This document shows, piece by piece, positions 1 to 64,000 of a stretch of DNA of 64,000 bases (positions are counted from its first letter, which is position 1; the number at the start of each line of letters is the position of its first letter). Position numbers and translations under genes: made by a program. Location of the stretch: NCBI GenBank assembly GCA_030835125.1, contig JAUQWM010000049.1:1-64000 (forward strand), written 5' to 3'. Source of the DNA: Gemmatimonadaceae bacterium. Lineage in GTDB: Bacteria; Gemmatimonadota; Gemmatimonadetes; Gemmatimonadales; Gemmatimonadaceae. The notes under the pieces are model-generated. The model did no database searches, had not been told where the DNA came from, and saw nothing but the letters and a program-made list of their open reading frames with translations.

Positions 1-181
1 AGGCGCCCGCGTTCGTCGTCTGGACCTCAACCATCAATCCAGCTGCGGGTGTGACGCTATCGCGGTGGACAACCGTTCCGCGAAGCGTTTGGCTTTCGGC
101 GAGGAGGGGAAAGGCGAGCAGCCAACCGGCACAGCGCCCGACGCCGAGCAGAGAGCGAATCTGGCCGCTGTGAGCGCTCAT
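1..181 (-). CDS. Secreted protein, N-terminal fragment (3' end lies outside the window)
   Basis: Reading leftward from an ATG at 181, the frame stays open to the window edge (60 codons). A GAGGAG Shine-Dalgarno sits about ten bases upstream. The product begins with a short polar stretch, a hydrophobic core (GWLLAFPLL) and a likely cleavage site after LAES, i.e. a signal peptide. The mature start, TLRGTVVHRDSVTPAAG, resembles the first strands of carboxypeptidase-regulatory-like or TonB-receptor plug-associated domains. The protein is therefore probably exported to the periplasm or outer membrane. The full function cannot be read because the gene is cut. A transposase relic lies directly upstream in its promoter region. 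Confidence 0.6.
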   Translation of the reverse strand, partial: MSAHSGQIRSLLGVGRCAGWLLAFPLLAESQTLRGTVVHRDSVTPAAGLMVEVQTTNAGA

Positions 182-224
182 CGAGACCGGCTCCTCACGG
201 GTGGTCGTTCACGGAACTCGCCCA

Positions 225-424
225 CGCGATGCAGGTGTCCTGTGGGGATGGACGGGTCGCCCCCATCGGCGAGGATCTGATCGAACGTCGCCGACAAGGC
301 GCGCCAAGGCCCGATTCACTATCGGCCGTACGGTCCGCAGGGGATGATCGAATGGAGTCCGGTCTTCCGATACCACGTACTGAAACATGCCCCGCTGCTC
401 GCGCTCGCGCCCCCGCAGGTTCAC
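225..424 (-). pseudogene. Frameshifted N-terminal relic of an IS5-type (DUF772) transposase
   Basis: The minus strand encodes MNLRGREREQRGMFQYV followed by DRTPFDHPLRTVRPIVNRAL. This matches the conserved opening of IS5-group transposases (MRG...MFSYV...VP.DHPLRPIRRMVD.AL). The match then jumps by one base to the next frame near 290-300 and continues as LSATFDQILADGG.PSIP, the next conserved block of the family. Nothing recognisable follows, so only about the first 65 residues remain. No terminal inverted repeats or target duplication were identified. It is a dead insertion-sequence remnant upstream of the truncated secreted gene. Bases 425-582 hold nothing recognised beyond a weak CCAGTCA/TGACTGG inverted repeat (about 499-533). 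Confidence 0.6.
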
Positions 425-582
425 GCCCGAAGAGGTCGCGTCACTTTAGGCTTCCCTCGCTGCCAGCGCAACCTCATCCGTTTCACACTGCTTCGGCGGC
501 CAGTCATGCCTTTGTGTGGACCGCCTGACTGGAGCCCAGCCTGGCGAAAGTCGCCAAATGCGGGGAGCGTTGGCGCACAACG

Positions 583-1140
583 CTAGCGCATCCTGGCGCA
601 GCCAGCCCCGACCGGAGTCGGTTCCCCGAACCGGGTCCGCACCGTCCGGACGCTCCCCTCGGCATCGATCACCAGGGTAAAGAGCGCGTCATATTCGGCG
701 TCGCACAGGTCGGGGTACTTCGTCCCCCCCAGCGCCGCGACAATGCCGGGGACCGTATTGCTGTGGCCAACGACGAGCACCGTCTTGCCCGCTTGCTGGC
801 GGGCGGCGGCGGCGACGGCAGCGAGGTGGCCTGGAAGGTCAGCCTGCGTGGCGACGACTGTGGGCGTCAGGCCCAGCGCGTCGGCGGTGGGACCCGCCGT
901 CTGCTTCGTGCGCAGGAACTGCGTCGTGATGATGACCTGGACGCCGGCCTGCCTGGTGATCTCGGCAAGCGCCTTCGCACGCGCGACGCCGACATCCGAT
1001 ATGGCCACGTCCCCGGATCCCGGGGCGCGTTCCGCGTGCCTGACGACAAGCACGACGGTCGCGGGCGCGGGCGGTGCTGGCGCGGCGGCGCCAGCGGCGA
1101 GGAGCAGCGGAATCAACAGCAGCGCGCGTCGTGGGTTCAC
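583..1140 (-). CDS. Exported histidine phosphatase family protein (SixA/phosphoglycerate-mutase-like)
   Basis: 185 residues starting at a GTG. An N-terminal hydrophobic stretch (LLLIPLLLAAGAAA) is a probable signal peptide. The catalytic RHAE motif of branch 1/2 histidine phosphatases follows at about residue 35, and the second histidine is in VVGHSNTV near residue 125. The fold hydrolyses phosphate esters through a phosphohistidine intermediate; the substrate here is unknown. The domain is short, as in SixA or Ais-like proteins. No clear Shine-Dalgarno precedes the GTG, so the exact start is uncertain. It lies on the same strand just downstream of the cytochrome c gene and may be co-transcribed with it. 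Confidence 0.8.
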   Translation of the reverse strand: MNPRRALLLIPLLLAAGAAAPAPPAPATVVLVVRHAERAPGSGDVAISDVGVARAKALAEITRQAGVQVIITTQFLRTKQTAGPTADALGLTPTVVATQADLPGHLAAVAAAARQQAGKTVLVVGHSNTVPGIVAALGGTKYPDLCDAEYDALFTLVIDAEGSVRTVRTRFGEPTPVGAGCARMR

Positions 1141-1167
1141 ATGATCACCGGTGTGGGTGGCCGCTGG

Positions 1168-1578
1168 CTACTTCGCGGGGTGGCTCAGTGAGTAGACATA
1201 CGCGGCAGCCGCCTTGACTTGCGCCGCGTTGAGCTGGCCGCCGCCCTTTGGCGGCATCGGCGCCGGCAACTTCTTCGGCTTGGGGACCCCTGTTTCCACG
1301 ACCTTGGCGATCGACTCCACCGTCCCGTCCGCGTTCAGCCACTCCTTGTCGGTCAGGTCGGGACCCAGACCGGGTACGCCCTTGGCGGCCGGTCCATGGC
1401 AGACGTAGCACAGCGCCCCGCCCACCTTCCCGTGAAACACGCTGTCGCCCAGCGCGAGTGTCGCGGGGCTCTGGTCCGGCGACGGCCCCTGCCCTCCCCA
1501 CACACCCGCAACCGCACTCGCCGCGGCGGCCGCGACGGCGACCAGCGCCGCTGCGCGCCGTCCATTCATTGCCGACAT
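1168..1578 (-). CDS. Small periplasmic monoheme cytochrome c
   Basis: 136 residues. The ATG at 1578 is preceded by an AGGAGG Shine-Dalgarno, which fixes the start. Features in order are an Ala-rich signal peptide (about residues 8-27), a heme c site CYVCH near residue 57 and an AP-M-PPKGG motif near 107 that should supply the axial methionine of a class I cytochrome c. It ends with the usual C-terminal helix (QVKAAAAYVYSL). It is expected to carry electrons in the periplasm. It follows the porin-like heme protein by nine bases, so the two are almost certainly one operon and the likely donor/acceptor partners. Confidence 0.88.
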   Translation of the reverse strand: MSAMNGRRAAALVAVAAAAASAVAGVWGGQGPSPDQSPATLALGDSVFHGKVGGALCYVCHGPAAKGVPGLGPDLTDKEWLNADGTVESIAKVVETGVPKPKKLPAPMPPKGGGQLNAAQVKAAAAYVYSLSHPAK

Positions 1579-1586
1579 GGTTCCTC

Positions 1587-2837
1587 CTAGAAAGCCACCA
1601 TCGACCCGAGCACCAGCCGCGCCTGTTCGCGCTTGAGGTCCCAGCCAAGCTCGGTCATCAATCGGACGTTTCTCTTGTACAGATAATGCACGCCGGCGGC
1701 CGCCGTCTGGTACTGGTCGAGGTATCCCGGCGCCACGTCCTGCTCGCCCAGCCTGAGGGACACGACCGGCCGATCGGAGTCGATCCAGTTGAACAATCCG
1801 GTGAAGAACAGCCGACCGCCCTCGCCCTGGGGCCAGAAGATGGCCTCGGCGAAGCCGGCGTTCACCGAGGTGCCGAACGGAACGACGGTGTTCCCCGGGC
1901 ACGGGTTGCCGATGCTGCAGGTGCCGAAGAAGGGATCGCGGTCGATCCGGCGGACGAACTGGGCATTCACCTCGCCCACCGATCCCAGCGGCACGGTCGC
2001 GTCGGGTCCCCACATGGTGATGGTGTTGGTGGTACCGACGTTCCGCTCGTAGCCTCGATAGGCGAAGGCGCCGAGCCGGATCGGACCCACATCCTGCGAG
2101 ATGCGCAGCATGGTGCTCTTGGCGTCCTCACCGTCGAACTGGCGGTTCCCCGCCGCGGCGTTCAGCCCACGACCGGCGACGAGTTGCACCGCGACATCGG
2201 TCCCCTCACGCGGCGACCACAGCGCCATGAGGCCCCGGTCATAGGTGAGGTCGGCCGCGGTCAGGCCGACGCGCAGGCGGTACGGCTGGTAGTCCTCGTA
2301 CTCGAGGCGCACCTCGCGCTTGAAGAGGGGATCGGAGACCTGGAACTGGCCGGCGATCAGGCTCACGCCGGTCCCCGCTACGTCGGTGAACTGCACGTAC
2401 GCGTCCTCGAGGCCACCGACCTCCCCGCGCTCCGTGAGCAGGAAGTAGATGTAATAGCTCACCTTGTCGCCGACCTGCCCGCCGCTGAGCAGCTTGACCA
2501 CCCACGGCGTCTGGAAATCGATCGAGTTCTGGCCGTCGGTGGGCTTGTTCTGGCCGCGCAGGTACATGTCGTACCGGATGGCGAGCGGGATGTCGCGCTG
2601 CAGGCGCAGGAGGGCATCTCCCGTGCCGACGGTGTCACGCGGCGGCTCGCCGACGGCGAACTCGAAGCCGTTCCCCGCAAAAGCCTCGCCGAAGGCGTTG
2701 AGCCGGGGGACCGGGGCATGGCACAATTGGCAGCTCACGCCGTACTTGCGCGCAAATGCCGGGATGGCGAACGCGTCCTGCGCGATCACCGGGATCGCAG
2801 CGAACGCAACGAGGAGCAGCTTGGACAGGCGACGCAT
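1587..2837 (-). CDS. Outer-membrane porin-like protein with an N-terminal c-heme site (Cyc2-like architecture)
   Basis: 416 residues. The ATG at 2837 is chosen because AAAGGGAGA lies just upstream and a signal peptide (RRLSKLLLVAFAAIPVIA) starts there. Right after cleavage comes FARKYGVSCQLCHAPVP, a CXXCH heme site followed by LNAFGEAFAGNGF. The remainder is rich in alternating hydrophobic beta strands and ends in an aromatic Phe (GSMVAF), the typical C-terminal signal of outer-membrane barrels. One heme next to a barrel of this length recalls Cyc2-type fused cytochrome-porins that move electrons across the outer membrane, but many uncharacterised proteins share this head. The adjacent soluble cytochrome c would be a natural partner. 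Iron oxidation is not shown by the sequence. Confidence 0.72.
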   Translation of the reverse strand: MRRLSKLLLVAFAAIPVIAQDAFAIPAFARKYGVSCQLCHAPVPRLNAFGEAFAGNGFEFAVGEPPRDTVGTGDALLRLQRDIPLAIRYDMYLRGQNKPTDGQNSIDFQTPWVVKLLSGGQVGDKVSYYIYFLLTERGEVGGLEDAYVQFTDVAGTGVSLIAGQFQVSDPLFKREVRLEYEDYQPYRLRVGLTAADLTYDRGLMALWSPREGTDVAVQLVAGRGLNAAAGNRQFDGEDAKSTMLRISQDVGPIRLGAFAYRGYERNVGTTNTITMWGPDATVPLGSVGEVNAQFVRRIDRDPFFGTCSIGNPCPGNTVVPFGTSVNAGFAEAIFWPQGEGGRLFFTGLFNWIDSDRPVVSLRLGEQDVAPGYLDQYQTAAAGVHYLYKRNVRLMTELGWDLKREQARLVLGSMVAF

Positions 2838-2935
2838 CGGGTCTCCCTTTGACGGAATAGGCTGCTTCAGGGTAGCGCAGGGCACCGGCAACAAACGTAA
2901 GGCCGTGCCTCACGCTACGAGAGGTAGCCCCTGAC

Positions 2936-3457
2936 CTACCAACCGAGCCTGGCGCGCGTGGTCGTGATGTGCGCGACGTGGTGCGGCCCGTGCCACGCGT
3001 ACAGCGCGACGAGGTAATCGAGGGTATGCCGCCCGAACTCCGGATGGACGTATGCGCGTTGGAAGTCCTGTTCGCGGCAAGCCCCCAGCAGCGCAACCCA
3101 CCGCCGGTGCAGGGCGTCCAGCAGGTCGAGCGAGACGTCGACCGGCACCGTCGATGTGTCGACAAGCGCAGCCCACGCGGCCTCGTCATAGGGCTTGATG
3201 ACGGGTTCCGACTCGGTCAGGGCCAGCTTCGTGCGGACGTACGCGTTGAGGTGGCTGTCCGGGACGTGGTGCACGACCTGCCGCAGCGTCCAGCCACCGG
3301 GCCGGTACGCTGTGTCCAGCTGGTCCTCGTCGAGGTTGCGCACGGCGGCGCGCAGCCGGGCCGGCGTATCGGCAATGGCGGCGATGGCTTGCTCGCGCGA
3401 CGCCGCGTTGGGCGCGCCCGGGGCCCTGAATTCGCCTGTGGGATAGCGGAGGTCCAT
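2936..3457 (-). CDS. YfiT/DinB-family putative metal-dependent transferase
   Basis: 173 residues from ATG 3457. The opening MDLRYPTGEF is the normal start of the YfiT (bacillithiol-transferase-like) branch of the DinB superfamily, so an upstream in-frame ATG at 3544 is rejected; no clear Shine-Dalgarno is visible. The expected metal-binding histidines are seen in VVHHVPDSHLN and in WHGPHHVAHI near the C terminus, consistent with a four-helix bundle holding Ni or Zn. Family members act on thiols or as metal-dependent hydrolases; the substrate here is unknown. It is divergent from the TerC gene. Confidence 0.8.
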   Translation of the reverse strand: MDLRYPTGEFRAPGAPNAASREQAIAAIADTPARLRAAVRNLDEDQLDTAYRPGGWTLRQVVHHVPDSHLNAYVRTKLALTESEPVIKPYDEAAWAALVDTSTVPVDVSLDLLDALHRRWVALLGACREQDFQRAYVHPEFGRHTLDYLVALYAWHGPHHVAHITTTRARLGW

Positions 3458-3569
3458 CCGGTCGGGAGCTGGAAGGTCGGGGGTGAAGCGTCGCACGGTC
3501 GCGTGTCCGGTGCCGGGCGCTAAGTTAATCGCGCTCGCGCACACGCACCGCCCTCGGGAGGATCATCGC

Positions 3570-4322
3570 ATGGATTGGATCACGGACCCGAACGCCCTGG
3601 TCGGCCTCCTGACGCTGACGGCGCTCGAGATCGTGCTGGGGATCGACAACATCATCTTCATCTCGATCCTTTCGGGCAAGCTGCCCAGGGTGGAACAGGC
3701 GAAGGCGCGCCGGCTCGGGCTCGCGGGGGCCTTCGTCACCCGCGTGCTGCTCCTGCTCTCCATCGCCTGGATCGTCCGGCTGACCGCGCCCCTGTTCACG
3801 GTGGCGGGCATCGCGTTCACGGGCCGGAACCTCATCCTGCTGGTGGGTGGCCTCTTCCTGATCGCGAAGGCCACTTTCGAGATTCACGGCAAGCTCGAGG
3901 GCAGCGACCATGCCGAGGGCGCTGGCGGTGTCGCGCGCTCGCTGGTGGCCGTCGTCGCGCAGATCATGGTGATCGACATCGTCTTCTCGCTCGACTCGGT
4001 CATCACCGCGGTCGGCATGGTCAGCGAGGTGTCGATCATGATCGCCGCCAACGTCGTCGCGCTGGGGATCATGCTGGCCGCCGCCACGCCGATCAGCGAC
4101 TTCGTCGACCGGCACCCGACGATCAAGATGCTCGCGCTGTCGTTCCTGGTGCTGATCGGGACGAACCTGGTGGCCGAGGGCCTCGGGCAGCACATCCCGA
4201 AGGGCTACACCTACTTCGCGATGTTCTTCTCGTTCCTGGTGGAGATGCTGAACCTGCGGCTCCGGGCCCGCGAACAGGCGGTGCGATTGCACAATACGCC
4301 GAGGGTTGAAGAAGCGAGTTGA
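3570..4322 (+). CDS. TerC family integral membrane protein
   Basis: 250 residues. ATG 3570 follows GGGAGGA at 3556-3562. The protein has about seven hydrophobic segments and the family signatures LEIVLGIDNIIFISI and VVAQIMVIDIVFSLDSVITAV, whose buried acidic residues are thought to bind metal ions. TerC proteins take part in tellurite resistance and in Mn/Ca homeostasis or metal loading of exported proteins. No other ter genes are nearby, so a general metal-export role is more likely than tellurite resistance. Its TGA stop lies inside the first unit of a heptamer repeat array shared with the convergent DinB gene. Confidence 0.9.
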   Translation: MDWITDPNALVGLLTLTALEIVLGIDNIIFISILSGKLPRVEQAKARRLGLAGAFVTRVLLLLSIAWIVRLTAPLFTVAGIAFTGRNLILLVGGLFLIAKATFEIHGKLEGSDHAEGAGGVARSLVAVVAQIMVIDIVFSLDSVITAVGMVSEVSIMIAANVVALGIMLAAATPISDFVDRHPTIKMLALSFLVLIGTNLVAEGLGQHIPKGYTYFAMFFSFLVEMLNLRLRAREQAVRLHNTPRVEEAS

Positions 4323-4364
4323 GAGTTGAGAGTCTCCCAACTCTCAACTCTCAACTCTCAACTC
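4316..4364. repeat. Heptamer repeat inverted pair between convergent genes, forming a hairpin
   Basis: Two GAGTTGA units at the left face four TCAACTC units at the right, separated by about six bases. The arms are complementary over 18 bases, so transcripts from either side could fold into a long hairpin that may act as a bidirectional terminator. The stop codon of terC (4320-4322) and that of the convergent DinB gene (4358-4360) each fall inside a GAGTTGA unit. There is no T-tract. Confidence 0.85.
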
Positions 4365-4903
4365 CCCTCGAGATACCGCTCCTTCAGCACCTGAAGGTGA
4401 TGCCGCTCATGCCCGGCAATCACCCAGGCCAGCGCCCGCACGGACATCGTCTTGCCGTTTGCGGTGCCGACGCGCATCCACTCGTCCGGGAAGAGCCCGT
4501 CGAAGAACGCGGTGGTTGCGCCTCGCACGGCCGCGAACTCGTCGACCAGGCTGGTCAGGGACCGCTCGTCGAAACGGGCGTTGGCCACGAACGCGTTCTC
4601 GTCGAAACCCGGGAGTTCCGTCGCGTCCGCCCGCGCGAACCGCATCGCGCGGTAGGCGAAGACGCGCTCGGCGTCACACACGTGGCCGACCACCTCGCGG
4701 ATGCTCCACTTCCCCTCTGCGTAACGATGCCCGGCGCGCGACTCGGGGACCGCCCGGAGTGTGGCCAGGGTGTCGGGGAGCTGGGCGCGCAGGGCGTGGA
4801 CGACGTCCCCGTCGGCCACCTTGCGGATGTATGCGTCGTAGTACGGCGCGTACTCGTCAGGCGCCGGTCTCGTGGCGCGGGCGTCGGGCGCGGTGGCGGT
4901 CAT
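4358..4903 (-). CDS. DinB family protein
   Basis: 181 residues. The DinB four-helix fold is supported by WSIREVVGHVCDAERVF near residues 65-82 and by the C-terminal HERHHLQVLKERYL, which supply the three metal-ligand histidines. The family contains damage-inducible proteins and thiol transferases; the substrate is unknown. The ATG (4901-4903) overlaps the TGA of the DUF4175 gene (4900-4902), so translation is coupled and this is the last gene of the long VWA/MoxR cluster. It is the second DinB-type gene within 2 kb but is not closely similar to the YfiT-like one. Confidence 0.85.
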   Translation of the reverse strand: MTATAPDARATRPAPDEYAPYYDAYIRKVADGDVVHALRAQLPDTLATLRAVPESRAGHRYAEGKWSIREVVGHVCDAERVFAYRAMRFARADATELPGFDENAFVANARFDERSLTSLVDEFAAVRGATTAFFDGLFPDEWMRVGTANGKTMSVRALAWVIAGHERHHLQVLKERYLEGS

Positions 4904-7900
4904 CGGGGTGGCTCCGGCTTCTTCGCGGCCGGCGGCGGCGCCGGCTTCTTCGAGAGGGACTTGAAGTATTCGTTGACCATGTCCCGGTAGCCGGCGGGCA
5001 CGTTCTCGTTGCCACCTAACGCGGGACGGTCCGCCTCGACCCCGCCGAGCTGGCGCCGCAGTGTGAACTCGAACTCCTTGAATCCCTGCACCACCGCACC
5101 CCGCAGGCGGGCCAGTTCGTCCGGATCATTGAAGGCTCGCTGGCCCTCGAGGGAACGGAGCTGGTCGATCAGCCGAGTCAGGTCCGTCACGTCGCGGCCC
5201 TGGCCCTGCAACTCACGACGGAGATCCTCGGCCGATTCACGCTGGCTGCGCAGCTCGCGGCCAAACTGGCGCGCGTCCTCGCCGGAGTAGAGGCCACGGG
5301 GACCGCCACCCTGGGCACCGCCACCACTTGGCGACCCTCCTCCGGGGTTCTGGCCACCCTCCTGGCCACGACCCTGACCGCCCTGACCCTGCTGGCCAGC
5401 CTGGCCCTGACCCTGGCCCTGCTGACCCTGACCTTGCTGACCCTGACCCTGCTGACCCTGGCCCTGCTGCCCCTGACCTTGCTGACCCTGGCCCTGCTGA
5501 CCTTGGCCCTGCTGCCCCTGACCTTGCTGACCCTGACCCTGCTGTCCTTGGCCCTGCTGGCCCTGCTGGCCCTGCTGGCCCTGCTGGCCCTGTTGCCCCT
5601 GCTGGCCCTGTTGTCCCTGCTGACCTTGTCCCTGCTGACCCTGTTCGCCCTGCCGGCCTCCCTGCTGCGAGCGATTCTGCTGCTGTGCGTTGGCCTGGTT
5701 CTCACGATCCCGCATGCGCTCGTCGATCGACGACAACCCACGGACCACGTCCCGCGCCTTGTCGAGCGCGCGGTCCGGCGACTGGGAATTGTCCCCGGAG
5801 GCGGAGGCGTTGGCGCGATCCAGCCGTGAACTCAACGAGTCGAGGTCGTCGGTGATCGACTGCTCCCAGTTCCGCACGTAATCCGGGGCGCCCTGCCGCA
5901 TCACGCCGCGGGAGAACTGGATCTTGTCACCCAGCCGGCCCTCCCGCATGCCGCGCGCGGCCTCGCGCAGGTCACGCGCCGTTTCCGGCCGCTCGCGCGC
6001 CAGGTCGCGGGACATCCGCTCGATGTCCTCCTGCAACTGCTGGACCTCGCCGGCCATCTCCGTCTTGCGCTCGTCGAGCCGCTGCTCGCGCTCGCTCCGG
6101 CCCGCGCCGGCACCGGCGAGGCCCTGCACGTCGCGCGCGACCTCGCGCTGCTGCTGCGCCAGGTCCTCGGCCCGCTTCGCCGCGTCCTCGATCCCGCCGG
6201 TCTGCCCCTGCTGCCGCGATTCCTCGAGCAGGCGCCTCGCGTTCTCGATCTGGTCGAGCGCCGATCCGCCTGATCCCTGGTTCTGCGTTCCCTGCGACGC
6301 GGCCCGCCGCATCTGGTTCGCGGCGTCCTGCAGGCGCCGCGCGCTCTCCGCCATCTCCTGTGACCGTTGTTCCCGCGAGAGCCGCTCGAGCTGCCGTGCG
6401 AGACTGTCGGCCTGGTCGGCGAGCTGGCGCTGGCCGCCACCACCGCCGCTTCCACCGCCCGCTTGCTGTGTGCCCTGCGCGCGTTGACGCGCGCGCTCGT
6501 TCTCCTGCTGCTGCCGGGCGGCGAGCTGCTTCAGGCGCTCGAGCGTCTCGTCGACTTCCTGCTGCGCCTGCTGTTGCTCGCCGCGCTGCACCTGCTCGTA
6601 CTGGTTGCGCAGCTTGTCGGTCTCGAGCTCGAACAGGTCGGCGAGATCCTCGGCGTTCGACGCCTGCTGGCCACCGCCTCCGCCGCCACCACCGCCGCCC
6701 ATGCTCACCTGCACGTCGCGGTAGACCGCCTCGGCACGCTCCAGCATCTGCAGCGCGCGCTGCTCGGGCGGCAGCGCCTCCTTCGTCTCCCGCTTCGAGA
6801 GCTGCTCCTCCGCGCCCTTCATCTCCTCCGACGCCTTCTTCAGGAGGTCGGCGATGACCTTGAAGTTCGTATCCGCCTGGGCGACGGCTGGGCGATCCAT
6901 CCGCTGGGCCAGCTCGTCGACCTGCTCGCGCAGCCGACCCTGGCCCAGGTGAATCGTCGTCACGTTCTCGCGGAACGTCGTGGCGGGAGTCGACGCCTTG
7001 TCGCGCTCCGCCTTGAACGTCGCGGCAACGATGTCGCGCTGTTGTTGCGTGAGCGCGCCCGGATCCTGCCCGCCGCCGCCCCCGCCACCCTGCCTGCCGC
7101 CCTGCTGGTTCTGCCGGTAGTCGCGACCGAACGGCCGCACCGTCATGAAGTAGATATCGGTCGCCGCCTGCTGCCCCTCGCGCGCGCCGCCGCCATCGGT
7201 CGCCCGCGCATAGTAGGACACGACGTCGCCGGCCTGGAGGCCGAGTTCCTCGAGGAAGAACGTGTGCCCGGCGATGACGTCCCGCGAGCGCGTGCCCAAG
7301 CTGTCGTTCAGTACCAGCGCCTTCTCCGCCTGGCCGTTGACCGAGTAGACCAGCTCGACCTTGCCGACGCCGAAGTCGTCGGTGGCCTCGACCTCGACGA
7401 ACACTTCCTCGACGTTGGTCGGTCGGACGTCGCGACCCGGCTTCCGGATGGCGATCGTCGGGGCCATGTCGTCGAGCGCGTCGATCACGTACTCCACCGA
7501 GCCGGCAACGCGCGTCCCGTCCTCAGCCGTCAGCTCGACGCGATAGAACCCGTCGGCGCGGACCACCAGCTCCCCCACGAGCGTCGAGTCGTCGCTGCGT
7601 TGCATGACCACGGCCGAGTCGCCCTCGAGGACGAGGCGGCCCGCGCGGACCGGCATCGTCGCGCGCACGCTGACGCGCACGCGCGTCCCGCGGACCGCGG
7701 CCACGTCGCCACCATCCTCGATGCGCTCGGGCTCGAGTCCCGTGTACGCCGGATAGCGCAGGTCGAGGTCCACCCGCCTGACGGCGGGCAGGTTCCGCAC
7801 CGTGAGCGTGAACACACCCGACCGTACGCCGCTCGACTCGATGTAGTACTCGAGGTCCGCATCGAGGTCGAAGAGGCGGGCCGTGAAGCGACTGGAGTCG

Positions 7901-8655
7901 GCGCCGACGCCCATGGGGATGCGGTCCCACTCCGTGCTCGCGCCGCGACGGGTCACGACCTCGACCAGTTCGCTGGTGAAGCCGTTCAGTTCCGCGCTGA
8001 CCTGGAGGTCCGTGCCCTTCGGCACCGTCGCATTCCCGGGTTCCACCGCAATGGAGTAGGGGGCCACCTCGGCGGCCTTCTTCCAGGGGGTAGCGATGAG
8101 CGCCGCGCCATACCGCAGGTAGTCGGGACCGAGCAGGAAGAGCCCCGTGCCGAAGGCGGCGATCGCGGCCAGCACCATGCCGGCGCGCCGGATGTCCGGC
8201 GCCTCGACGGCGGCACCGTTCCCGTGCGGGCGCAGGCGGCGGACGGCATCGTCGACCAGCCCGGCCGCGAGGCCGCTCGTCCGCTCCTCGACCGGGAGCG
8301 AGCCGTTGGTCGCCTCGACCGCGCTCATCAACGCCCCATCGAGCGAAGGGATCCGCTCCTCGGCGTACAGCGCGACCCGGCCGTCGGTCAACCGCCTGAC
8401 GAGTGGCCAGGCGATCCAGCGCACCCCGACCACGATGGTCACGAGCGCGACGGCGATGCGGGCGCCGGTGATGCTTCCCTCGCTGAAGCCGGCCCGCTCC
8501 ATGGCGAGCGCCGCCAGCCAGAGCACCGCCAGGGTCAGGCCGGCCACGATCGCGAGCCCGACCAGCGCGTGCCGCAACCGCCAGCGCCGGCGGACCAGCT
8601 GGATGATGTCACCGACCCGATCGGTCGCGACGCTCCGTTCGACGAGACTCGCCAT
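4900..8655 (-). CDS. DUF4175-like membrane protein with coiled coil and long Gln/Gly repeat tract
   Basis: 1,251 residues. Three hydrophobic segments lie near residues 29-51, 66-85 and 158-180. Two to three Ig-like beta domains follow (about 190-540), then several hundred residues of Gln/Arg/Glu-rich coiled coil (about 560-990) with poly-Gly patches, and a low-complexity tract of GQQGQ/GQGQQ repeats (about 1000-1100). The C terminus is a folded segment ending in a KKPAPPP tail. The order of membrane anchor, beta domains and coiled coil fits the DUF4175 family. A role as an envelope scaffold in the VWA/MoxR system is inferred. It lies nine bases after the BatA-like gene. Confidence 0.75.
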   Translation of the reverse strand: MASLVERSVATDRVGDIIQLVRRRWRLRHALVGLAIVAGLTLAVLWLAALAMERAGFSEGSITGARIAVALVTIVVGVRWIAWPLVRRLTDGRVALYAEERIPSLDGALMSAVEATNGSLPVEERTSGLAAGLVDDAVRRLRPHGNGAAVEAPDIRRAGMVLAAIAAFGTGLFLLGPDYLRYGAALIATPWKKAAEVAPYSIAVEPGNATVPKGTDLQVSAELNGFTSELVEVVTRRGASTEWDRIPMGVGADSSRFTARLFDLDADLEYYIESSGVRSGVFTLTVRNLPAVRRVDLDLRYPAYTGLEPERIEDGGDVAAVRGTRVRVSVRATMPVRAGRLVLEGDSAVVMQRSDDSTLVGELVVRADGFYRVELTAEDGTRVAGSVEYVIDALDDMAPTIAIRKPGRDVRPTNVEEVFVEVEATDDFGVGKVELVYSVNGQAEKALVLNDSLGTRSRDVIAGHTFFLEELGLQAGDVVSYYARATDGGGAREGQQAATDIYFMTVRPFGRDYRQNQQGGRQGGGGGGGQDPGALTQQQRDIVAATFKAERDKASTPATTFRENVTTIHLGQGRLREQVDELAQRMDRPAVAQADTNFKVIADLLKKASEEMKGAEEQLSKRETKEALPPEQRALQMLERAEAVYRDVQVSMGGGGGGGGGGQQASNAEDLADLFELETDKLRNQYEQVQRGEQQQAQQEVDETLERLKQLAARQQQENERARQRAQGTQQAGGGSGGGGGQRQLADQADSLARQLERLSREQRSQEMAESARRLQDAANQMRRAASQGTQNQGSGGSALDQIENARRLLEESRQQGQTGGIEDAAKRAEDLAQQQREVARDVQGLAGAGAGRSEREQRLDERKTEMAGEVQQLQEDIERMSRDLARERPETARDLREAARGMREGRLGDKIQFSRGVMRQGAPDYVRNWEQSITDDLDSLSSRLDRANASASGDNSQSPDRALDKARDVVRGLSSIDERMRDRENQANAQQQNRSQQGGRQGEQGQQGQGQQGQQGQQGQQGQQGQQGQQGQQGQGQQGQGQQGQGQQGQGQQGQGQQGQGQQGQGQQGQGQQGQGQQGQGQGQAGQQGQGGQGRGQEGGQNPGGGSPSGGGAQGGGPRGLYSGEDARQFGRELRSQRESAEDLRRELQGQGRDVTDLTRLIDQLRSLEGQRAFNDPDELARLRGAVVQGFKEFEFTLRRQLGGVEADRPALGGNENVPAGYRDMVNEYFKSLSKKPAPPPAAKKPEPPR
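5360..5660 (-). repeat. In-frame tandem repeat coding for Gly-Gln-Gln tract
   Basis: About 300 bases of 9- and 15-bp units inside the DUF4175 gene. Read on the minus strand they give alternating GQQ and GQGQQ units. Near-identical units make this a likely site of length change by slippage; because both unit sizes are multiples of three, changes keep the frame. The plus strand of this tract gives a Leu/Thr-rich open frame that is only a shadow. Confidence 0.9.
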
Positions 8656-8664
8656 GATCGCCCC

Positions 8665-10737
8665 CTAGCTGGCGGCCACCCGGCCCCGCGACAGGCGGTG
8701 CGCGAGCACCGATTCCGCCACGAGCAGGGTTGCCGCGATGAGCAGAAGATACCACCAGACCGACTGTTCGCGCTCCCTGGCCTGCCGGTCGACCTGGGCC
8801 GGCTGGTCCGCCGGGCCGGCATCGCCGGGCGCCGACACCGCGTTCGTTAGGCGCGTCGGGTCGAACCGGGCGAGGTCCAGCTCCCGCCCGGGGATGTTCA
8901 CCGCCACCAGTCGCGGCCGGGACCCGGGGGACCCGGCCGGACGCACTTCGTAGATGCCGGCTTCGCCGGGGATCAGCGCCGCCTCACCCTGCGTGCCGCC
9001 GATCCGCAGGCGGTTCCCTTGCGGGGACACGGCGACGTACGCCACCCCGCGACTGCTGTCGCTGGCCGCCACCGATACGCCCTGGAGGTCCACCGCGTCG
9101 CCCACCTCGTACACGCTTCGGCCCGCCCGGTACCCCGACGCGTACTGCGCCAGCTGGTGGATGAACGGCAGGAAGACCGGCTGCCGTGGCAGGTCGTTCC
9201 AGAGGCCGTCGAACGAGGAGGCGAACATCAGGGTTCGGCCCGTGCCGACCCGCTGCTCGACCAGTGCCGCCGCGCCATCGTCGAATCGCGCCAGGACGCC
9301 ACTGTCGGACTGGATGGGGCGATACCTGAGGAAGCGCGCCGCCGAGAGGTCCCCGCTCTGGGTGCCACCGAACAGGGACAGCGCGGGATGACTGCGATCG
9401 ATGGCGCCGAGGACACCCCCCTTGTCGGCGACGCGGTCGCGCGGGTCGGAGGGCGTTGCCGGAAGGAGGTTATGCCCTCGTCCGGGCCAGGTCGCAGGGG
9501 TCACGGCATCGCCGGCGGCCACCAGCAGGCCCCCGCCACCGCGGACGAATGCCTCCAGCCGGCGCCCGAGGTCCCCGGACGGGAACGGCGCGTTGTTGAC
9601 GATCACCAGGCGCTTGCCGCCGAGGTCGCCCGCGTTCACCTGCGTCGCGCGCCGCACCGTGATGTCGAAGGAGGGACGATCGCCGATCTCGAGCGCTCGC
9701 TGCAGGTAGATGTCGCGCTCATTGCCTGGGGTGACGTTCTCGATCACGAGGACCGGGATCGACGGCGCGCGCTCGAGGATGAAGTGCAGGACGTCGTCCG
9801 CGGGAAGGGCGTCGTTGGCGATACGGATGGTGGCCGGCTGCGGGGTCTCGGGGACCGCCACCGACTCGAAGGTCACGACGCCCCCGGCATCGGCGCCGAC
9901 GTCGAAGGCGCTGGAAGCGACGGTCCGGCCCGCGACCTCCAGGCGTGCCTGGATCCCGCGGGCCGCGGGTCCGGTGTTCGACACGCGCCCGGTCACGGTG
10001 ATCCGCTCGCGGCCGTCGGCCAGAGTCCGGCGGAGCTCGACCGCGCGGACGGCCCGGTCACTCACCGCTGCAGAGGCGACGTCGACGGGCGTGATGGTCG
10101 TGCCCGCCGGCAACTGCGTCTCGCCGGTCACGTCCCATCCCGATCGCTGGAAGTCGCTGACGACCACGACCTCCCGGTTCGGCAGCGTGGACGCCGCGAG
10201 CACCCGGCGGGCCAGCGTGAGCGCCGGCGCATAACGAGTCGCCGCGTCGCCGGGCGACGAGGAGTCGATGGCCGCGCGCAGGACCGCGCGCCCTCCCTCG
10301 TCCTCGGCCACGACCCTGGCCTGGTCCGCGAACAGCACGACGGTACCCTTGTCGCCGGCACCGAGTCCGTCGAGGGCCTGGCGCGCGGCGGCCTGGGCCC
10401 TGGCCCACCGATCACCGACGCGCATGCTGAACGACCGGTCGAGGAGCACCACCACCTCGCGCCCCCCGCCGCCCGCCACGGGCGCCGCCGCGGCCTCGCG
10501 CTCGAACACGGGGCGCGCGAACGCGCCCACCACCAGCAGGAACACCGCCGCGCGCAGCAGGAACAGCAGCCAGTCGCGGATGCGCTGCCGCCGCGAATGC
10601 TGGTAGGGCGTGCGGAGCAGGAACATCAGCGACGGGAACGGCGTCGTCTCCTTCCGCTCCTTGTGCACCAGGTGCACGAGGATGGGGATCGCGAGGCCGG
10701 CGAGGCCGATGGCGAACAGCGGCGCGAGGAAGGACAT
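8665..10737 (-). CDS. BatA-like protein: N-terminal membrane domain plus von Willebrand A domain
   Basis: 690 residues. It begins with the BatA signature (FAIGLAGLAIPILVHLVHK) and a second hydrophobic segment near 60-80. A VWA domain follows with an intact DRSFS metal-site motif (DxSxS) near residue 100. The middle contains beta-rich CARDB-like segments and a Rossmann-like region (GDLGRRLEAFVRGGGG) resembling glutamine-amidotransferase-like domains of such proteins. A single C-terminal membrane helix (WWYLLLIAATLLVA) closes it. Family members work with MoxR and DUF58 partners in envelope stress tolerance. It starts four bases from the end of the DUF58 gene. Confidence 0.85.
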   Translation of the reverse strand: MSFLAPLFAIGLAGLAIPILVHLVHKERKETTPFPSLMFLLRTPYQHSRRQRIRDWLLFLLRAAVFLLVVGAFARPVFEREAAAAPVAGGGGREVVVLLDRSFSMRVGDRWARAQAAARQALDGLGAGDKGTVVLFADQARVVAEDEGGRAVLRAAIDSSSPGDAATRYAPALTLARRVLAASTLPNREVVVVSDFQRSGWDVTGETQLPAGTTITPVDVASAAVSDRAVRAVELRRTLADGRERITVTGRVSNTGPAARGIQARLEVAGRTVASSAFDVGADAGGVVTFESVAVPETPQPATIRIANDALPADDVLHFILERAPSIPVLVIENVTPGNERDIYLQRALEIGDRPSFDITVRRATQVNAGDLGGKRLVIVNNAPFPSGDLGRRLEAFVRGGGGLLVAAGDAVTPATWPGRGHNLLPATPSDPRDRVADKGGVLGAIDRSHPALSLFGGTQSGDLSAARFLRYRPIQSDSGVLARFDDGAAALVEQRVGTGRTLMFASSFDGLWNDLPRQPVFLPFIHQLAQYASGYRAGRSVYEVGDAVDLQGVSVAASDSSRGVAYVAVSPQGNRLRIGGTQGEAALIPGEAGIYEVRPAGSPGSRPRLVAVNIPGRELDLARFDPTRLTNAVSAPGDAGPADQPAQVDRQAREREQSVWWYLLLIAATLLVAESVLAHRLSRGRVAAS

Positions 10738-10740
10738 GCG

Positions 10741-11682
10741 CTACCGCACCGTCTGCATGCGCTCGCGGCGGAGCAGGTACTGGAAGAGGACTTCGTCGAC
10801 GGGCTTCGAGGTGTCCACCATGAGATAGTCGACCCGGCCCTCGCCCAGGAGCCGCTCGACCGCGGCCAGGTGGTCCCGGATCAGTTCCGTATAGCGGGTT
10901 CGGAGGCGGCCCGGCACCACCGGAATGCGCTCGCCGCTCTCGAGGTCCTCGAACGTCCCGGCGGCGTCGAACGTGAAGTTCAGCTCGGCCGGGTCGAGCA
11001 GGTGCATGACGACCACGTCGTGCCCGGCGTCGCGGAGCGGGCCTAACGCGTCGCGGATCTTCTCGGCCGGCTCGTACAGGTCGGACAGGATCAGCAGGAT
11101 GCTCTTGCGGTGCTGGCTCTCGGAGATCTTGAGCAGCGGCACCGCCAGCGCCCCGCGGCCCCGCGCCTCGGCGCGGTCCAGCGCGTGCAGCACCTGGTTC
11201 AGGTGCTTCGCCGACGGGGGCACGATGTCCACGATGTCGGAGTCGATCGACACGAACCCGACCCGGTCGCGCTGGCGGTGCGAGAAGTACGCCAGGCACG
11301 CCGCCAGGTACTTCGCGTACTCCAGCTTCGTGAGCCCGCTGGTGCCGTAGCCCATCGACGCCGACACGTCGAGGATGGCGATGAAGTTGGCGTTGGTGTC
11401 GGCCTCGTACTCCTTGAGGTAGAACCGGTCCGTGCGGGCGAAGAGCCGCCAGTCCATGTGCCGGATGTCGTCTCCGGGCATGTACTGCCGGTGCTCGGCG
11501 AAGTCGGTCGAGAACCCGAGGTGCGGGGAGCGATGCAGTCCCGAGATGAACCCCTCGACGACGAACCGCGCGACCAGTTCCAGGTCGTCGATGCGCGCAA
11601 GGACCTTGGGGTCCAGAAACCGGCGTCCGGGGACGCCTTCCTGGCCCTTGGCGAGTTCGAGTGCGCGCGCTGCGTCAGACAT
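10741..11682 (-). CDS. DUF58 domain protein (MoxR partner)
   Basis: 313 residues. The DUF58 signature is clear: GLHRSPHLGFSTDFAEHRQYMPGDDIRHMDWRLFARTD split around residue 50-85, then a VWA-like core with DVSASMG (DxSxS metal-site motif). DUF58 proteins are usual partners of MoxR AAA ATPases. The ATG at 11682 has no Shine-Dalgarno; instead a pyrimidine-rich ATTCCCG heptamer array ends eight bases upstream. Its upstream neighbour is moxR and its downstream neighbour the BatA-like gene, the standard order. Confidence 0.92.
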   Translation of the reverse strand: MSDAARALELAKGQEGVPGRRFLDPKVLARIDDLELVARFVVEGFISGLHRSPHLGFSTDFAEHRQYMPGDDIRHMDWRLFARTDRFYLKEYEADTNANFIAILDVSASMGYGTSGLTKLEYAKYLAACLAYFSHRQRDRVGFVSIDSDIVDIVPPSAKHLNQVLHALDRAEARGRGALAVPLLKISESQHRKSILLILSDLYEPAEKIRDALGPLRDAGHDVVVMHLLDPAELNFTFDAAGTFEDLESGERIPVVPGRLRTRYTELIRDHLAAVERLLGEGRVDYLMVDTSKPVDEVLFQYLLRRERMQTVR

Positions 11683-11690
11683 CAGTCAGT

Positions 11691-11754
11691 CGGGAATCGG
11701 GAATCGGGAATCACACTCTGCACTCTGCATTCTGCACTCTGCATTCTGCACTCG
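11691..11754 (-). repeat. Two heptamer arrays filling the moxR to DUF58 junction
   Basis: In the sense direction the junction reads, after the moxR stop and nine bases, about six units of GAGTGCA/GAATGCA and then three units of ATTCCCG running up to the DUF58 ATG. The period is 7 bp throughout. The first family recurs after thrS and the second before eno. Confidence 0.9.
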
Positions 11755-11762
11755 CTCGCGGT

Positions 11763-12800
<1,038 letters not shown>

Positions 12801-12814
12801 GTGCCTCCCTCAGG

Positions 12815-13600
12815 TCAGTGAGTCATGGCGTAGATCATGTAGTTCGTCATGATCTTGTACGCCTCGTTGGAGAGATCGATCGGAACGTATGCCTCGTCGG
12901 AAAACTCCATCAGTTCACCGAGGTCGGCGTTGTAATCCACCACGGCGATGAGGCGCCCGGTCGGGTCGTTGTCCTCGAACACCCCGAACCACTCGGCCAC
13001 GCCGTACGCATTGGGCAACGCGGTTCCGCTCAGGTCGTAGAACGCGTCGAAGATCGGGTGCGTGCGCGGGAGCGGCTGGACCCGCAGGTCCGGAAAGGCC
13101 CGGCGCCACTGCTCCTCGAAGTTGTACCAGCCCTGGGCCGCGAAGTCATCGAAGATGATGAAGCCCCCCTTCGCGACGAATTCGCGAATCCCCCGCACCT
13201 CCTCCTCACTCTGCGTCCAGAAGCCCGGCTCGGACACATACGCGATCGGATACTTGAAGCTCTCCGCCTCGCCGAACGCGAAGATCGCGCCGCAGTCCAT
13301 CTTCGGCCGCAGCGTGGTGATCTCCTCGAGGATCTTCATCAGGTGCCGCTCGGCGCGCGGCGTGTCGTGGTCCCACTTCTTGTCGCCGCCACCGCGGCGG
13401 CCCCGCCCCCCGCCGAAGGTCGAACTCGGCTCGAACCGCACCCGGAAGAACGTGAACCGGCCATCGTAGGGCGCATTGTCGATCGCCGTTACGTCTTCCC
13501 ACTGGGTGTAGCAGTACTGCTCCACCAGGGCGGTACGCACGGCCAGCGGCGCCAGCGTCCCGGCGGTCCCGATCGCGAGGTACAGCAGTGGTCGTGACAT
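12815..13600 (-). CDS. DUF4159 family protein
   Basis: 261 residues. It has an N-terminal hydrophobic segment (PLLYLAIGTAGTLAPLAV), then the DUF4159 region: YDGRFTFFRVRFEP, LRPKMDCGAIFAF, a flavodoxin- or GATase-like core (GIREFVAKGGFIIFDDF) and RTHPIFDAFYDL. DUF4159 proteins are often encoded beside MoxR/VWA genes and resemble inactive glutamine-amidotransferase-like folds; biochemical function is unknown. The ATG at 13600 overlaps the TGA of the upstream TPR-peptidase gene (TGATG), indicating coupled translation. A GTG one codon earlier is an alternative start. Confidence 0.85.
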   Translation of the reverse strand: MSRPLLYLAIGTAGTLAPLAVRTALVEQYCYTQWEDVTAIDNAPYDGRFTFFRVRFEPSSTFGGGRGRRGGGDKKWDHDTPRAERHLMKILEEITTLRPKMDCGAIFAFGEAESFKYPIAYVSEPGFWTQSEEEVRGIREFVAKGGFIIFDDFAAQGWYNFEEQWRRAFPDLRVQPLPRTHPIFDAFYDLSGTALPNAYGVAEWFGVFEDNDPTGRLIAVVDYNADLGELMEFSDEAYVPIDLSNEAYKIMTNYMIYAMTH

Positions 13601-16251
13601 CACGGTCCCGGGGGGCGAGAAGTGCGGAGGCGCAAGAGCAGATCCTGAGCCTTCGCGTAATTTGGCGCCTGCTCCAGCGCGCGCAGCACCTCCCGTCGCG
13701 CGGCAGCGACGTCACCGGCATCGGCGTAGGCGAGCGCCAACTGGTACAGCGCCTCGACCCGGTCGGTCGGGTCCAGCGCGAGCAGCGCCCGCCGTTCGCG
13801 GACCGCCACCTGGCGCGACGACAGCTCGGCAGCCAGCTCCGCCAGGCGGATGTGCGTGTCGCGATCGAACGGGTTGATCCAGGCGGCACGGTCGAGCGCC
13901 TCGAGGGCACCCGCCTTGTCCCCGATCTCCAGCATCAGTCCCGCCGCGGTCACGTTCTCCGCGAAGGCCTCTTCATTGATCGCGGTCATGGCCTTCAGCT
14001 CGGCGGCCGCCGCGCGCTTGTCGTTCTTCTGCTGCCAGGCGTCCGCCAGCAGGGCGTACGGTCCGTCGCCTTGCGCGTACTCGGGGAACAGCGCCTTCGC
14101 CCGCTGCAGCTCGGGAATCGCCTCGTCCACCTTGCCGGCGGCGAGCAGGGCCCGCCCGCGGTCCAGCGCCTCGAGGAACGGCCCGGTGATGGGAATGGCC
14201 TCGCCGCCCCGTTCGCGCCGGCCGCCCATGGTGACCGGTGGGGCCGGCTTCACGGCGTCGAAGTGCTTCTCGAACTTCCGGCGCACCCATTTGTCGAACT
14301 GGTCGTCGAAGGCCCCGGGATCGACCTGCAGCACGTCCCGGAAGACCCGCTCCGTGGTGAGCCCGCGCCGGTAGCCATCGAGCATCGACCGGATGGCGCC
14401 GATGCCGCGCTCCTGCTCGATCATCTCGCCGACGAGCGAGGCCAGGTAGTACGACAGCGGAACCTGCGCCGGGAAGGCCGGGCGCATGAACCCGTCGTTG
14501 AGCCGGCTCACCTTCGGCAGGTTCCCGGCGGCATAGGTGGCGAAGAACAACGGGGACGGGTCGTCGCCCCACCCCGCCCGGGCCCGGCGTTCCTCGTAGA
14601 CCGACAGGCCCTCGGACAGCCAGCGGGGAACGCGGCCGGCCGTGGCGCCTAACGTGAAGACGTGGCCCAGCTCGTGCCACAGCGTCGAGCCCCAGTTGAA
14701 CTCACCGACCCGGCGCGCCGCCGGCGAATCCATCGCGACCACACGGCCGAAGCTCACCCCGAGCGCGCCCAGTCCCCCCAGGCCCACCGTGCGCACCGAG
14801 AAGTCCTCATGCGACCGGTAGATCTCGATCCGGATCGGGGGCGTCGGCCGGAATCCGTAGCGCGCCGCGAGCGAGTCGTACGCCTGCTCGGCCAGCGACT
14901 CCACGTACGGCGCCAGGAGGTCCGCATCCTTCCGCTCGACCATCACCAGGAAGCGCGGCGTTCGCACTTCCGTGTACTCCTTGAACGTGTCGAGCAGGTC
15001 GAGCGTGTTCTTCGACCAGGGATCGTAGGGATCCAGGGCGAACGACTGGTCGAGCGCCGTCCGTCCCCGCTCGATCTCGCCCGTGCGCATGGCATTGATC
15101 CCGAGGAAGGACAGTGCGCGCGCCGATTTCGGGTCGCGCGTGACGCCCGCCTGCGCGAACCGGACCGCCTCCTCGTACAACCGGCTCCGCGCCGCGATGT
15201 TCGCCAGCGCGGCCTCGGCGTCGGCCGACCTGGGCTGCCGCGCATGAATCACGGCCATCGAGGCCTGGAATCCCGCCGTGTCGTGCTGGAGGTACTGGGC
15301 CGCGGCGAGGGCGATCATCGCCGCCGGCGCCGTGGAATCCGCCGTCAGCCCGCGCCGTGCCTCCGCGGCCGCCGAGTCGTACCGCTCGAGGTCGATGAGG
15401 AACGAGGCCGACACGGCCCGCGCTTCCGCCAGCACCGGGTTCACCTCGAGGCTCCTGGCCAGGTACGGGGCCGGGTCCTCCAGGTCGTCGAAGACCCGCA
15501 CCTGCACCATCGCCAGGTTGGCGCGCGCATGGTTCGGGTTGATCGACAGCACGTCCTGCACGGTCCTCACCGCATCGGCGGCGTTGTACTTCTCCAGGAA
15601 CAACTCGGCCAGTCGCACGCGACGGTCGAGGTCCGTCGAATCGGCGGCGATCGCCTCATCGAACGCGCGCAGCGCATCCTTGAACAGCTGCGGGTTGTCG
15701 CGACCCAGGTACCGGCACGCCAGTCCGACTGCCTCCAGCTCCACCGCGGTCAGCGTCCGGCGACGGTTGTTGTAGATGTCGATGAAACGGTCGAACGCCT
15801 TCATCGCGACGTCGATGTCGCCGCGCTCGTACTGCAGGATCGCGAGGTTGACCTGCGCCATCAGCGAGTCCGGTGCCGACCCGCTGATCGCGCGCTGGAA
15901 CGACGCCTCCGCCTCGCGCAGCCGGCCGCGGTCCTTCTGCACCTCGCCCAGGAAGTTCCACAGCGACGCGTCACTCGCCTGCGTCGTGGCAAACGCCTGC
16001 AGCACCGCCTCGGCGTCCGCATAACGACCCGTGCCGTGGAACACCTCCGCCTGCTGGCGCACCGGCAGCGGGTTGGCGGGCTCACGCGCGGCATCGGCCT
16101 TCGCCATGCGCAGCGCGTTGTCGTAATGCCCGAACAGCAACGCTTCGGCCGCCGTGGCAACGGGCCGCGCGGACGGTTCCTGCGCGCAGGCGACCGGACC
16201 CGCGAAAAGCGGGAGGACCGAGACCAGCGCGGGCAGGAGGCGTCGCCTCAC
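13600..16251 (-). CDS. TPR protein with embedded gluzincin metallopeptidase (peptidase MA-like) domain
   Basis: 883 residues from a GTG at 16251. A signal peptide with a Cys (LFAGPVACAQ) suggests a lipoprotein or secreted form. Residues about 35-430 are TPR repeats. A metallopeptidase domain follows with WHELGHVFTLGA near residue 523 and the downstream glutamate in WLSEGLSVYEERR, the HExxH...E arrangement of peptidase MA proteins. More TPRs fill the C terminus. The zinc site looks intact, so proteolysis in the periplasm is possible. It overlaps the pseudopeptidase gene by four bases (GTGA) and DUF4159 by three. Confidence 0.85.
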   Translation of the reverse strand: MRRRLLPALVSVLPLFAGPVACAQEPSARPVATAAEALLFGHYDNALRMAKADAAREPANPLPVRQQAEVFHGTGRYADAEAVLQAFATTQASDASLWNFLGEVQKDRGRLREAEASFQRAISGSAPDSLMAQVNLAILQYERGDIDVAMKAFDRFIDIYNNRRRTLTAVELEAVGLACRYLGRDNPQLFKDALRAFDEAIAADSTDLDRRVRLAELFLEKYNAADAVRTVQDVLSINPNHARANLAMVQVRVFDDLEDPAPYLARSLEVNPVLAEARAVSASFLIDLERYDSAAAEARRGLTADSTAPAAMIALAAAQYLQHDTAGFQASMAVIHARQPRSADAEAALANIAARSRLYEEAVRFAQAGVTRDPKSARALSFLGINAMRTGEIERGRTALDQSFALDPYDPWSKNTLDLLDTFKEYTEVRTPRFLVMVERKDADLLAPYVESLAEQAYDSLAARYGFRPTPPIRIEIYRSHEDFSVRTVGLGGLGALGVSFGRVVAMDSPAARRVGEFNWGSTLWHELGHVFTLGATAGRVPRWLSEGLSVYEERRARAGWGDDPSPLFFATYAAGNLPKVSRLNDGFMRPAFPAQVPLSYYLASLVGEMIEQERGIGAIRSMLDGYRRGLTTERVFRDVLQVDPGAFDDQFDKWVRRKFEKHFDAVKPAPPVTMGGRRERGGEAIPITGPFLEALDRGRALLAAGKVDEAIPELQRAKALFPEYAQGDGPYALLADAWQQKNDKRAAAAELKAMTAINEEAFAENVTAAGLMLEIGDKAGALEALDRAAWINPFDRDTHIRLAELAAELSSRQVAVRERRALLALDPTDRVEALYQLALAYADAGDVAAARREVLRALEQAPNYAKAQDLLLRLRTSRPPGP

Positions 16252-17288
16252 GGCTTCCGCACTCCCAGCGCCCGCAAGGCGCTCGCATTCTCGGCGATTT
16301 TCTCCAGCAGGTCCTCGAGTGACTTCTGGTACTCGGCCTCCGGCATGACACCCTTGGCCAGGCGCAGCGTGTCGAGCTGCGCCTGCAGCCGCGATTGCGT
16401 CGCCAGCAGCGCAGCAACGCGCGGATCCGACGCCGCGGTCACGCCCAGGGCGACGGTCGGTTGCAGGAAGAAGCGGCTCGCCACCGCACCATCGGGCCCG
16501 CGCTCGGCGGGATCGGCGCGACCGGTGCCGTCCCCGTCGTCATCCAGCATGGCATGCTCGGTCTGCAGCCGGTTGCTGCCCTCGTACTCGCGTTGCACTT
16601 CACGCCGCGCATAGGTGAACGCCTCGAGCAGCGAGACGCGGCCGTCCTTGTCGGTGTCGGCCCCTTCCCGGGCGTAGGCCGCGATGAAGTGGCCGGCGAA
16701 GAGGGTCTCGTTTCGTTCGAAGCCCGACTTCGTCGCCGTGATCACGACCCGGCCCTTGCCGGAGAGTGTCTTGACCGCGTCACCGCTGGCGCTCGTGGCC
16801 ATGACGAACGCGACGGTCTGGCCCGAGAGCCGGGACAGCAGCGACCGGAAGTCGGCGTCGCTGATGTCGGGACCAGGGACGTTGAAGCGCGATACGTCCC
16901 CGTCCGAAGTGCCGTGGCCGATCAGCAGGATGAGGACGACATCGCCCGAAGCCGCGCGTGAGGCGATGGCCTGCACGGCCTGGGTGATGCCTTCCTTCGT
17001 CGAGCGCCCGGAAATCGCGCGCGGGTCGGCGGTGGTCGCTTCAGCGAGCCAGGTGACGAGCGAATCCGGGATGCCGAAGTTCTTCACCGCGGTCGAGCGG
17101 AACGCCATGGCCTGCTCGTGGAACCGGGAGGCGAACTGGGGGTCGCCGCTGGCGCCGGTCACGATCAGCACATGCGTGCGTGGAACCGCCTGCGCAATGG
17201 CGACACGGGGGGCCCCCCCCAACAACAACGATAGCGCCGCCGCGCCCGGACCCCACCATCCTCGCAACGCACCCCCGCGCATTTTCAC
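16248..17288 (-). CDS. Peptidase C13/caspase-like protein with the catalytic cysteine position substituted, plus EF-hand-like loops
   Basis: 346 residues from a GTG (17286-17288) that overlaps the upstream TGA; an ATG two codons later is equally possible. A signal peptide ends near AIAQA. The legumain/caspase-like core shows the histidine motif LLIGHGTSDGDV near residue 125. After the following strand, where a cysteine is expected (family pattern close to SCxSG), the sequence is ATSASGD, with no cysteine. EF-hand-like calcium loops occur at DTDKDGRVSLLEA (about 211-223) and DDDGDGTGRAD (about 249-259). It is probably a pseudoenzyme that binds rather than cuts, possibly in response to calcium. 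Confidence 0.75.
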   Translation of the reverse strand: MKMRGGALRGWWGPGAAALSLLLGGAPRVAIAQAVPRTHVLIVTGASGDPQFASRFHEQAMAFRSTAVKNFGIPDSLVTWLAEATTADPRAISGRSTKEGITQAVQAIASRAASGDVVLILLIGHGTSDGDVSRFNVPGPDISDADFRSLLSRLSGQTVAFVMATSASGDAVKTLSGKGRVVITATKSGFERNETLFAGHFIAAYAREGADTDKDGRVSLLEAFTYARREVQREYEGSNRLQTEHAMLDDDGDGTGRADPAERGPDGAVASRFFLQPTVALGVTAASDPRVAALLATQSRLQAQLDTLRLAKGVMPEAEYQKSLEDLLEKIAENASALRALGVRKP

Positions 17289-19579
17289 GCCAGCCCCCGC
17301 CGCCGGCGATACAACCACTCCGCACCCAGTGTCGCCATCAGCAACAGGAACAGCATCGGCATGTCCCACAGGTCCAGCCGCTCGACCTCCGTCGCACCGC
17401 TCGTCGTGTACTGGATGTCCTCCGCGAGCCGCGATGCCTCCGACGTCCGGTAGAACCTGCCGCCGGTCTCGTCCGCGAACTGACGCAGCACCGCCGGCCG
17501 CATCTCCGCGCCGAAATACTCCGCCGTCGGATCGGCGACGCGCACATACCCCGCCGTCGACCGCACCGTGTCGCGGCCGGCCACCGACGTCACATTCACC
17601 GTGTGGACGCCGTTCTGGCCGGGCACCATCGTGGCCGCGTATTCCCCGTCCCGATCCGTCGCCCACTCGAACGGCAACGTGGTGCGCTCGCCGGACGGCG
17701 AGACGACCTCGGCACTCACCGACGCCCCGTTGGATCGCGCATAGGCGCTGTCCGACACCACGACCCGCAGCGGGATCCCCTCGTTCACCGCTCCCTCGCC
17801 CACCGCCACGACGTCCACACGGCTCGGCACGTCGCTGACCTGCCAGCGCAGCAATTGCCGCCAGAACGTCTCGTGGCGCTGGTCCTCCACCGGGACGCTC
17901 TGGTGCATCTGCCAGAGCCAGGCATCCTGCACCGCGAACACGATGGCCTTCCCGCGCCCATACCGCTGGAAGACGAGCGTCGGCCGCGCGCGCCGATCGC
18001 CCTCGGCGTTCCCCTCGAGCAGGACCGTCGCGCCGGGCTTGGGCCGTCCCACCTCGTTCACAGTCGTCAGCGGCGGCATCTGCCGCCACAGCGCGGCCGT
18101 GGCCGTGTCGTTAGGCGCGAGCTGCGTGGCCGGGTGGAGCACGCCGGCCGCCGTCGGGGTGACGGCGATCTCCGTGGCGCCGGAGTCCCGCGGCACCGGC
18201 GGGCCCAGTTCCACCGGCAGCGCATCCGCCAGCGGGGTGCCCGCGTACCCGCCCTCCGCCAGCGCCCGGCGCCCGCCGAGCGCCAGGAGGCCGCCGCCGC
18301 GGATCCCGACGAAATCCGCCAGCATCCGCAGCTGGTCCACCGTGAAGAAGCTGGCCTCGACGCTCCCGAGGATCACGCCGCGATAGCTGAACAGTTCCTC
18401 GCGCGTCTTCGGGAACCCGGACGCCAGTTCCACGCTGTCATCGACGCTGAGCCGCAGGAACTTGTCCTTCGCCGAACGCAGCAGCGTCACCACCTGCAGG
18501 TTCCGGTCCTCCTCGACCGCCTGGCGGATGAACTTGAGCTCGAACCGCGGCTCGCCCTCGAGGTACAGGATCTTCTCGCGACGATCGCTCACCACGACGA
18601 CGACCGCGCGCTCGTTGTTCTCCCTGACCATCTCGTCCGACTGCACCGGAACGTGGATGCGGAGCAGTCGTGCCCCCTGCTCGCTGGCGGGCACGCGGAG
18701 CCGGACCACCGCGGCGTCGCCGTCGCGCGGCAGCGTGACCTCCTTCGTCCCGATGATGCGCCCCGAATCCTCGATCACCACCGGAATCTTCGTGCCGGCG
18801 TACCCGCGCTGGGTGACCACCACCTCGACCAGGATCGACGCCTCACGGAGGACCGTACCCGGCACCTCCACCCGCGACACCTCGATGTCCCTGGCGAATC
18901 GCTCCGACCCCACGCCGATCGCGTAGACCGGCACCTGACGCGCGCGCAACGCCAGCAGTTGTTCCAACATCGGGGTCGCGCCCGGCATCGACGAGCTGTT
19001 GTCGGCGCCGTCGGAGATGACCACCATCCCCGCCACCGGCGCTCCGGCCAGCTCTTCCTCGGCGCGCAGCAGTGCCGATGCCAGGTGCGTGCGCGCTCCG
19101 TTGAGCGGACCCTCGCCAAGGGACTCCGAGCGTCCGCCGGCACCCGACGTGCGGAAAAACCGGAGCTGGAACTTCGCGGAAAGCGCCTTGAAGAGACTGC
19201 TGTCCGGTCCGCCGAAGACCTGCTGCGCATAGTCGCCGCGCGCCGCGCCGTCGTGGTCGGTAATGCGCATGCTGCGGGAATCGTCGACGACGACCCCGAC
19301 CACGTTGCGTTGTTCGATGGCGCGTGAGACCGCAAGGACCGGACGCGCGAGGCATGTCGCCACGATCGCGATGGCGAACGCGCGCAGGCCGCCGAGGACC
19401 CATTGGTCGCGCGTCGTCAGGCCCGCCTGCGACTGACGGTAGAGCCACGCCGCTCCGATCGCGGCCGCGAGGGCGATGGGTACGAGCGCCATCCATGGCA
19501 CGGGCCAGTCGAATCCGAGCGTCCCGCGCTCGAAGACGACCGGCCTGTACTTGAACAGCAGCTCGAACAAGGATTCCAA
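17285..19579 (-). CDS. Membrane-anchored VWA protein with GATase-like domain (first gene of the cluster)
   Basis: 764 residues from a TTG preceded by GAGGCGGCG. Hydrophobic segments lie near residues 28-48 and 65-85. A VWA domain follows with VDDSRSM (DxSxS). A Rossmann-like segment near 385-430 (GVILGSVEASFFTVDQLRMLADFVGIRGGG) resembles the class I glutamine-amidotransferase-like fold of such proteins, without a visible nucleophilic cysteine. Beta domains and a C-terminal membrane helix (MPMLFLLLMATLGAEWLY) complete it. The topology parallels the BatA-like protein of the same cluster. It likely presents a large periplasmic VWA module for MoxR-dependent assembly. Confidence 0.82.
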   Translation of the reverse strand: MESLFELLFKYRPVVFERGTLGFDWPVPWMALVPIALAAAIGAAWLYRQSQAGLTTRDQWVLGGLRAFAIAIVATCLARPVLAVSRAIEQRNVVGVVVDDSRSMRITDHDGAARGDYAQQVFGGPDSSLFKALSAKFQLRFFRTSGAGGRSESLGEGPLNGARTHLASALLRAEEELAGAPVAGMVVISDGADNSSSMPGATPMLEQLLALRARQVPVYAIGVGSERFARDIEVSRVEVPGTVLREASILVEVVVTQRGYAGTKIPVVIEDSGRIIGTKEVTLPRDGDAAVVRLRVPASEQGARLLRIHVPVQSDEMVRENNERAVVVVVSDRREKILYLEGEPRFELKFIRQAVEEDRNLQVVTLLRSAKDKFLRLSVDDSVELASGFPKTREELFSYRGVILGSVEASFFTVDQLRMLADFVGIRGGGLLALGGRRALAEGGYAGTPLADALPVELGPPVPRDSGATEIAVTPTAAGVLHPATQLAPNDTATAALWRQMPPLTTVNEVGRPKPGATVLLEGNAEGDRRARPTLVFQRYGRGKAIVFAVQDAWLWQMHQSVPVEDQRHETFWRQLLRWQVSDVPSRVDVVAVGEGAVNEGIPLRVVVSDSAYARSNGASVSAEVVSPSGERTTLPFEWATDRDGEYAATMVPGQNGVHTVNVTSVAGRDTVRSTAGYVRVADPTAEYFGAEMRPAVLRQFADETGGRFYRTSEASRLAEDIQYTTSGATEVERLDLWDMPMLFLLLMATLGAEWLYRRRRGLA

Positions 19580-19840
19580 TCGCCGCCTCGCGATGCTCCG
19601 GACGCTGACAGGGCGCGCGCCGGTCGGCGCGTCCTGCGAAATTCCTCTCTGGTACGTACGAAGCGCAACGGCTTACCGCTGGCATTTCCGGTCCAGAGGC
19701 ATGCGCGTGGTTCCCAGCCGTCATTAACCGACGCGAGTCGACGCCACCAACCGGTCGCCGTTAAGCGGAGCGGGCCTGGGAAACAGCGCGCGCGACTACC
19801 CCTTGCAGGGTGCCGCGCGCATGCGGTGGTAAACGATCAG

Positions 19841-20350
19841 CTACGCGACGAACGTCTGCGGCCGACTCTCGAGTTCGCAGTCCGGGCAGATCTGGCGGAA
19901 GCCGCCGAGCGCCAGCTTGAGCGCGAGGAGCGCCGAGGCCTCGAGGTCGTACTCCATCGCGAGCTTCTGCAGGGTGCCCGCCTTCGGGCTCCCCGGTGCC
20001 GAATTGTTCGTCGCGGGACGGCGACGGTATTCCCGGCACGCATGCCAGAGCGCATTGGCCTGGCGGCGCCACTCATCGTCGCCGTGGGACTGCTGGACCG
20101 CCAGCTTCTCGTATGCGGCGACCGCCTCGTCCAGGATATCGTCGCACACCACCGCGACACGGATGGCCGCCAGTTGCTCGAGGTCGTGCGAACCGGAAGC
20201 GACGAGGCGCGCATACCGTTCGCGCTGCCGGATGCACTCCATCGCAGCCCTGAACATCCGGTCCGCCGTTCCGCGCGGCGTCTCTGCAAACGTTGGTTGC
20301 GCTTTCTTTGCCTGGGGCGTACGAGTTGCGGCAGTCTGTTTCCGTGACAT
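19841..20350 (-). CDS. Conserved-looking hypothetical cytoplasmic protein
   Basis: 169 residues from ATG 20350, with a basic N terminus (SRKQTAATRTPQAKKAQ) and then mostly alpha-helical sequence. A single pair of cysteines near the C terminus (QICPDCELES) could form half of a zinc site. No known domain was recognised. It is divergent from the AAA ATPase gene, with about 170 bases between the starts. Bases 19580-19840 between it and the VWA cluster show no gene. Codon use is normal for the window, so it is probably a real gene. Confidence 0.55.
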   Translation of the reverse strand: MSRKQTAATRTPQAKKAQPTFAETPRGTADRMFRAAMECIRQRERYARLVASGSHDLEQLAAIRVAVVCDDILDEAVAAYEKLAVQQSHGDDEWRRQANALWHACREYRRRPATNNSAPGSPKAGTLQKLAMEYDLEASALLALKLALGGFRQICPDCELESRPQTFVA

Positions 20351-20523
20351 GCAATCGCCTGGGTGACGGGTTCCTGAACGGCGGGTCCCCGGGACCGGCC
20401 TCAGCTGGCTCGGGTTCATGTCTACTCAGGCACGCCCCGCCGGGGAAGCCCCCGCCCCCCGGCCGCGTGACGATCCAGCCCCCGCCCCGTCTCAAGGGTG
20501 CCGAAGACCCTCTCCGCCTCCAT

Positions 20524-22068
20524 ATGACGAAGCCCCAGGGCATCGTGGACGAAATCGAGCTTCTGGTCCGGTCCCGCCACGGCCTGATCGTGGTGGACTC
20601 CCTGGAGGACGAGCGCGTCGAGGAGATCCTGCGGCACGTGGCATCGCGGCTCTCCCTCCATTACTACGCCTGGCGCCGGACCAAGGGGGTCGCGCGGGGT
20701 GGCGGCAATGGCGACCCGTTCGCCAGCGACACCGCCGATCCTTCCCTCGCCCTCAGCCACGCCGAGCGCGAGGGAGCCGGGGTATACCACTTCCCCGGAC
20801 TCGGCCATTGGCTCGAGGATCCCGTCGTGGCCTGGCGTGTCCGCGACGTCGTGGATCGCTTCGCGTCGCGGCGGGGATCGCTCATCATCAGCGGCGCCGA
20901 CATCCGCCTCCCGGAACTGCTGCGATCGCACGCCTCATTCGTGCGGCTTCCGGCGCCGACGCATGAGGAGTACCGGGCCCTGTTCGAGCGCCTCCTGCGC
21001 GAACACCAGGCGCGCATGCCCCTCCGCGTGGAACTCAAGCCCGAGGAGCGCGCCAGGCTCCTGTACAACCTCACCGGCATGTCGCTGGTCGAGGCTGAGC
21101 GCATCCTCACCCGGATTCTCATAGAAGATGGCGCCGTCACGGTCCATGACATCGCCCGGGTTGCCGCCGCCAAGCGCAAGGTCGTCGAACAGGAGGGACT
21201 CCTCGAGTACTGGAACGCCGAGGAAACCCTGGCCTCCGTGGCCGGCCTGGACGGCCTGAAGGCGTGGCTCACCAGGCGACGGGCCGTCGTGGACGACCCC
21301 GAGGGCGCCGTGCGCTTCGGGCTCCCCTTCCCCAAGGGGGTGCTGTTGCTCGGCGTTCCCGGGTGCGGGAAGAGCCTCTGCGCGAAGGCGGTCGCCAGCG
21401 AGTGGGGCCTCCCGCTGCTCCGTCTCGATCCGGGAACGCTCTTCGACAAGTACATCGGGGACACCGAGAAGAATTTCCGGCGCGCCATGCGGACCGCGGA
21501 GCGCATGTCGCCGGTGGTCCTGTGGATCGATGAGATCGAGAAAGCCTTCGGCCCCGGCGGCGATCAGGACGGTGGCGTGTCACAGCGCGTCTTCGGCACC
21601 TTCCTCGCCTGGCTCCAGGAACGAAAGGGCGATGTCTTCGTCGTCGCGACGTCGAATGACGTCTCGCGCCTTCCGCCCGAGTTCATCCGGAAGGGTCGCT
21701 TCGACGAGGTGTTCTTCGTGGACCTGCCGACGCGCAGCGCGCGATCCCGGGTCTTCGATATCCACCTGCGGAAGCGTCGCGTCGACGCCTCGAAGCTGGA
21801 CGTCGAGGCGCTCGCCGGCGCCACCGTGGGTTTCAGCGGCGCGGAGATCGAGCAGGTCGTCATCTCGGGCTTGTTCAGCGCCTTCAGCGGCGCGAAGATC
21901 CTGACCACCGATATCCTCATGCGCGAAATCGCGTCCACGCACCCCTTGTCACGCACGATGGCCGAGCGCCTGTCGGCCCTGCGATCGTGGGCGCGAGAGC
22001 GGACCGTGAATGCCGACGCCGCGGAATGGCGCGCCGAAAGCGCCCCGCCGCTGCGGGCGGTACCCTAG
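20524..22068 (+). CDS. Ycf46-like AAA ATPase
   Basis: 514 residues from ATG 20524 (a GTG at 20467 would add 19 residues). The N-terminal half (IELLVRSRHGLIVVDSLEDERVEEIL, about 9-34) matches the non-catalytic domain of Ycf46 proteins. The AAA module has Walker A GVPGCGKS, Walker B VVLWIDEIEKAF, sensor TSNDVSRLPPEF and the arginine-finger segment GRFDEVFF. This layout, with an inactive N-terminal RecA-like half, is typical of Ycf46 ATPases, whose role in bacteria is poorly known (in cyanobacteria linked to inorganic carbon or photosynthesis regulation). The gene ends next to a degenerate heptamer array shared with a convergent phosphoesterase. Confidence 0.85.
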   Translation: MTKPQGIVDEIELLVRSRHGLIVVDSLEDERVEEILRHVASRLSLHYYAWRRTKGVARGGGNGDPFASDTADPSLALSHAEREGAGVYHFPGLGHWLEDPVVAWRVRDVVDRFASRRGSLIISGADIRLPELLRSHASFVRLPAPTHEEYRALFERLLREHQARMPLRVELKPEERARLLYNLTGMSLVEAERILTRILIEDGAVTVHDIARVAAAKRKVVEQEGLLEYWNAEETLASVAGLDGLKAWLTRRRAVVDDPEGAVRFGLPFPKGVLLLGVPGCGKSLCAKAVASEWGLPLLRLDPGTLFDKYIGDTEKNFRRAMRTAERMSPVVLWIDEIEKAFGPGGDQDGGVSQRVFGTFLAWLQERKGDVFVVATSNDVSRLPPEFIRKGRFDEVFFVDLPTRSARSRVFDIHLRKRRVDASKLDVEALAGATVGFSGAEIEQVVISGLFSAFSGAKILTTDILMREIASTHPLSRTMAERLSALRSWARERTVNADAAEWRAESAPPLRAVP

Positions 22069-22106
22069 GGGATCCGGACCTCGGACCTCCGCCCTCGCGC
22101 CTCGCT
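22069..22106. repeat. Degenerate heptamer array between convergent stops
   Basis: Read on the minus strand, directly after the phosphoesterase TAG, come AGCGAGG, CGCGAGG, GCGGAGG, TCCGAGG and TCCGGAT: a 7-bp period with a conserved GAGG core. The array fills the whole gap up to the TAG of the AAA ATPase gene. Confidence 0.7.
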
Positions 22107-23567
22107 CTACTGCACGACGATGACCAGGTGCGGACGATTCGCCGTCAGCCCTTCCTTCGACGTGTAGTCGGCGCCATTGGTCGACGTGGACTCGAGCGCG
22201 AACGCATAGGTGCCGTTCGCGGTCACTTGCGACTTCACGTCAACCTCGTACCACGATCCTGCGCTCACCGCCCCGATCGTGCCAATCGTCGCCGACGTGT
22301 ACGACGGCTGGTTGGACCACTTGATCCCGGTCTCGGTCCAGCTGGTCGACGACACGCGATGCAGCCGTCCCCCGGCGTCGGAGGGATCGACGGCGTACAG
22401 GCGCAGCTTGGCGCTGACGATCGACTTTCCAGTCAGCCCGGACACCGTGAACTTGAAGTAGGTCCTCGCCTGGGGCGAGCCGTCGACGAGCAGGGCGGAC
22501 GCGTTGCCGTAGTTGGTGTTTGACGCGTTCCGGAACGTGTAGGCGTCGGCCACCGGGGAAAACGTCAGCGTCGTCCCTGCTGGCGGCGGAGGCGGCGGGG
22601 GAGGAGGCGCCGACGTGATGCACGACGCCGTGCCGGCATCGGCCAGCGTGTGCCCCGGTATCGGCACGAATTGCCAGTCGTAGCTCGTGGCATGAAGGGT
22701 GAGCTTCAGGACGCCCATCGAGTTGCTGCTGCGCAACTCGCTGTTGGCCTTCACCGAGCCGAATCCCTCGACCTCCTTGCCACCCGTGCCGACCACGAAG
22801 GACCTGATGCCCCGGCTGGCATCCGCCGAGCCGGCGGCGGTCTGTGGACCGAAGCGTTCGTAGTCGTGATCGTGCCCGGCAAGCACCAGGTCGGCGCCAT
22901 GGTCGTACAGCGCCTGCCAGATCGCCTGCATGGACGAGTTGTTCCCGTGCCCGCCGGAGCTGAATCGGGGATGATGCCAGTACGCGAGCGTGCACGACGC
23001 GGGGTTGGCCGCGAGATCCGCGCGGAGCCAGAGTTCCTGCGCCGACCCTGCTCCGCAGCCACCGATCGAGCCGCAATTGCTGTTGAGGGCGACGATGTGC
23101 CACGCGCCGAGGTTGAAGCTGTAGTAGCCCTTCCCGCGCGTTCCCGCCCGGCCCGTCTGGACGCCAACGCCGTTGAAGTAGTCGAAGTACCCGGACGCGC
23201 CCGAGGTCTGGTACTCATGGTTGCCGGGCGCGGGCCAGGTGATCGCCTTGTGGGCGCCCCAGGTCGGGTGGTAGTACGTGTTGAAGTTGGACAGCGACCC
23301 CGACTCGTACTGGATGTCACCGAGCAGCAGTGCTGCCGAGGGGGCAATCGAGGTCACCAGGGCGGCCGTTTCGGCGTACTTGCACGGCGTGCCCGCAGGC
23401 GTCCCCGACCCGCAGACCAGGTCACCCACCGCGACGATCACGGGGTCCGCCGACGACACGACGTCGGGCGAGACCGACAGGGGCGGCGGCGGGGCCAGGC
23501 GATCCGTGCAGGCAGTGATCGACAGCGCAGCCAGGATCGGGGCGCTCATTCGCAGCGTGGGACGCAT
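22107..23567 (-). CDS. Metallophosphoesterase lipoprotein with C-terminal DNRLRE/CBM96-like domain
   Basis: 486 residues. A lipobox-type signal (ALSITAC) tethers it to a membrane. The calcineurin-like phosphoesterase core shows VGDLV, LLGDIQY, PGNHEY, YWHHPRF and AGHDHDYER, the complete set of metal-ligand motifs. A Pro-rich linker (eight prolines, about residue 315) leads to a beta-jelly-roll module of about 160 residues (TLTFSPVADAYTFRNAS..., TYFKFTVSGLTG) resembling DNRLRE/CBM96 domains, possibly glycan-binding. It is probably a secreted phosphodiesterase or acid-phosphatase-like enzyme acting outside the cytoplasm. Convergent with the AAA ATPase gene. Confidence 0.88.
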   Translation of the reverse strand: MRPTLRMSAPILAALSITACTDRLAPPPPLSVSPDVVSSADPVIVAVGDLVCGSGTPAGTPCKYAETAALVTSIAPSAALLLGDIQYESGSLSNFNTYYHPTWGAHKAITWPAPGNHEYQTSGASGYFDYFNGVGVQTGRAGTRGKGYYSFNLGAWHIVALNSNCGSIGGCGAGSAQELWLRADLAANPASCTLAYWHHPRFSSGGHGNNSSMQAIWQALYDHGADLVLAGHDHDYERFGPQTAAGSADASRGIRSFVVGTGGKEVEGFGSVKANSELRSSNSMGVLKLTLHATSYDWQFVPIPGHTLADAGTASCITSAPPPPPPPPPAGTTLTFSPVADAYTFRNASNTNYGNASALLVDGSPQARTYFKFTVSGLTGKSIVSAKLRLYAVDPSDAGGRLHRVSSTSWTETGIKWSNQPSYTSATIGTIGAVSAGSWYEVDVKSQVTANGTYAFALESTSTNGADYTSKEGLTANRPHLVIVVQ

Positions 23568-23708
23568 GGGTCCTGTCGTTAGGGTAGCCGGCTACCGCCC
23601 GTGAGCCGGCAGGAATCTGCAGGGTCCGCCTTCCTGGCGACAGGCCGGCGCCCCGGCAAGTCGACCTGGAGTCGGGGTCGAGCCAAGGTCGACGCCGCGT
23701 GGTCGCGG

Positions 23709-23740
23709 AAAAACAAAGGCCGCCGGATCACCGGCGGCCT
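23709..23740 (-). terminator. Rho-independent terminator of the tRNA-Met gene
   Basis: A ten-base stem AGGCCGCCGG/CCGGCGGCCT with a four-base loop is followed, on the minus strand, by TTTGTTTTT. It lies ten bases past the tRNA 3' end. Confidence 0.85.
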
Positions 23741-23749
23741 GAAGACAAA

Positions 23750-23823
23750 TAGCAGGGGTGGGACTCGAACCCACGACCCCGGCATTATGAGTGCCGTGCT
23801 CTAACCACCTGAGCTACCCTGCC
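23750..23823 (-). tRNA. tRNA with CAT anticodon, probably elongator tRNA-Met
   Basis: The minus strand folds into a full cloverleaf: acceptor GGCAGGG/CCCTGCT (one G-U pair), D-arm TAGCTCAGGTGGTTAGAGC, anticodon stem CGGCA/TGCCG with loop CTCATAA (anticodon CAT), T-arm GTGGG-TTCGAGT-CCCAC. The discriminator is A and CCA is not encoded. Because the initiator tRNA is encoded separately at 24986-25059, this is the elongator Met tRNA or, less likely, tRNA-Ile2 with a lysidine-modified CAT. Confidence 0.9.
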
Positions 23824-23976
23824 TTGCAGAATGGGCCTGAATTCTAGCCCCTCCCACCCTGCGCTCCTAGTCCCCGGACCCGTGACGCCCGCCACCCCAA
23901 GGCAGTCATTCCGGTAGCCCGGTGAAAGCAGGACCCGCCCGGGAACCGGGTGCGACATCATGTGTGCCTCCTCGAG

Positions 23977-24456
23977 ATGACCAATCCAGAACCCGCGCAT
24001 CGCGCTCCGTCCGCGAACGAAACCGTCGGCTCGCTCGTCGGCGAGTTCATGGAGGAGCAACGCCGGGAACAGTCGGCAGAACTGGCCAGGAAGAAGCCAG
24101 GCACCCGCAGTCCACTCGTCCTGCCCCTGCTCGCGATCCTCTGCCTCGCCGTGTGGATCGCCCCTTCCCTGATGCTGCCCCGCGCGCCCGTGCCGACCGT
24201 CGAGATGCTCGACCATGGCGCGCGCATGACCCTGTATCTCACCTCGCTCCAGGTGCGCCAGTTCCATGACTCGACCCGGCGCCTGCCGGCGACCCTGATC
24301 GAGGCGGGCGCAGACACCGCGGGCATTGGCTACACGCGGAGCACGGACTCCGTCTTCGAGCTCTCGACGAAGGTCCAGGGCACCTCACTCACGTATCGTT
24401 CGACGCAGCCGGACTCGGTCCTGCTCGGGAACGCGCGACTCCGTGGTGTCAGCTGA
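23977..24456 (+). CDS. Single-pass membrane protein paired with a pilin-like gene
   Basis: 159 residues from ATG 23977. A charged cytoplasmic stretch (about 1-45, EEQRREQSAELARKK) precedes one membrane helix (LVLPLLAILCLAVWIAPSLML) and a periplasmic domain of about 80 residues (YLTSLQVRQFHDSTRRLPATL). That segment resembles the periplasmic part of pilin-like or minor pseudopilin partners. No family was recognised. The TGA overlaps the ATG of the downstream type IV pilin-like gene (TGATG), so the two proteins probably act together. No good Shine-Dalgarno precedes the start. Confidence 0.65.
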   Translation: MTNPEPAHRAPSANETVGSLVGEFMEEQRREQSAELARKKPGTRSPLVLPLLAILCLAVWIAPSLMLPRAPVPTVEMLDHGARMTLYLTSLQVRQFHDSTRRLPATLIEAGADTAGIGYTRSTDSVFELSTKVQGTSLTYRSTQPDSVLLGNARLRGVS

Positions 24457-24917
24457 TGCGACTCCGCAAGGGCTTCACCATCGTCGAACTGCTGGTCACG
24501 ATGACGATCATCGGCCTGCTGACACAGATCGCAGTCCCGCGATACAGCGACATGAAACGGCGGGCCACGGCTGCCGCCATCCTCGGTGACATCCACGCGG
24601 TCAGGATCGCAGCGTTCACCCACTACACGGAAGCCGGCTCGTTCCCCCCGAATGCCGCCGCCGGTCGTGTCCCTCCACTGCTGGTTCCCTACCTCCCTTC
24701 CGGGTTCACCTTCCGTCGCGCCGACTTCACCTACGACTGGCACGTCTGGAACGTGACCACGGGGCGCGGTGCCTCGCGTGTGCGGGAAAGGCTGGTGGGA
24801 ATCACCGTCGTCGTCCAGGACCCCAAGCTTGCTGCCCAGCTCGTAAAGGCCGCCGGCGCCGGCTTCATCCCGATCGTGACCGCCACGCAGGTCACCTTCC
24901 TCGTCAGCGGGGCCTGA
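24456..24917 (+). CDS. Type IV pilin-like protein (prepilin N terminus)
   Basis: 153 residues. The N terminus MRLRKGFTIVELLVTMTI is a classic type III signal: short basic leader, Gly before the cleavage point, Phe and Glu at mature positions 1 and 5, then a hydrophobic helix. The remaining 120 residues form a small globular head. It is a minor pilin or pseudopilin processed by prepilin peptidase (not encoded here). It is translationally coupled to the upstream membrane protein. The pair sits alone between two Met-tRNA genes that run in the opposite direction. Confidence 0.85.
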   Translation: MRLRKGFTIVELLVTMTIIGLLTQIAVPRYSDMKRRATAAAILGDIHAVRIAAFTHYTEAGSFPPNAAAGRVPPLLVPYLPSGFTFRRADFTYDWHVWNVTTGRGASRVRERLVGITVVVQDPKLAAQLVKAAGAGFIPIVTATQVTFLVSGA

Positions 24918-24943
24918 TCACGCCCTCGATCCGGAAGTAGAAA

Positions 24944-24971
24944 AAAGGCCGATGCGCAAGCATCGGCCTTT
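24944..24971. terminator. Bidirectional terminator between pilin-like gene and tRNA-fMet
   Basis: Stem AAAGGCCGATGC/GCATCGGCCTTT with loop GCAA. On the minus strand, where it follows tRNA-fMet, the hairpin ends in TTTTTT; on the plus strand, after the pilin-like gene, it ends in TTTCTCC. Confidence 0.9.
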
Positions 24972-24985
24972 CTCCTTCGTTGGAA

Positions 24986-25059
<74 letters not shown>

Positions 25060-25108
25060 TCAGTACTCCAAATCTAGGTCACGCCGCAGGCCAGTTCAAG
25101 AAGCCAGC

Positions 25109-25393
25109 TCAGCGGCGAATCGAGTCAGGATCGATGAAACGGAAGAGGAGTTCCTTCTCCCTGACCATCCCGAAGTCCTCCCGCGCGATCCGCTCCTGCG
25201 TGGCGGGGTCGCTCTCCACCAGCCGCTTGAGCGTCCTCAGCGAATCCACGTCCCGCTGCAGGGAGTCCACCGCCTGGGTGAGCATCCCTTCCCGCTGGCG
25301 CTGACGGAAGAGGTCCACGGTCGAGTACTCCCCGCCCTGAAAGGCGAAGTACACGGCGAACGCGACCGCCACCCGCAGGAGGAGGACTTTCAC
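25109..25393 (-). CDS. ftsB: FtsB/DivIC-type septum formation initiator
   Basis: 94 residues: an N-terminal membrane helix (LLLRVAVAFAVYFAF), then a coiled coil (MLTQAVDSLQRDVDSLRTLKRLVESD) and a conserved tail IAREDFGMVREKELLFRF, the usual ending of FtsB/DivIC proteins. It links FtsL/FtsQ in the divisome. Its position directly downstream of eno is the classical enolase-ftsB arrangement, which supports the call. Confidence 0.9.
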   Translation of the reverse strand: MKVLLLRVAVAFAVYFAFQGGEYSTVDLFRQRQREGMLTQAVDSLQRDVDSLRTLKRLVESDPATQERIAREDFGMVREKELLFRFIDPDSIRR

Positions 25394-25420
25394 GACCCGG
25401 CCCCAGGCGTCGCTCGCCGG

Positions 25421-26710
<1,290 letters not shown>

Positions 26711-27574
26711 TCAGGTGACTTGTGAATCGGGAGTCGGGAATCGGGAATCGGGAATCGCTGTCGCCGGCGACCTGCTCATGCCACTGCTCTCGGACCTGGA
26801 ACCTTGCGCTTCCGCCATCGCCTTCCGGTCGCGCCGAGCCTCCCGCGGAGGCGTGCTCACGACGCCATGGTCCGCCTCCAGGCACGTCGCCATCCGACGC
26901 CAGCACTCGTCCGCCATCTCGTCGCGATCGGCATACGTCCTCCCGGCCGTCTCGATCGCCTCGAGGAAGTGGACGTGGACCGTGGCGGAACGGATCACGA
27001 AGGATCCCTTGCGCTGGACCTCGCGGGTCCCGTAGACCACCACCGGCACGATCGGCGCGGCAGCGGCGATCGCCAGGACGAACGGTCCCTTCTTGAAGGG
27101 TCGGAGCGCGTAGCTCCCGCCCCGCGTGCCCTCGGGGCACACGACCACGGACGACCCGGCCCGGATCTCGCGCGCCGCCTCCTCGTACGACTGGAACGCC
27201 GCCTTCCGGTTCTCCCGCTCGATGGGGATGGTGCCAGCGCGCCGCGCCGCGGCGCCGAACAGCGGAATCCTGAACAACTCCGCCTTGGCCACGAACCGGT
27301 AGCGCGGCAGGATCGCCAGCAGCGTGAAGATGTCGTACCAGCTCACGTGGTTGGACACGAATACGCGCGGCTTGAACGGGCGCAGGGCGTCGTCCCCGTG
27401 CAGCACCAGCCGGACACCCGCGGCCCACAGCGCAACGCGCGCCCACCCTCGAGAGGACCGGTCGTAGATGCCGCCCGGACGGTTCGGCACGCCCAGCATC
27501 CCGGCGCCGATCACGGCGATCGCGAAGATCGGGGTTGCGACCAGCATCGTGACCACGGCAAGGACGGTGCGCAT
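26711..27574 (-). CDS. plsC: 1-acyl-sn-glycerol-3-phosphate acyltransferase
   Basis: 287 residues with an N-terminal membrane helix. Acyltransferase motif I NHVSWYD (HX4D) lies near residue 75, GTIPIERENR is motif II and CPEGTRG is motif III. It makes phosphatidic acid from lysophosphatidic acid at the inner membrane. The last 15 or so residues (AIPDSRFPTPDSQVT) are encoded by an ATTCCCG heptamer array, so the repeat invaded or extended the reading frame. The ATG overlaps the thiL stop (TGATG). Confidence 0.92.
   Translation of the reverse strand: MRTVLAVVTMLVATPIFAIAVIGAGMLGVPNRPGGIYDRSSRGWARVALWAAGVRLVLHGDDALRPFKPRVFVSNHVSWYDIFTLLAILPRYRFVAKAELFRIPLFGAAARRAGTIPIERENRKAAFQSYEEAAREIRAGSSVVVCPEGTRGGSYALRPFKKGPFVLAIAAAAPIVPVVVYGTREVQRKGSFVIRSATVHVHFLEAIETAGRTYADRDEMADECWRRMATCLEADHGVVSTPPREARRDRKAMAEAQGSRSESSGMSRSPATAIPDSRFPTPDSQVT
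26724..26756 (-). repeat. Heptamer array (ATTCCCG family) inside the 3' end of plsC, upstream of eno
   Basis: In the sense direction three ATTCCCG units, one ACTCCCG and one ATTCACA follow one another with a 7-bp period. The array ends about 22 bases before the eno ATG. The same family lies in front of the DUF58 gene. Confidence 0.9.
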
Positions 27575-28515
27575 CAGCCCGAAAAGTGGTCGTAGCCTTC
27601 CTCAGGGTCAACGCGCTCCTCGCCCTGATGGAACGTCACCCGCGGTTCCCCGGCCGTTCCCACCCTTCCGATGCACGTGAGCGGGAGGGCGAACCGCTGC
27701 CGGAAGGCCTCGCAGTCCAACTCGTCAGGCGCCGTCAGCAACAGCTCGTACTCCTCACCGCTCACGGCAGCCTCCCTCGGTTGCACGCCCGTCACGACCG
27801 GGAGGGCCCCGAGGTCGATGCGCAGCGAAACGTCGCTCGCCGCCGCCAGGTGACGCGCGTCTGACGACAGGCCGTCGGAGATATCCATCATTGCGGTGGC
27901 GCCCGACGCGGCCAGCCAGCGCGCCTCGGCGAGCCTGGCCACCGGCCGTCGGAACCGGTCCAGGTGCGCCGGAGCCGGATCGCCCGCGATGAGGCCCTTG
28001 AGCGCCGCACCCGGACCACCCAGCCGGCCCGTGATGAAGAGTGCATCACCCGGTAAAGCCCCCCGGCGGAACATCGGCTTGCGCACCGAGCCCAGGACCG
28101 TGATCGTCAGTGCGATCCGGTCGCCACGCGCCAGGTCTCCGCCTACGATCGGGCACTCGGCCATCCGCGCGGCCGCTCCGATCCCGTCGGCCAGGGCCTC
28201 GACCATCGCGGCCAGTGCCCGGGGAATGCTGACAGCCACCAGCAGCCCCATCGGGTCGGCCGCCATTGCGGCCAGGTCGCTCAACGCCGCGGTCGCGGAC
28301 CGGTATCCGATGTCCTCCAGCGAGAGCCAATCCTGGCGGAAATGCACGCCCTCGACCGACATGTCGGTGGATGCGACGAGCCTGGCGCCGCCTGGAACGT
28401 CGAGGACCGCGGCGTCGTCGCCGACTCCCCGGGCCAGGGCGCCCCATCGCCTCGTCATGCGACGGATCAGGTCGAACTCGGCGCCGGGACCCAGGCTCGT
28501 CCAGTCGCCGTTCAC
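27574..28515 (-). CDS. thiL: Thiamine-monophosphate kinase
   Basis: 313 residues from a GTG. ThiL motifs are clear: FDLIRRMTRRW, GVGDDAAVLDVP, STDMSVEGVHFR, IVGGDLARGD, FITGRLGGPGAAL and MMDISDGLSSD. It phosphorylates thiamine monophosphate to thiamine diphosphate with ATP, the last step of cofactor synthesis. The GTG overlaps the TGA of the upstream nnrDE gene (GTGA) and its own TGA overlaps the plsC ATG, so the three are translationally coupled. Confidence 0.95.
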   Translation of the reverse strand: MNGDWTSLGPGAEFDLIRRMTRRWGALARGVGDDAAVLDVPGGARLVASTDMSVEGVHFRQDWLSLEDIGYRSATAALSDLAAMAADPMGLLVAVSIPRALAAMVEALADGIGAAARMAECPIVGGDLARGDRIALTITVLGSVRKPMFRRGALPGDALFITGRLGGPGAALKGLIAGDPAPAHLDRFRRPVARLAEARWLAASGATAMMDISDGLSSDARHLAAASDVSLRIDLGALPVVTGVQPREAAVSGEEYELLLTAPDELDCEAFRQRFALPLTCIGRVGTAGEPRVTFHQGEERVDPEEGYDHFSG

Positions 28516-30065
28516 GGGAAGAGCGGAACGTGTCCCTCGTCCACGGCCGGCAATTCCGCCAGGATAGGTGCCGGCGGTGCGGACGAGTCCAGGCGCCAGG
28601 CATGGGCCAGCCCGTCCAGCACGTCATCGAGCGTGACCCCGCGCCAGGGCCTGCCGGTCCCGGCGATCTCCGCGGCGCGACCGTGTATCCACGCGGCACA
28701 GGTCCCGCTGCGCAGCGGGTCACCGATCTGTGCGAGCAGGGTGACCGCGATGCCCCCCAGGAGGTCGCCGCTGCCTGCCGTCGCCAGCACGGGGGTTCCT
28801 GTCGCGGTGACCATCGACGCGCCATCCGGGGCGGTGATGACCGTGGGAACGCCCTTGAGGAGGACGGACGCACCAAGGGCGTTCGCGACATCGCGGGCGA
28901 TCTCGAATCGGTGGCGGTTCACGTCGGCGACCTCGGCGCCGATGAGCCTCGCGAGTTCACTTGCGTGCGGCGTGAGGAGCGCGGGCCGGCCGGCGAGCAC
29001 GGCGGCCAGTCCCGGGATGTCGCCCGCGAAGTGCGTGATGGCGTCGGCATCGAGCACGGTCGGTCCCCGCCAGGTTTCGAGGACCGCGTCGAGGAGCACC
29101 CGCGCCTTGGACGATTGACCGAGCCCCGGACCGATCAGGACCGCATGGGCGTACCCGGTGAGCACGCCGGCCAACCCGGTGCCGTCGATGGGCCAGGTCG
29201 CGGCCGTGGCTGCGGCGACAGACGACTGGACCGGGGCCAGGCTGGGCTCCTCGACCAGCACGCGGACCATTCCGATGCCGGAGCGCGACGCCGCGCGGGC
29301 GGCGAGGATCACGGCACCGGCCATGCCGCGCGCGCCGCCCACGAGGACGACCCTGCGGCGGAGACCCTTGTGCACGTCCACGCCGATGGCGGGGACGACC
29401 TCCCGCACCCAGCGGGCGTCGGCCAGCGTGGGCGCACCGTCCGCCAGCGACGCGTGCGCGCCGAGCCCGATGTCGACGACGACGATGCGGCCGCAGGCCG
29501 AGCGCGCCAGCAGGTGACCCCGCTTCACGGTGCCGAACGAGATCGTGAGGTCCGCGGCGGCGACCAGCTCGCCGCCGCCCTCGTCGGCGTCGACCCCGGT
29601 GGGGAGGTCGAGGGCCACGACCGTGGCGCCCGCCGCGCGCCGGGCGTTGATGGAGCGGACCGCGTCCCCCATCGCGCCCATCGGCGCGCCGCGGGCGCCG
29701 GTGCCGAGCAGCGCGTCGACCACGACGCCCTCGGTGCCGTCCATCGCGCCTAACGATACATGGGGGCGGGCGTCCTCGCGCGCCGCCCGCGCGTCGCCGG
29801 TGCGGGCCGGGGCCACCTCGTGGACGCGGACCCGGACGCCCCGTGCCGCCAGGAGACGGGCGACCACCCAGCCGTCGCCGCCGTTGTTCCCCGGTCCGGT
29901 GAGGATGCCGACTCCCCTGGCCAGGGCGTCGCCCAGCCGCGAGGCCATGACGTCCGCCGCCGCCGCGCCGGCGGCGGACAACAACGCGCGCGCCGGGATG
30001 CCGGCGGCGATCGTCGCCGCATCGCGCGCCGCGGCGCCCCGCGCCGTCACCACGGGCACCGTCAC
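28512..30065 (-). CDS. nnr: Bifunctional NAD(P)HX epimerase and ADP-dependent NAD(P)HX dehydratase
   Basis: 517 residues. The N-terminal YjeF epimerase domain has GPGNNGGDGWVVARLL near 55-70 and VVDALLGTGARG. The C-terminal ribokinase-like dehydratase domain has GPGLGQSSKARVLLDA, LTPHASELARLIG and the signature GSGDLLGGIAVTLLAQ. Together they repair hydrated NADH/NADPH. Full length for the fused form. It is coupled to thiL by a GTGA overlap. The segment with many ALLSAAGAAAADVMA residues is Ala-rich but in frame. Confidence 0.95.
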   Translation of the reverse strand: MTVPVVTARGAAARDAATIAAGIPARALLSAAGAAAADVMASRLGDALARGVGILTGPGNNGGDGWVVARLLAARGVRVRVHEVAPARTGDARAAREDARPHVSLGAMDGTEGVVVDALLGTGARGAPMGAMGDAVRSINARRAAGATVVALDLPTGVDADEGGGELVAAADLTISFGTVKRGHLLARSACGRIVVVDIGLGAHASLADGAPTLADARWVREVVPAIGVDVHKGLRRRVVLVGGARGMAGAVILAARAASRSGIGMVRVLVEEPSLAPVQSSVAAATAATWPIDGTGLAGVLTGYAHAVLIGPGLGQSSKARVLLDAVLETWRGPTVLDADAITHFAGDIPGLAAVLAGRPALLTPHASELARLIGAEVADVNRHRFEIARDVANALGASVLLKGVPTVITAPDGASMVTATGTPVLATAGSGDLLGGIAVTLLAQIGDPLRSGTCAAWIHGRAAEIAGTGRPWRGVTLDDVLDGLAHAWRLDSSAPPAPILAELPAVDEGHVPLFP

Positions 30066-30093
30066 CGGACGAGCCCGCGGCGCCGGTTGGGCG

Positions 30094-30288
30094 CTACTTG
30101 TGGGACTGTCCGAGCGCGCGACCGAAGTTGATCTCGCCGTTGTCGATGCGGATGTTGAATCCGCATTCGGGATTGCTGCAGACCCATGCCTTGTAGGTAA
30201 TGGGTGCGCCGTCCCGGCCGTAGTCGCTCATGGGCAGCAGGTCACCGTTGTTGCACTTGCGACACTTCGGCAGCTCCATGTTCTGCAC
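30094..30288 (-). CDS. Small zinc-ribbon protein
   Basis: 64 residues. Two cysteine pairs (CRKCNNGD near residue 9 and CSNPECGFNI near 37) form a zinc ribbon. No other domain is present. Such short ribbons are usually RNA- or protein-binding, but the partner is unknown. It lies 28 bases upstream of nnr on the same strand and downstream of the Minf_1886-like gene, probably in one operon. Confidence 0.75.
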   Translation of the reverse strand: MQNMELPKCRKCNNGDLLPMSDYGRDGAPITYKAWVCSNPECGFNIRIDNGEINFGRALGQSHK

Positions 30289-30345
30289 AGCATGTCCTCC
30301 CTGGCATCGGGTCCCGCGCGGCCCGGCCGCGTGGGCGGTGCGGCA

Positions 30346-30732
30346 TCAGGCCAGGTGCGCCGCACTCCATGGATACGATCCCTCGAACGCGTCGTCGAAA
30401 TCGTACACCTCCGCGAAATCCAGCTTCGAGTCACCGGGCTGGCTGTTCAGCAGGCCTGCATCGACGAGCGCGAACACGATGTCCCCCACGTGCGCGGTGG
30501 AACGCACCCCCCAATGTTCCAGCACGAGGCGGGACATCACGCCGAAGCGATCCAGCGCGAGTTCGCGAACCGCATGGGCCAGTTCGCGACCATCCACGTG
30601 ACGCCGCTCCGGCAGCCGGGACTGCAGGGACTCGAGCGACGCCAGCACGAACAGGAACGCGTTCTCGTGGAAGCGCGCTTCCCGCAGGCGAATCCGCTCC
30701 ATCAGTCCATCCCGGAACCCGAGTTCTCCCAC
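30346..30732 (-). CDS. Minf_1886 family protein
   Basis: 128 residues. The sequence LREARFHENAFLFVLASLE, RHVDGRELAHAVRELALDRFG, VLEHWGVRSTAHVGDIVFALVDAGLL and YDFDDAFEGSYP follows the full pattern of the Minf_1886 family, small uncharacterised proteins found across Acidobacteria, Planctomycetes, Verrucomicrobia and Gemmatimonadetes. It is the first gene of the housekeeping operon running to ftsB. Function unknown. Confidence 0.82.
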   Translation of the reverse strand: MGELGFRDGLMERIRLREARFHENAFLFVLASLESLQSRLPERRHVDGRELAHAVRELALDRFGVMSRLVLEHWGVRSTAHVGDIVFALVDAGLLNSQPGDSKLDFAEVYDFDDAFEGSYPWSAAHLA

Positions 30733-30844
30733 GACCCCCTCCGTCTCCTGACCGCATCCGCCGGCTGCGGCGGACGAGACATAATGCGTGCTGGTTTAGC
30801 ACTTCACAACCGGCGGATCGACCCTCGCGTTATGCCGCCTGCCG

Positions 30845-30860
30845 GTTAGCAGCAGCTAAC
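30845..30860. promoter_or_regulatory. GTTAGC/GCTAAC palindrome at the 3' end of marR
   Basis: GTTAGC-AGCA-GCTAAC spans the TAG stop of marR. Its arms are identical to those of the palindrome in the marR promoter (31322-31336), with a four-base instead of a three-base spacer. It may be a second operator or a chance copy; a transcript hairpin is also possible. Confidence 0.45.
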
Positions 30861-31302
30861 GCAGCCCGGCCACCACGCGCGCCATGACCGCCGACGCATC
30901 GCGCAGGACGGCGCGCTCCGCGGCCGAGAGCGCGGCGATCGGCGTGGCCAGTCGCCTGACGCGGCGATCCCGGCCCTGCCGAAGGACCGCTTGCCCCTTC
31001 GCCGTCGCGCGCAACCGCACGACGCGGCCGTCGTCCGGGTCGTGCTCACGCCGCACCAGTCCCCCCGCCTCGAGCGCGGCGACCAGCCGGGTCATCGTCG
31101 GCGGCCGGACCTGCTCGGCCGCCGCCAGGTCCCCGAGGGTGATGGGCCCCCCGAACACGACGACCGACAGCGCCGAAAGTCGCGGCCCGGTCATCCCCGC
31201 CCTGGTATCCTCGCGACGCAGGCCCCGCAGGAGGTGGATGGCAAGGCCATGCCAGGTCTCCGCGAGTGCCCGTGACGTGCGTGCCGTTCCCCTTGCGCCC
31301 AT
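30856..31302 (-). CDS. MarR-family transcriptional regulator
   Basis: 148 residues from ATG 31302, chosen because GGGGGC lies just upstream; a TTG at 31329 would fall inside the operator palindrome. The winged-helix pattern is present: LRGLRREDTRAGMTGPRLSALSVV, ITLGDLAAAEQVRPPTMTRLVAALEAGGLV (recognition helix) and the wing RREHDPDDGRVVRLRATAKG. It probably represses itself and the divergent VOC gene through the palindrome between them. The ligand is unknown. Confidence 0.9.
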   Translation of the reverse strand: MGARGTARTSRALAETWHGLAIHLLRGLRREDTRAGMTGPRLSALSVVVFGGPITLGDLAAAEQVRPPTMTRLVAALEAGGLVRREHDPDDGRVVRLRATAKGQAVLRQGRDRRVRRLATPIAALSAAERAVLRDASAVMARVVAGLR

Positions 31303-31321
31303 GCCCCCATCCGGTAGACTT

Positions 31322-31336
31322 GTTAGCAACGCTAAC
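31322..31336. promoter_or_regulatory. Probable MarR operator
   Basis: A perfect inverted repeat GTTAGC-AAC-GCTAAC lies between the divergent marR (start 31302) and VOC (start 31386) genes. Position and symmetry fit the binding site of the adjacent MarR regulator. Confidence 0.6.
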
Positions 31337-31385
31337 TAACTCGCCGGGCCGCGCAAGGCGCCGGCCATTCCCCGCGGAGGATCCC

Positions 31386-31775
31386 GTGACCGCTCCCCCA
31401 GGCACCATCGGACTCGGCGCCATCGGACAGCTCGCCATGAACGCGCACGACCTCCCCCGCGCCGTCGCGTTCTACCGCGACGCGCTCGGCCTGCGGCTCC
31501 TGTTCGAAGCGCCGCCGAAGATGGCGTTCTTCGACTGCGCCGGCGTCCGCCTCATGCTCTCGCTCCCCGAGTCGGCGGAGTACGACCACCCCGGCTCCGT
31601 GCTCTACTTCAGGGTGGATGACATCGTGAGCGCGCACGCGGCCCTCGCCGCGCGGGGCGTCCCCTTTGCCGATACCCCCCATCTCGTCGCGAAGCTGCCG
31701 GACCACGAGCTGTGGATGACCTTCTTCAGGGACACCGAGGGCAATACCCTCGCGCTGATGTCCGAGCGTCGGTAG
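31386..31775 (+). CDS. VOC (glyoxalase/dioxygenase) superfamily protein
   Basis: 129 residues from GTG 31386, preceded by CGGAGG seven bases upstream. The glyoxalase fold is seen in IGQLAMNAHDLPRAVAFYRDALGLRLLF near the N terminus and FADTPHLVAKL...FFRDTEGNTLALMSERR at the C terminus. Members bind a metal through paired beta-alpha-beta-beta-beta units and act on methylglyoxal, antibiotics or aromatics. The substrate is unknown, but control by MarR suggests a detoxification role. Confidence 0.85.
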   Translation: MTAPPGTIGLGAIGQLAMNAHDLPRAVAFYRDALGLRLLFEAPPKMAFFDCAGVRLMLSLPESAEYDHPGSVLYFRVDDIVSAHAALAARGVPFADTPHLVAKLPDHELWMTFFRDTEGNTLALMSERR

Positions 31776-31917
31776 GGGCCGGTGGCCGGAGCGCCCGCGG
31801 CCAACGCCGCGGGAACCGGCGTACGACGCCCGTCGGCAGGCTCACGGCAACCTCTTGCCCCGCTCCCGTGTCGCACCCATAGTCTACCTATGGAAAGACA
31901 TCCTCCGGGAGGGAACG

Positions 31918-33198
31918 GTGATCGAAGCTGAGGCAGTCGTCCAGCGGCGACCGGGAGGGCTCTGGCGCCTCTCGACGCGGACAGACGTGCGAAGGATCCT
32001 GGTGGGTATCGTCGCGGTTCCCGTCCTCGCGTGCCGGCAGGGCGGAGGCGATGCCGGTCCGGCGCGGGTGTCGGACAGCAGCGGGGTCCAGATCGTCACC
32101 TCCCCCGCCCCGGCCTGGAGGGATGGCGTCGGATGGACGATCGACGCGACGCCCACCCTGGAGATCGGCGTCGAGTCGGGAGAGGAGCCGTACCAGCTGA
32201 ATCGCGTGTTCGATGCGCTGCGGCGTCCGGATGGCTCGGTGCTCGTGGGCAACTCCGGCACCGGCGAGATCCGCGTGTTCGATGCCTCGGGACGATTCGT
32301 GCGCGCGATCGGCCGCCGCGGCAACGGACCGGGCGAGTTCGGGGAATTCTCCAGCGTGCGCATCAACCTCGCGCCGGACGGGTCCCTGGTCGCCTATGAC
32401 AACGGCAACCTCCGGGTCCACCACTTCGACTCGTCAGGCACCTATCTCCGGACCGTGCGCATCGCCTCGACGGCGGACGGACTGCGCGCCTTCTACCAGG
32501 GCCTGTTCGCGGACGGGACATGGCTCACGCTCGCCCTGCAGCCCGAGTTGCGGAACGAACCCGGCGTCTACCTCAAGTCCACCCAGCAGTTGACGCGCTA
32601 CGGCGCCGATGGACAGCCGATTGCCTCGCTCCGGCAGGTCGAGGGACGCACCCGCTTCGTCCATGCCTTCCAGTCCATCACCCATTACCCCTTCGTCCCG
32701 TTCGCCGCCGAACCGCTGGCGCGCGTGGCTGGTGATCGACTGCTGATCGTGCCCGGCGGCGCGCCCGACGTGGAGCAGCGGGACCTGGATGGGAAGCTGT
32801 TGCGCCGGTTCCGGCCCGCGATCGACCTCGTCCGGACCGCGGACGTGTACCCGCGCTACCGGGAGGCGTCGCTCGCCACCATGGACTCCGCCCAGCGGGT
32901 GCAGTACGAGCATTTCTACGGGTTGCCCCATCCCCTTCCCGAGTTTGTGCCGGCCTTCCAGGGCATCCTGGTCGACGACAGCGCCAATATCTGGCTCGAG
33001 CGCTATCGCATGCCCGGTGAGACCGACGCGCGGTGGGAAGTGATCAGCGCGGATGGACGCTGGCTGGGCGGCGTTGCGGCGCCCGACCGGGTCCGGCTTC
33101 TCCAGGTGGGCGCCGATTTCGTGCTCGGCCGCCACCTCGACAGCCTGGGCGTCGAGCGCATTCGCGTCCACGCCCTCCGCCGGCCGCCCCGCCCATGA
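31918..33198 (+). CDS. Six-bladed beta-propeller lipoprotein
   Basis: 426 residues from GTG 31918, chosen for its GGGAGGG Shine-Dalgarno; a GTG at 31987 would give a shorter signal peptide. The lipobox VPVLAC follows a hydrophobic stretch. Repeats such as LRRPDGSVLVGNSGTGEIRVFD, GRFVRAIGRRGNGPGEF and APDGSLVAYDNGNLRVHHFD are NHL/6-bladed propeller units, a type very common in Gemmatimonadota genomes. It is probably a periplasmic or surface binding protein; no catalytic motif was recognised. The leader before the lipobox is unusually long. Confidence 0.8.
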   Translation: MIEAEAVVQRRPGGLWRLSTRTDVRRILVGIVAVPVLACRQGGGDAGPARVSDSSGVQIVTSPAPAWRDGVGWTIDATPTLEIGVESGEEPYQLNRVFDALRRPDGSVLVGNSGTGEIRVFDASGRFVRAIGRRGNGPGEFGEFSSVRINLAPDGSLVAYDNGNLRVHHFDSSGTYLRTVRIASTADGLRAFYQGLFADGTWLTLALQPELRNEPGVYLKSTQQLTRYGADGQPIASLRQVEGRTRFVHAFQSITHYPFVPFAAEPLARVAGDRLLIVPGGAPDVEQRDLDGKLLRRFRPAIDLVRTADVYPRYREASLATMDSAQRVQYEHFYGLPHPLPEFVPAFQGILVDDSANIWLERYRMPGETDARWEVISADGRWLGGVAAPDRVRLLQVGADFVLGRHLDSLGVERIRVHALRRPPRP

Positions 33199-33216
33199 GT
33201 GCGGGGCGGGACCGCT

Positions 33217-34041
33217 TCAGTTCCGCCTGACGATCCGGTTGCGCAACACCCCGACGCCCTCGATCTCCACTTCCACGACATCCCCGGGCTTCATGGCCTT
33301 CGTGGTCTGGGGGGTCCCGGTGTAGATGACGTCGCCGGGCTCCAGCGTCACGTAGCGGCTCACGTAGCTCACGATCGTGGGCACGTCGAACACCAGGTCC
33401 TTCGTGCGCTGCGATTGGACCACGTCGCCGTTGACGCGCGTCTGCAGGAGCAGGTCGCCGTACGCGAGTCCGGTGACGATGGCGGGGCCAAGAGGACCGA
33501 AGGTGTCCGACGCCTTGGCGCGGAACCACTGCAGGTCGGTCCGTTGCCATTCGCGCTCGCTGATGTCGTTGCCGCAGGTCACCCCGAAGACGTAGCCGGG
33601 CGCGTCAGCCACGGAGACGTTCTGCGCTCGGCGCCCGATCACGACCACCAGTTCGCCCTCGAAATGCAGGTTGGTCGCGTCGTCCGGATAGATCACGTCC
33701 GCGCCGGGACCGACGATGGACGTGGGCATCTTCGCGAACAACCCGGGATACTTCGCCGCCGGGCGTTCGCCCAGGTGCGACAGGTAATTCAGGCCGACCG
33801 CGATCACCTTCTTCGGCTCCACCGGCGCCAGCAGCGTCACCTCGTCCAGCCGCACCGTCCGGCCCGTGGGCCGGGGATTCGAGAACAGGGTGCCGGACAG
33901 TTCGCGGATGGACTGCCCCTCGAGCACCCCGATGGCGGTCGTGCCGGCACGCTCGTAGCGCACATAACGAGTGACCTGCGACTGGGCGAGGCTCGACGGG
34001 ATGACCCCGGCGAGAATGATGCACAGCACGGCACGCCGCAT
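33217..34041 (-). CDS. Fumarylacetoacetate hydrolase family protein with a signal peptide
   Basis: 274 residues. The FAH C-terminal fold is clear: VIAVGLNYLSHLGE, FEGELVVVIGRRAQ with the metal-ligand glutamates, VFGVTCGNDISEREWQ, and DVIYTGTPQTTKAMKPGD. These enzymes hydrolyse or decarboxylate acylpyruvates and related compounds. What is odd is the N terminus MRRAVLCIILAGVIPSSLAQSQ, a good Sec signal, since FAH enzymes are normally cytoplasmic. The start is well supported because the family domain begins after it. A periplasmic form is inferred. Confidence 0.85.
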   Translation of the reverse strand: MRRAVLCIILAGVIPSSLAQSQVTRYVRYERAGTTAIGVLEGQSIRELSGTLFSNPRPTGRTVRLDEVTLLAPVEPKKVIAVGLNYLSHLGERPAAKYPGLFAKMPTSIVGPGADVIYPDDATNLHFEGELVVVIGRRAQNVSVADAPGYVFGVTCGNDISEREWQRTDLQWFRAKASDTFGPLGPAIVTGLAYGDLLLQTRVNGDVVQSQRTKDLVFDVPTIVSYVSRYVTLEPGDVIYTGTPQTTKAMKPGDVVEVEIEGVGVLRNRIVRRN

Positions 34042-34173
34042 GGGATGGCTCCGGTTCGCGGGGAGGTCCCAATCTGCACGCGACGCGCCGTCGCCGCATC
34101 CAGCCGCGGCTTCGGGTTGCCAGCCCGGCCAAATGCCTGCATCGTCAGGACACCATCAGCGGCGGCAAAGGCG

Positions 34174-34794
34174 ATGAACGGCTACAACTTCACCGAGCGC
34201 GTCCGGCGCGTCCTCCAGCTTGCGCGTAGCCAGGCGCTGCAGCTCGGGCATGAGTACGTCGGGACCGAGCACCTCCTGCTCGGCATCTGCGCCGAGGGGG
34301 AGGGGGTGGCCGCCGCCGTCCTCCGGAGCCTCAACGTGGACGTCGCGGGCGTCGTGCAGTCCGTCCAGCAGGTCGTCCGGCCGGGGAAGGCGCCGACCGA
34401 TCGCATGGACCTCCCCTACACGAGTCGCGCCAAGAAAGTGCTGGAACTGTCGATGTCCGAGGCGCGCGAACTGGCCCATGACTACGTCGGCACCGAACAC
34501 CTCCTGCTCGGGTTGATCCGCGAGGAGAAAGGCATTGCTGCCCAGGTCCTTCATGAGCATGGGGCGACCATCGCATCGGTGCGGCCGGAGGTGATCCGCC
34601 TGCGGGGAGACGAGGTCAGGGAAGCCGGGGCGTCGCCGGCACCCCGGGCGCGTCACCGCCCACGCCCCCACCCGGTCGCCATCACGATCGTGGTGGAGCA
34701 CGCCGATGGCACCCTCGATGCCCGCAAGTTCCCGACGGTGTTCCACGCCATGACGTTCGTGACCAGCCTGGAGCAATGGCAGGAGCCGCAATGA
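34174..34794 (+). CDS. Stand-alone Clp N-terminal (ClpN) domain protein
   Basis: 206 residues from ATG 34174. Two Clp N repeats are visible: YNFTERVRRVLQLARSQA / GHEYVGTEHLLLGI and SRAKKVLELSMSEARELA / HDYVGTEHLLLGLI. They match the N domain of ClpC/ClpA. The AAA modules that normally follow are absent; instead there is a basic, Pro/Arg-rich linker (APRARHRPRPHP) and a short beta-alpha tail. It may act as an adaptor or decoy for a Clp ATPase, or bind arginine-phosphorylated or degron-bearing substrates. Its TGA overlaps the next ATG (ATGA). Confidence 0.85.
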   Translation: MNGYNFTERVRRVLQLARSQALQLGHEYVGTEHLLLGICAEGEGVAAAVLRSLNVDVAGVVQSVQQVVRPGKAPTDRMDLPYTSRAKKVLELSMSEARELAHDYVGTEHLLLGLIREEKGIAAQVLHEHGATIASVRPEVIRLRGDEVREAGASPAPRARHRPRPHPVAITIVVEHADGTLDARKFPTVFHAMTFVTSLEQWQEPQ

Positions 34795-35150
34795 ACGACA
34801 CCAGTCGCGACGTCCTCGACCGCGGAAGCCTCCCGGCCCTGCTCGCCGACCGCGCCCGCCGTGCGTCCGATCGCCGGCTGGTGCTCGATGCGCTCGCGGG
34901 GCTCGTGGCCGGTGCGCTCTTCGTGGTGCTGCGCCCCCCGATGTGGATCCCGCTCGCCGCGCTCGGCGGATGCCTGGCGATGTTCGGGACGTGGGGAATT
35001 CTCGACCGCGAGTTGTCGGAGGCATCCGCCGGCCGGCGCGCTCGAAGCCTGTCGCACCTGCGCACCATCGTGGCCGCCCTTGGCGTCGTGACGGCCGTGA
35101 TCTTCGGCTTCAGCTTCCTCTTCGGCATGATGGGAAGCTGGATCAGCTAG
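34791..35150 (+). CDS. Small membrane protein coupled to the ClpN gene
   Basis: 119 residues with two to three hydrophobic segments (about 30-45 LDALAGLVAGALFVVL, 49-65 IPLAALGGCLAMFG, and 92-115 IVAALGVVTAVIFGFSFLFG). The ends are basic. No family was recognised. Its ATG overlaps the stop of the ClpN-domain gene, so the two are co-translated, which suggests a membrane-linked role for the pair. Confidence 0.75.
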   Translation: MNDTSRDVLDRGSLPALLADRARRASDRRLVLDALAGLVAGALFVVLRPPMWIPLAALGGCLAMFGTWGILDRELSEASAGRRARSLSHLRTIVAALGVVTAVIFGFSFLFGMMGSWIS

Positions 35151-35159
35151 GCGGGCTCC

Positions 35160-36314
35160 CTACCACACCGTGCGTGACATCTGGATCACGTCGTAGTACG
35201 ACCCGACCCTTCCCTCACGCACCGCCTTCAGCAGCTCGGTCACCGGCTGCAGCATCGTGACGGAGCGCGGTCCCGATCCCCCGCCCCCGCCGTACCCGAA
35301 ATTGTTGAAGACGGACCGCACGAACGTGGTCAGGGAATCGGTCGGCAGCGTAGCGACGTTCTCGTAGTACAACCGCCACTTGGGCGGGTGCTCCTGACTG
35401 CGGAACAGGTACTGCTCGACGTTGGACGTGTAGATCGCGCTCACGGTGGCGCCGCGGTCCCGCAGGAACGAGCCCACCGCCCGCAGCGCCGTGGGCCCGG
35501 CGAAGTCTCCCACCACGGGAACGATCAGGTTGCGCAGGTGCAAGGTCCGGACGACTCCGTACTGCTGCTCGTCGGCCAGGAAGCCGCGGTTCATGCCGGA
35601 TGCATCGGTGGCGACCATGAGGTCGGCGAACGAAGGCATGCCCCGGGCGCGATTGCCCATGTCGAACCCGGACCCGTAGTTGTATGTGATCTCCGGGCCC
35701 GCGATGTAAAAGGACGTGAACACGAACTCGATGCCGACGAAGTCGTCCGCGGAGAGTGCGAAGCCGTGCTGCCTGACGAGATGCTCCCGGACCCTCGCGA
35801 GGGTGCGCCAGTACATGGTGCTGTCGACCGGCACCGGGACGAACGCCTCCAGCAGGGCCAGCGGCGTGGCCTCCGGGGTCGCGCCGCGCGGGCGCGGCCG
35901 CGAGAAGAGCAGCGAGAGGAACTCGGCGCGGTCCTCGGCGAGCTCGAACAGCGCCTTGTACATGAGGTGCTGCAGCATCGCCCCGCGCCGGATGTCGACG
36001 ATGAACGCCATTCGCGGCCGCATCGCGGCGATGTACGTGAAGTTCTGGTCCGGCCCGACGCCGAGGTAGACACCGCCCGGAGCGCGGCCCTTCACGAGCT
36101 CGGGAATGATGTGCTGGAGGGTGAGCTCGTTCGACACCAGGTTCTCGGACTGGAAGAACCCGTCGGGCTCCGACGATTCCGTCACCAGCGACCAGAACTG
36201 CGCGTCGGTCAACCGCGCGGGCAGGCCCTGCGCGACGGCGGTCGCGGCGGCGACCAGGAGCATCCCGAGAGCCAGCGTGAGTCGGCGTCCGGCCGACCGG
36301 GCGGTGCGCATCAT
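35160..36314 (-). CDS. Secreted conserved protein, LIC_10091-like, unknown function
   Basis: 384 residues with a signal peptide (LTLALGMLLVAAATAVAQ). The mature part starts LTDAQFWSLVTESSEPDGFF and contains GGVYLGVGPDQNFTYIAA and MAFIVDIRRGAMLQHLMYKALFELA. These phrases recall the LIC_10091 family of uncharacterised bacterial proteins, which I name with reservation. GVGPDQNFTYI followed by VDIRR looks like a Rossmann-type motif. No catalytic residues can be assigned. Convergent with the small membrane protein; the two stops are ten bases apart. Confidence 0.65.
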   Translation of the reverse strand: MMRTARSAGRRLTLALGMLLVAAATAVAQGLPARLTDAQFWSLVTESSEPDGFFQSENLVSNELTLQHIIPELVKGRAPGGVYLGVGPDQNFTYIAAMRPRMAFIVDIRRGAMLQHLMYKALFELAEDRAEFLSLLFSRPRPRGATPEATPLALLEAFVPVPVDSTMYWRTLARVREHLVRQHGFALSADDFVGIEFVFTSFYIAGPEITYNYGSGFDMGNRARGMPSFADLMVATDASGMNRGFLADEQQYGVVRTLHLRNLIVPVVGDFAGPTALRAVGSFLRDRGATVSAIYTSNVEQYLFRSQEHPPKWRLYYENVATLPTDSLTTFVRSVFNNFGYGGGGGSGPRSVTMLQPVTELLKAVREGRVGSYYDVIQMSRTVW

Positions 36315-36460
36315 GACGGAGTCTCCGGGATCGCGGTGCCGGCGTGAAACGTGCCGGCCTGCATGGTGTCACGGGGGCGACGACCTGCGCCAGTAGTTGC
36401 GGCCACCGGCTCCCCCGGCAAGTGTTGTGTCGGTCCGCCTTCCTTCATGCCGTCACCCGA

Positions 36461-36997
36461 ATGACTCGTCCTGCCCACCCGAACCAGTCGCCGGCCTCCG
36501 CCACCACCGCACCCCGGCGGTGGGTCGCCCTGATGGCCGTGACGGTGACGGCCTGGCTGGCGGCGGCACCGCCCGCCAGTGCCCAGCAGCCGGCCCGGCC
36601 GGTGGGCGCGTGGCGACCGGTCGCCAATCCCCTCGCGGGATGGCACGCGTTAGGCCCTGTCCTCCTGTCGGTGACGGCGGTGGCGGGCTTCGGGACGGGC
36701 GACCTGAATGTCCCCGAGCCCGGCACCGTCTTCGTCCTCGCCGCGGTCGAACCCGGCATCCACGGGGGACGTGCGTCGCTCGCGTTCGCGCGCTGGCTGG
36801 GCTTCCAGGGGGGCGCGGTGGTGCGCGCCACCGCCCTGCGGTTCTGGTCTGGAGACCGCACCTACCTGGGCGGCGAATTCCAGTACGTGGTGTCCGTGCT
36901 GCCGATCGGCATCCGGATCGGGGCGTTCCGGCCGACCGGCGACACGCCCGGCGTGCGCCGGACGCTCTGGCTGGCCGACCTGAGCGTGATGTACTAG
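36461..36997 (+). CDS. Small exported hypothetical protein
   Basis: 178 residues from ATG 36461. A signal peptide (VALMAVTVTAWLAAAPPASAQQ) ends near residue 42. The rest has alternating Gly/aromatic beta strands (GPVLLSVTAVAGFGTGD, RASLAFARWLGFQGGAVVRATALRFW split over several strands), suggesting a small outer-membrane barrel or beta-sandwich. No family recognised. Its TAG overlaps the TAG of the convergent BTAD regulator within the shared palindrome CTAG (36994-36997). Confidence 0.6.
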   Translation: MTRPAHPNQSPASATTAPRRWVALMAVTVTAWLAAAPPASAQQPARPVGAWRPVANPLAGWHALGPVLLSVTAVAGFGTGDLNVPEPGTVFVLAAVEPGIHGGRASLAFARWLGFQGGAVVRATALRFWSGDRTYLGGEFQYVVSVLPIGIRIGAFRPTGDTPGVRRTLWLADLSVMY

Positions 36998-39900
36998 CGC
37001 GACCCGCCGCGCGCGCCCGACACGGTGGACGCGATCGCCGCGCCGCCGAGGCGGACCAGGCTGCGCTGGGCCATCGACAGCTCCACGAGGAAGACGTCGG
37101 CGTCCTTCCAGCGGTCCACATAACGACGGTACGCCGTGCGCGCCGCCGTCGTGTCGCCGGCCAGCTCGGACACCCTCGCGATCCGGAGCGTGGCGCGCAG
37201 CCATTCATCCTGGGCGGCGTCGCCGAAGTGCCAGTCCTGCGCCAGGCGCTGCGCGGCATCGAGCGCCGCGTCGTGCTGCCCGGCGAGCGTATTCCCGTCC
37301 GCCACGAGGGCGAGGCGATAGGGCTCGAGTTCGGCGGGGGCACCCTGCGCGTCGGCCGCTGCGAGCGCCTCGGCCGGATTGCGTTCGGCCACGCTCAGCG
37401 ACGCGGACAGCAGCCGCACGGCCCACTGCCCGTCCCCGACCTGCGCGGACCGCGCCGACATCTGGCGGAGGACTTCGCGCGCTCCGTTCAGGCGACCGAT
37501 GCGCGCCATGAGATGCCCGAGCTGGAACTGCCCGACGGGCGGCATCGGCCGGGTCGCGGAGATCGCCGCCGCCTCGTCGATGAGCTCCGACGCGCGCGTG
37601 CGGCCGCCGATCGCCGCGAACGCGGTGGCCTCCAGCACGAGGTTGTCGAACAACGCCTGCGCGTCGCCGGCCTGACGATACAACCGCGTCGCGTTCTGGA
37701 GCCGCGACAGCGCCTCGCCGTAACGACCGCGCAGCATCTCCAGCTGGGCCAGCCAGCGGAAACCGTTCGCGCTATCGACGGTCGTGCCCGTGAGCATGGC
37801 CTGGAACGCGCTGTCCGCCTCGGGCAACCGGTTGGAACGCACCAGCGCACGCCCGCGGTGGAGCGCGTACATGGCAGCGGTCACGACCGTCGAGTCCATG
37901 CGCTGGGCGGCGTCGATGTGCTTCAGCGCGAGGGTCGCGTTCCCCAGGGAGAGTGCGCAATCGGCCAGGCCAAGCCGTGCCCGGACGTGCGTGCTGTCGA
38001 GGGCCAGCGACCGCTCGAACGCGGTAATGGCGTCGGCACACCGATCGGCGGCGACATGCACCGCGGCGAGGTCGAACCATGCCTGGCCGGAGGGCGCGCG
38101 TCGCGCGACCTGCTCCGCCAGGGTCGCCGCCTCGGCCAGCCTGCCGTCCCGCATCGCCAGCATCTGGCGGGCTCGCAGGGCATCGAGCGCTGTCAGGCGC
38201 TCGGCGTGCGTCACCGCGCGACGAACCCATCGATCGCCCTGGGCGGGGTCGTCGCGCGTGAACGCGTCGTTGGCCAGGGCGAGTTCGGCGAGCGCGAACG
38301 AGGAATCCCGATCGAGGGCGCGTGTCCACGAGGCGCGCGCGCTGTCGGCATTGTCCGCCGACCAGGCCTCGAGGCCGTCGGCGTAGGCCGAGAGCGCCTC
38401 GATCGACGGGCTGGCCACTTCGCGAAGGAGCCGTGAGGAATCACGCACGATCGCCTCGGGCTCGCCGAGGGTCACCCGGACCTTCCGCAACAACCGGTCG
38501 AGGTCGTCGACCAGGCGGGCGCGGCCCGTCTCGATGGATTCTTCCCCGAGCAGTTCGCCTGACGAGCCATCGATCAACCGGGCCGCCACGCGGAGGGCGC
38601 TGTCGGTCCCGCTGATGTCGAGCTTGATGATCCGCGGGATGCCCTCGGCCCGCGCGAGGGCGCGGATCCTTTCGGCGTGCGGCGCATTGGCGGAGGTGTC
38701 GGCCATGCCGCGAGGCGCGCGATACAGCGCGACGTGCCGCGACTGGCTGAGGCCAAGGGCGGCAGCCGTGTTGACGGCGCCGGCCAGCGTGGGATCTCCG
38801 GCATCGCGCACCTGGTCGAGGAGCACGGTGCTTCCGGGTTCGAGCTCGATCGCGTTGGCGGTGCTGGCGCGCGCCGCCCAGTTGGCGACGGCGACGAGCA
38901 TCACGGCGGCCGCGGTCCCGGCGATGACCATCGCCGGTCGCATGCGACGGCTCCCCCGGGACGGCGCGGGCAATGCGGGCCGGGGCGCCGCGGGTTGCTT
39001 CCCCTCGACCGGAGTCCCGAAGCGCGCCGCGACGACACGCTGCAGGTTGAGCCGCCGGTCGGCGGAGATCACGCTGAAGACCCTGGCGCGGTTCTCGGGC
39101 GTCGTGAACGCCCACGACGCCTCACCGACCGGCGCGAAGATGCCATGCTCCACCAGTTCCGTGATGGCCGTCCGGAACGAGTGAGACGTGATCGCGGAGA
39201 TGGCCTGGAGCGCGGCGGCGTCGGCTGGCCGGTCGATCACCGATGCCGCCTCGGCCACCGACCTGGCGTCCACGCTGAGCTGCGAGAGGCCCGACAGCGT
39301 CACCGTGCCGCGGATGACCACCTTCCCTTCCGGGGCGGGGCGGCCGGCGGCAAACTGCTGCCGGAGTGCCTCGAAGGCGGGAGACGGGACGCGGGACTCG
39401 TTATGCAGCTTGCGGATGAAGCCCTCGAAGCAGACCGCGGCATCGACCGGGCGCCCGGCGCGGACCAGCGACCCGATGCGCGCCGTGAAGGCCTCCTCGT
39501 CGAGGGGGGCGACGTCGCACCACTTGTGCGTCCAGTCCATGGACGCCTTGCGATCGTCGCGGCGCTCGGCGATGGCATTCAGCGCGCGGAACACCTGCGC
39601 CGCCGACCGCCGCAACGTCGCGCGCTCCGACGCCAGCCATCGTCCCCATGCCTCACCGGCGACGGACTCCAGCCCGTGCAGGAAGTCGCCGCTCCACAGG
39701 TGCGCCGCTTCATCCCAGCGTTCGTGGCGGACCGCGTCCTCGAACAAGCGCGCATCGAACGTCAGCGCGTCGATGTCGACCTGGACCGACTCCCCGTCGG
39801 CGATGAGGGCGTCACCAAGGCTCGGCCGCAACTCCGCGAGCGCCTGCCGGAGCGATTGCTTCGCGTGATTCTCACTGCGATCCGGCCACAGCAGGTTCGT

Positions 39901-40038
39901 CAGCTCGGCGCGACGCACCGGTTCAGGAGCGTGTCGCACGAGACATGCCAGCAACGCGAGAATCTTCCGCCGCCCGGAAAGGAGCGGTCCGGTGTCCCCG
40001 TTGAGCTGGAGGGAGCCGAGGGTAACGAGGTTGATCAC
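36994..40038 (-). CDS. Large BTAD/TPR transcriptional regulator with a membrane segment
   Basis: 1,014 residues. The N terminus (MINLVTLGSLQL, RRAELTNLLWPDRSENHAKQSLRQALAELR) is an OmpR/SARP-type winged helix, followed by a bacterial transcriptional activation domain (about 95-245). A single membrane helix (AMVIAGTAAAVMLVAVANWAA) lies near residue 380, then a beta domain resembling the adenylate-cyclase-associated TolB-like segment, and many TPR repeats (about 500-1000). This is a transmembrane regulator that could sense through the periplasmic TPR half. Such proteins are numerous in Gemmatimonas. The target is unknown. Confidence 0.85.
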   Translation of the reverse strand: MINLVTLGSLQLNGDTGPLLSGRRKILALLACLVRHAPEPVRRAELTNLLWPDRSENHAKQSLRQALAELRPSLGDALIADGESVQVDIDALTFDARLFEDAVRHERWDEAAHLWSGDFLHGLESVAGEAWGRWLASERATLRRSAAQVFRALNAIAERRDDRKASMDWTHKWCDVAPLDEEAFTARIGSLVRAGRPVDAAVCFEGFIRKLHNESRVPSPAFEALRQQFAAGRPAPEGKVVIRGTVTLSGLSQLSVDARSVAEAASVIDRPADAAALQAISAITSHSFRTAITELVEHGIFAPVGEASWAFTTPENRARVFSVISADRRLNLQRVVAARFGTPVEGKQPAAPRPALPAPSRGSRRMRPAMVIAGTAAAVMLVAVANWAARASTANAIELEPGSTVLLDQVRDAGDPTLAGAVNTAAALGLSQSRHVALYRAPRGMADTSANAPHAERIRALARAEGIPRIIKLDISGTDSALRVAARLIDGSSGELLGEESIETGRARLVDDLDRLLRKVRVTLGEPEAIVRDSSRLLREVASPSIEALSAYADGLEAWSADNADSARASWTRALDRDSSFALAELALANDAFTRDDPAQGDRWVRRAVTHAERLTALDALRARQMLAMRDGRLAEAATLAEQVARRAPSGQAWFDLAAVHVAADRCADAITAFERSLALDSTHVRARLGLADCALSLGNATLALKHIDAAQRMDSTVVTAAMYALHRGRALVRSNRLPEADSAFQAMLTGTTVDSANGFRWLAQLEMLRGRYGEALSRLQNATRLYRQAGDAQALFDNLVLEATAFAAIGGRTRASELIDEAAAISATRPMPPVGQFQLGHLMARIGRLNGAREVLRQMSARSAQVGDGQWAVRLLSASLSVAERNPAEALAAADAQGAPAELEPYRLALVADGNTLAGQHDAALDAAQRLAQDWHFGDAAQDEWLRATLRIARVSELAGDTTAARTAYRRYVDRWKDADVFLVELSMAQRSLVRLGGAAIASTVSGARGGSR

Positions 40039-40275
40039 GGGTAGCGCAAACGATTGCCGAGTGGACGTTTGACGTCGATAGGACGACCCAGTCCAGCCCG
40101 GGTCGCAAAATGTTGCGCCATCAGGTCCAGACCGCTAGTGGAAAACTATTTTTGTGACATACTCGACCTGGACGCAGCCCCACCGGCGCCACCTTGCAAC
40201 CGTTCGGCAAAGGTGGAGCTTCAGGCTCCTTCCGCTCGCCGAGTCGGCTCCCTCGCTTCCCCGCCCCCATCTGCC

Positions 40276-40791
40276 ATGGACCCGCTGCTCATCACCCTCC
40301 GTCTCCTCCACATCTTCACCGGTGTGTACTGGGCCGGCACCATCTTCTTCTTCGGCACGTTCCTGGAGCCCGGCATCCGCGCGCTCGGCCCTGATGGCGG
40401 AAAGGTGATGATCAAGTTCTTCGAGCGAGGCTACCTCACGTTCCTTCCGATCACGGCATTCATCGCCGTGGCGTCCGGGACCTGGTTGCTCTCCATCGCG
40501 TCGTCCGGGTTCGACCCCGCCTGGATGGGAAGTTCGGTCGGCATCATGTACAGCACCGGCGGCCTGAGCGCGATCCTCGCTTTCGCCGTGGGACTGGGGG
40601 TCATGCGACCGGCGGCCCTGCGCATCTGGGACATCTCCCGGCAGCTCCCGCAGGCCGCGGACGACGCCGCGCGGGCAGCACTGATGGCGCAGATGGGCAG
40701 GCAGCGCGCCCGCACCGGCATCGCGGCGCGGATCATCCTCGTCCTGCTGGTCATCGCGGTCGCGATGATGGCGGTCGCCCGGTACGCCTGA
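40276..40791 (+). CDS. Four-helix membrane protein (DUF2269/CopD-like)
   Basis: 171 residues. Four hydrophobic segments are visible (about 5-25 LRLLHIFTGVYWAGTIFFFG, 50-70, 85-107, 148-170). LLHIFTGVYWAGTIFF resembles the first helix of DUF2269/CopD-like proteins, which often carry a histidine there. Function unknown. It is divergent from the BTAD regulator; the 237-bp gap must hold both promoters. Confidence 0.65.
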   Translation: MDPLLITLRLLHIFTGVYWAGTIFFFGTFLEPGIRALGPDGGKVMIKFFERGYLTFLPITAFIAVASGTWLLSIASSGFDPAWMGSSVGIMYSTGGLSAILAFAVGLGVMRPAALRIWDISRQLPQAADDAARAALMAQMGRQRARTGIAARIILVLLVIAVAMMAVARYA

Positions 40792-40896
40792 CGACTCAGG
40801 GGACGGCGAGGCGACCGGACATGGTGTAAGGCTGGACCTGACAGCCGTCCCGACGGGCGGCCCTAGGCTTCGTCGCACCCCTCAACAAGGCGACGA

Positions 40897-41994
40897 ATGC
40901 AGCCGGGCAACCTCCCAGTCCAGTTCGGGTCCCTCAGGCACCTCGTCAGCAACACCCCGATGCTCGCCGTTCACCTCCAATTCGGCGGCGAGCCACGCGT
41001 CGTTTACGCCAAGGCCGAGCACTTCAACCTCACCGGCAGCATCAAGGACCGGATGGCCTACACCGTCCTCCGGTCCGCCTATGCCCGGGGAGAACTCGTC
41101 CCGGGCGACCGGATCGTCGAGGCGACCAGCGGCAACACCGGTATCTCGTTCGCCGCCATCGGCCGGGCGCTGGGCCATCCCGTCACCATCTACATGCCGG
41201 ACTGGATGAGCCGCGAGCGGGTGGACCTCATCCGGGCGTTCGGGGCGACGATCCGACCCGTGTCCCGTCAGGAAGGCGGCTTCGTGGGCTCCATCCGGAT
41301 GACGGAGGAGGCCGCGGCGGCGGACGAGCGCATCTTCCTGCCACGCCAGTTCTCGAACGTGGACAACGTCGTCGCCCACGAGGAATCCACCGGACCCGAG
41401 ATCTGGGAGCAGCTCCAGTTGGCCGGACACGCCCCGGATGCGTTCGTCGCCGGGGTGGGCACGGGAGGCACAGTGATGGGTGTCGGTCGCTACCTGCGGC
41501 GGCGGCGCCCAGACGTCCGCGTGCATCCCCTGGAGCCCGCCGAGTCCCCCACCCTCTCGACCGGCCGCAAGGTCGGGCAGCACCGCATCCAGGGGATCTC
41601 GGACGAGTTCATCCCAGCCGTGGTCGACTTTTCGGCGCTGGACCCGGTGGTGGCGGTCCATGACGGCGACGCCATCCTCATGGCGCAGAAGCTGGCCTCG
41701 CAGCTCGGCCTCGCCGTGGGCATCTCCTCGGGCGCCAACTTCCTCGGGGCGCTCATGGTCCAGCGGGAGATGGGCGCCGATGCCACCGTGGCGACGGTGT
41801 TTGCCGACAGCAACAAGAAGTACCTGAGCACAGACCTGCTGCGCGACGAGCCGGTGCGTGACGGGTACCTGTCGACGCACGTGGAGCTGGTGCGCTACGA
41901 GACCATCCCGCGCGTCTGCGTCCTGTGCACCAGTTTCGACCAGGTGCGCGGCGCGCTGGCGACGATGGCGTCCGCGAATCCCGCTGCCCTGTAG
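40897..41994 (+). CDS. PLP-dependent cysteine synthase family protein with C-terminal extension
   Basis: 365 residues. The PLP lysine is in [11 protein letters not shown] near residue 50, the substrate loop is TSGNTGISF and the phosphate-binding loop is [12 protein letters not shown]. These match cysteine synthase (O-acetylserine sulfhydrylase) or cystathionine beta-synthase-type enzymes. The length exceeds plain CysK (about 310) by roughly 50 residues; the tail ([19 protein letters not shown]) contains CVLC, a possible metal or redox pair. Whether it makes cysteine or another amino acid is not decided by the sequence. Confidence 0.85.
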
Positions 41995-42023
41995 GGTTGC
42001 GATTCCGGCCTGCATATTCCGGC

Positions 42024-42953
42024 ATGCCTATCGCCCGAAAAGCCTTCCTGGCCGCGTCGCGGAACAAGTGGCTGGCCGAACGTTTCATGCGCCGCCCGTT
42101 CGCGCGTCGCGCCGTCCGGAAGTTCATGCCGGGCGAGGAACTCTCCGATGCGCTCGGGGCGGCGAAGGTCCTCGCGCCGGCGCGGATCGGGACGATCGTC
42201 ACCCGCCTCGGGGAGTCGCTGACCGGAGAGTCGCAGGCCGACGCGGTCCGCGACCACTACCTCGGCGCCTTCGATGACATCCAGCGCCAGGGCCTGCCCT
42301 CCGTGGTCTCGGTCAAGCCGACGCAGCTCGGCCTCGACCTCTCGATGGACGCCTGCCGCGAGCACCTGGAGGTGCTGGCGCAGAAGGCGGTGGCCACCGG
42401 GAGCCAGCTCTGGATCGACATGGAGGACTCGAGCTACGTCGATCGCACGCTCGCCCTGTACCGGCACGTGAAGTCTCGTTATGCGCCGGTCGGCATCGCG
42501 ATCCAGGCGTACCTCCGGCGAACCCCGTCGGACATCGAGTCGTTGCTGGACCTGAACCCGATGATCCGCCTCGTGAAGGGCGCCTACCTGGAACCGCCAC
42601 ACGTCGCGTTCCCGGCGAAGCGGGACGTCGACCTCCAGTTCGTGTCGCAGGGCGAACGGCTGCTCGAGGCGGCCCGCGACGGCCGGGCGCTCCCGATCTT
42701 CGGCACGCACGACATGACCATCGTCCGGCACCTCACCGGGCGCGCCGGCACGCTGGCGCTCCCCCTCGACCGCTTCGAGATCCACATGCTGTACGGCATC
42801 CAGTCGGCGGACCAGCGCGCCCTGGCGGCCGAGGGATACACGGTGCGCTGCCTGATCAGCTACGGCGCCCAGTGGTTCCCGTGGTACATGCGTCGCCTCG
42901 CCGAACGGCCCGCCAACGTCTGGTTCGTCGTGCGCACGGCGTTCAGCAGGTAG
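42024..42953 (+). CDS. Proline dehydrogenase
   Basis: 309 residues from ATG 42024. The TIM-barrel PRODH signatures are VSVKPTQLGLD, SQLWIDMEDSSYVDRT, IAIQAYLRRT, MIRLVKGAYLEPP and FEIHMLYGIQ, and the C-terminal RRLAERPANVWF. It oxidises proline to pyrroline-5-carboxylate with FAD, feeding electrons to the quinone pool. No PutA-type second domain is fused, so the P5C dehydrogenase is elsewhere. Confidence 0.92.
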   Translation: MPIARKAFLAASRNKWLAERFMRRPFARRAVRKFMPGEELSDALGAAKVLAPARIGTIVTRLGESLTGESQADAVRDHYLGAFDDIQRQGLPSVVSVKPTQLGLDLSMDACREHLEVLAQKAVATGSQLWIDMEDSSYVDRTLALYRHVKSRYAPVGIAIQAYLRRTPSDIESLLDLNPMIRLVKGAYLEPPHVAFPAKRDVDLQFVSQGERLLEAARDGRALPIFGTHDMTIVRHLTGRAGTLALPLDRFEIHMLYGIQSADQRALAAEGYTVRCLISYGAQWFPWYMRRLAERPANVWFVVRTAFSR

Positions 42954-42968
42954 GCCCCCCGACCCAGG

Positions 42969-44612
42969 TTGCCCCTCACCACCCCCGCGCCCGGCACGAT
43001 CGACCTGGCCGGTCGACGCATCCTCGCCGTCGTGCTGGCGGCCGGGGTGGGACTCCGCGCGTGGCAGTTGCTCGCCGCGCCACCCCTCTGGCTCGACGAA
43101 CTGGCACTGGCGAACGGGCTCCTTTCCGGACCGTTCAGCGGGCTGTTCGACGGACCGTCCGACTTCGCGCAGGTCGCGCCCCCGGGCTTCCTGGCGCTGG
43201 AGTGGCTGCTGGCGCGCGCGGCGCCTGATTCGGACATCACCCTGCGCCTGCCCGCGTTCGCCTTCGGGTGCGCCGCCCTGTGGACCACCTGGCTCGCCGC
43301 GCGCGAGTTGATGGACGAGCGGGATGCGTGGGTCGCCGCGGCCCTCGTCGCCTCAGGCGGTCCCCTCATCATGATGAGCGCGCAGGTGAAGCCGTACGCG
43401 GCGGACGTCTTCTTCGCGTCGCTGCTCGTCGCGCTGGTGCTCCGGACCTTCCGGCGACCGACGCGTGAGGCGCGGCTGGCCCTGATCGTCACCGGGATAC
43501 TCGCCCCCCTGTTCTCGCTCGGCGCGATCCTCGTGCTCGGCGGGGCGGGCGCCTGCCTCTTGCTGCGCCTGCGCACCACGCCAGACGACGTGCGCTCGAC
43601 AGTCGCCGTGCTCTCGTTCTGGGCGGCGGCTGCCCTTGGCTCACTCGCGCTGACCAGCCGGCTCCTTGGCCCGGACACCGGCGCGTTCATGGCAACCTAC
43701 TGGACCGATGCATTCCCCCCGTGGCCGCCCGCGACCCTGTGGGATTTCCTGTGGCCGGTACGGACCGTGCTTGCCTTGATGTGGTCGCTGCTCGGGTTGA
43801 GACAAGTCGGCATTCTCGGGGTGTTGATCGCCGTGGGCGCGCTGGCACTCCTTCGCCGCAACGTCGCCGCCGCGGCGCTGCTGGTGCTCCCGTTCATCGC
43901 CGCCACCCTCGCCGCCACGCTCCGGTTGTACCCGTTCGGAGCGCGACTCTCGCACTGGACGGCACCCCTCCTCGCCCTCCTGCTGGCGACGACCCTCGCC
44001 GCCATCAGTGTCCGGGCGAAGCGATGGCCGGTTTTGTCGATGCTCCCGGCGGTGCTCGTCGTGTCGGTGGCGGTGACTTCGCTCTGGCACCTGCCGCCGC
44101 CGTTCGTCCGCGACAACGTGAAGCCGCTGATGGCGCGGCTCTCCGCCGAGGCCACCAGTGGCGATGCGCTGTACGTCTATTCAGGAGCGTGGCACTCCTG
44201 GGCGCGGTATGGCCGCGGATTTGGCGGCCGATCCGGTGTCGACGTCATTCCCGGCGGGTGTCCGGCCGACTTTCCCCGCGGGCTGCTGCGTGAGCTGGAT
44301 CAGTTGCGCGGCCATCCCCGCGCCTGGCTCTTTCTCGGACGCCTGCAGACCGAAGTCGAGCGGAACTTCCTGCTCGGCTACCTGGACGCGATCGGAGTGC
44401 ATACCGACTCGCTGATCGTGGAGGCACCGGGCCTCGACGTCACTGCAAGAATGGAACTGCATCGGTACGATCTCTCGGACACAGGCCGCCAGCCGGTTTC
44501 CGCGGCCTCATTCCCTGTTCCGGAGCGCGGCGAGGCGCTGCCAACCAGCTGTCGCCGCCTGGACGCGATGTTCCGGCGCAGCGACGGGACCAGCGTCCTC
44601 GGCAACCGCTGA
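42969..44612 (+). CDS. Polytopic membrane glycosyltransferase (GT39/ArnT-like)
   Basis: 547 residues from a TTG, 16 bases after the proline dehydrogenase stop. There are about ten hydrophobic segments in the first 400 residues. The first loop has PPLWLDELALANGLL, the GT-C family acidic-motif region, and the C-terminal part is a periplasmic domain of about 160 residues. Such enzymes move sugars or aminoarabinose from lipid carriers to proteins or lipid A. The donor and acceptor are unknown. The TTG start is the best available but not certain. Confidence 0.75.
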   Translation: MPLTTPAPGTIDLAGRRILAVVLAAGVGLRAWQLLAAPPLWLDELALANGLLSGPFSGLFDGPSDFAQVAPPGFLALEWLLARAAPDSDITLRLPAFAFGCAALWTTWLAARELMDERDAWVAAALVASGGPLIMMSAQVKPYAADVFFASLLVALVLRTFRRPTREARLALIVTGILAPLFSLGAILVLGGAGACLLLRLRTTPDDVRSTVAVLSFWAAAALGSLALTSRLLGPDTGAFMATYWTDAFPPWPPATLWDFLWPVRTVLALMWSLLGLRQVGILGVLIAVGALALLRRNVAAAALLVLPFIAATLAATLRLYPFGARLSHWTAPLLALLLATTLAAISVRAKRWPVLSMLPAVLVVSVAVTSLWHLPPPFVRDNVKPLMARLSAEATSGDALYVYSGAWHSWARYGRGFGGRSGVDVIPGGCPADFPRGLLRELDQLRGHPRAWLFLGRLQTEVERNFLLGYLDAIGVHTDSLIVEAPGLDVTARMELHRYDLSDTGRQPVSAASFPVPERGEALPTSCRRLDAMFRRSDGTSVLGNR

Positions 44613-44624
44613 CGCAATGACCGC

Positions 44625-45260
44625 CTAGAGATCCGGCTGCGGGGTGACGCGGAACCAGGGCTTCTTCGCGACAAACCCCCGCGGGAAGCGCTTCCGGGCA
44701 TCCTCGTCGCTGACCGTCGGCGCGATCACGACTTCGTCGCCAGGGTGCCAGTCCACGGGTGTGGCGACCGCATAGTCAGCGGTCAGTTGAAGCGCCTCGA
44801 GCACGCGCAGGATCTCGTCGAAGCTGCGCCCCGTGGTGAGCGGATAGTTGAGCGTCACCTTCACGCGATTGTCCGGCCCCACGATGAACACCGAGCGGAC
44901 GGTCGACGTGTCACTGGCCTCGGGGTGGATCATGTCGTACAGCACGGCGATGCGACGGTCGTGGTCGCCGATCACCGGGAAGTTGAGCACATGCCCGGTG
45001 AGGTCGGCGATCTCGGGCTGCCAGCGCTCGTGCTCCTCGACGGCGTCCACGCTCAGGCCGAGCAGCTTCGTGTTGCGTCGGTCGAACTCCGGCTTGAGCG
45101 CCGCGGCGCGCCCGAGTTCCGTGGTGCAGACCGGGGTGAAGTCCTTCGGGTGCGAGAAGAGGACCGCCCAGCTTCCCCGCTTCCAGTCGTGAAAGCGAAT
45201 GGGGCCGGTGGTGGTGTCCGCATCGAAGTCCGGGGCGATGTCACCGAGTCGAATGGCCAT
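44625..45260 (-). CDS. 1-Cys peroxiredoxin (Prx6 type)
   Basis: 211 residues. The peroxidatic cysteine is in HPKDFTPVCTTELG near residue 45, with GLSVDAVEEHERWQ and DTSTVRSVFIVGPD carrying the conserved Arg. The long C-terminal arm (HPGDEVVIAPTVSDEDARKRFPRG) is typical of Prx6-type enzymes, and no resolving cysteine is seen. It reduces hydrogen peroxide and organic peroxides in the cytoplasm. Convergent with the GT39-like gene. Confidence 0.95.
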   Translation of the reverse strand: MAIRLGDIAPDFDADTTTGPIRFHDWKRGSWAVLFSHPKDFTPVCTTELGRAAALKPEFDRRNTKLLGLSVDAVEEHERWQPEIADLTGHVLNFPVIGDHDRRIAVLYDMIHPEASDTSTVRSVFIVGPDNRVKVTLNYPLTTGRSFDEILRVLEALQLTADYAVATPVDWHPGDEVVIAPTVSDEDARKRFPRGFVAKKPWFRVTPQPDL

Positions 45261-45396
45261 GCTGCCCTCTCGGGACGAAACGCGCGGTCAGTGGGCGGCG
45301 GAGTCCCGGCCGTCCCGTGCCGCAGGAACAAGATAGCCTGCCCCCGGAATCGCTGGGAGGCAGGCTGTCCGTCCAGGCCGGGACCTGCGAGGCGTC

Positions 45397-46686
45397 CTAC
45401 GCGGGGAGGCCGTGGGGCATGGGGTACAGCGGGAACGTGGATGTCAGGGCCTTCACCTCGGCGCGCACCGTCGCTGCCACGGTGTCGTCGTCAGGCGCCA
45501 GCAGGACACGATCGATCAGGCCGGCAATGCGCGCCATTTCCCCTCCCCCCATGCCGCGCGTGGTCACGGCCGGGGTTCCGATCCGGACGCCACTGGTCAC
45601 GAAGGGCGACTGGGTCTCGCGGGGAACCGTGTTCTTGTTGACCGTGATCCCCGCCCGGTCGAGCGCCTGCTCCGCCGCCTTGCCGGTCAGGCCCTTGTTG
45701 CGCAGGTCGACGAGCATCAGGTGGTTGTCCGTCCCGCCGGAAACGAGCTGGTACCCCCGCGCGGTGAGCGCATCGGCGAGCGCACGCGCGTTCCCGACGA
45801 TGCGACCGCAGTACTCGCGGAACGACGGGGCCGCCGCCTCGCGGAACGCGACCGCCTTCGCGGCGATGACGTGCTCCAGCGGACCGCCCTGCGATCCCGG
45901 GAAGACGGCCTTGTCGATCACCTTGGCGTGCTCCGACCGGCAGAGGATCAGGCCGGCGCGCGGGCCGCGCAGCGTCTTGTGGGTCGTGGTGGTGACGACG
46001 TCCGCGTGCGGGACCGGGGACGGATGATGGCCGGTGGCGACCAGCCCGGCGATGTGCGCCATGTCGACCATGAAGATGGCGCCGACCTCCTTCGCGATCT
46101 CCGCGAACGCCGCGAAGTCGATGATGCGCGGGTAGGCGCTGGCACCGGCCAGGATGAGGCGTGGGCGCTCCTTCCGGGCCACGTCGCGCATCTGGTCGTA
46201 GTCGATGTGGCCGTCGTCGTTCACGCCGTAATGCACCGCGCGATAGAGCAGGCCGGAGAAGTTGACCGGTGAGCCGTGCGTCAGGTGCCCGCCCTGCGAC
46301 AGGTCCTGGCCCAGCAGCGTATCGCCGGGCTTCATGAACGCGAGGCACGCGGCGAAGTTGGCCGACGCACCGGAGTGCGGCTGGACGTTGGCGTGATCGG
46401 CGCCGAAGAGCGCCTTGGCGCGATCGATCGCGATCTGCTCGACCTGGTCCACGATCTCGCAACCGCCGTAGTAGCGCTTCCCGGGCAGGCCCTCGGCGTA
46501 CTTGTTGGTGAGCGGGCTGCCCATCGCCTCGAGCACGGCGGGCGACACGAAGTTCTCGCTCGCGATCAACTCGAGTCCGTCGATCTGGCGCTCGATCTCC
46601 CGTTCGATCAGTCGCGCAATGTCCGGGTCCGCCTCGCGCAGCGCCGCGCCCGGAGGACAGCGGTCCCACTCGTGCCAGCCGCTCAT
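45397..46686 (-). CDS. glyA: Serine hydroxymethyltransferase
   Basis: 429 residues, full length. The PLP lysine lies in [14 protein letters not shown], with SGGSAN-type substrate loop seen as [29 protein letters not shown] and [12 protein letters not shown]. It interconverts serine and glycine and charges tetrahydrofolate. Its start overlaps the stop of rpiB by ATGA, a common rpiB-glyA pairing. Confidence 0.97.
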
Positions 46687-47132
46687 TCGCTCGATCCCTC
46701 GCGTTCGATTTTTCCCACGCGCCGCGTGTGGCGCCCGCCGTCGAAGTCGGTGCCCAGCCAGACGTCGAGGATCCTGGCGGCGTCCTCCGGGGACATGAAG
46801 CGCGCCGGCAGCACCAGGACGTTCGCGTCGTTATGCTTGCGCGACAACTCGGCAATCTCGGGCGACCAGACCACCGCGGCGCGCACGTGGGGATGCCGGT
46901 TGGCGGCGTACGCCATGCCCAGTCCCGTCCCGCACAGCAGCACGCCCCGTTTCACCTCGCCGCGGGAAACCATCTCGGCGAGCGGATGCGCGTAGTCGGC
47001 GTAGTCGGTCGACGCCGGCGAATCGGTCCCCAGGTCCTTCACCTCGTACCCGTGCTCCTTCAACCAGGACTGTACCCGCTCCTTCAACTCGAAGCCGGCG
47101 TGGTCGCTGGCGATGGGGATTATTTCAGACAT
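46683..47132 (-). CDS. rpiB: Ribose-5-phosphate isomerase B
   Basis: 149 residues from ATG 47132. Diagnostic motifs are [44 protein letters not shown] with the catalytic Cys, and [11 protein letters not shown]. It converts ribose 5-phosphate and ribulose 5-phosphate. The start has no Shine-Dalgarno; the leader CATCTCC-CGTCTTC-CGTCGCC-CCTCTC is a degenerate pyrimidine-rich heptamer series, as seen before other genes here. Confidence 0.95.
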
Positions 47133-47253
47133 GAGAGGGGCGACGGAAGACGGGAGATGACCTGTCGGCCAGACTGCATCGGCCAATTCGATAGTAAGCG
47201 CCAATCCCGCCTGCCGCGAGATCGTCGCCGCCGTTCATTGCCCATCTCCCCTC

Positions 47254-48321
47254 TCAGCTCTTGCGCGGCCACTGCGGCCATGTCCGAACCAGCTCGCCGA
47301 CCGCCTCGATCCGGCGCTGCGCCAGCCGATCCGCGGCCACGTAGGTCGGGATCCCCTGCTCCTTGGCGATCTCGAAGACGCCCAGCGTGGTGTCGAAGAT
47401 CTCGTCGGCCTTCCGGAGCGCCCGGTCCCGGGTCCAGCCGGCCACCTCGCTGTACACGTTGATGACCCCACCGGCGTTGGCGACATAGTCCGGCGCGTAG
47501 AGAAGGCCGCGGCCCTCCAGTTCCTCGCCGTGCCTCTGCTCGAGCAGCTGGTTGTTCGCGCCGCCCGCCACGATCTCCACCTTGAGCTGGGGGATCGTCT
47601 CGTCGTTGATGATCCCGCCGAGTGCGCAGGGCGCGAAAATGTCACCCTGCTGCGAGTAGATGTCCTTCGGGTCGACCGCCCTGGCCCCGAACTCGTCCAC
47701 CGCGCGCCGCACCCTGGCCGCGTCGATGTCCGTTACCACGAGCTTCGCGCCGACCGCGTGCAGCTCCCGGCAGAGGAAGTGTCCCACGTTCCCGAGGCCC
47801 TGGACCACGATGGTGCGACCCTCGACCGACTCGTTTCCCCAGCGGACCTTTGCGGACGCCTGGATGGCGCGGAAGACGCCGCGCGCGGTGACCGGCGACG
47901 GATCGCCGGAGCGGGTCTCGAGCCCGGCAACGTACTCCGTCTCCATGTGGACGAAGTCCATGTCGGCGGTGCTCGTCCCGACGTCCTCGGCGGTGATATA
48001 CCGGCCGCCCAGCGACTCGACGAAGCGGCCATGGGCGCGGAAGATCATCTCCCGGCGCGTGGTCCGGTTGTCCCCCATGATGACGGCCTTGCCACCGCCC
48101 AGGTTGAGCCCGGCGACCGCGTTCTTGTAGGTCATGCCGCGCGAGAGCCGGAGCACGTCGAAGATCGCTTCCTCCTCGCTCTTGTAGTTCCAGAACCGCG
48201 TGCCGCCAAGGGCGGGGCCGAGCGTGGTATCGTGGATCGCGATGATGCCGCGGTAACCGCTGGACTTGTCGTAGCAGGCCACGAACTGCTCGTGGCCAAG
48301 CTCGGACATCATTTCGAACAT
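47254..48321 (-). CDS. Glu/Leu/Phe/Val dehydrogenase (leucine/valine dehydrogenase type)
   Basis: 355 residues from ATG 48321 ([14 protein letters not shown], the normal family start). Catalytic region [18 protein letters not shown] and [12 protein letters not shown] with the catalytic lysine; the Rossmann motif is [11 protein letters not shown]. It oxidatively deaminates branched-chain or aromatic amino acids with NAD. It sits among beta-oxidation genes, supporting a role in branched-chain amino-acid breakdown. No Shine-Dalgarno is present; a CAACTCY heptamer array ends two bases before the ATG. Confidence 0.93.
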
Positions 48322-48322
48322 C

Positions 48323-48360
48323 GAGTTGGGAGTTGGGAGTTGAGAGTTGAGAGTTGAGAG
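48323..48360 (-). repeat. Heptamer array (CAACTCY family) at the Leu/Val dehydrogenase start
   Basis: In the sense direction three CAACTCT units and two CAACTCC units run, without interruption and with a 7-bp period, to within two bases of the ATG. The same family lies before the acyl-CoA dehydrogenase gene and, inverted, after terC. Confidence 0.92.
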
Positions 48361-48394
48361 AAATCCGAACGACGTTGTTTCCGAGGGACAGTGG

Positions 48395-48417
48395 GCAATG
48401 GGGTCAGACCCCATTGC
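48395..48417. repeat. REP-like palindrome in the acyl-CoA dehydrogenase to Leu/Val dehydrogenase gap
   Basis: GCAATGGGGT-CAG-ACCCCATTGC, a perfect ten-base stem with a three-base loop. The core GGGGTCAGACCCC resembles intergenic REP-type hairpins seen in unrelated genomes. No transposase lies nearby and no T-tract follows, so it could be a REP element or a processing site. Confidence 0.7.
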
Positions 48418-48431
48418 TTCCCGTCCCCCCA

Positions 48432-49592
48432 TCATCTCGCATACAGTTCTCGCGCGATCACGATGCGCTGGATTTCCGAGGTACCCTCGTAGATCTGCGT
48501 CACCTTCGCGTCGCGGAAATACCGCTCCACCGGATAGTCGGTAACGTACCCGTATCCGCCGAGGACCTGGATGGCCTCGGTCGTGACGGCCATGGCCGTC
48601 TCGCTCGCGAGCAGCTTGCTCATCGAGGCGAACTGCGTGATCGGCTCGCCGCGATCCTTCGCGGCCGCGGCGGCGTACAACAGGGCACGCGCCGCGGTCA
48701 CCTTCGTCGCCATGTCGGCAAGCTTGAACTGGATTGCCTGGAATTCCTTGATCGGCTTGCCGAACTGCCGGCGTTCCGCCGCGTAGGCCACCGCGACCTC
48801 CAGCGCCGCCCGCGCGATCCCGATGGCCTGCGCCGAAATCCCGAGCCGGCCGTGCTCGAGCGATTGCATCGCGTAGATGAATCCGTGCGACGGGTCACCC
48901 ACGAGGTTGGCGTGGGGGACGCGCATCTCGTCGAAGTGCAGTTGCACCGTGGGCGACGAGCGGAGGCCGAGCTTGTCCTCCTTGCGTCCGACGCGGAATC
49001 CCGGCAGGTCGGGCGTGACGATGAAGGTCCCGATGCCCCGCGCGCCCTTGTAGTCGCCGGGTGAATCGGTCCGCGCCAGCGCCAGGATCGCCCCGGCCTC
49101 GCTGCCGTTCGTCACCCACGCCTTGGTGCCGGTCAGCACCCAGTGATCGCCATCGCGGACAGCCTTCGCCGAGAGCGACGCGGCGTCGGAGCCCGCTTCC
49201 GGTTCCGACAGCGCAAACGCGCCCAGGATCTCGCCGCGCGCCATGCGCGGGAGGAAGCGGGCGCGCTGTTCGTCGGAGCCGTAGCGCAGGATCATCTGCG
49301 TCGGCAGCGAGTTGTGCACGCTCATCAGCACGGCGGCGGACGCGTCCACCGCGGCGATCTCCTCCAGGGCCACCAGGTACGTGCACGTGTCCATCCCCAG
49401 CCCGTCGTACTCCTCCGGCAGGAGCATGCCAAGGAAGCCAAGCGCCGCGAGCTTCGGGACAACGGCAGGGTCGAACCGCGCGTCGCGATCACGCTCCCCG
49501 ACCCCCGGCGCCAGCTCATCGCGCGCGAAGTCCCGCGCCGATTGCTGCACGGCGCGCTGTTCTTCAGTCAGCGGAATGAGTGCCCAGGACAT
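48432..49592 (-). CDS. Acyl-CoA dehydrogenase
   Basis: 386 residues. Motifs are [43 protein letters not shown], and the C-terminal [16 protein letters not shown] plus [18 protein letters not shown] with the catalytic Glu. It oxidises acyl-CoA to enoyl-CoA using FAD and ETF. Short-chain or branched-chain substrates are plausible given the neighbours. No Shine-Dalgarno; a CAACTCY array ends five bases before the ATG. Confidence 0.95.
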
Positions 49593-49597
49593 GGAAC

Positions 49598-49683
49598 GAG
49601 TTGGGAGTTGGGAGTTGAGAGTTGAGAGACGCTGATGCCTGATGCCTGATGCCTGATGCCTGTTGCCTGATGCCTGATGCCTA
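49598..49683 (-). repeat. Double heptamer array filling the hbd to acyl-CoA dehydrogenase junction
   Basis: In the sense direction the hbd TAG itself begins TAGGCAT, then six CAGGCAT/CAGGCAA units follow, then a CGTCTCT unit and four CAACTCY units up to the next ATG. All have a 7-bp period. It is the longest array in the window (about 86 bases). Confidence 0.93.
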
Positions 49684-50526
49684 GTACCTGTAGAACCCCC
49701 TGCCGGACTTCCTGCCTAACCAACCCGCATCAACGTACTTCCGGAGCAACGGACACGGCCGGTACTTGTCGTCCCCGATGCCTCGGTGCAGGACCTCCAT
49801 GATCGCCAGGCACGTATCCAGGCCGATGAGGTCGGCGAGTGCCAGCGGGCCCATGGGATGGTTCATCCCCAGTTTCATCACGGTGTCGATCGATTCCGCC
49901 GTGCCGACCCCCTCCATCAGGCAATAGACGGCCTCGTTGATCATCGGCATCAGGACGCGATTGGCCACGAACCCTGGCGCGTCGTTCACCTCGACCGCGG
50001 TCTTGCCCAGGGACTTCGCGAGCGACATCACCTTCGCCGTCGTCTCGTCGCTGGTGGCCAGGCCGCGGATCACCTCGACGAGCTGCATGACGGGCACGGG
50101 ATTCATGAAATGCATCCCGATCACCGATGCCGGGCGCTTTGTCCGCGCGGCGATGGCGGTGATGGGGATCGAGCTGGTATTGGTCGCCAGCACGGCGTCC
50201 GGTGACGCGAGCCGGTCGAGGTCCTCGAAGATGCGGAACTTCAGGTCCACCCGTTCCGTGGCCGCCTCGATGATGACGCTGGCGTCCTTCGCCGCCTCGA
50301 GCGTCGTCGAGACGGTGATCCGCGCCAGCGCGGCTTCGCGGGCGGCGGCGTCGATCGTCCCCTTCTTCACCTGCCGCTCGAGGTTGCCGGCGATGGTGTC
50401 CCGGCCCTTCCCCAGCGCGGCTTCGGCCACGTCGATCATCGTCACGGCAAGCCCGCTCACCGCGGCGACGTGAGCAATCCCGTTGCCCATCTGCCCGGCT
50501 CCGACCACCGCGATCCGTTCATTCAT
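49681..50526 (-). CDS. hbd: 3-hydroxyacyl-CoA (3-hydroxybutyryl-CoA) dehydrogenase
   Basis: 281 residues. Rossmann motif VVGAGQMGNGIAHVAAVSG, then LATNTSSIPITAIA, GMHFMNPVPVMQLVEVI with the catalytic His, and DAPGFVANRVLMPMINEA. Length fits the single-domain Hbd class. It oxidises 3-hydroxyacyl-CoA with NAD. Its start overlaps the stop of the CPBP gene (ATGA). The stop codon is part of the first heptamer unit of the following array. Confidence 0.95.
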   Translation of the reverse strand: MNERIAVVGAGQMGNGIAHVAAVSGLAVTMIDVAEAALGKGRDTIAGNLERQVKKGTIDAAAREAALARITVSTTLEAAKDASVIIEAATERVDLKFRIFEDLDRLASPDAVLATNTSSIPITAIAARTKRPASVIGMHFMNPVPVMQLVEVIRGLATSDETTAKVMSLAKSLGKTAVEVNDAPGFVANRVLMPMINEAVYCLMEGVGTAESIDTVMKLGMNHPMGPLALADLIGLDTCLAIMEVLHRGIGDDKYRPCPLLRKYVDAGWLGRKSGRGFYRY

Positions 50527-51347
50527 GCGTCAGGCTCCGTGCGGCGCACCGGCCGCCGATTGATGATCAATGCCACCGTGGCCAGTCCCAGCGCCGCGAG
50601 CACTCCGCCTTCCGGTCCCCAGGCACCGCCTGTCGCCCAGTCCGGCCCGGCATCGACGGTTCGATACCCGGGCGCGGCCATGGTCAGGCCACTGACGGTC
50701 GTGTGGAGCACGACCACCAGCACAACGTTCCAGGCGAGGTGCGCCGCCCACGCCGCATACAGGCTTTCCGTGCGCAGGATGACGAGCCCGAAGAACAGAC
50801 CGGCGAGCATGACGACGCCAACCGCGCCGGGCGATGCACCCGCATTCAGGAAGTGCATCGCACCAAAGGCCAGGCTCGTCGCCAGCACGGCGCCAACGGC
50901 GCCCCACCGTTCGCGCAGTACCTGGAACGCGTAGCCACGCACGAGCAGTTCCTCCCACAACGCCGCCGGCACCAGGACCGTGAGCGCCCCGAGAGCAGCC
51001 CCGAGCCATGACCCGCCTGGCGAGGACTCGATCCTGAGCCAACCGACCGCGATCAACGCCAGCGACGGCACACCGATCGCAGCAGCGCCAAGCACCGCGG
51101 CCGGCACGACCCGGCGGGGATCCAGCGCGTCGGGGCCGAGCCCGACGAAGCGCCAGCCGCGCGCGTCGACGACTCGAAACGTCCACGCGTGCCCGATGAG
51201 CAGGCCGCCGGCGAGCACCAGGACGAACGCGGCAGCTCGCGCCTCGACCGGGATCCACGGCGACACCAGCGATTGCACCGCGCGCAGGCCCAGCACGCCC
51301 GCCGTGGTGGCGAGGACAAAGACCGCCAGTCGCCACGGCGGCGACAC
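50523..51347 (-). CDS. CPBP family intramembrane metalloprotease
   Basis: 274 residues with about eight hydrophobic segments. The CPBP (Abi/CAAX prenyl protease) motifs are WEELLVRGYAF (EExxxR), FGAMHFLNAG (FxxxH) and HLAWNVV (HxxxN), so the glutamate-histidine metal site is complete. Such enzymes cut CAAX-like or bacteriocin-related substrates in the membrane. Its position between thiolase and hbd is unusual and may be incidental. It overlaps hbd by ATGA. Confidence 0.9.
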   Translation of the reverse strand: MSPPWRLAVFVLATTAGVLGLRAVQSLVSPWIPVEARAAAFVLVLAGGLLIGHAWTFRVVDARGWRFVGLGPDALDPRRVVPAAVLGAAAIGVPSLALIAVGWLRIESSPGGSWLGAALGALTVLVPAALWEELLVRGYAFQVLRERWGAVGAVLATSLAFGAMHFLNAGASPGAVGVVMLAGLFFGLVILRTESLYAAWAAHLAWNVVLVVVLHTTVSGLTMAAPGYRTVDAGPDWATGGAWGPEGGVLAALGLATVALIINRRPVRRTEPDA

Positions 51348-51417
51348 CTGCGGCGCGGTCCCGGGAGCGGCGTTCAGGAGTCAGGGGCCGGGGTCCGTCG
51401 CGTCGCCGCGATCTCGT

Positions 51418-52617
51418 TCAGAGTCGCGTGACGCTGAGGGCCACGGCATCGCCGCCGCCGAGGCACAGGGTGGCGAGGCCGCGACGCTTGTCGCGATCCG
51501 CCAGGGCGTGCAGCAGGGTCACCAGCACGCGCGCGCCGCTGGCGCCGATCGGGTGACCGAGCGCAATCGCGCCACCATTCACGTTCACGCGGTCCCAGTC
51601 CCAGCCCAGCCCTTCGCCGTCGGCGATCGCCTGCGACGCAAACGCCTCGTTCGCCTCGATCAGGTCGTAGTCGCCGATCCTGGTGCCCTCCTTCTCCAGG
51701 AGGTTCCCCACGGCGCGGATCGGCGCAAAGAACAACTCGCGCGGCTCCACCGCACCGGTCGCGTACGCATCGATCCGCGCCAGCGGCGTGAGGCCCTGCT
51801 GGCTCGCAAACGCCTCCGACACGACCACCAGGGCCGCCGCTCCGTCGTTGAGCGTGCTCGCGTTGCCCGCCGTGACCGTCAGGTCCGCTTCGCCCTTCGC
51901 GCCAAACGCCGGCCGGAGCGCTGACAGCGACTCGACCGTCGTGTCCCGCCGCGGTCCCTCATCGGCGTCGACGACTGTCGGTCCCTTCTTTCCCGGGATC
52001 TCCACCGGCTCGATCTCGGAACGGAACTTCCCGGCATCCTGCGCCGCGATGGCGCGTCGGTGCGACTCGGCCGCAAACTCGTCCTGTCGCTGCCGCGACA
52101 CGTGCGCCTTCTTCGCCGTGTACTCCGCGTGGCCGCCCATGTGGACGTTGCAGGTCGGACACCACAGGCCATCCCGGATCATCCCGTCGACGATCGTCTG
52201 GTCGCCGAGCTTGATGCCGCCGCGGTAGCCGTAGAGATAGTGCGGCGCGCTGGACATGGACTCCATTCCCCCGGCGACCACGGCATCGGCGTCACCCGCC
52301 CGGATGGCCTGGGCGGCGAGCATCACGGCCTTGAGCCCCGATCCGCACACCTTGTTCACCGTGAGAGCAGAAATCGACGGCGACAATCCCGCCACCAGCA
52401 TGGCCTGCCGCGCCGGCGCCTGGCCCACGCCACCCTGCAGGACGTTGCCCATGATCACTTCGCGGATCCGGTCGGATGGCACGCCGCTGCGCCGGACGGC
52501 TGCCCGGATGGCGATGGCCCCGAGTTGCGGGGCGGAGAGGGACGACAGGCCGCCAAGGTAGCGGCCAATCGGGGTACGCGCGGCACCCACGATGACCGGG
52601 ACTTTCGTTTTATCCAT
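51418..52617 (-). CDS. Acetyl-CoA acetyltransferase (thiolase)
   Basis: 399 residues. The acyl-carrier cysteine is in NKVCGSGLKAVMLA near residue 90, the general-base His is in GGAIALGHPIGASGAR and the second Cys in LCLGGGDAVAL. Full length for thiolase II. It condenses two acetyl-CoA or cleaves 3-ketoacyl-CoA. It is the first gene of the group leading through CPBP, hbd and acyl-CoA dehydrogenase on the same strand, i.e. a fatty or branched-chain acid beta-oxidation cluster. Confidence 0.95.
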   Translation of the reverse strand: MDKTKVPVIVGAARTPIGRYLGGLSSLSAPQLGAIAIRAAVRRSGVPSDRIREVIMGNVLQGGVGQAPARQAMLVAGLSPSISALTVNKVCGSGLKAVMLAAQAIRAGDADAVVAGGMESMSSAPHYLYGYRGGIKLGDQTIVDGMIRDGLWCPTCNVHMGGHAEYTAKKAHVSRQRQDEFAAESHRRAIAAQDAGKFRSEIEPVEIPGKKGPTVVDADEGPRRDTTVESLSALRPAFGAKGEADLTVTAGNASTLNDGAAALVVVSEAFASQQGLTPLARIDAYATGAVEPRELFFAPIRAVGNLLEKEGTRIGDYDLIEANEAFASQAIADGEGLGWDWDRVNVNGGAIALGHPIGASGARVLVTLLHALADRDKRRGLATLCLGGGDAVALSVTRL

Positions 52618-52760
52618 CGGAGTTCGGGCTGGGACCGGCAGGCCCGGAACGGGACGCCGGGACGGCCGCCGCGCGGGGTGCGCAGCGTGTACCGCCCATC
52701 GGGCGGCGACGGGCGAAAGCTAGCGCGACGTGGAGGAGCGTTGCAGTCCGCGAAGTGCCG

Positions 52761-54389
52761 TCAGGCAGCCCACCGCGCGCGACTGGTGGCCACCGCGACC
52801 TCGAACTCCGCGAACAGGGCCGGGTCGAAGTGCGTGCGGATGTTGCGGCGCATGATGTCCATCGCTTCCTCGTGCGGAAAGCCGGGCTTGTAGCTCCGGT
52901 CCGTGGCCAGCGCATCGTAGACGTCCGCCAGCCCGAGGATGCGCGCGGACACGGGGATCGATTCACCGGCCAGCCCATGCGGATACCCCGATCCGTCCCA
53001 CTTCTCGTGGTGGGACAGCACGATCGGCAGGACGTCCTCGGGAAAGTCGATCCCCCGCAGCAGCTCGACCCCCGCTTCGGGGTGCGAACGCATCATCGCC
53101 CACTCCTCACTCGTCAGGCGGTCCGGCTTGTTCAGGATCTCCGGGGGTATGTCGATCTTGCCCACGTCGTGGAGGAGTGCGCCCACCCGGAACCAGAAGA
53201 GCCGCCGGTCATCCCAGCCGAGCTGGCGCGCGATGGCGCAGCCCAGGTCCGCCACGCGCACGCAATGGCCCTGGGTGTAGGCGTCCTTGGACTCGATCGA
53301 CTCGCCCCACTGCCGGACCACGTCGAGGAACGTGCCCTCGACGCGCATGTTGCGCCGGTCGATGTCGCGCAGGTCGTGCTGGGCCCGCAGCCGCGCGAAG
53401 AGCTGGTGGGCGCGGTTCAGGTTCTGGACCGTCTCGCGGAACCGCCCCTGCCGGGTGAGCAATTCCGACCGTTCGCGGGCAACCTCCGCCTGCAGCAGCA
53501 CGTTCTGGCGCGCGAGGGCGATGGCGTCGGCGCGATCGAAGTGGAGGCTCGCGCCCTCGTGGTCCCCCGTCTCGCGGGCGATGACGCCGAGGTGCTTGAG
53601 CAACTCGGCCTCGCCGCGCTCATCCCCGATGTCGCGCGCGCGCCGGAGGGACGAGGTGCAGACGGACCGCGCGCGATCGTAGTCCTCGCGGGCGATCGAC
53701 AACTCGGCCAGGTTGACGTCGATCAGCACGCGCGTCACCACGTCGCCGGCGTCGTCCGACGCCGCGATGGCCTGCTGGAATGCGCGTTCGGCCTCGCGCC
53801 ACTGCCCGAGGTCCGTGTGCACCATCCCGATGTTGTTCAACACGCCACATTGCTGGGCGAGCTGACCAAGGGCTCGATAGGCATCGAGGCTGGCCCGGTA
53901 GTGCACCAGCGCCTGCGAGAACTCGCCGCGCACGGTGGCAATGATGCCGCGATTCTGAGCGACCATCGCCACGAGGCGCCGATCGTCGGCGCGCTCGGCA
54001 CACAGCTGCGCCGAGAGGTAGAGACGCTCCGCCTCGTCCAGGTCCCCCTGCTGCCATTCGAGGACGGCGCGCACGTTGCGCGCAGCCCCCAGCGCCTCGA
54101 ACGCCGAATTCGCCTCGGCGACGAACTCCGCGGCCTCGAGACAGTCCAGCGCCGCGTCCGAATGGCCATCCAGCTGGTACGTCCGTGCCGCCCCGAGGAG
54201 GGCGGCACAGCAACGCCCGGGTGTCAGGGTTTCTGGCGAGGCCCAGAGGACCTGCTCGAACAGCTGGCGAGCGATGGCCCGGTGTCCCTCCCGTTCCGCC
54301 CTGGTCGCACGGTCGAGCAACGCTCCCGCGTCACCGGAGCGCGGTGGCGCGACATCGAGCGGATTCACCTCGAAGAGGGGGATTGCCAT
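52761..54389 (-). CDS. TPR protein with C-terminal HD-GYP domain
   Basis: 542 residues from ATG 54389 (MAIPLFEV), because an upstream ATG at 54467 lies inside a terminator hairpin. Residues about 25-330 are TPR repeats (NRGIIATVRGEFSQALVHYRASLD, NNIGMVHTDLGQWREAERAFQQA). The HD-GYP domain follows with HCVRVADLG, LLHDVGKIDIPPEIL and SHHEKWDGSGYPHGLAG, an intact metal and GYP site for cyclic-di-GMP hydrolysis. There is no receiver domain; the TPRs probably carry the input. Convergent neighbours are absent, and it follows an unrelated terminator. Confidence 0.9.
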   Translation of the reverse strand: MAIPLFEVNPLDVAPPRSGDAGALLDRATRAEREGHRAIARQLFEQVLWASPETLTPGRCCAALLGAARTYQLDGHSDAALDCLEAAEFVAEANSAFEALGAARNVRAVLEWQQGDLDEAERLYLSAQLCAERADDRRLVAMVAQNRGIIATVRGEFSQALVHYRASLDAYRALGQLAQQCGVLNNIGMVHTDLGQWREAERAFQQAIAASDDAGDVVTRVLIDVNLAELSIAREDYDRARSVCTSSLRRARDIGDERGEAELLKHLGVIARETGDHEGASLHFDRADAIALARQNVLLQAEVARERSELLTRQGRFRETVQNLNRAHQLFARLRAQHDLRDIDRRNMRVEGTFLDVVRQWGESIESKDAYTQGHCVRVADLGCAIARQLGWDDRRLFWFRVGALLHDVGKIDIPPEILNKPDRLTSEEWAMMRSHPEAGVELLRGIDFPEDVLPIVLSHHEKWDGSGYPHGLAGESIPVSARILGLADVYDALATDRSYKPGFPHEEAMDIMRRNIRTHFDPALFAEFEVAVATSRARWAA

Positions 54390-54458
54390 TTCCGGCCTGG
54401 TTCGGGAGCCGGAGAGCGACGACTCGGCGCGGTCCGTCGTTTCGGGGCCCATGACAAA

Positions 54459-54485
54459 GCGGGGCACCGTCTTCCGGTGCCCCGC
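54459..54485 (-). terminator. Terminator downstream of the ZU5-like lipoprotein gene
   Basis: Stem GCGGGGCACCG/CGGTGCCCCGC (11 bp) with a five-base loop, followed on the minus strand by a short TTTG. It ends the serpin/lipoprotein transcription unit and limits the HD-GYP start. Confidence 0.7.
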
Positions 54486-54511
54486 TATTGGATGAGTCCG
54501 TCCGGGCCGGC

Positions 54512-55090
54512 TTACCAGGCCACGACGTATCCCGAGAAGTGCTCGATCCGCCAGTTGAATTCCCGCGTCAGCGGAATGGTGAGGCCCTCGATGACCTCGG
54601 CGAGGAGCGCCGTCTCACCGCGCTGGTCGAGATGCGACTTCTCCAGGAAGTAGCCGGCGACCAGCGGCTTGAGCGAAAGCGGGCGCCAGGTCGTGACCGA
54701 GAGGTCCTGGCTGGCGCGGAGCGCCACCTTGAAGGCGATGCCGTGGGGGCCGAACTCGTAGGCGACGAGCTTTCCCTTGAGTGCGGTGACGGTGAACCGG
54801 GTGGGCGACTTGACCGCGCCCCTCGGAACCGTGAGCTCGAAGCCGGCAGCCGGGATCTCGAGGCGTCCACCTTCGCGGCCGATCGTCGCCGAGACGGTGA
54901 TGTCGCGGGCGAGCGGCGTCCGGCGCGTGAGCGCGTCCTTGCTGACCAGGCCCCCGAGCAGGTCGGTGACCAGGCCCGTAGACGGCTGGTCGGCGACCTT
55001 GGGTGCGGTGGGCGCCTCGATGGAGCAACCCGCAACGCCGATCGATGCGAGGACGAGGAGGAAGGATCGCCAGATCTTGAGGTGCTTCAT
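54512..55090 (-). CDS. Lipoprotein with ZU5-like domain
   Basis: 192 residues from ATG 55090. A signal with lipobox GVAGC (cysteine about residue 22) precedes a ZU5-type beta region: SATIGREGGRLEIPAAGFELTVP followed by GAVKSPTRFTVTAL and LVAYEFGPHGIAF. ZU5 domains mediate protein contacts in cell-surface and autoproteolytic proteins. No autoproteolytic SFS-type site was seen. The gene lies downstream of the serpin, separated by 410 bases with a 21-bp repeat array. Confidence 0.75.
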   Translation of the reverse strand: MKHLKIWRSFLLVLASIGVAGCSIEAPTAPKVADQPSTGLVTDLLGGLVSKDALTRRTPLARDITVSATIGREGGRLEIPAAGFELTVPRGAVKSPTRFTVTALKGKLVAYEFGPHGIAFKVALRASQDLSVTTWRPLSLKPLVAGYFLEKSHLDQRGETALLAEVIEGLTIPLTREFNWRIEHFSGYVVAW

Positions 55091-55370
55091 CGTTGGTGGC
55101 CCGCGGTGAGGGATTCGGTGCGTCTGCCGCAACCGGTGGAGGTGGTGCCCGACGGCGACCCGGTTTGGCAATGCGCGTGCCAGCACGGTCCGGGTCCGTC
55201 GATGTGACGGCGCGGCTTGCACTTGCCATGGCAGGCCGAGGGTGCGGGCCCGCCGCGCCGGCGCCACTCGTCAGGCGTGCGCTGCGTCACAGGTGTGGCG
55301 ACCGTTCCACGTGACACCCGGTTCGCGGAAGGTCACAGGCATCACTCGTCAGGCACGCGCGTCGTTAGGC

Positions 55371-55495
55371 GTGACGAAACCGGTCGTCCGCGTGACGATC
55401 GGGCGCGCTGCGTGATGGAAACGCACGCCGGCGTGACGGCGAGCGTCGCCCGCGTGACGATCGTGGTCGCTGGCGTGACAAGACGGCCGGCGGGG
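55371..55495. repeat. 21-bp degenerate tandem repeat array (GTGACG motif)
   Basis: GTGAC(G/A) or GTGAT recurs at 55371, 55392, 55412, 55433, 55454 and 55475, i.e. every 20-21 bp. Each unit has the pattern GTGACGA, seven variable bases, then CGCYSGC. Related GTGAC or GTCAC elements continue leftward at 55311, 55332 and 55286, and CACTCGTCAGGC occurs twice (55265, 55343). The stretch 55091-55500 contains no gene. It could be a phased protein-binding array or the decayed relic of a seven-residue coding repeat. Confidence 0.75.
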
Positions 55496-55500
55496 TCGAC

Positions 55501-56754
55501 CTACAGCCGCGGGTCGACCACCTTGCCGAGGAAGAGGACGGTCCCCGTCAGGCGTTCGCGGATGGCGAAGACGAACGGCCGGTCGACCCGCACGATGGCG
55601 GGAGGTGGGGAGGGCTGGCTGATGAGTCCCGTTGCGATTACCGTGACCGCGGCTGCTCTCGTCCCTTCCTCGTCGACGTCCACGACTGCGTCCTGCTTCA
55701 CGTATGTGACAAAGAGGTCCCTGGCGTACTGCGCGGACAGGGGGGCGAAGTCGGACCCCGGCTCGAAGACCTCCTGAATTCCGAGCCGTCGGAGCGGCTG
55801 CTGCAGCGTATCGGACCAAACCAGCTTGAACTTCGGGAGGTGCACTTCCCCAACGTGGTCGACGAACCCGTTGATCCCCTCACTCACGAACCTGTCCGCT
55901 GTGAGCGCCTCGACCCACTCATCAAACGCGATGGCGGGCGGCGGGATGAGCACGGTCATCACGAACGCATCGCCACCATAGGGCACCTCGATCGTCTGCG
56001 TGCCCTCGCGCGACATGTGGTAGCGTCCTGGTCCCTTTCTGACCATGGTCGGCACGTTCACCGGGCTTCCACTCCGCACATGGAATGGCGCGGGCCGGGC
56101 CGCCTCAAACTGCCCGTTCCAGGTCCCCTTGAAGAAGACCGTGTTGGCGAGCATCACCTTCGCACCAATCGTCGACTCGATCACGCGCTCGACCAGGCCA
56201 TTCGTCTCGCGGCGGGCCCAAGCGTTGATGGTATCGACCGATTCTGGAGTTCCCATGATCAACCCGTCGCTCGTGGCGGCGAAATACTCCCGCAGGTTCG
56301 ACAGAAAACGCCGTTCGACGGACGGCCCGAACGAGCGGTGGTACCACAGCGCATTCGACAGCCCAATGTTGACAGCTGGGTCCAGGCCCTTCAGCAGCCC
56401 GACGAGGTCGCGATAAGCGACATTGATCTCATCTTGCGACCGACTGCCGAAGCCCAAGGCCTGACGCAGCTCGGCGAACGTCGTGGTCCCGGTGCCGTTC
56501 ATGAGCATGCCGAGCGCGATGGTAGCGCTCAACGGCGAGATCACCACGTTCTTGTCGCGCCAGCCGCGATTGACCTCGCGTAGCAGGTTGAAGGCGAAAG
56601 GTCCTGAGCCCGCGACGATCGCCTGTTCTGCTTCCGACAGGGCGCGCGGCAGGCTGGTGATCGCTGCAGGAGCGTCCGAGTTGGGTGCGGCAGGATCGGC
56701 ACAGGCCGCACCTGCCAGGATGGCTGCACAAAATATCGATTGCGTCTTACGCAT
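55501..56754 (-). CDS. Serpin-family protease inhibitor, lipoprotein
   Basis: 417 residues. A lipobox-like signal (ILAGAACAD) anchors it. Serpin signatures include KNVVISPLSATIALGMLMNG, NALWYHRSF, MLANTVFFKGTWNGQF and VHLPKFKLVW. The hinge EEGTRAAAVT (about residues 362-371) fits the consensus of inhibitory serpins, and counting from it puts Ile-Ser at P1-P1' (inference). The C terminus RPFVFAIRERLTGTVLFLGKV is normal. It lies 33 bases downstream of the S1 protease gene. Base composition is lower in GC than the flanks, suggesting transfer. Confidence 0.93.
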   Translation of the reverse strand: MRKTQSIFCAAILAGAACADPAAPNSDAPAAITSLPRALSEAEQAIVAGSGPFAFNLLREVNRGWRDKNVVISPLSATIALGMLMNGTGTTTFAELRQALGFGSRSQDEINVAYRDLVGLLKGLDPAVNIGLSNALWYHRSFGPSVERRFLSNLREYFAATSDGLIMGTPESVDTINAWARRETNGLVERVIESTIGAKVMLANTVFFKGTWNGQFEAARPAPFHVRSGSPVNVPTMVRKGPGRYHMSREGTQTIEVPYGGDAFVMTVLIPPPAIAFDEWVEALTADRFVSEGINGFVDHVGEVHLPKFKLVWSDTLQQPLRRLGIQEVFEPGSDFAPLSAQYARDLFVTYVKQDAVVDVDEEGTRAAAVTVIATGLISQPSPPPAIVRVDRPFVFAIRERLTGTVLFLGKVVDPRL

Positions 56755-56787
56755 TCGTACCTCCCATAGACCTGCGCTTCGGGCTCG

Positions 56788-58500
56788 CTAGCACGCGTAC
56801 TGACCGCACCAGCTGACAGTGATGCTCGCGAGAGCATAATTGCCAAACGCATCCCAGACGAGCACTTCCAGCAAACCACCGGTGTTGGGCGTGGCAGTAA
56901 TCGAACTCTGACTCCCCGTTACGGCGCCGCCGAATCCCGCCCAGTAATACCAGAATGGTCCATCCGAACCACTAGGCACTACTTCCCACGTCTGTTGTGC
57001 TCCCTGCCAGGTCGTCGTTGGACCGTCGATCGTAGCCGACATACCAAATGATGAACCCGGACTCCCCGCTGGTCTTGGCGACAAGTACCTGCTGAGGTGC
57101 GTCTCAATGGCACCCCATTCACTGAACAACCAGCGGCAGTTCGCGATACAGTACCGCACGTTGAAGTCGCTACCATCCGGGTTACTGAACGTGATGCCGC
57201 TGGGATCCAGTGCGCCGTTTACTATGCCGATTGCATACGGTGGATTCCCTTGCACGTCCGACGGATAGAACACCGGGGACCCGCTATCTCCGTCCCCAGC
57301 ACTGGCGTCGCGTACTTCGTGAAAGCAGAGGAACGCATAATAGGCAATGAACTCGTTCTTGCATGTGTTGCTCACCCAGCCGCCGGTCACGCCGGTGGTT
57401 CGCCCGACCTTGTACACGGTGTCGCCTGATGCCACCCAGGGTACCGGTTCAATGTTCGCCCAATACCCGACGCCGTCAGGAATCGTACGTGGCGACCGGG
57501 TGTTGGTGCTGACGTGGTCGTTCCATTCTTCGGTCGCCCGGATCCTCATCACAAACGTACTCGATGTCGAGTCGTTCGCCTGTACAAACGCGACGTCCGC
57601 TCGCGTACACCACAGTTTGCTTTGACAAGCTGTTTCCGTCAGATCCCATGGCGGATTGAGCGTGACTTCCCCGACAACATCATTGCCGGTGACTGTGCTC
57701 TGATAGACGTCGTCACCAGTGACGCCATCGCCATTGGTTCCCACGTCGCAGTGCGACGCCGTCAGCCAACCTTTCAGGTCATAATTGAGGACGCGTACTG
57801 GGAAGCCAATGGTACAGAGACCGCTGTCGACGCCATTGCTCACAAACATCTGGCTGCCGCCGTAAACAGGGCGCGACCGGTCGCGAAGATCACCGCTCAG
57901 GAGTCGCATTCCGGACGAACCGCGTATTTCCACCGCGTCCACGGAAACACCGAGCTGAGCCAGGGTGCTCAGAATGAGATCTTCGCCGGCGCGTCCACCG
58001 GAGTGCTCTATTTCAACCCGATTGATCGCCTCATTGGCGTCCACGGACATGTATCCTTCCAATCGCAGTTCCCGGGAAATCAGCTCCTGCCATGCCACGA
58101 GCTCCGAGAACCGATACTTGCCTTGCCTCACCATGATCCCACCCGGAGCCTCGAGTCGAGCGCGAACTGCGGGCCGCAGACGCAGTGCGCGGCTCATGCC
58201 TCTTAACACGACCAACGCCTGGTCCTGGTTAGCAGTTGGTGTGAGATAGACCGTGGGCCTCCCGGTCAGGCGATCGACGAAGATGCCACCCAAGCCGGGA
58301 ATCCGAGCCTCCATCCGAAGGATCTCGTCCTCGAATCCCCGGACTGTCCTTCCCCGAACAGCCGCTACCAGTTGCGCGTTCGCCCCCTCGTGCAAGCCGC
58401 TACCAAGACGACGGGTAGTCTGTTCCCGGGGGGGGCCTGCGGGCTCCGGATGGCACGCCGTGACGAGAAAGCACAGCGCCGACAGTAGCTTCCGCTTCAT
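56788..58500 (-). CDS. Secreted trypsin-like (S1) serine protease with long propeptide, lipoprotein signal
   Basis: 570 residues. A signal with a lipobox-like FLVTAC precedes a propeptide of about 215 residues with alpha-lytic/streptogrisin-like features (YLTPTANQDQALVVLRGMS, FSELVAWQELISREL). The catalytic triad is intact: LTASHCDVG (His about 250), TRADVAFV (Asp about 300) and GDGDSGSPVF (Ser about 410). Numerous Cys suggest disulfides. The C-terminal 95 residues form an Ig-like module (TIDGPTTTWQGAQQTWEV). The protease is probably exported and anchored. Lower GC than neighbours supports acquisition by transfer. Confidence 0.9.
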   Translation of the reverse strand: MKRKLLSALCFLVTACHPEPAGPPREQTTRRLGSGLHEGANAQLVAAVRGRTVRGFEDEILRMEARIPGLGGIFVDRLTGRPTVYLTPTANQDQALVVLRGMSRALRLRPAVRARLEAPGGIMVRQGKYRFSELVAWQELISRELRLEGYMSVDANEAINRVEIEHSGGRAGEDLILSTLAQLGVSVDAVEIRGSSGMRLLSGDLRDRSRPVYGGSQMFVSNGVDSGLCTIGFPVRVLNYDLKGWLTASHCDVGTNGDGVTGDDVYQSTVTGNDVVGEVTLNPPWDLTETACQSKLWCTRADVAFVQANDSTSSTFVMRIRATEEWNDHVSTNTRSPRTIPDGVGYWANIEPVPWVASGDTVYKVGRTTGVTGGWVSNTCKNEFIAYYAFLCFHEVRDASAGDGDSGSPVFYPSDVQGNPPYAIGIVNGALDPSGITFSNPDGSDFNVRYCIANCRWLFSEWGAIETHLSRYLSPRPAGSPGSSFGMSATIDGPTTTWQGAQQTWEVVPSGSDGPFWYYWAGFGGAVTGSQSSITATPNTGGLLEVLVWDAFGNYALASITVSWCGQYAC

Positions 58501-58556
58501 GTCTGAGGGCCTCGTTAGGTGTTTCTGCCCCTTCAGCTGTGGCTGAGATCGACATC

Positions 58557-58585
58557 AGGATACGGACAATTTGACCTGTCCGCAA
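58557..58585 (-). promoter_or_regulatory. Candidate promoter with overlapping palindrome upstream of the protease
   Basis: On the minus strand TTGCGG and TATCCT are spaced by 17 bases, a sigma-70-like layout, and the palindrome GGACAGGTCAAATTGTCC overlaps the spacer. It lies about 57 bases upstream of the protease ATG. The matches are moderate. Confidence 0.35.
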
Positions 58586-59035
58586 CCTTGAGGCGTTACC
58601 TCAGGCTAGGCGTTTGCCAAAAAGGTCCTCATTGACCCAAATGGTGACGGCCACAGTCATACCGAGTGTGAGGTTCACCCTAACGCCTGGCGTATCGGCA
58701 CGCTGAATACGCGCGATCGGGTGTCGAAGCGACGTGCCGAACGCGAAGGAGGCCGCTGACCCTCTAGCGACGTCTTGGACCCGTCACTTTGGCGCGGTGC
58801 GGTACTCAACCCCTGTGGTGTTCGATATAGCATGCCTACTCATCGGTCTTCCATACTGACGGATGGTGCCCGGACTCGGCGCACTGTCGGCGCTGCATTC
58901 TCGAAGGCTGGTGCCGGGCCGGACACGGCGCGAACCAAGGCCAGTCACTGTCGACCGGCATTGAGGCACACACCTCGTTCCGGCCCGCTCGAAAGCATCG
59001 GTCAACCATGTCGACGAAGCATGAGCAAGAACAAA
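58586..59035. other. Gene-free stretch, lower GC
   Basis: About 450 bases with no convincing gene on either strand. It holds the TGAGG-CGTTA-CCTCA inverted repeat (about 58590-58604) and short open frames without coding character. It separates the protease/serpin island from the ridA terminator and may carry the rest of the island promoter or transfer scar. Confidence 0.5.
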
Positions 59036-59067
59036 GGGCATTGCAGCGCGCAGCGGCTGCAATGCCC
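59036..59067 (-). terminator. Terminator downstream of the RidA-family gene
   Basis: Stem GGGCATTGCAGC/GCTGCAATGCCC with an eight-base loop, followed on the minus strand by TTTGTTCTT. Confidence 0.75.
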
Positions 59068-59098
59068 GTGTTCTGACGTTCTCGAGTCCCGCAGCGCG

Positions 59099-59638
59099 CT
59101 ATTGCGGCGGGTACACCGCGAACGCCTCGACTTCCACGAGCCAATCCGCGCTCACCAGCGCCAGCACGCCCACCGTGGACCGGGCGGGCTTCACCGGGTT
59201 CGTCGCGGTGTTGAAGAACTGGCCATAGGCCTCGTTCCACCCCTGCGTGTCGATGACCCCGCCCTTCTCCTTGTCCGGCACCAGGTACGCCCGGAGGTAC
59301 ACCACATCCTTCATCCCCAGGCCCTGCTCCTTGAGCCGGGCCTCGATGGCCGTGAGGACGCTCACGGCCTGCGTCTTCGTGTCACCATAACGAGCGCGTG
59401 ATCCCGCCGGTGCGCTCGCGTCGGCGACACCCGGCACGGTCCCCGACGTCCAGACCACGGCGGCGTTCGCCGGGATGGCGACGGTGTTGGAGATGTTCCC
59501 GCGCCCGCCAGTGAAGGTCACCTTGCTCGGCGGACCGCCCTGCGCGCCGGCCGAGGCCGAAAGGGTGGCGACCAGGGCGGCCGCAACGGCGGACTGCCCG
59601 GCACGACGGAACGATTCGCGGAAGCTCGGCAACGACAT
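59099..59638 (-). CDS. Exported RidA (YjgF/UK114) family protein
   Basis: 179 residues from ATG 59638, with GAGG nine bases upstream. A Sec-like signal (SAVAAALVATLSASAGAQ) precedes the RidA domain: SGTVPGVADASAPAGS, TKTQAVSVLTAIEARLKEQGLGMKDVVYLRAYLV, and the C-terminal ARSTVGVLALVSADWLVEVEAFAV carrying the conserved Arg. RidA proteins hydrolyse enamine/imine intermediates in the cytoplasm. Export of one is unusual. It lies 96 bases downstream of the PorV-like gene on the same strand. Confidence 0.88.
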   Translation of the reverse strand: MSLPSFRESFRRAGQSAVAAALVATLSASAGAQGGPPSKVTFTGGRGNISNTVAIPANAAVVWTSGTVPGVADASAPAGSRARYGDTKTQAVSVLTAIEARLKEQGLGMKDVVYLRAYLVPDKEKGGVIDTQGWNEAYGQFFNTATNPVKPARSTVGVLALVSADWLVEVEAFAVYPPQ

Positions 59639-59734
59639 CTCTCGGCCCTCGGGGCGAAGAACGGTGGCGTTGGCGCCCGGCATCCTGCCCGGCGCCCGCG
59701 CAGGGGTGGTCCCGCGCGAGGGCCAAAGTTGCCG

Positions 59735-60640
59735 TCAGCGCACGCGCAGCGCCAGCCGGTGCGCCCCGCCACCGACCCAGTCCTCGTATGCGTACTCCAG
59801 GCTGAACCGGTCGAGCGAGGCGGAGCCCCCGAACGACAGCGGCTGTTGCGCACGCAGCTCCGGACGCCGGATCCCGGCGCGGACCTGGAAGTTGTAACCG
59901 TCGAGGGGCACGTAGCCGACCTCCAGGCCGGCGGCGGGCAGCAGCAGCCCGTCAGGGAGCACTGCCGCCCCGGCGGTGCCGCTCAGGTCGAACGGTCCGG
60001 CGGTGTAACCATACGCGGCGAGACCGGCCGAGATCCTGAGCGGCAGTTGCGCGCTGGACGCCGGGAAGTGGATGCCGGCACCGATGTTCTGCACGGCGAG
60101 GCCGGCAGTCATGCGCGACAGGTCCTTGGCGAGGCCCAGGTCGAGTGACGGCGCGCCGTCCTGCAGGGCGCCCTGCCGTTGTTCCACGTACTTCGCGGCC
60201 GCGCCAACGCGGATGCCGCGCCAGGTGGTTGCCAGGGCGAACGTCCCGACGGCGCTGGACGCCGGCTGGTGCCCGCCGAGGTGCAGCGCGTAGCTCCAGT
60301 ATGGAAGGCGGTCGCCCGGAGCGTGGGCATCGAGGTACTGCGCGCCCACGGCCACGGCAAAGGAGCCTAACGATGATGCCGAGGCGAGGGACAGGAGCGT
60401 GGCGGCCTCGTAGCGGGCGCCGCCCACGACGGTGCCGCTGGCCACGCCGATCATCGCCGGGTTGCTGAAGATCGCCTCGATGTCCCGGGCGGCCGTCGTG
60501 GCTCCAAGAACCGCGGCGCGCGGCGTCGCAGGCAACTGGAGCACGACCGGGGCGTACCGGTCCGCCTGCGCCCGAACGACTCCGCCTGGCATCGCCAGGG
60601 CCGCGAGGACGACCGCGACCTTCGTGGATCGGCGCGTCAT
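59735..60640 (-). CDS. Outer-membrane protein, PorV/PorQ-like or UPF0164-like
   Basis: 301 residues. Signal peptide ends near GGVVRAQA. GATTAARDIEAIFSNPAMIG is the typical N-terminal segment of PorV/PorQ-type and UPF0164 outer-membrane barrel proteins (an NPA motif). The rest is alternating hydrophobic beta strands (GSFAVAVGAQYLDAHA, LSRMTAGLAVQNIGAG, LPLRISAGLAAYGY). It is probably an outer-membrane barrel; a type IX secretion shuttle role cannot be claimed from sequence alone. ATG overlaps the hydrolase stop (ATGA). Confidence 0.75.
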   Translation of the reverse strand: MTRRSTKVAVVLAALAMPGGVVRAQADRYAPVVLQLPATPRAAVLGATTAARDIEAIFSNPAMIGVASGTVVGGARYEAATLLSLASASSLGSFAVAVGAQYLDAHAPGDRLPYWSYALHLGGHQPASSAVGTFALATTWRGIRVGAAAKYVEQRQGALQDGAPSLDLGLAKDLSRMTAGLAVQNIGAGIHFPASSAQLPLRISAGLAAYGYTAGPFDLSGTAGAAVLPDGLLLPAAGLEVGYVPLDGYNFQVRAGIRRPELRAQQPLSFGGSASLDRFSLEYAYEDWVGGGAHRLALRVR

Positions 60641-62565
60641 CGGTTGCCCCCAGTGGCGATGAGGAAGTCAGGACTGAGGCGGGAGAACCCGATGTTGTCG
60701 ACGACGAGCGAGCCCGCGGGCGTCCGGTCGAAGACGAACCGGACTTTCGCCACGCGGTCGAGGTCGAGCGACGGCGCCACGCGTTGCCAGTCCACGAACG
60801 GGATGACGTAGGTCTGCAGGACGATCTCCGAGAGGCTGCCAAAGCGCTGTCGGTCGCGCCCATTGCGGATATAGATGTAGGACTCGATCGGCCGCCGGAC
60901 GGGGCCGTAGGCACTCACGGGCACCCGGGCCGTGGTCCCGGCGGCGTCGACGATCTCGACACTCAGGTCGAACACGGTCGTATCCGGGCCGCTGGGCCGG
61001 CGCGGAGGGGGAGGTCGGCGCGCCGGGGTGGCCCGGCGTGCCGTGCTGTCGCGGCGGGCGGTGGTATCGCGCGCCGGCTGGCGAGGCCCGGGCTTCGCGT
61101 CGGTGGGGGCGAGGCTGAACGCGAACGCGCTGGAACGGTCCACCCGCCACGCGAGGCGCAGGGAGTCGGACAGGACCACTTCGTAGGCTGCCGGCCGGCC
61201 CATCTTCGTCGTGTCGTCGCCTGCGATGCGGTTGTTCCAGCCGATCCACGCCGCGTTATGGAACTGGGTGCTGTTGCGCGTGCGGAAGGGAACGAGCGCC
61301 TCCTTCCACGTTGCCAGGGAGTCGCCCAGCAGCGTGATGCCGGGAACGCTGCCCGACGTGACGTCGACGTCATCCTCGAAGTCTGCCGCGGCCTGGAAGG
61401 TGCTCTCCTGGAAACGGGTGGTGTACATCGTCTTCGGCAACCAGCCACCCGCGACCCGGTGGTCCCGGAAGAGCGGCAGGTACTCCCGCTTCTGGTGCAG
61501 CGTCGCCTCGAGGAACGCCGTGATGGTCACCTCGGCGAACTTGCGTTGCGCCTCGGGCGGCAGCAGGCCGCGCAGGTCGAGGAACCGCGCGCTCCGTGGT
61601 CCGTTGTCCTTGTTCCCCCAGACCGAGTTCCACTGGCCGTGGTTGGCGCGGTACACGTAGATCGCCGACTTGAACCAGTCGCCGCCGTCGGTGAACTTCA
61701 CGCGCTCGAACTGCGGCAGGCCGCTGAAGGTCGAGACGTCGCCGTCGTGGGACCCGTGAATGAGGAAGTAGTTGACGTTGGTGACGGGTGTCGGCTTGTC
61801 CGACGGGCGGTACTGCCCATCGACGGGCGCGATGGCGACGAGCGACCGGATGTTGAACCCGAAGTCGAACTTCACCGTCGCATCGTCGGGATAATGGGTC
61901 AGCCGGTTGAACGCCGACGCGACCGCCACCGCCTCGCCGCCACGCGAATGCCCCATCAGCGCGATGCGGTTCATGTCCACCTTTCCCTGCAGCGGCGATC
62001 CCGTCGAGTCATTGAAGCGCCGCCATTGCTTCAGGTGCTGCAACAGCATCCACCCGCGGGCGTCGTTTTCGCGGCTGATCCCGCCGTTGAGGAAGTTCTC
62101 GTCCACCGAGGCCATGATGAACCCGCGCGAAGCGAGCAGCTCGCCGAGGTAGCCGTATCCCGGGTCGGAGAAGTCCTTCATGTTGTGGTTTCCGTGGACG
62201 ATCAGCACCAGCGGAAACGGGCCGGCGCCATCCGGATACCACACGCGCCCATTGATGGGCATCCTGTTGAAGCCGAAGCCCCAGTACTTCGTACGGTCGC
62301 GGCCGGCCTGTCCCGGGACGTCGGCCAGCTTGCTCCCGTCGACGGTCCCGGTCTTGAGGGTCACGGAGTCACGGAAGACCGCGCGCTGCTTGTCGGTCCC
62401 GCTTCCGTAATACAGCGTCCGCACCGCATGCGTCCCACGCACTGAGGGGTCCGGCGCCGTGATGAGGTGCCGCGCAAGGACAACCGGCGAGTCGTCCTTC
62501 GCCAGCTTCAGGGGCGCTACGCAGGCCGAGGCGAGGGGAATCGCAAGCAGGAAGAATCGCTTCAT
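60637..62565 (-). CDS. Large alpha/beta hydrolase lipoprotein
   Basis: 642 residues. A lipobox ends at PLASAC. Residues about 95-330 form an alpha/beta-hydrolase fold with the oxyanion segment VLIVHGNHN, nucleophile elbow MGHSRGGEAVAVAS and the histidine region YRANHGQWNSVW. A Pro/Arg/Thr-rich linker (about 500-530, with PARRPPPPRRP) precedes a beta-sandwich of about 110 residues at the C terminus. It is most like dienelactone hydrolase or chlorophyllase-type esterases, possibly secreted for polymer or ester breakdown. GCTCTGC heptamer repeats lie just upstream of the ATG in place of a Shine-Dalgarno. Confidence 0.8.
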   Translation of the reverse strand: MKRFFLLAIPLASACVAPLKLAKDDSPVVLARHLITAPDPSVRGTHAVRTLYYGSGTDKQRAVFRDSVTLKTGTVDGSKLADVPGQAGRDRTKYWGFGFNRMPINGRVWYPDGAGPFPLVLIVHGNHNMKDFSDPGYGYLGELLASRGFIMASVDENFLNGGISRENDARGWMLLQHLKQWRRFNDSTGSPLQGKVDMNRIALMGHSRGGEAVAVASAFNRLTHYPDDATVKFDFGFNIRSLVAIAPVDGQYRPSDKPTPVTNVNYFLIHGSHDGDVSTFSGLPQFERVKFTDGGDWFKSAIYVYRANHGQWNSVWGNKDNGPRSARFLDLRGLLPPEAQRKFAEVTITAFLEATLHQKREYLPLFRDHRVAGGWLPKTMYTTRFQESTFQAAADFEDDVDVTSGSVPGITLLGDSLATWKEALVPFRTRNSTQFHNAAWIGWNNRIAGDDTTKMGRPAAYEVVLSDSLRLAWRVDRSSAFAFSLAPTDAKPGPRQPARDTTARRDSTARRATPARRPPPPRRPSGPDTTVFDLSVEIVDAAGTTARVPVSAYGPVRRPIESYIYIRNGRDRQRFGSLSEIVLQTYVIPFVDWQRVAPSLDLDRVAKVRFVFDRTPAGSLVVDNIGFSRLSPDFLIATGGNR

Positions 62566-62577
62566 CTGGACTCGGGG

Positions 62578-62602
62578 GCGCAGAGCGCAGAGCGCAGAGC
62601 GC
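62578..62602 (-). repeat. Heptamer array (GCTCTGC family) at the hydrolase start
   Basis: Three GCTCTGC units in the sense direction, ending about 12 bases before the ATG. The rest of the gap to the thrS end (62603-62724) shows no gene. Confidence 0.85.
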
Positions 62603-62724
62603 GAAGAGGTTGGATTCGAATGGAGGTTTCGCGGAGCCGCTGAATGCTAAGCGCTGGACGCGACGCGCAAAGCGTCAAGGGGCAGAAGGCCCCAAGACCG
62701 TGATCAAGTGTGAAGGACCCCTAT

Positions 62725-62765
62725 GCGCTCTGCACTCTGCACTCTGCACTCTGCACTCTGCACTC
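62725..62765 (-). repeat. Heptamer array (GAGTGCA family) directly after the thrS stop
   Basis: In the sense direction the thrS TGA is part of TGAGTGC, followed by repeating AGAGTGC units (four or five copies, last one degenerate). The same family follows moxR. It is nearly complementary to the GCTCTGC array about 120 bases further on. Confidence 0.9.
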
Positions 62766-64000
62766 ATCCCCGGGTCAACGCCCGACTCGCGATCTCCCCC
62801 TTCACACGCTCGATGAAGTCTGCCACCGGGACGATGTCCTGCTTCTTCCCTTCCCCGCGCGCGCGAACCGCCAGCGTGCCCGCCTCCGCCTCGCGCCGCC
62901 CCACCACCGCCATGTACGGCACCTTCATCATCTCCGCTTCACGGATGCGGTAGTTGAGCGTGTCGTGCGTGTCGAGCACGGCGCGGATGCCCGCGGCCTT
63001 CATCCGTTCGACGATCTCGCCGGCCTGTGGCGCCAGGTCGTCCGAGATCGGCAGCACGCGCACCTGCTCCGGGGCCAGCCACACCGGGAACGCCCCGGCG
63101 AAGTGCTCGATGAGGATCGCGATGAACCGCTCGAGCGACCCGCTCACCGCGCGGTGGATGACCACCGGCCGGTGCATCGTGTTGTCCTCGCCCACATACT
63201 GCAGGTCGAAGCGCTCGGGCGCGTTGTAGTCCAGCTGGATCGTCCCCAGTTGCCAGGCACGGCCCAGTGAGTCGGTCACGTCGAAGTCGATCTTGGGCCC
63301 GTAGAACGCCCCGTCGCCGGCCTTCAGCTCGTACGGCTGGCCCGTCGCCTCGAGCGCCTGCCGCAACGCGTCCTCGGCGCTGTCCCACATCTCGTCCGTG
63401 CCGATGCGCACCTCGGGACGCGTCGCGAACCGCAGCGACGGCTTGAGCCCGAACGCCCGGTAGTACGACATGATGAAGTCCGTCAGGAAGCGGACCTCTT
63501 CCGTGATCTGCGACGGCGCCAGGAAGACGTGGCAGTCGTCCTGCGAGAACTGCCTGACGCGGGTCAGCCCGGACAGCGCGCCCGTCACTTCGTTGCGGTG
63601 CAGCACGTCGAACGTGACCAGGCGCCGCGGCAACTCCCGGTACGAGTGCTTCTTCGAGAGGTACAGCACGTAGTGCGACGGGCAGTTCATCGGCTTCAGC
63701 GAGACGTCCTGTTCCCCGGTCTCGTTGTTGTGCACCAGGAACATGTTCTCGCGGTACTTCCCCCAGTGCCCCGATTGCTCCCAGAGCACCTTGCTGTACA
63801 GCAGCGGGGTCCGGACCTCGATGAACCGGTCGCGCTGCAGGTCCCGGATGAACGAGACCAGCTCGTTGTAGACGATCGTCCCGCGCTCGGTCCAGAACGG
63901 CGCACCCGGCGAGACCTGGTGGAAGAAGAACAGGTCGAGCGCCTTGCCCAGCACGCGATGGTCACGGCGCTTTGCCTCCTCGATCCGGTGCAGGTACCCG
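62764..64000 (-). CDS. thrS: Threonine-tRNA ligase, C-terminal part (5' end outside the window)
   Basis: The reading frame continues past the window edge; YLHRIEEAKRRDHRVLGKALDLF is read up to it, which matches the start of the ThrRS catalytic core. Class II synthetase motifs follow: APFWTERGTIVYNEL (motif 1), RTPLLYSKVLWEQSGHW, MNCPSHYVLYLS, FDVLHRNEVTGALSGLTRVRQFSQDDCHVF (motif 2, split) and VIHRAVSGSLERFIAILIEHFAG (motif 3). The C-terminal anticodon-binding domain ends with VREKGE-type RVKGEIASRAL. It attaches threonine to tRNA-Thr. The N-terminal editing part is not in the window. Confidence 0.95.
   Translation of the reverse strand, partial: GYLHRIEEAKRRDHRVLGKALDLFFFHQVSPGAPFWTERGTIVYNELVSFIRDLQRDRFIEVRTPLLYSKVLWEQSGHWGKYRENMFLVHNNETGEQDVSLKPMNCPSHYVLYLSKKHSYRELPRRLVTFDVLHRNEVTGALSGLTRVRQFSQDDCHVFLAPSQITEEVRFLTDFIMSYYRAFGLKPSLRFATRPEVRIGTDEMWDSAEDALRQALEATGQPYELKAGDGAFYGPKIDFDVTDSLGRAWQLGTIQLDYNAPERFDLQYVGEDNTMHRPVVIHRAVSGSLERFIAILIEHFAGAFPVWLAPEQVRVLPISDDLAPQAGEIVERMKAAGIRAVLDTHDTLNYRIREAEMMKVPYMAVVGRREAEAGTLAVRARGEGKKQDIVPVADFIERVKGEIASRALTRG

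Follow-up and report, generated by a model that had tools for sequence, protein, structure and literature searches.

A lipoprotein serpin gene in the partner position behind an alpha-lytic-type protease gene in a Gemmatimonadaceae bacterium

In the window, the 64,000-nucleotide stretch of Gemmatimonadaceae DNA analysed here, a gene for a lipoprotein serpin directly follows the gene of an exported S1 protease and occupies the position that an Ig-like protein holds in the closest relatives of that protease. We propose, with a probability of about 0.6, that this operon encodes an exported protease together with its dedicated membrane-anchored antidote, and that the type of inhibitor has been swapped. 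According to this proposal, the protease would be exported as a lipidated pro-enzyme, folded with the help of its own propeptide and released by propeptide cleavage, presumably through autoprocessing. The serpin, made from the same message, would be lipidated at Cys18 and remain attached to the cell envelope, its reactive loop accessible; active protease returning to the cell would cut the loop near Leu377-Ile378-Ser379 and be trapped covalently. The slot behind the protease gene would be an exchangeable inhibitor position, for which relatives use small exported Ig-like (BsuPI-type) proteins; in the lineage of the window, this slot would have been taken by a second copy of the serpin that the family normally carries, and the loop of this copy would have changed.

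We examined the locus (Table 1) and found both genes complete on the minus strand, with positions and spacing exactly as given by the initial annotation; each encodes a protein that opens with a signal sequence and a lipobox. No terminator-like site was detected by a terminator scan of the 33-bp gap between them, and the serpin gene has a strong ribosome site (GGGAGGT). Together with the short gap and the shared strand, this context agrees with the single operon that had been proposed, and co-transcription of protease and serpin is the most likely arrangement. Upstream, the hairpin with its T-run closes a RidA-family gene, so that the pair probably forms its own transcription unit; promoter prediction is unreliable in the non-coding stretch 5' of the protease, and the transcript start is placed there as probable. 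Between the serpin stop codon and the next gene lie four diverged copies of a 43-nt repeat (GCGTGACG-like units at 55368-55493, with spacing of 21 and 41 bases).

Table 1. Features of the protease-serpin locus (positions in the window)
Feature	Position	Strand	Basis
S1 protease, exported, 570 aa	56788-58500	-	ORF, ATG start
Lipobox Cys16 of protease; propeptide to about residue 210	within 56788-58500	-	sequence
Catalytic triad of protease: His250; Asp302; Ser406	57751-57753; 57595-57597; 57283-57285	-	conserved alignment columns
C-terminal Ig-like domain of protease, residues about 487-570	56788-57040	-	
Protease-to-serpin intergenic gap, 33 bp	56755-56787	-	sequence
Shine-Dalgarno GGGAGGT, 4 nt 5' of serpin ATG	56759-56765	-	sequence
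Lipoprotein serpin, 417 aa	55501-56754	-	ORF, ATG start; PF00079
Serpin hinge and reactive-centre loop, EEGTRAAAVTVIATGLIS-QPSPPPAIV	55579-55671	-	alignment A2 and loop statistics
Non-coding stretch 5' of protease, probable start of protease-serpin transcript	58501-59035	-	terminator scan
Terminator-like hairpin and T-run, closing upstream RidA-family gene	59036-59067	-	terminator scan

The protease had been described as a complete trypsin-fold enzyme with a long propeptide. We found the His250, Asp302 and Ser406 columns to be invariant or nearly so in an alignment of relatives (in alignment A1, which omits Met1, these residue numbers are one lower). A profile built from 15 relatives retrieved alpha-lytic protease and the streptogrisins (E 4e-12 to 1e-10), and the best Foldseek match of the medium-confidence structure model (pLDDT 65) was alpha-lytic protease 1gba (E 2e-10); a His/Asp/Ser triad in a chymotrypsin fold is thus supported by conserved columns and by both profile and fold matches. 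What did not hold is membership of the Pfam trypsin family: the match to PF00089 (E 0.0026, 18.0 bits) lies below the gathering score of 20.6, and no Pfam family matched the protease above its cut-off. Since the score places it as a divergent relative, we call the enzyme alpha-lytic-like. It shares with alpha-lytic protease and the streptogrisins the catalytic domain (profile E about 1e-11) and a large propeptide; unlike them, it carries a lipobox and an extra C-terminal Ig-like domain. For the alpha-lytic pro-domain PF02983, the window protein gave no match and one relative E 0.96. Its S1 pocket, read by alignment to alpha-lytic protease (Ser189, Ala190, Val213, Ala216), would suit a medium hydrophobic P1 residue such as Ile or Leu, and so would be compatible with the Leu/Ile of the serpin loop. 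The profile search also revealed a resemblance of the protease family to plant NARROW LEAF 1 (PDB 7y77, E 4e-9), and Pfam Nal1_C matched 7 of 15 family members weakly; its C-terminal Ig-like domain also occurs in a subtilase encoded elsewhere in the order, by a different genome (L018).

Serpins are suicide-type inhibitors of protein-cutting enzymes. The window serpin matches PF00079 with E 1.2e-79 over 364 residues (profile positions 5-370 of 370, hence a full-length domain); this is the only Pfam family in the window's partner gene, which does not qualify as BsuPI (PF12690). Among solved structures, miropin (5ncs) stands closest to it, at E 4e-50, and the fold of its structure model (pLDDT 86, pTM 0.85) matches tick serpin 3nda as well as miropin. 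The lipobox Cys18 is invariant in 29 relatives (alignment A2), in keeping with its annotation as a lipoprotein serpin, and we infer that the protein is lipidated at this residue. Across positions P17-P9 the hinge reads EEGTRAAAV and fits the inhibitory consensus E-x-G-T-E-A-A-A-x with a sole departure at P13, an Arg in place of the Glu found in 126 of the 134 serpins read. Judged by its residues, the hinge is of the inhibitory type; the description of it as consensus stands for every position but this one. In the alpha-1-antitrypsin register, the predicted P1-P1' bond is Ile378-Ser379, a pair that occurs in 2/134 serpins (T-S in 86/134), so that L-I-S replaces the usual V-T-S of the loop, and the prime side is longer and Pro-rich. 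In the structure model, residues 370-381 form a low-confidence, exposed stretch that corresponds to the loop. The P1 residue could lie a few residues off Ile378; miropin uses several bonds.

We then considered where this serpin stands among its relatives. The initial annotation had regarded bacterial serpins as uncommon, but in Gemmatimonadota they are ordinary, being present in 180/395 genomes of the phylum and in 117/288 genomes of the order. The host genome itself has two: besides the window copy, contig 26 carries the lipoprotein serpin typical of the family, with a V-T-S loop. Identity between the window copy and the family's typical serpins reaches 44-47% at most, and the copy is without a closer relative; in the tree it is nested within the serpin clade of the host family, on a branch of length 0.8 (median 0.31). 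By this phylogeny, it is a fast-evolving in-family duplicate rather than a foreign gene. Tandem arrays of two or three consecutive serpin genes were seen at several loci (L189, L198, L203, L201, L148, L210 and L134); such arrays occur in Poribacteria, Neomarinimicrobiota, Bacteroidota and others.

Support for a link between the two genes comes from what lies behind other members of the protease family. We analysed 60 family loci in which the protease end was intact and at least 500 bp of downstream sequence was available. In most, the next gene codes for a small protein bearing an export signal, mostly at a gap of about -10 to 100 bases. An exported protein within 150 bp downstream was found for 41/60 proteases, compared with 84/409 other long ORFs (p 3e-13) and 36/110 serpins (p 1e-5); these p-values are optimistic because the loci are related and the export signal was called by a simple hydropathy rule. 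PF12690, the BsuPI "intracellular proteinase inhibitor" family, was matched by 16 of 49 next genes (E <= 0.01). When a profile built from 13 of the BsuPI-matching slot proteins was run against the protease loci together with 101 loci of serpins, it gave 24 matches, none of them in a serpin locus. Profile comparison showed two kinds of slot protein to be related (hhalign 93%, E 3e-7), and a second, looser profile, which also matched 2 ORFs in serpin loci, was used to count a BsuPI/Ig-like ORF as the next gene in 31 of the 60 loci; in the other 29, the window's among them, an Ig-like partner is not recognisable. The window protease belongs to a clade (support 100/97) with proteases of the same genus (G001) and the same family (G008), whose Ig-like partners begin 21 bp and -4 bp downstream, and the second such protease of the host genome (L100 4790-6644, G000 contig 16) is followed after 19 bp by an Ig-like lipoprotein. 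Hence, the serpin occupies in the window the position held by an Ig-like protein in the closest protease relatives. The slot extends outside the order, where two loci (L283, L290) have a BsuPI-profile match behind the protease. We suspect that the Ig-like slot proteins act as inhibitors. The host genome also has a separate BsuPI protein (L268 5057-5539, G000 contig 52), of a kind that most of the family has in roughly one copy per genome; it lies away from any such protease and adjoins a MoxR-type ATPase gene and the ATP synthase genes.

The idea of a protease with its cognate inhibitor thus gains context from the partner slot of the protease family; what is not repeated is this particular pair, which is known from one genome. 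Among the matches listed, no other of the 288 order genomes has a serpin gene immediately adjacent to a protease of this family, and the pair was not found in the 390-395 phylum genomes searched. In every genome but the window's, the serpin and protease matches listed lie on separate contigs or far apart, the protease counts being lower bounds as the profile search scores 4-5 candidates per genome. The nearest case is the phylum member G216 (L272 6139-11659), in which about 2.2 kb, containing other ORFs, separates a serpin from a protease relative on the same strand; genomes related to G216 carry the same serpin without a protease at that place. The product of the ORF adjoining the G216 protease resembles an exported or outer-membrane protein. 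The sequences flanking 101 other serpin loci (1.3 Mb, many phyla) gave no match to a looser form of the S1 motif or to the protease profile, 100 same-strand neighbours of serpins classified with Pfam shared no common partner family, and a contig scan with the protease alone as query returned no match. The initial annotation had looked to linkage of the two genes in other genomes as a check on their pairing; read literally, there is none in the genomes examined. Taken alone, this absence would weaken the idea. What recurs is a protease with some small exported partner instead of the serpin pair.

Base composition had been read as a sign that both genes were acquired together. The lower GC was borne out: 59.7% for the protease (GC3 0.67) and 63.8% for the serpin (GC3 0.80), against 66-72% for the neighbours (GC3 0.87-0.95). 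However, relatives of the protease elsewhere are often GC-poorer than their surroundings (0.61 versus 0.70 in the same genus), as is the other protease of the family in this genome (0.59 versus 0.66), so that composition is weak evidence for transfer. In the trees neither gene falls outside the host lineage, the serpin lying within the host-family clade and the protease with same-genus and same-family proteases. We therefore rejected acquisition as a unit. A search for an empty site with the two flanking genes found no relative in which both occur together.

We weighed the antidote proposal against other explanations. The main rival, which we hold to be unlikely, is that the serpin shields the envelope against foreign proteases, released by competitors, predators or lysing neighbours, and that its operon link to the protease reflects nothing more than a need for both under the same conditions. 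Nearly all of the order genomes that have a serpin have it without a protease neighbour, which makes stand-alone function the norm, and published bacterial serpins have mostly been discussed in relation to host or environmental proteases (PMC8233489, PMC10090351). Such a shield leaves unexplained why the serpin should stand in the slot of the small exported partners and why its loop should depart from the conserved V-T-S. That just one of the genomes examined has the pair would also fit a serpin duplicate that landed by chance behind a functionally unlinked protease gene. We consider this improbable: by our estimate, the odds of a random insertion on the same strand immediately after either of the genome's two such proteases, out of some 4000 genes, are on the order of 1 in 2000, and the tight spacing, intact Shine-Dalgarno sequence and intact reading frames point to retention.

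A slightly smaller chance still is left to the possibility that the slot proteins, and the serpin with them, assist the protease in folding or export or serve as its substrate adaptors instead of inhibiting it. They are indeed diverse, small and exported, and the function of BsuPI is disputed (PMC3901451), but the best-represented slot family, PF12690, and the window's PF00079 are both annotated as protease inhibitors despite their unrelated folds, and the window serpin retains an inhibitory hinge. The antidote proposal accommodates both the slot and the changed loop, and we infer that the serpin forms a complex with the neighbouring protease.

Operons of a protease and its inhibitor are a known kind of system. 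In the KLIKK protease/potempin operons of Tannerella forsythia, a secreted protease is adjoined by a small lipoprotein reported as its inhibitor (PMC4404884, PMC7296668). Both systems combine a protease gene with an adjoining lipoprotein gene and have partners that vary between pairs, and T. forsythia likewise has a stand-alone serpin, miropin. The differences are that the lipoprotein gene precedes the protease in T. forsythia whereas the partner gene lies downstream in the window, that no serpin has been reported as a KLIKK partner, that phylum and protease families differ, and that the window protease ends in GQYAC and lacks the KLIKK C-terminal domain. By analogy, the window pair would work like KLIKK/potempin, of which it is not a member. 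With miropin and other bacterial serpins of PF00079, whose endogenous targets have been described as unknown (PMC10090351), the window serpin shares the fold and the inhibitory hinge; unlike it, the 101 other serpin loci scanned have no S1 motif or protease relative nearby. BsuPI/IPI of Bacillus subtilis (PF12690, 3ISY), with a fold unrelated to that of serpins, represents the family whose members occupy this downstream position in the relatives. Rigden et al. found no IPI homologue near a subtilisin gene in the complete genomes then known and left the inhibitor status of IPI/BsuPI open, and BsuPI proteins were removed from MEROPS (PMC3901451); here, in contrast, genes of the BsuPI type directly follow those of S1 proteases. 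In the open-access literature searched, we found no description of a serpin in such a protease slot and nothing relevant on serpins of Gemmatimonadota.

More broadly, though with confidence somewhat short of even, we suggest that alpha-lytic-type proteases of Gemmatimonadota have an exchangeable slot for a cognate inhibitor, that the BsuPI-type Ig proteins are true S1 inhibitors, and that a serpin has replaced them here. If the antidote proposal is right, this would be a bacterial serpin with a dedicated target produced by its own cell. An accepted inhibitor fold at the place taken in the relatives by BsuPI-type proteins would make both the question of serpin targets and that of BsuPI as an inhibitor testable with two small protein pairs.
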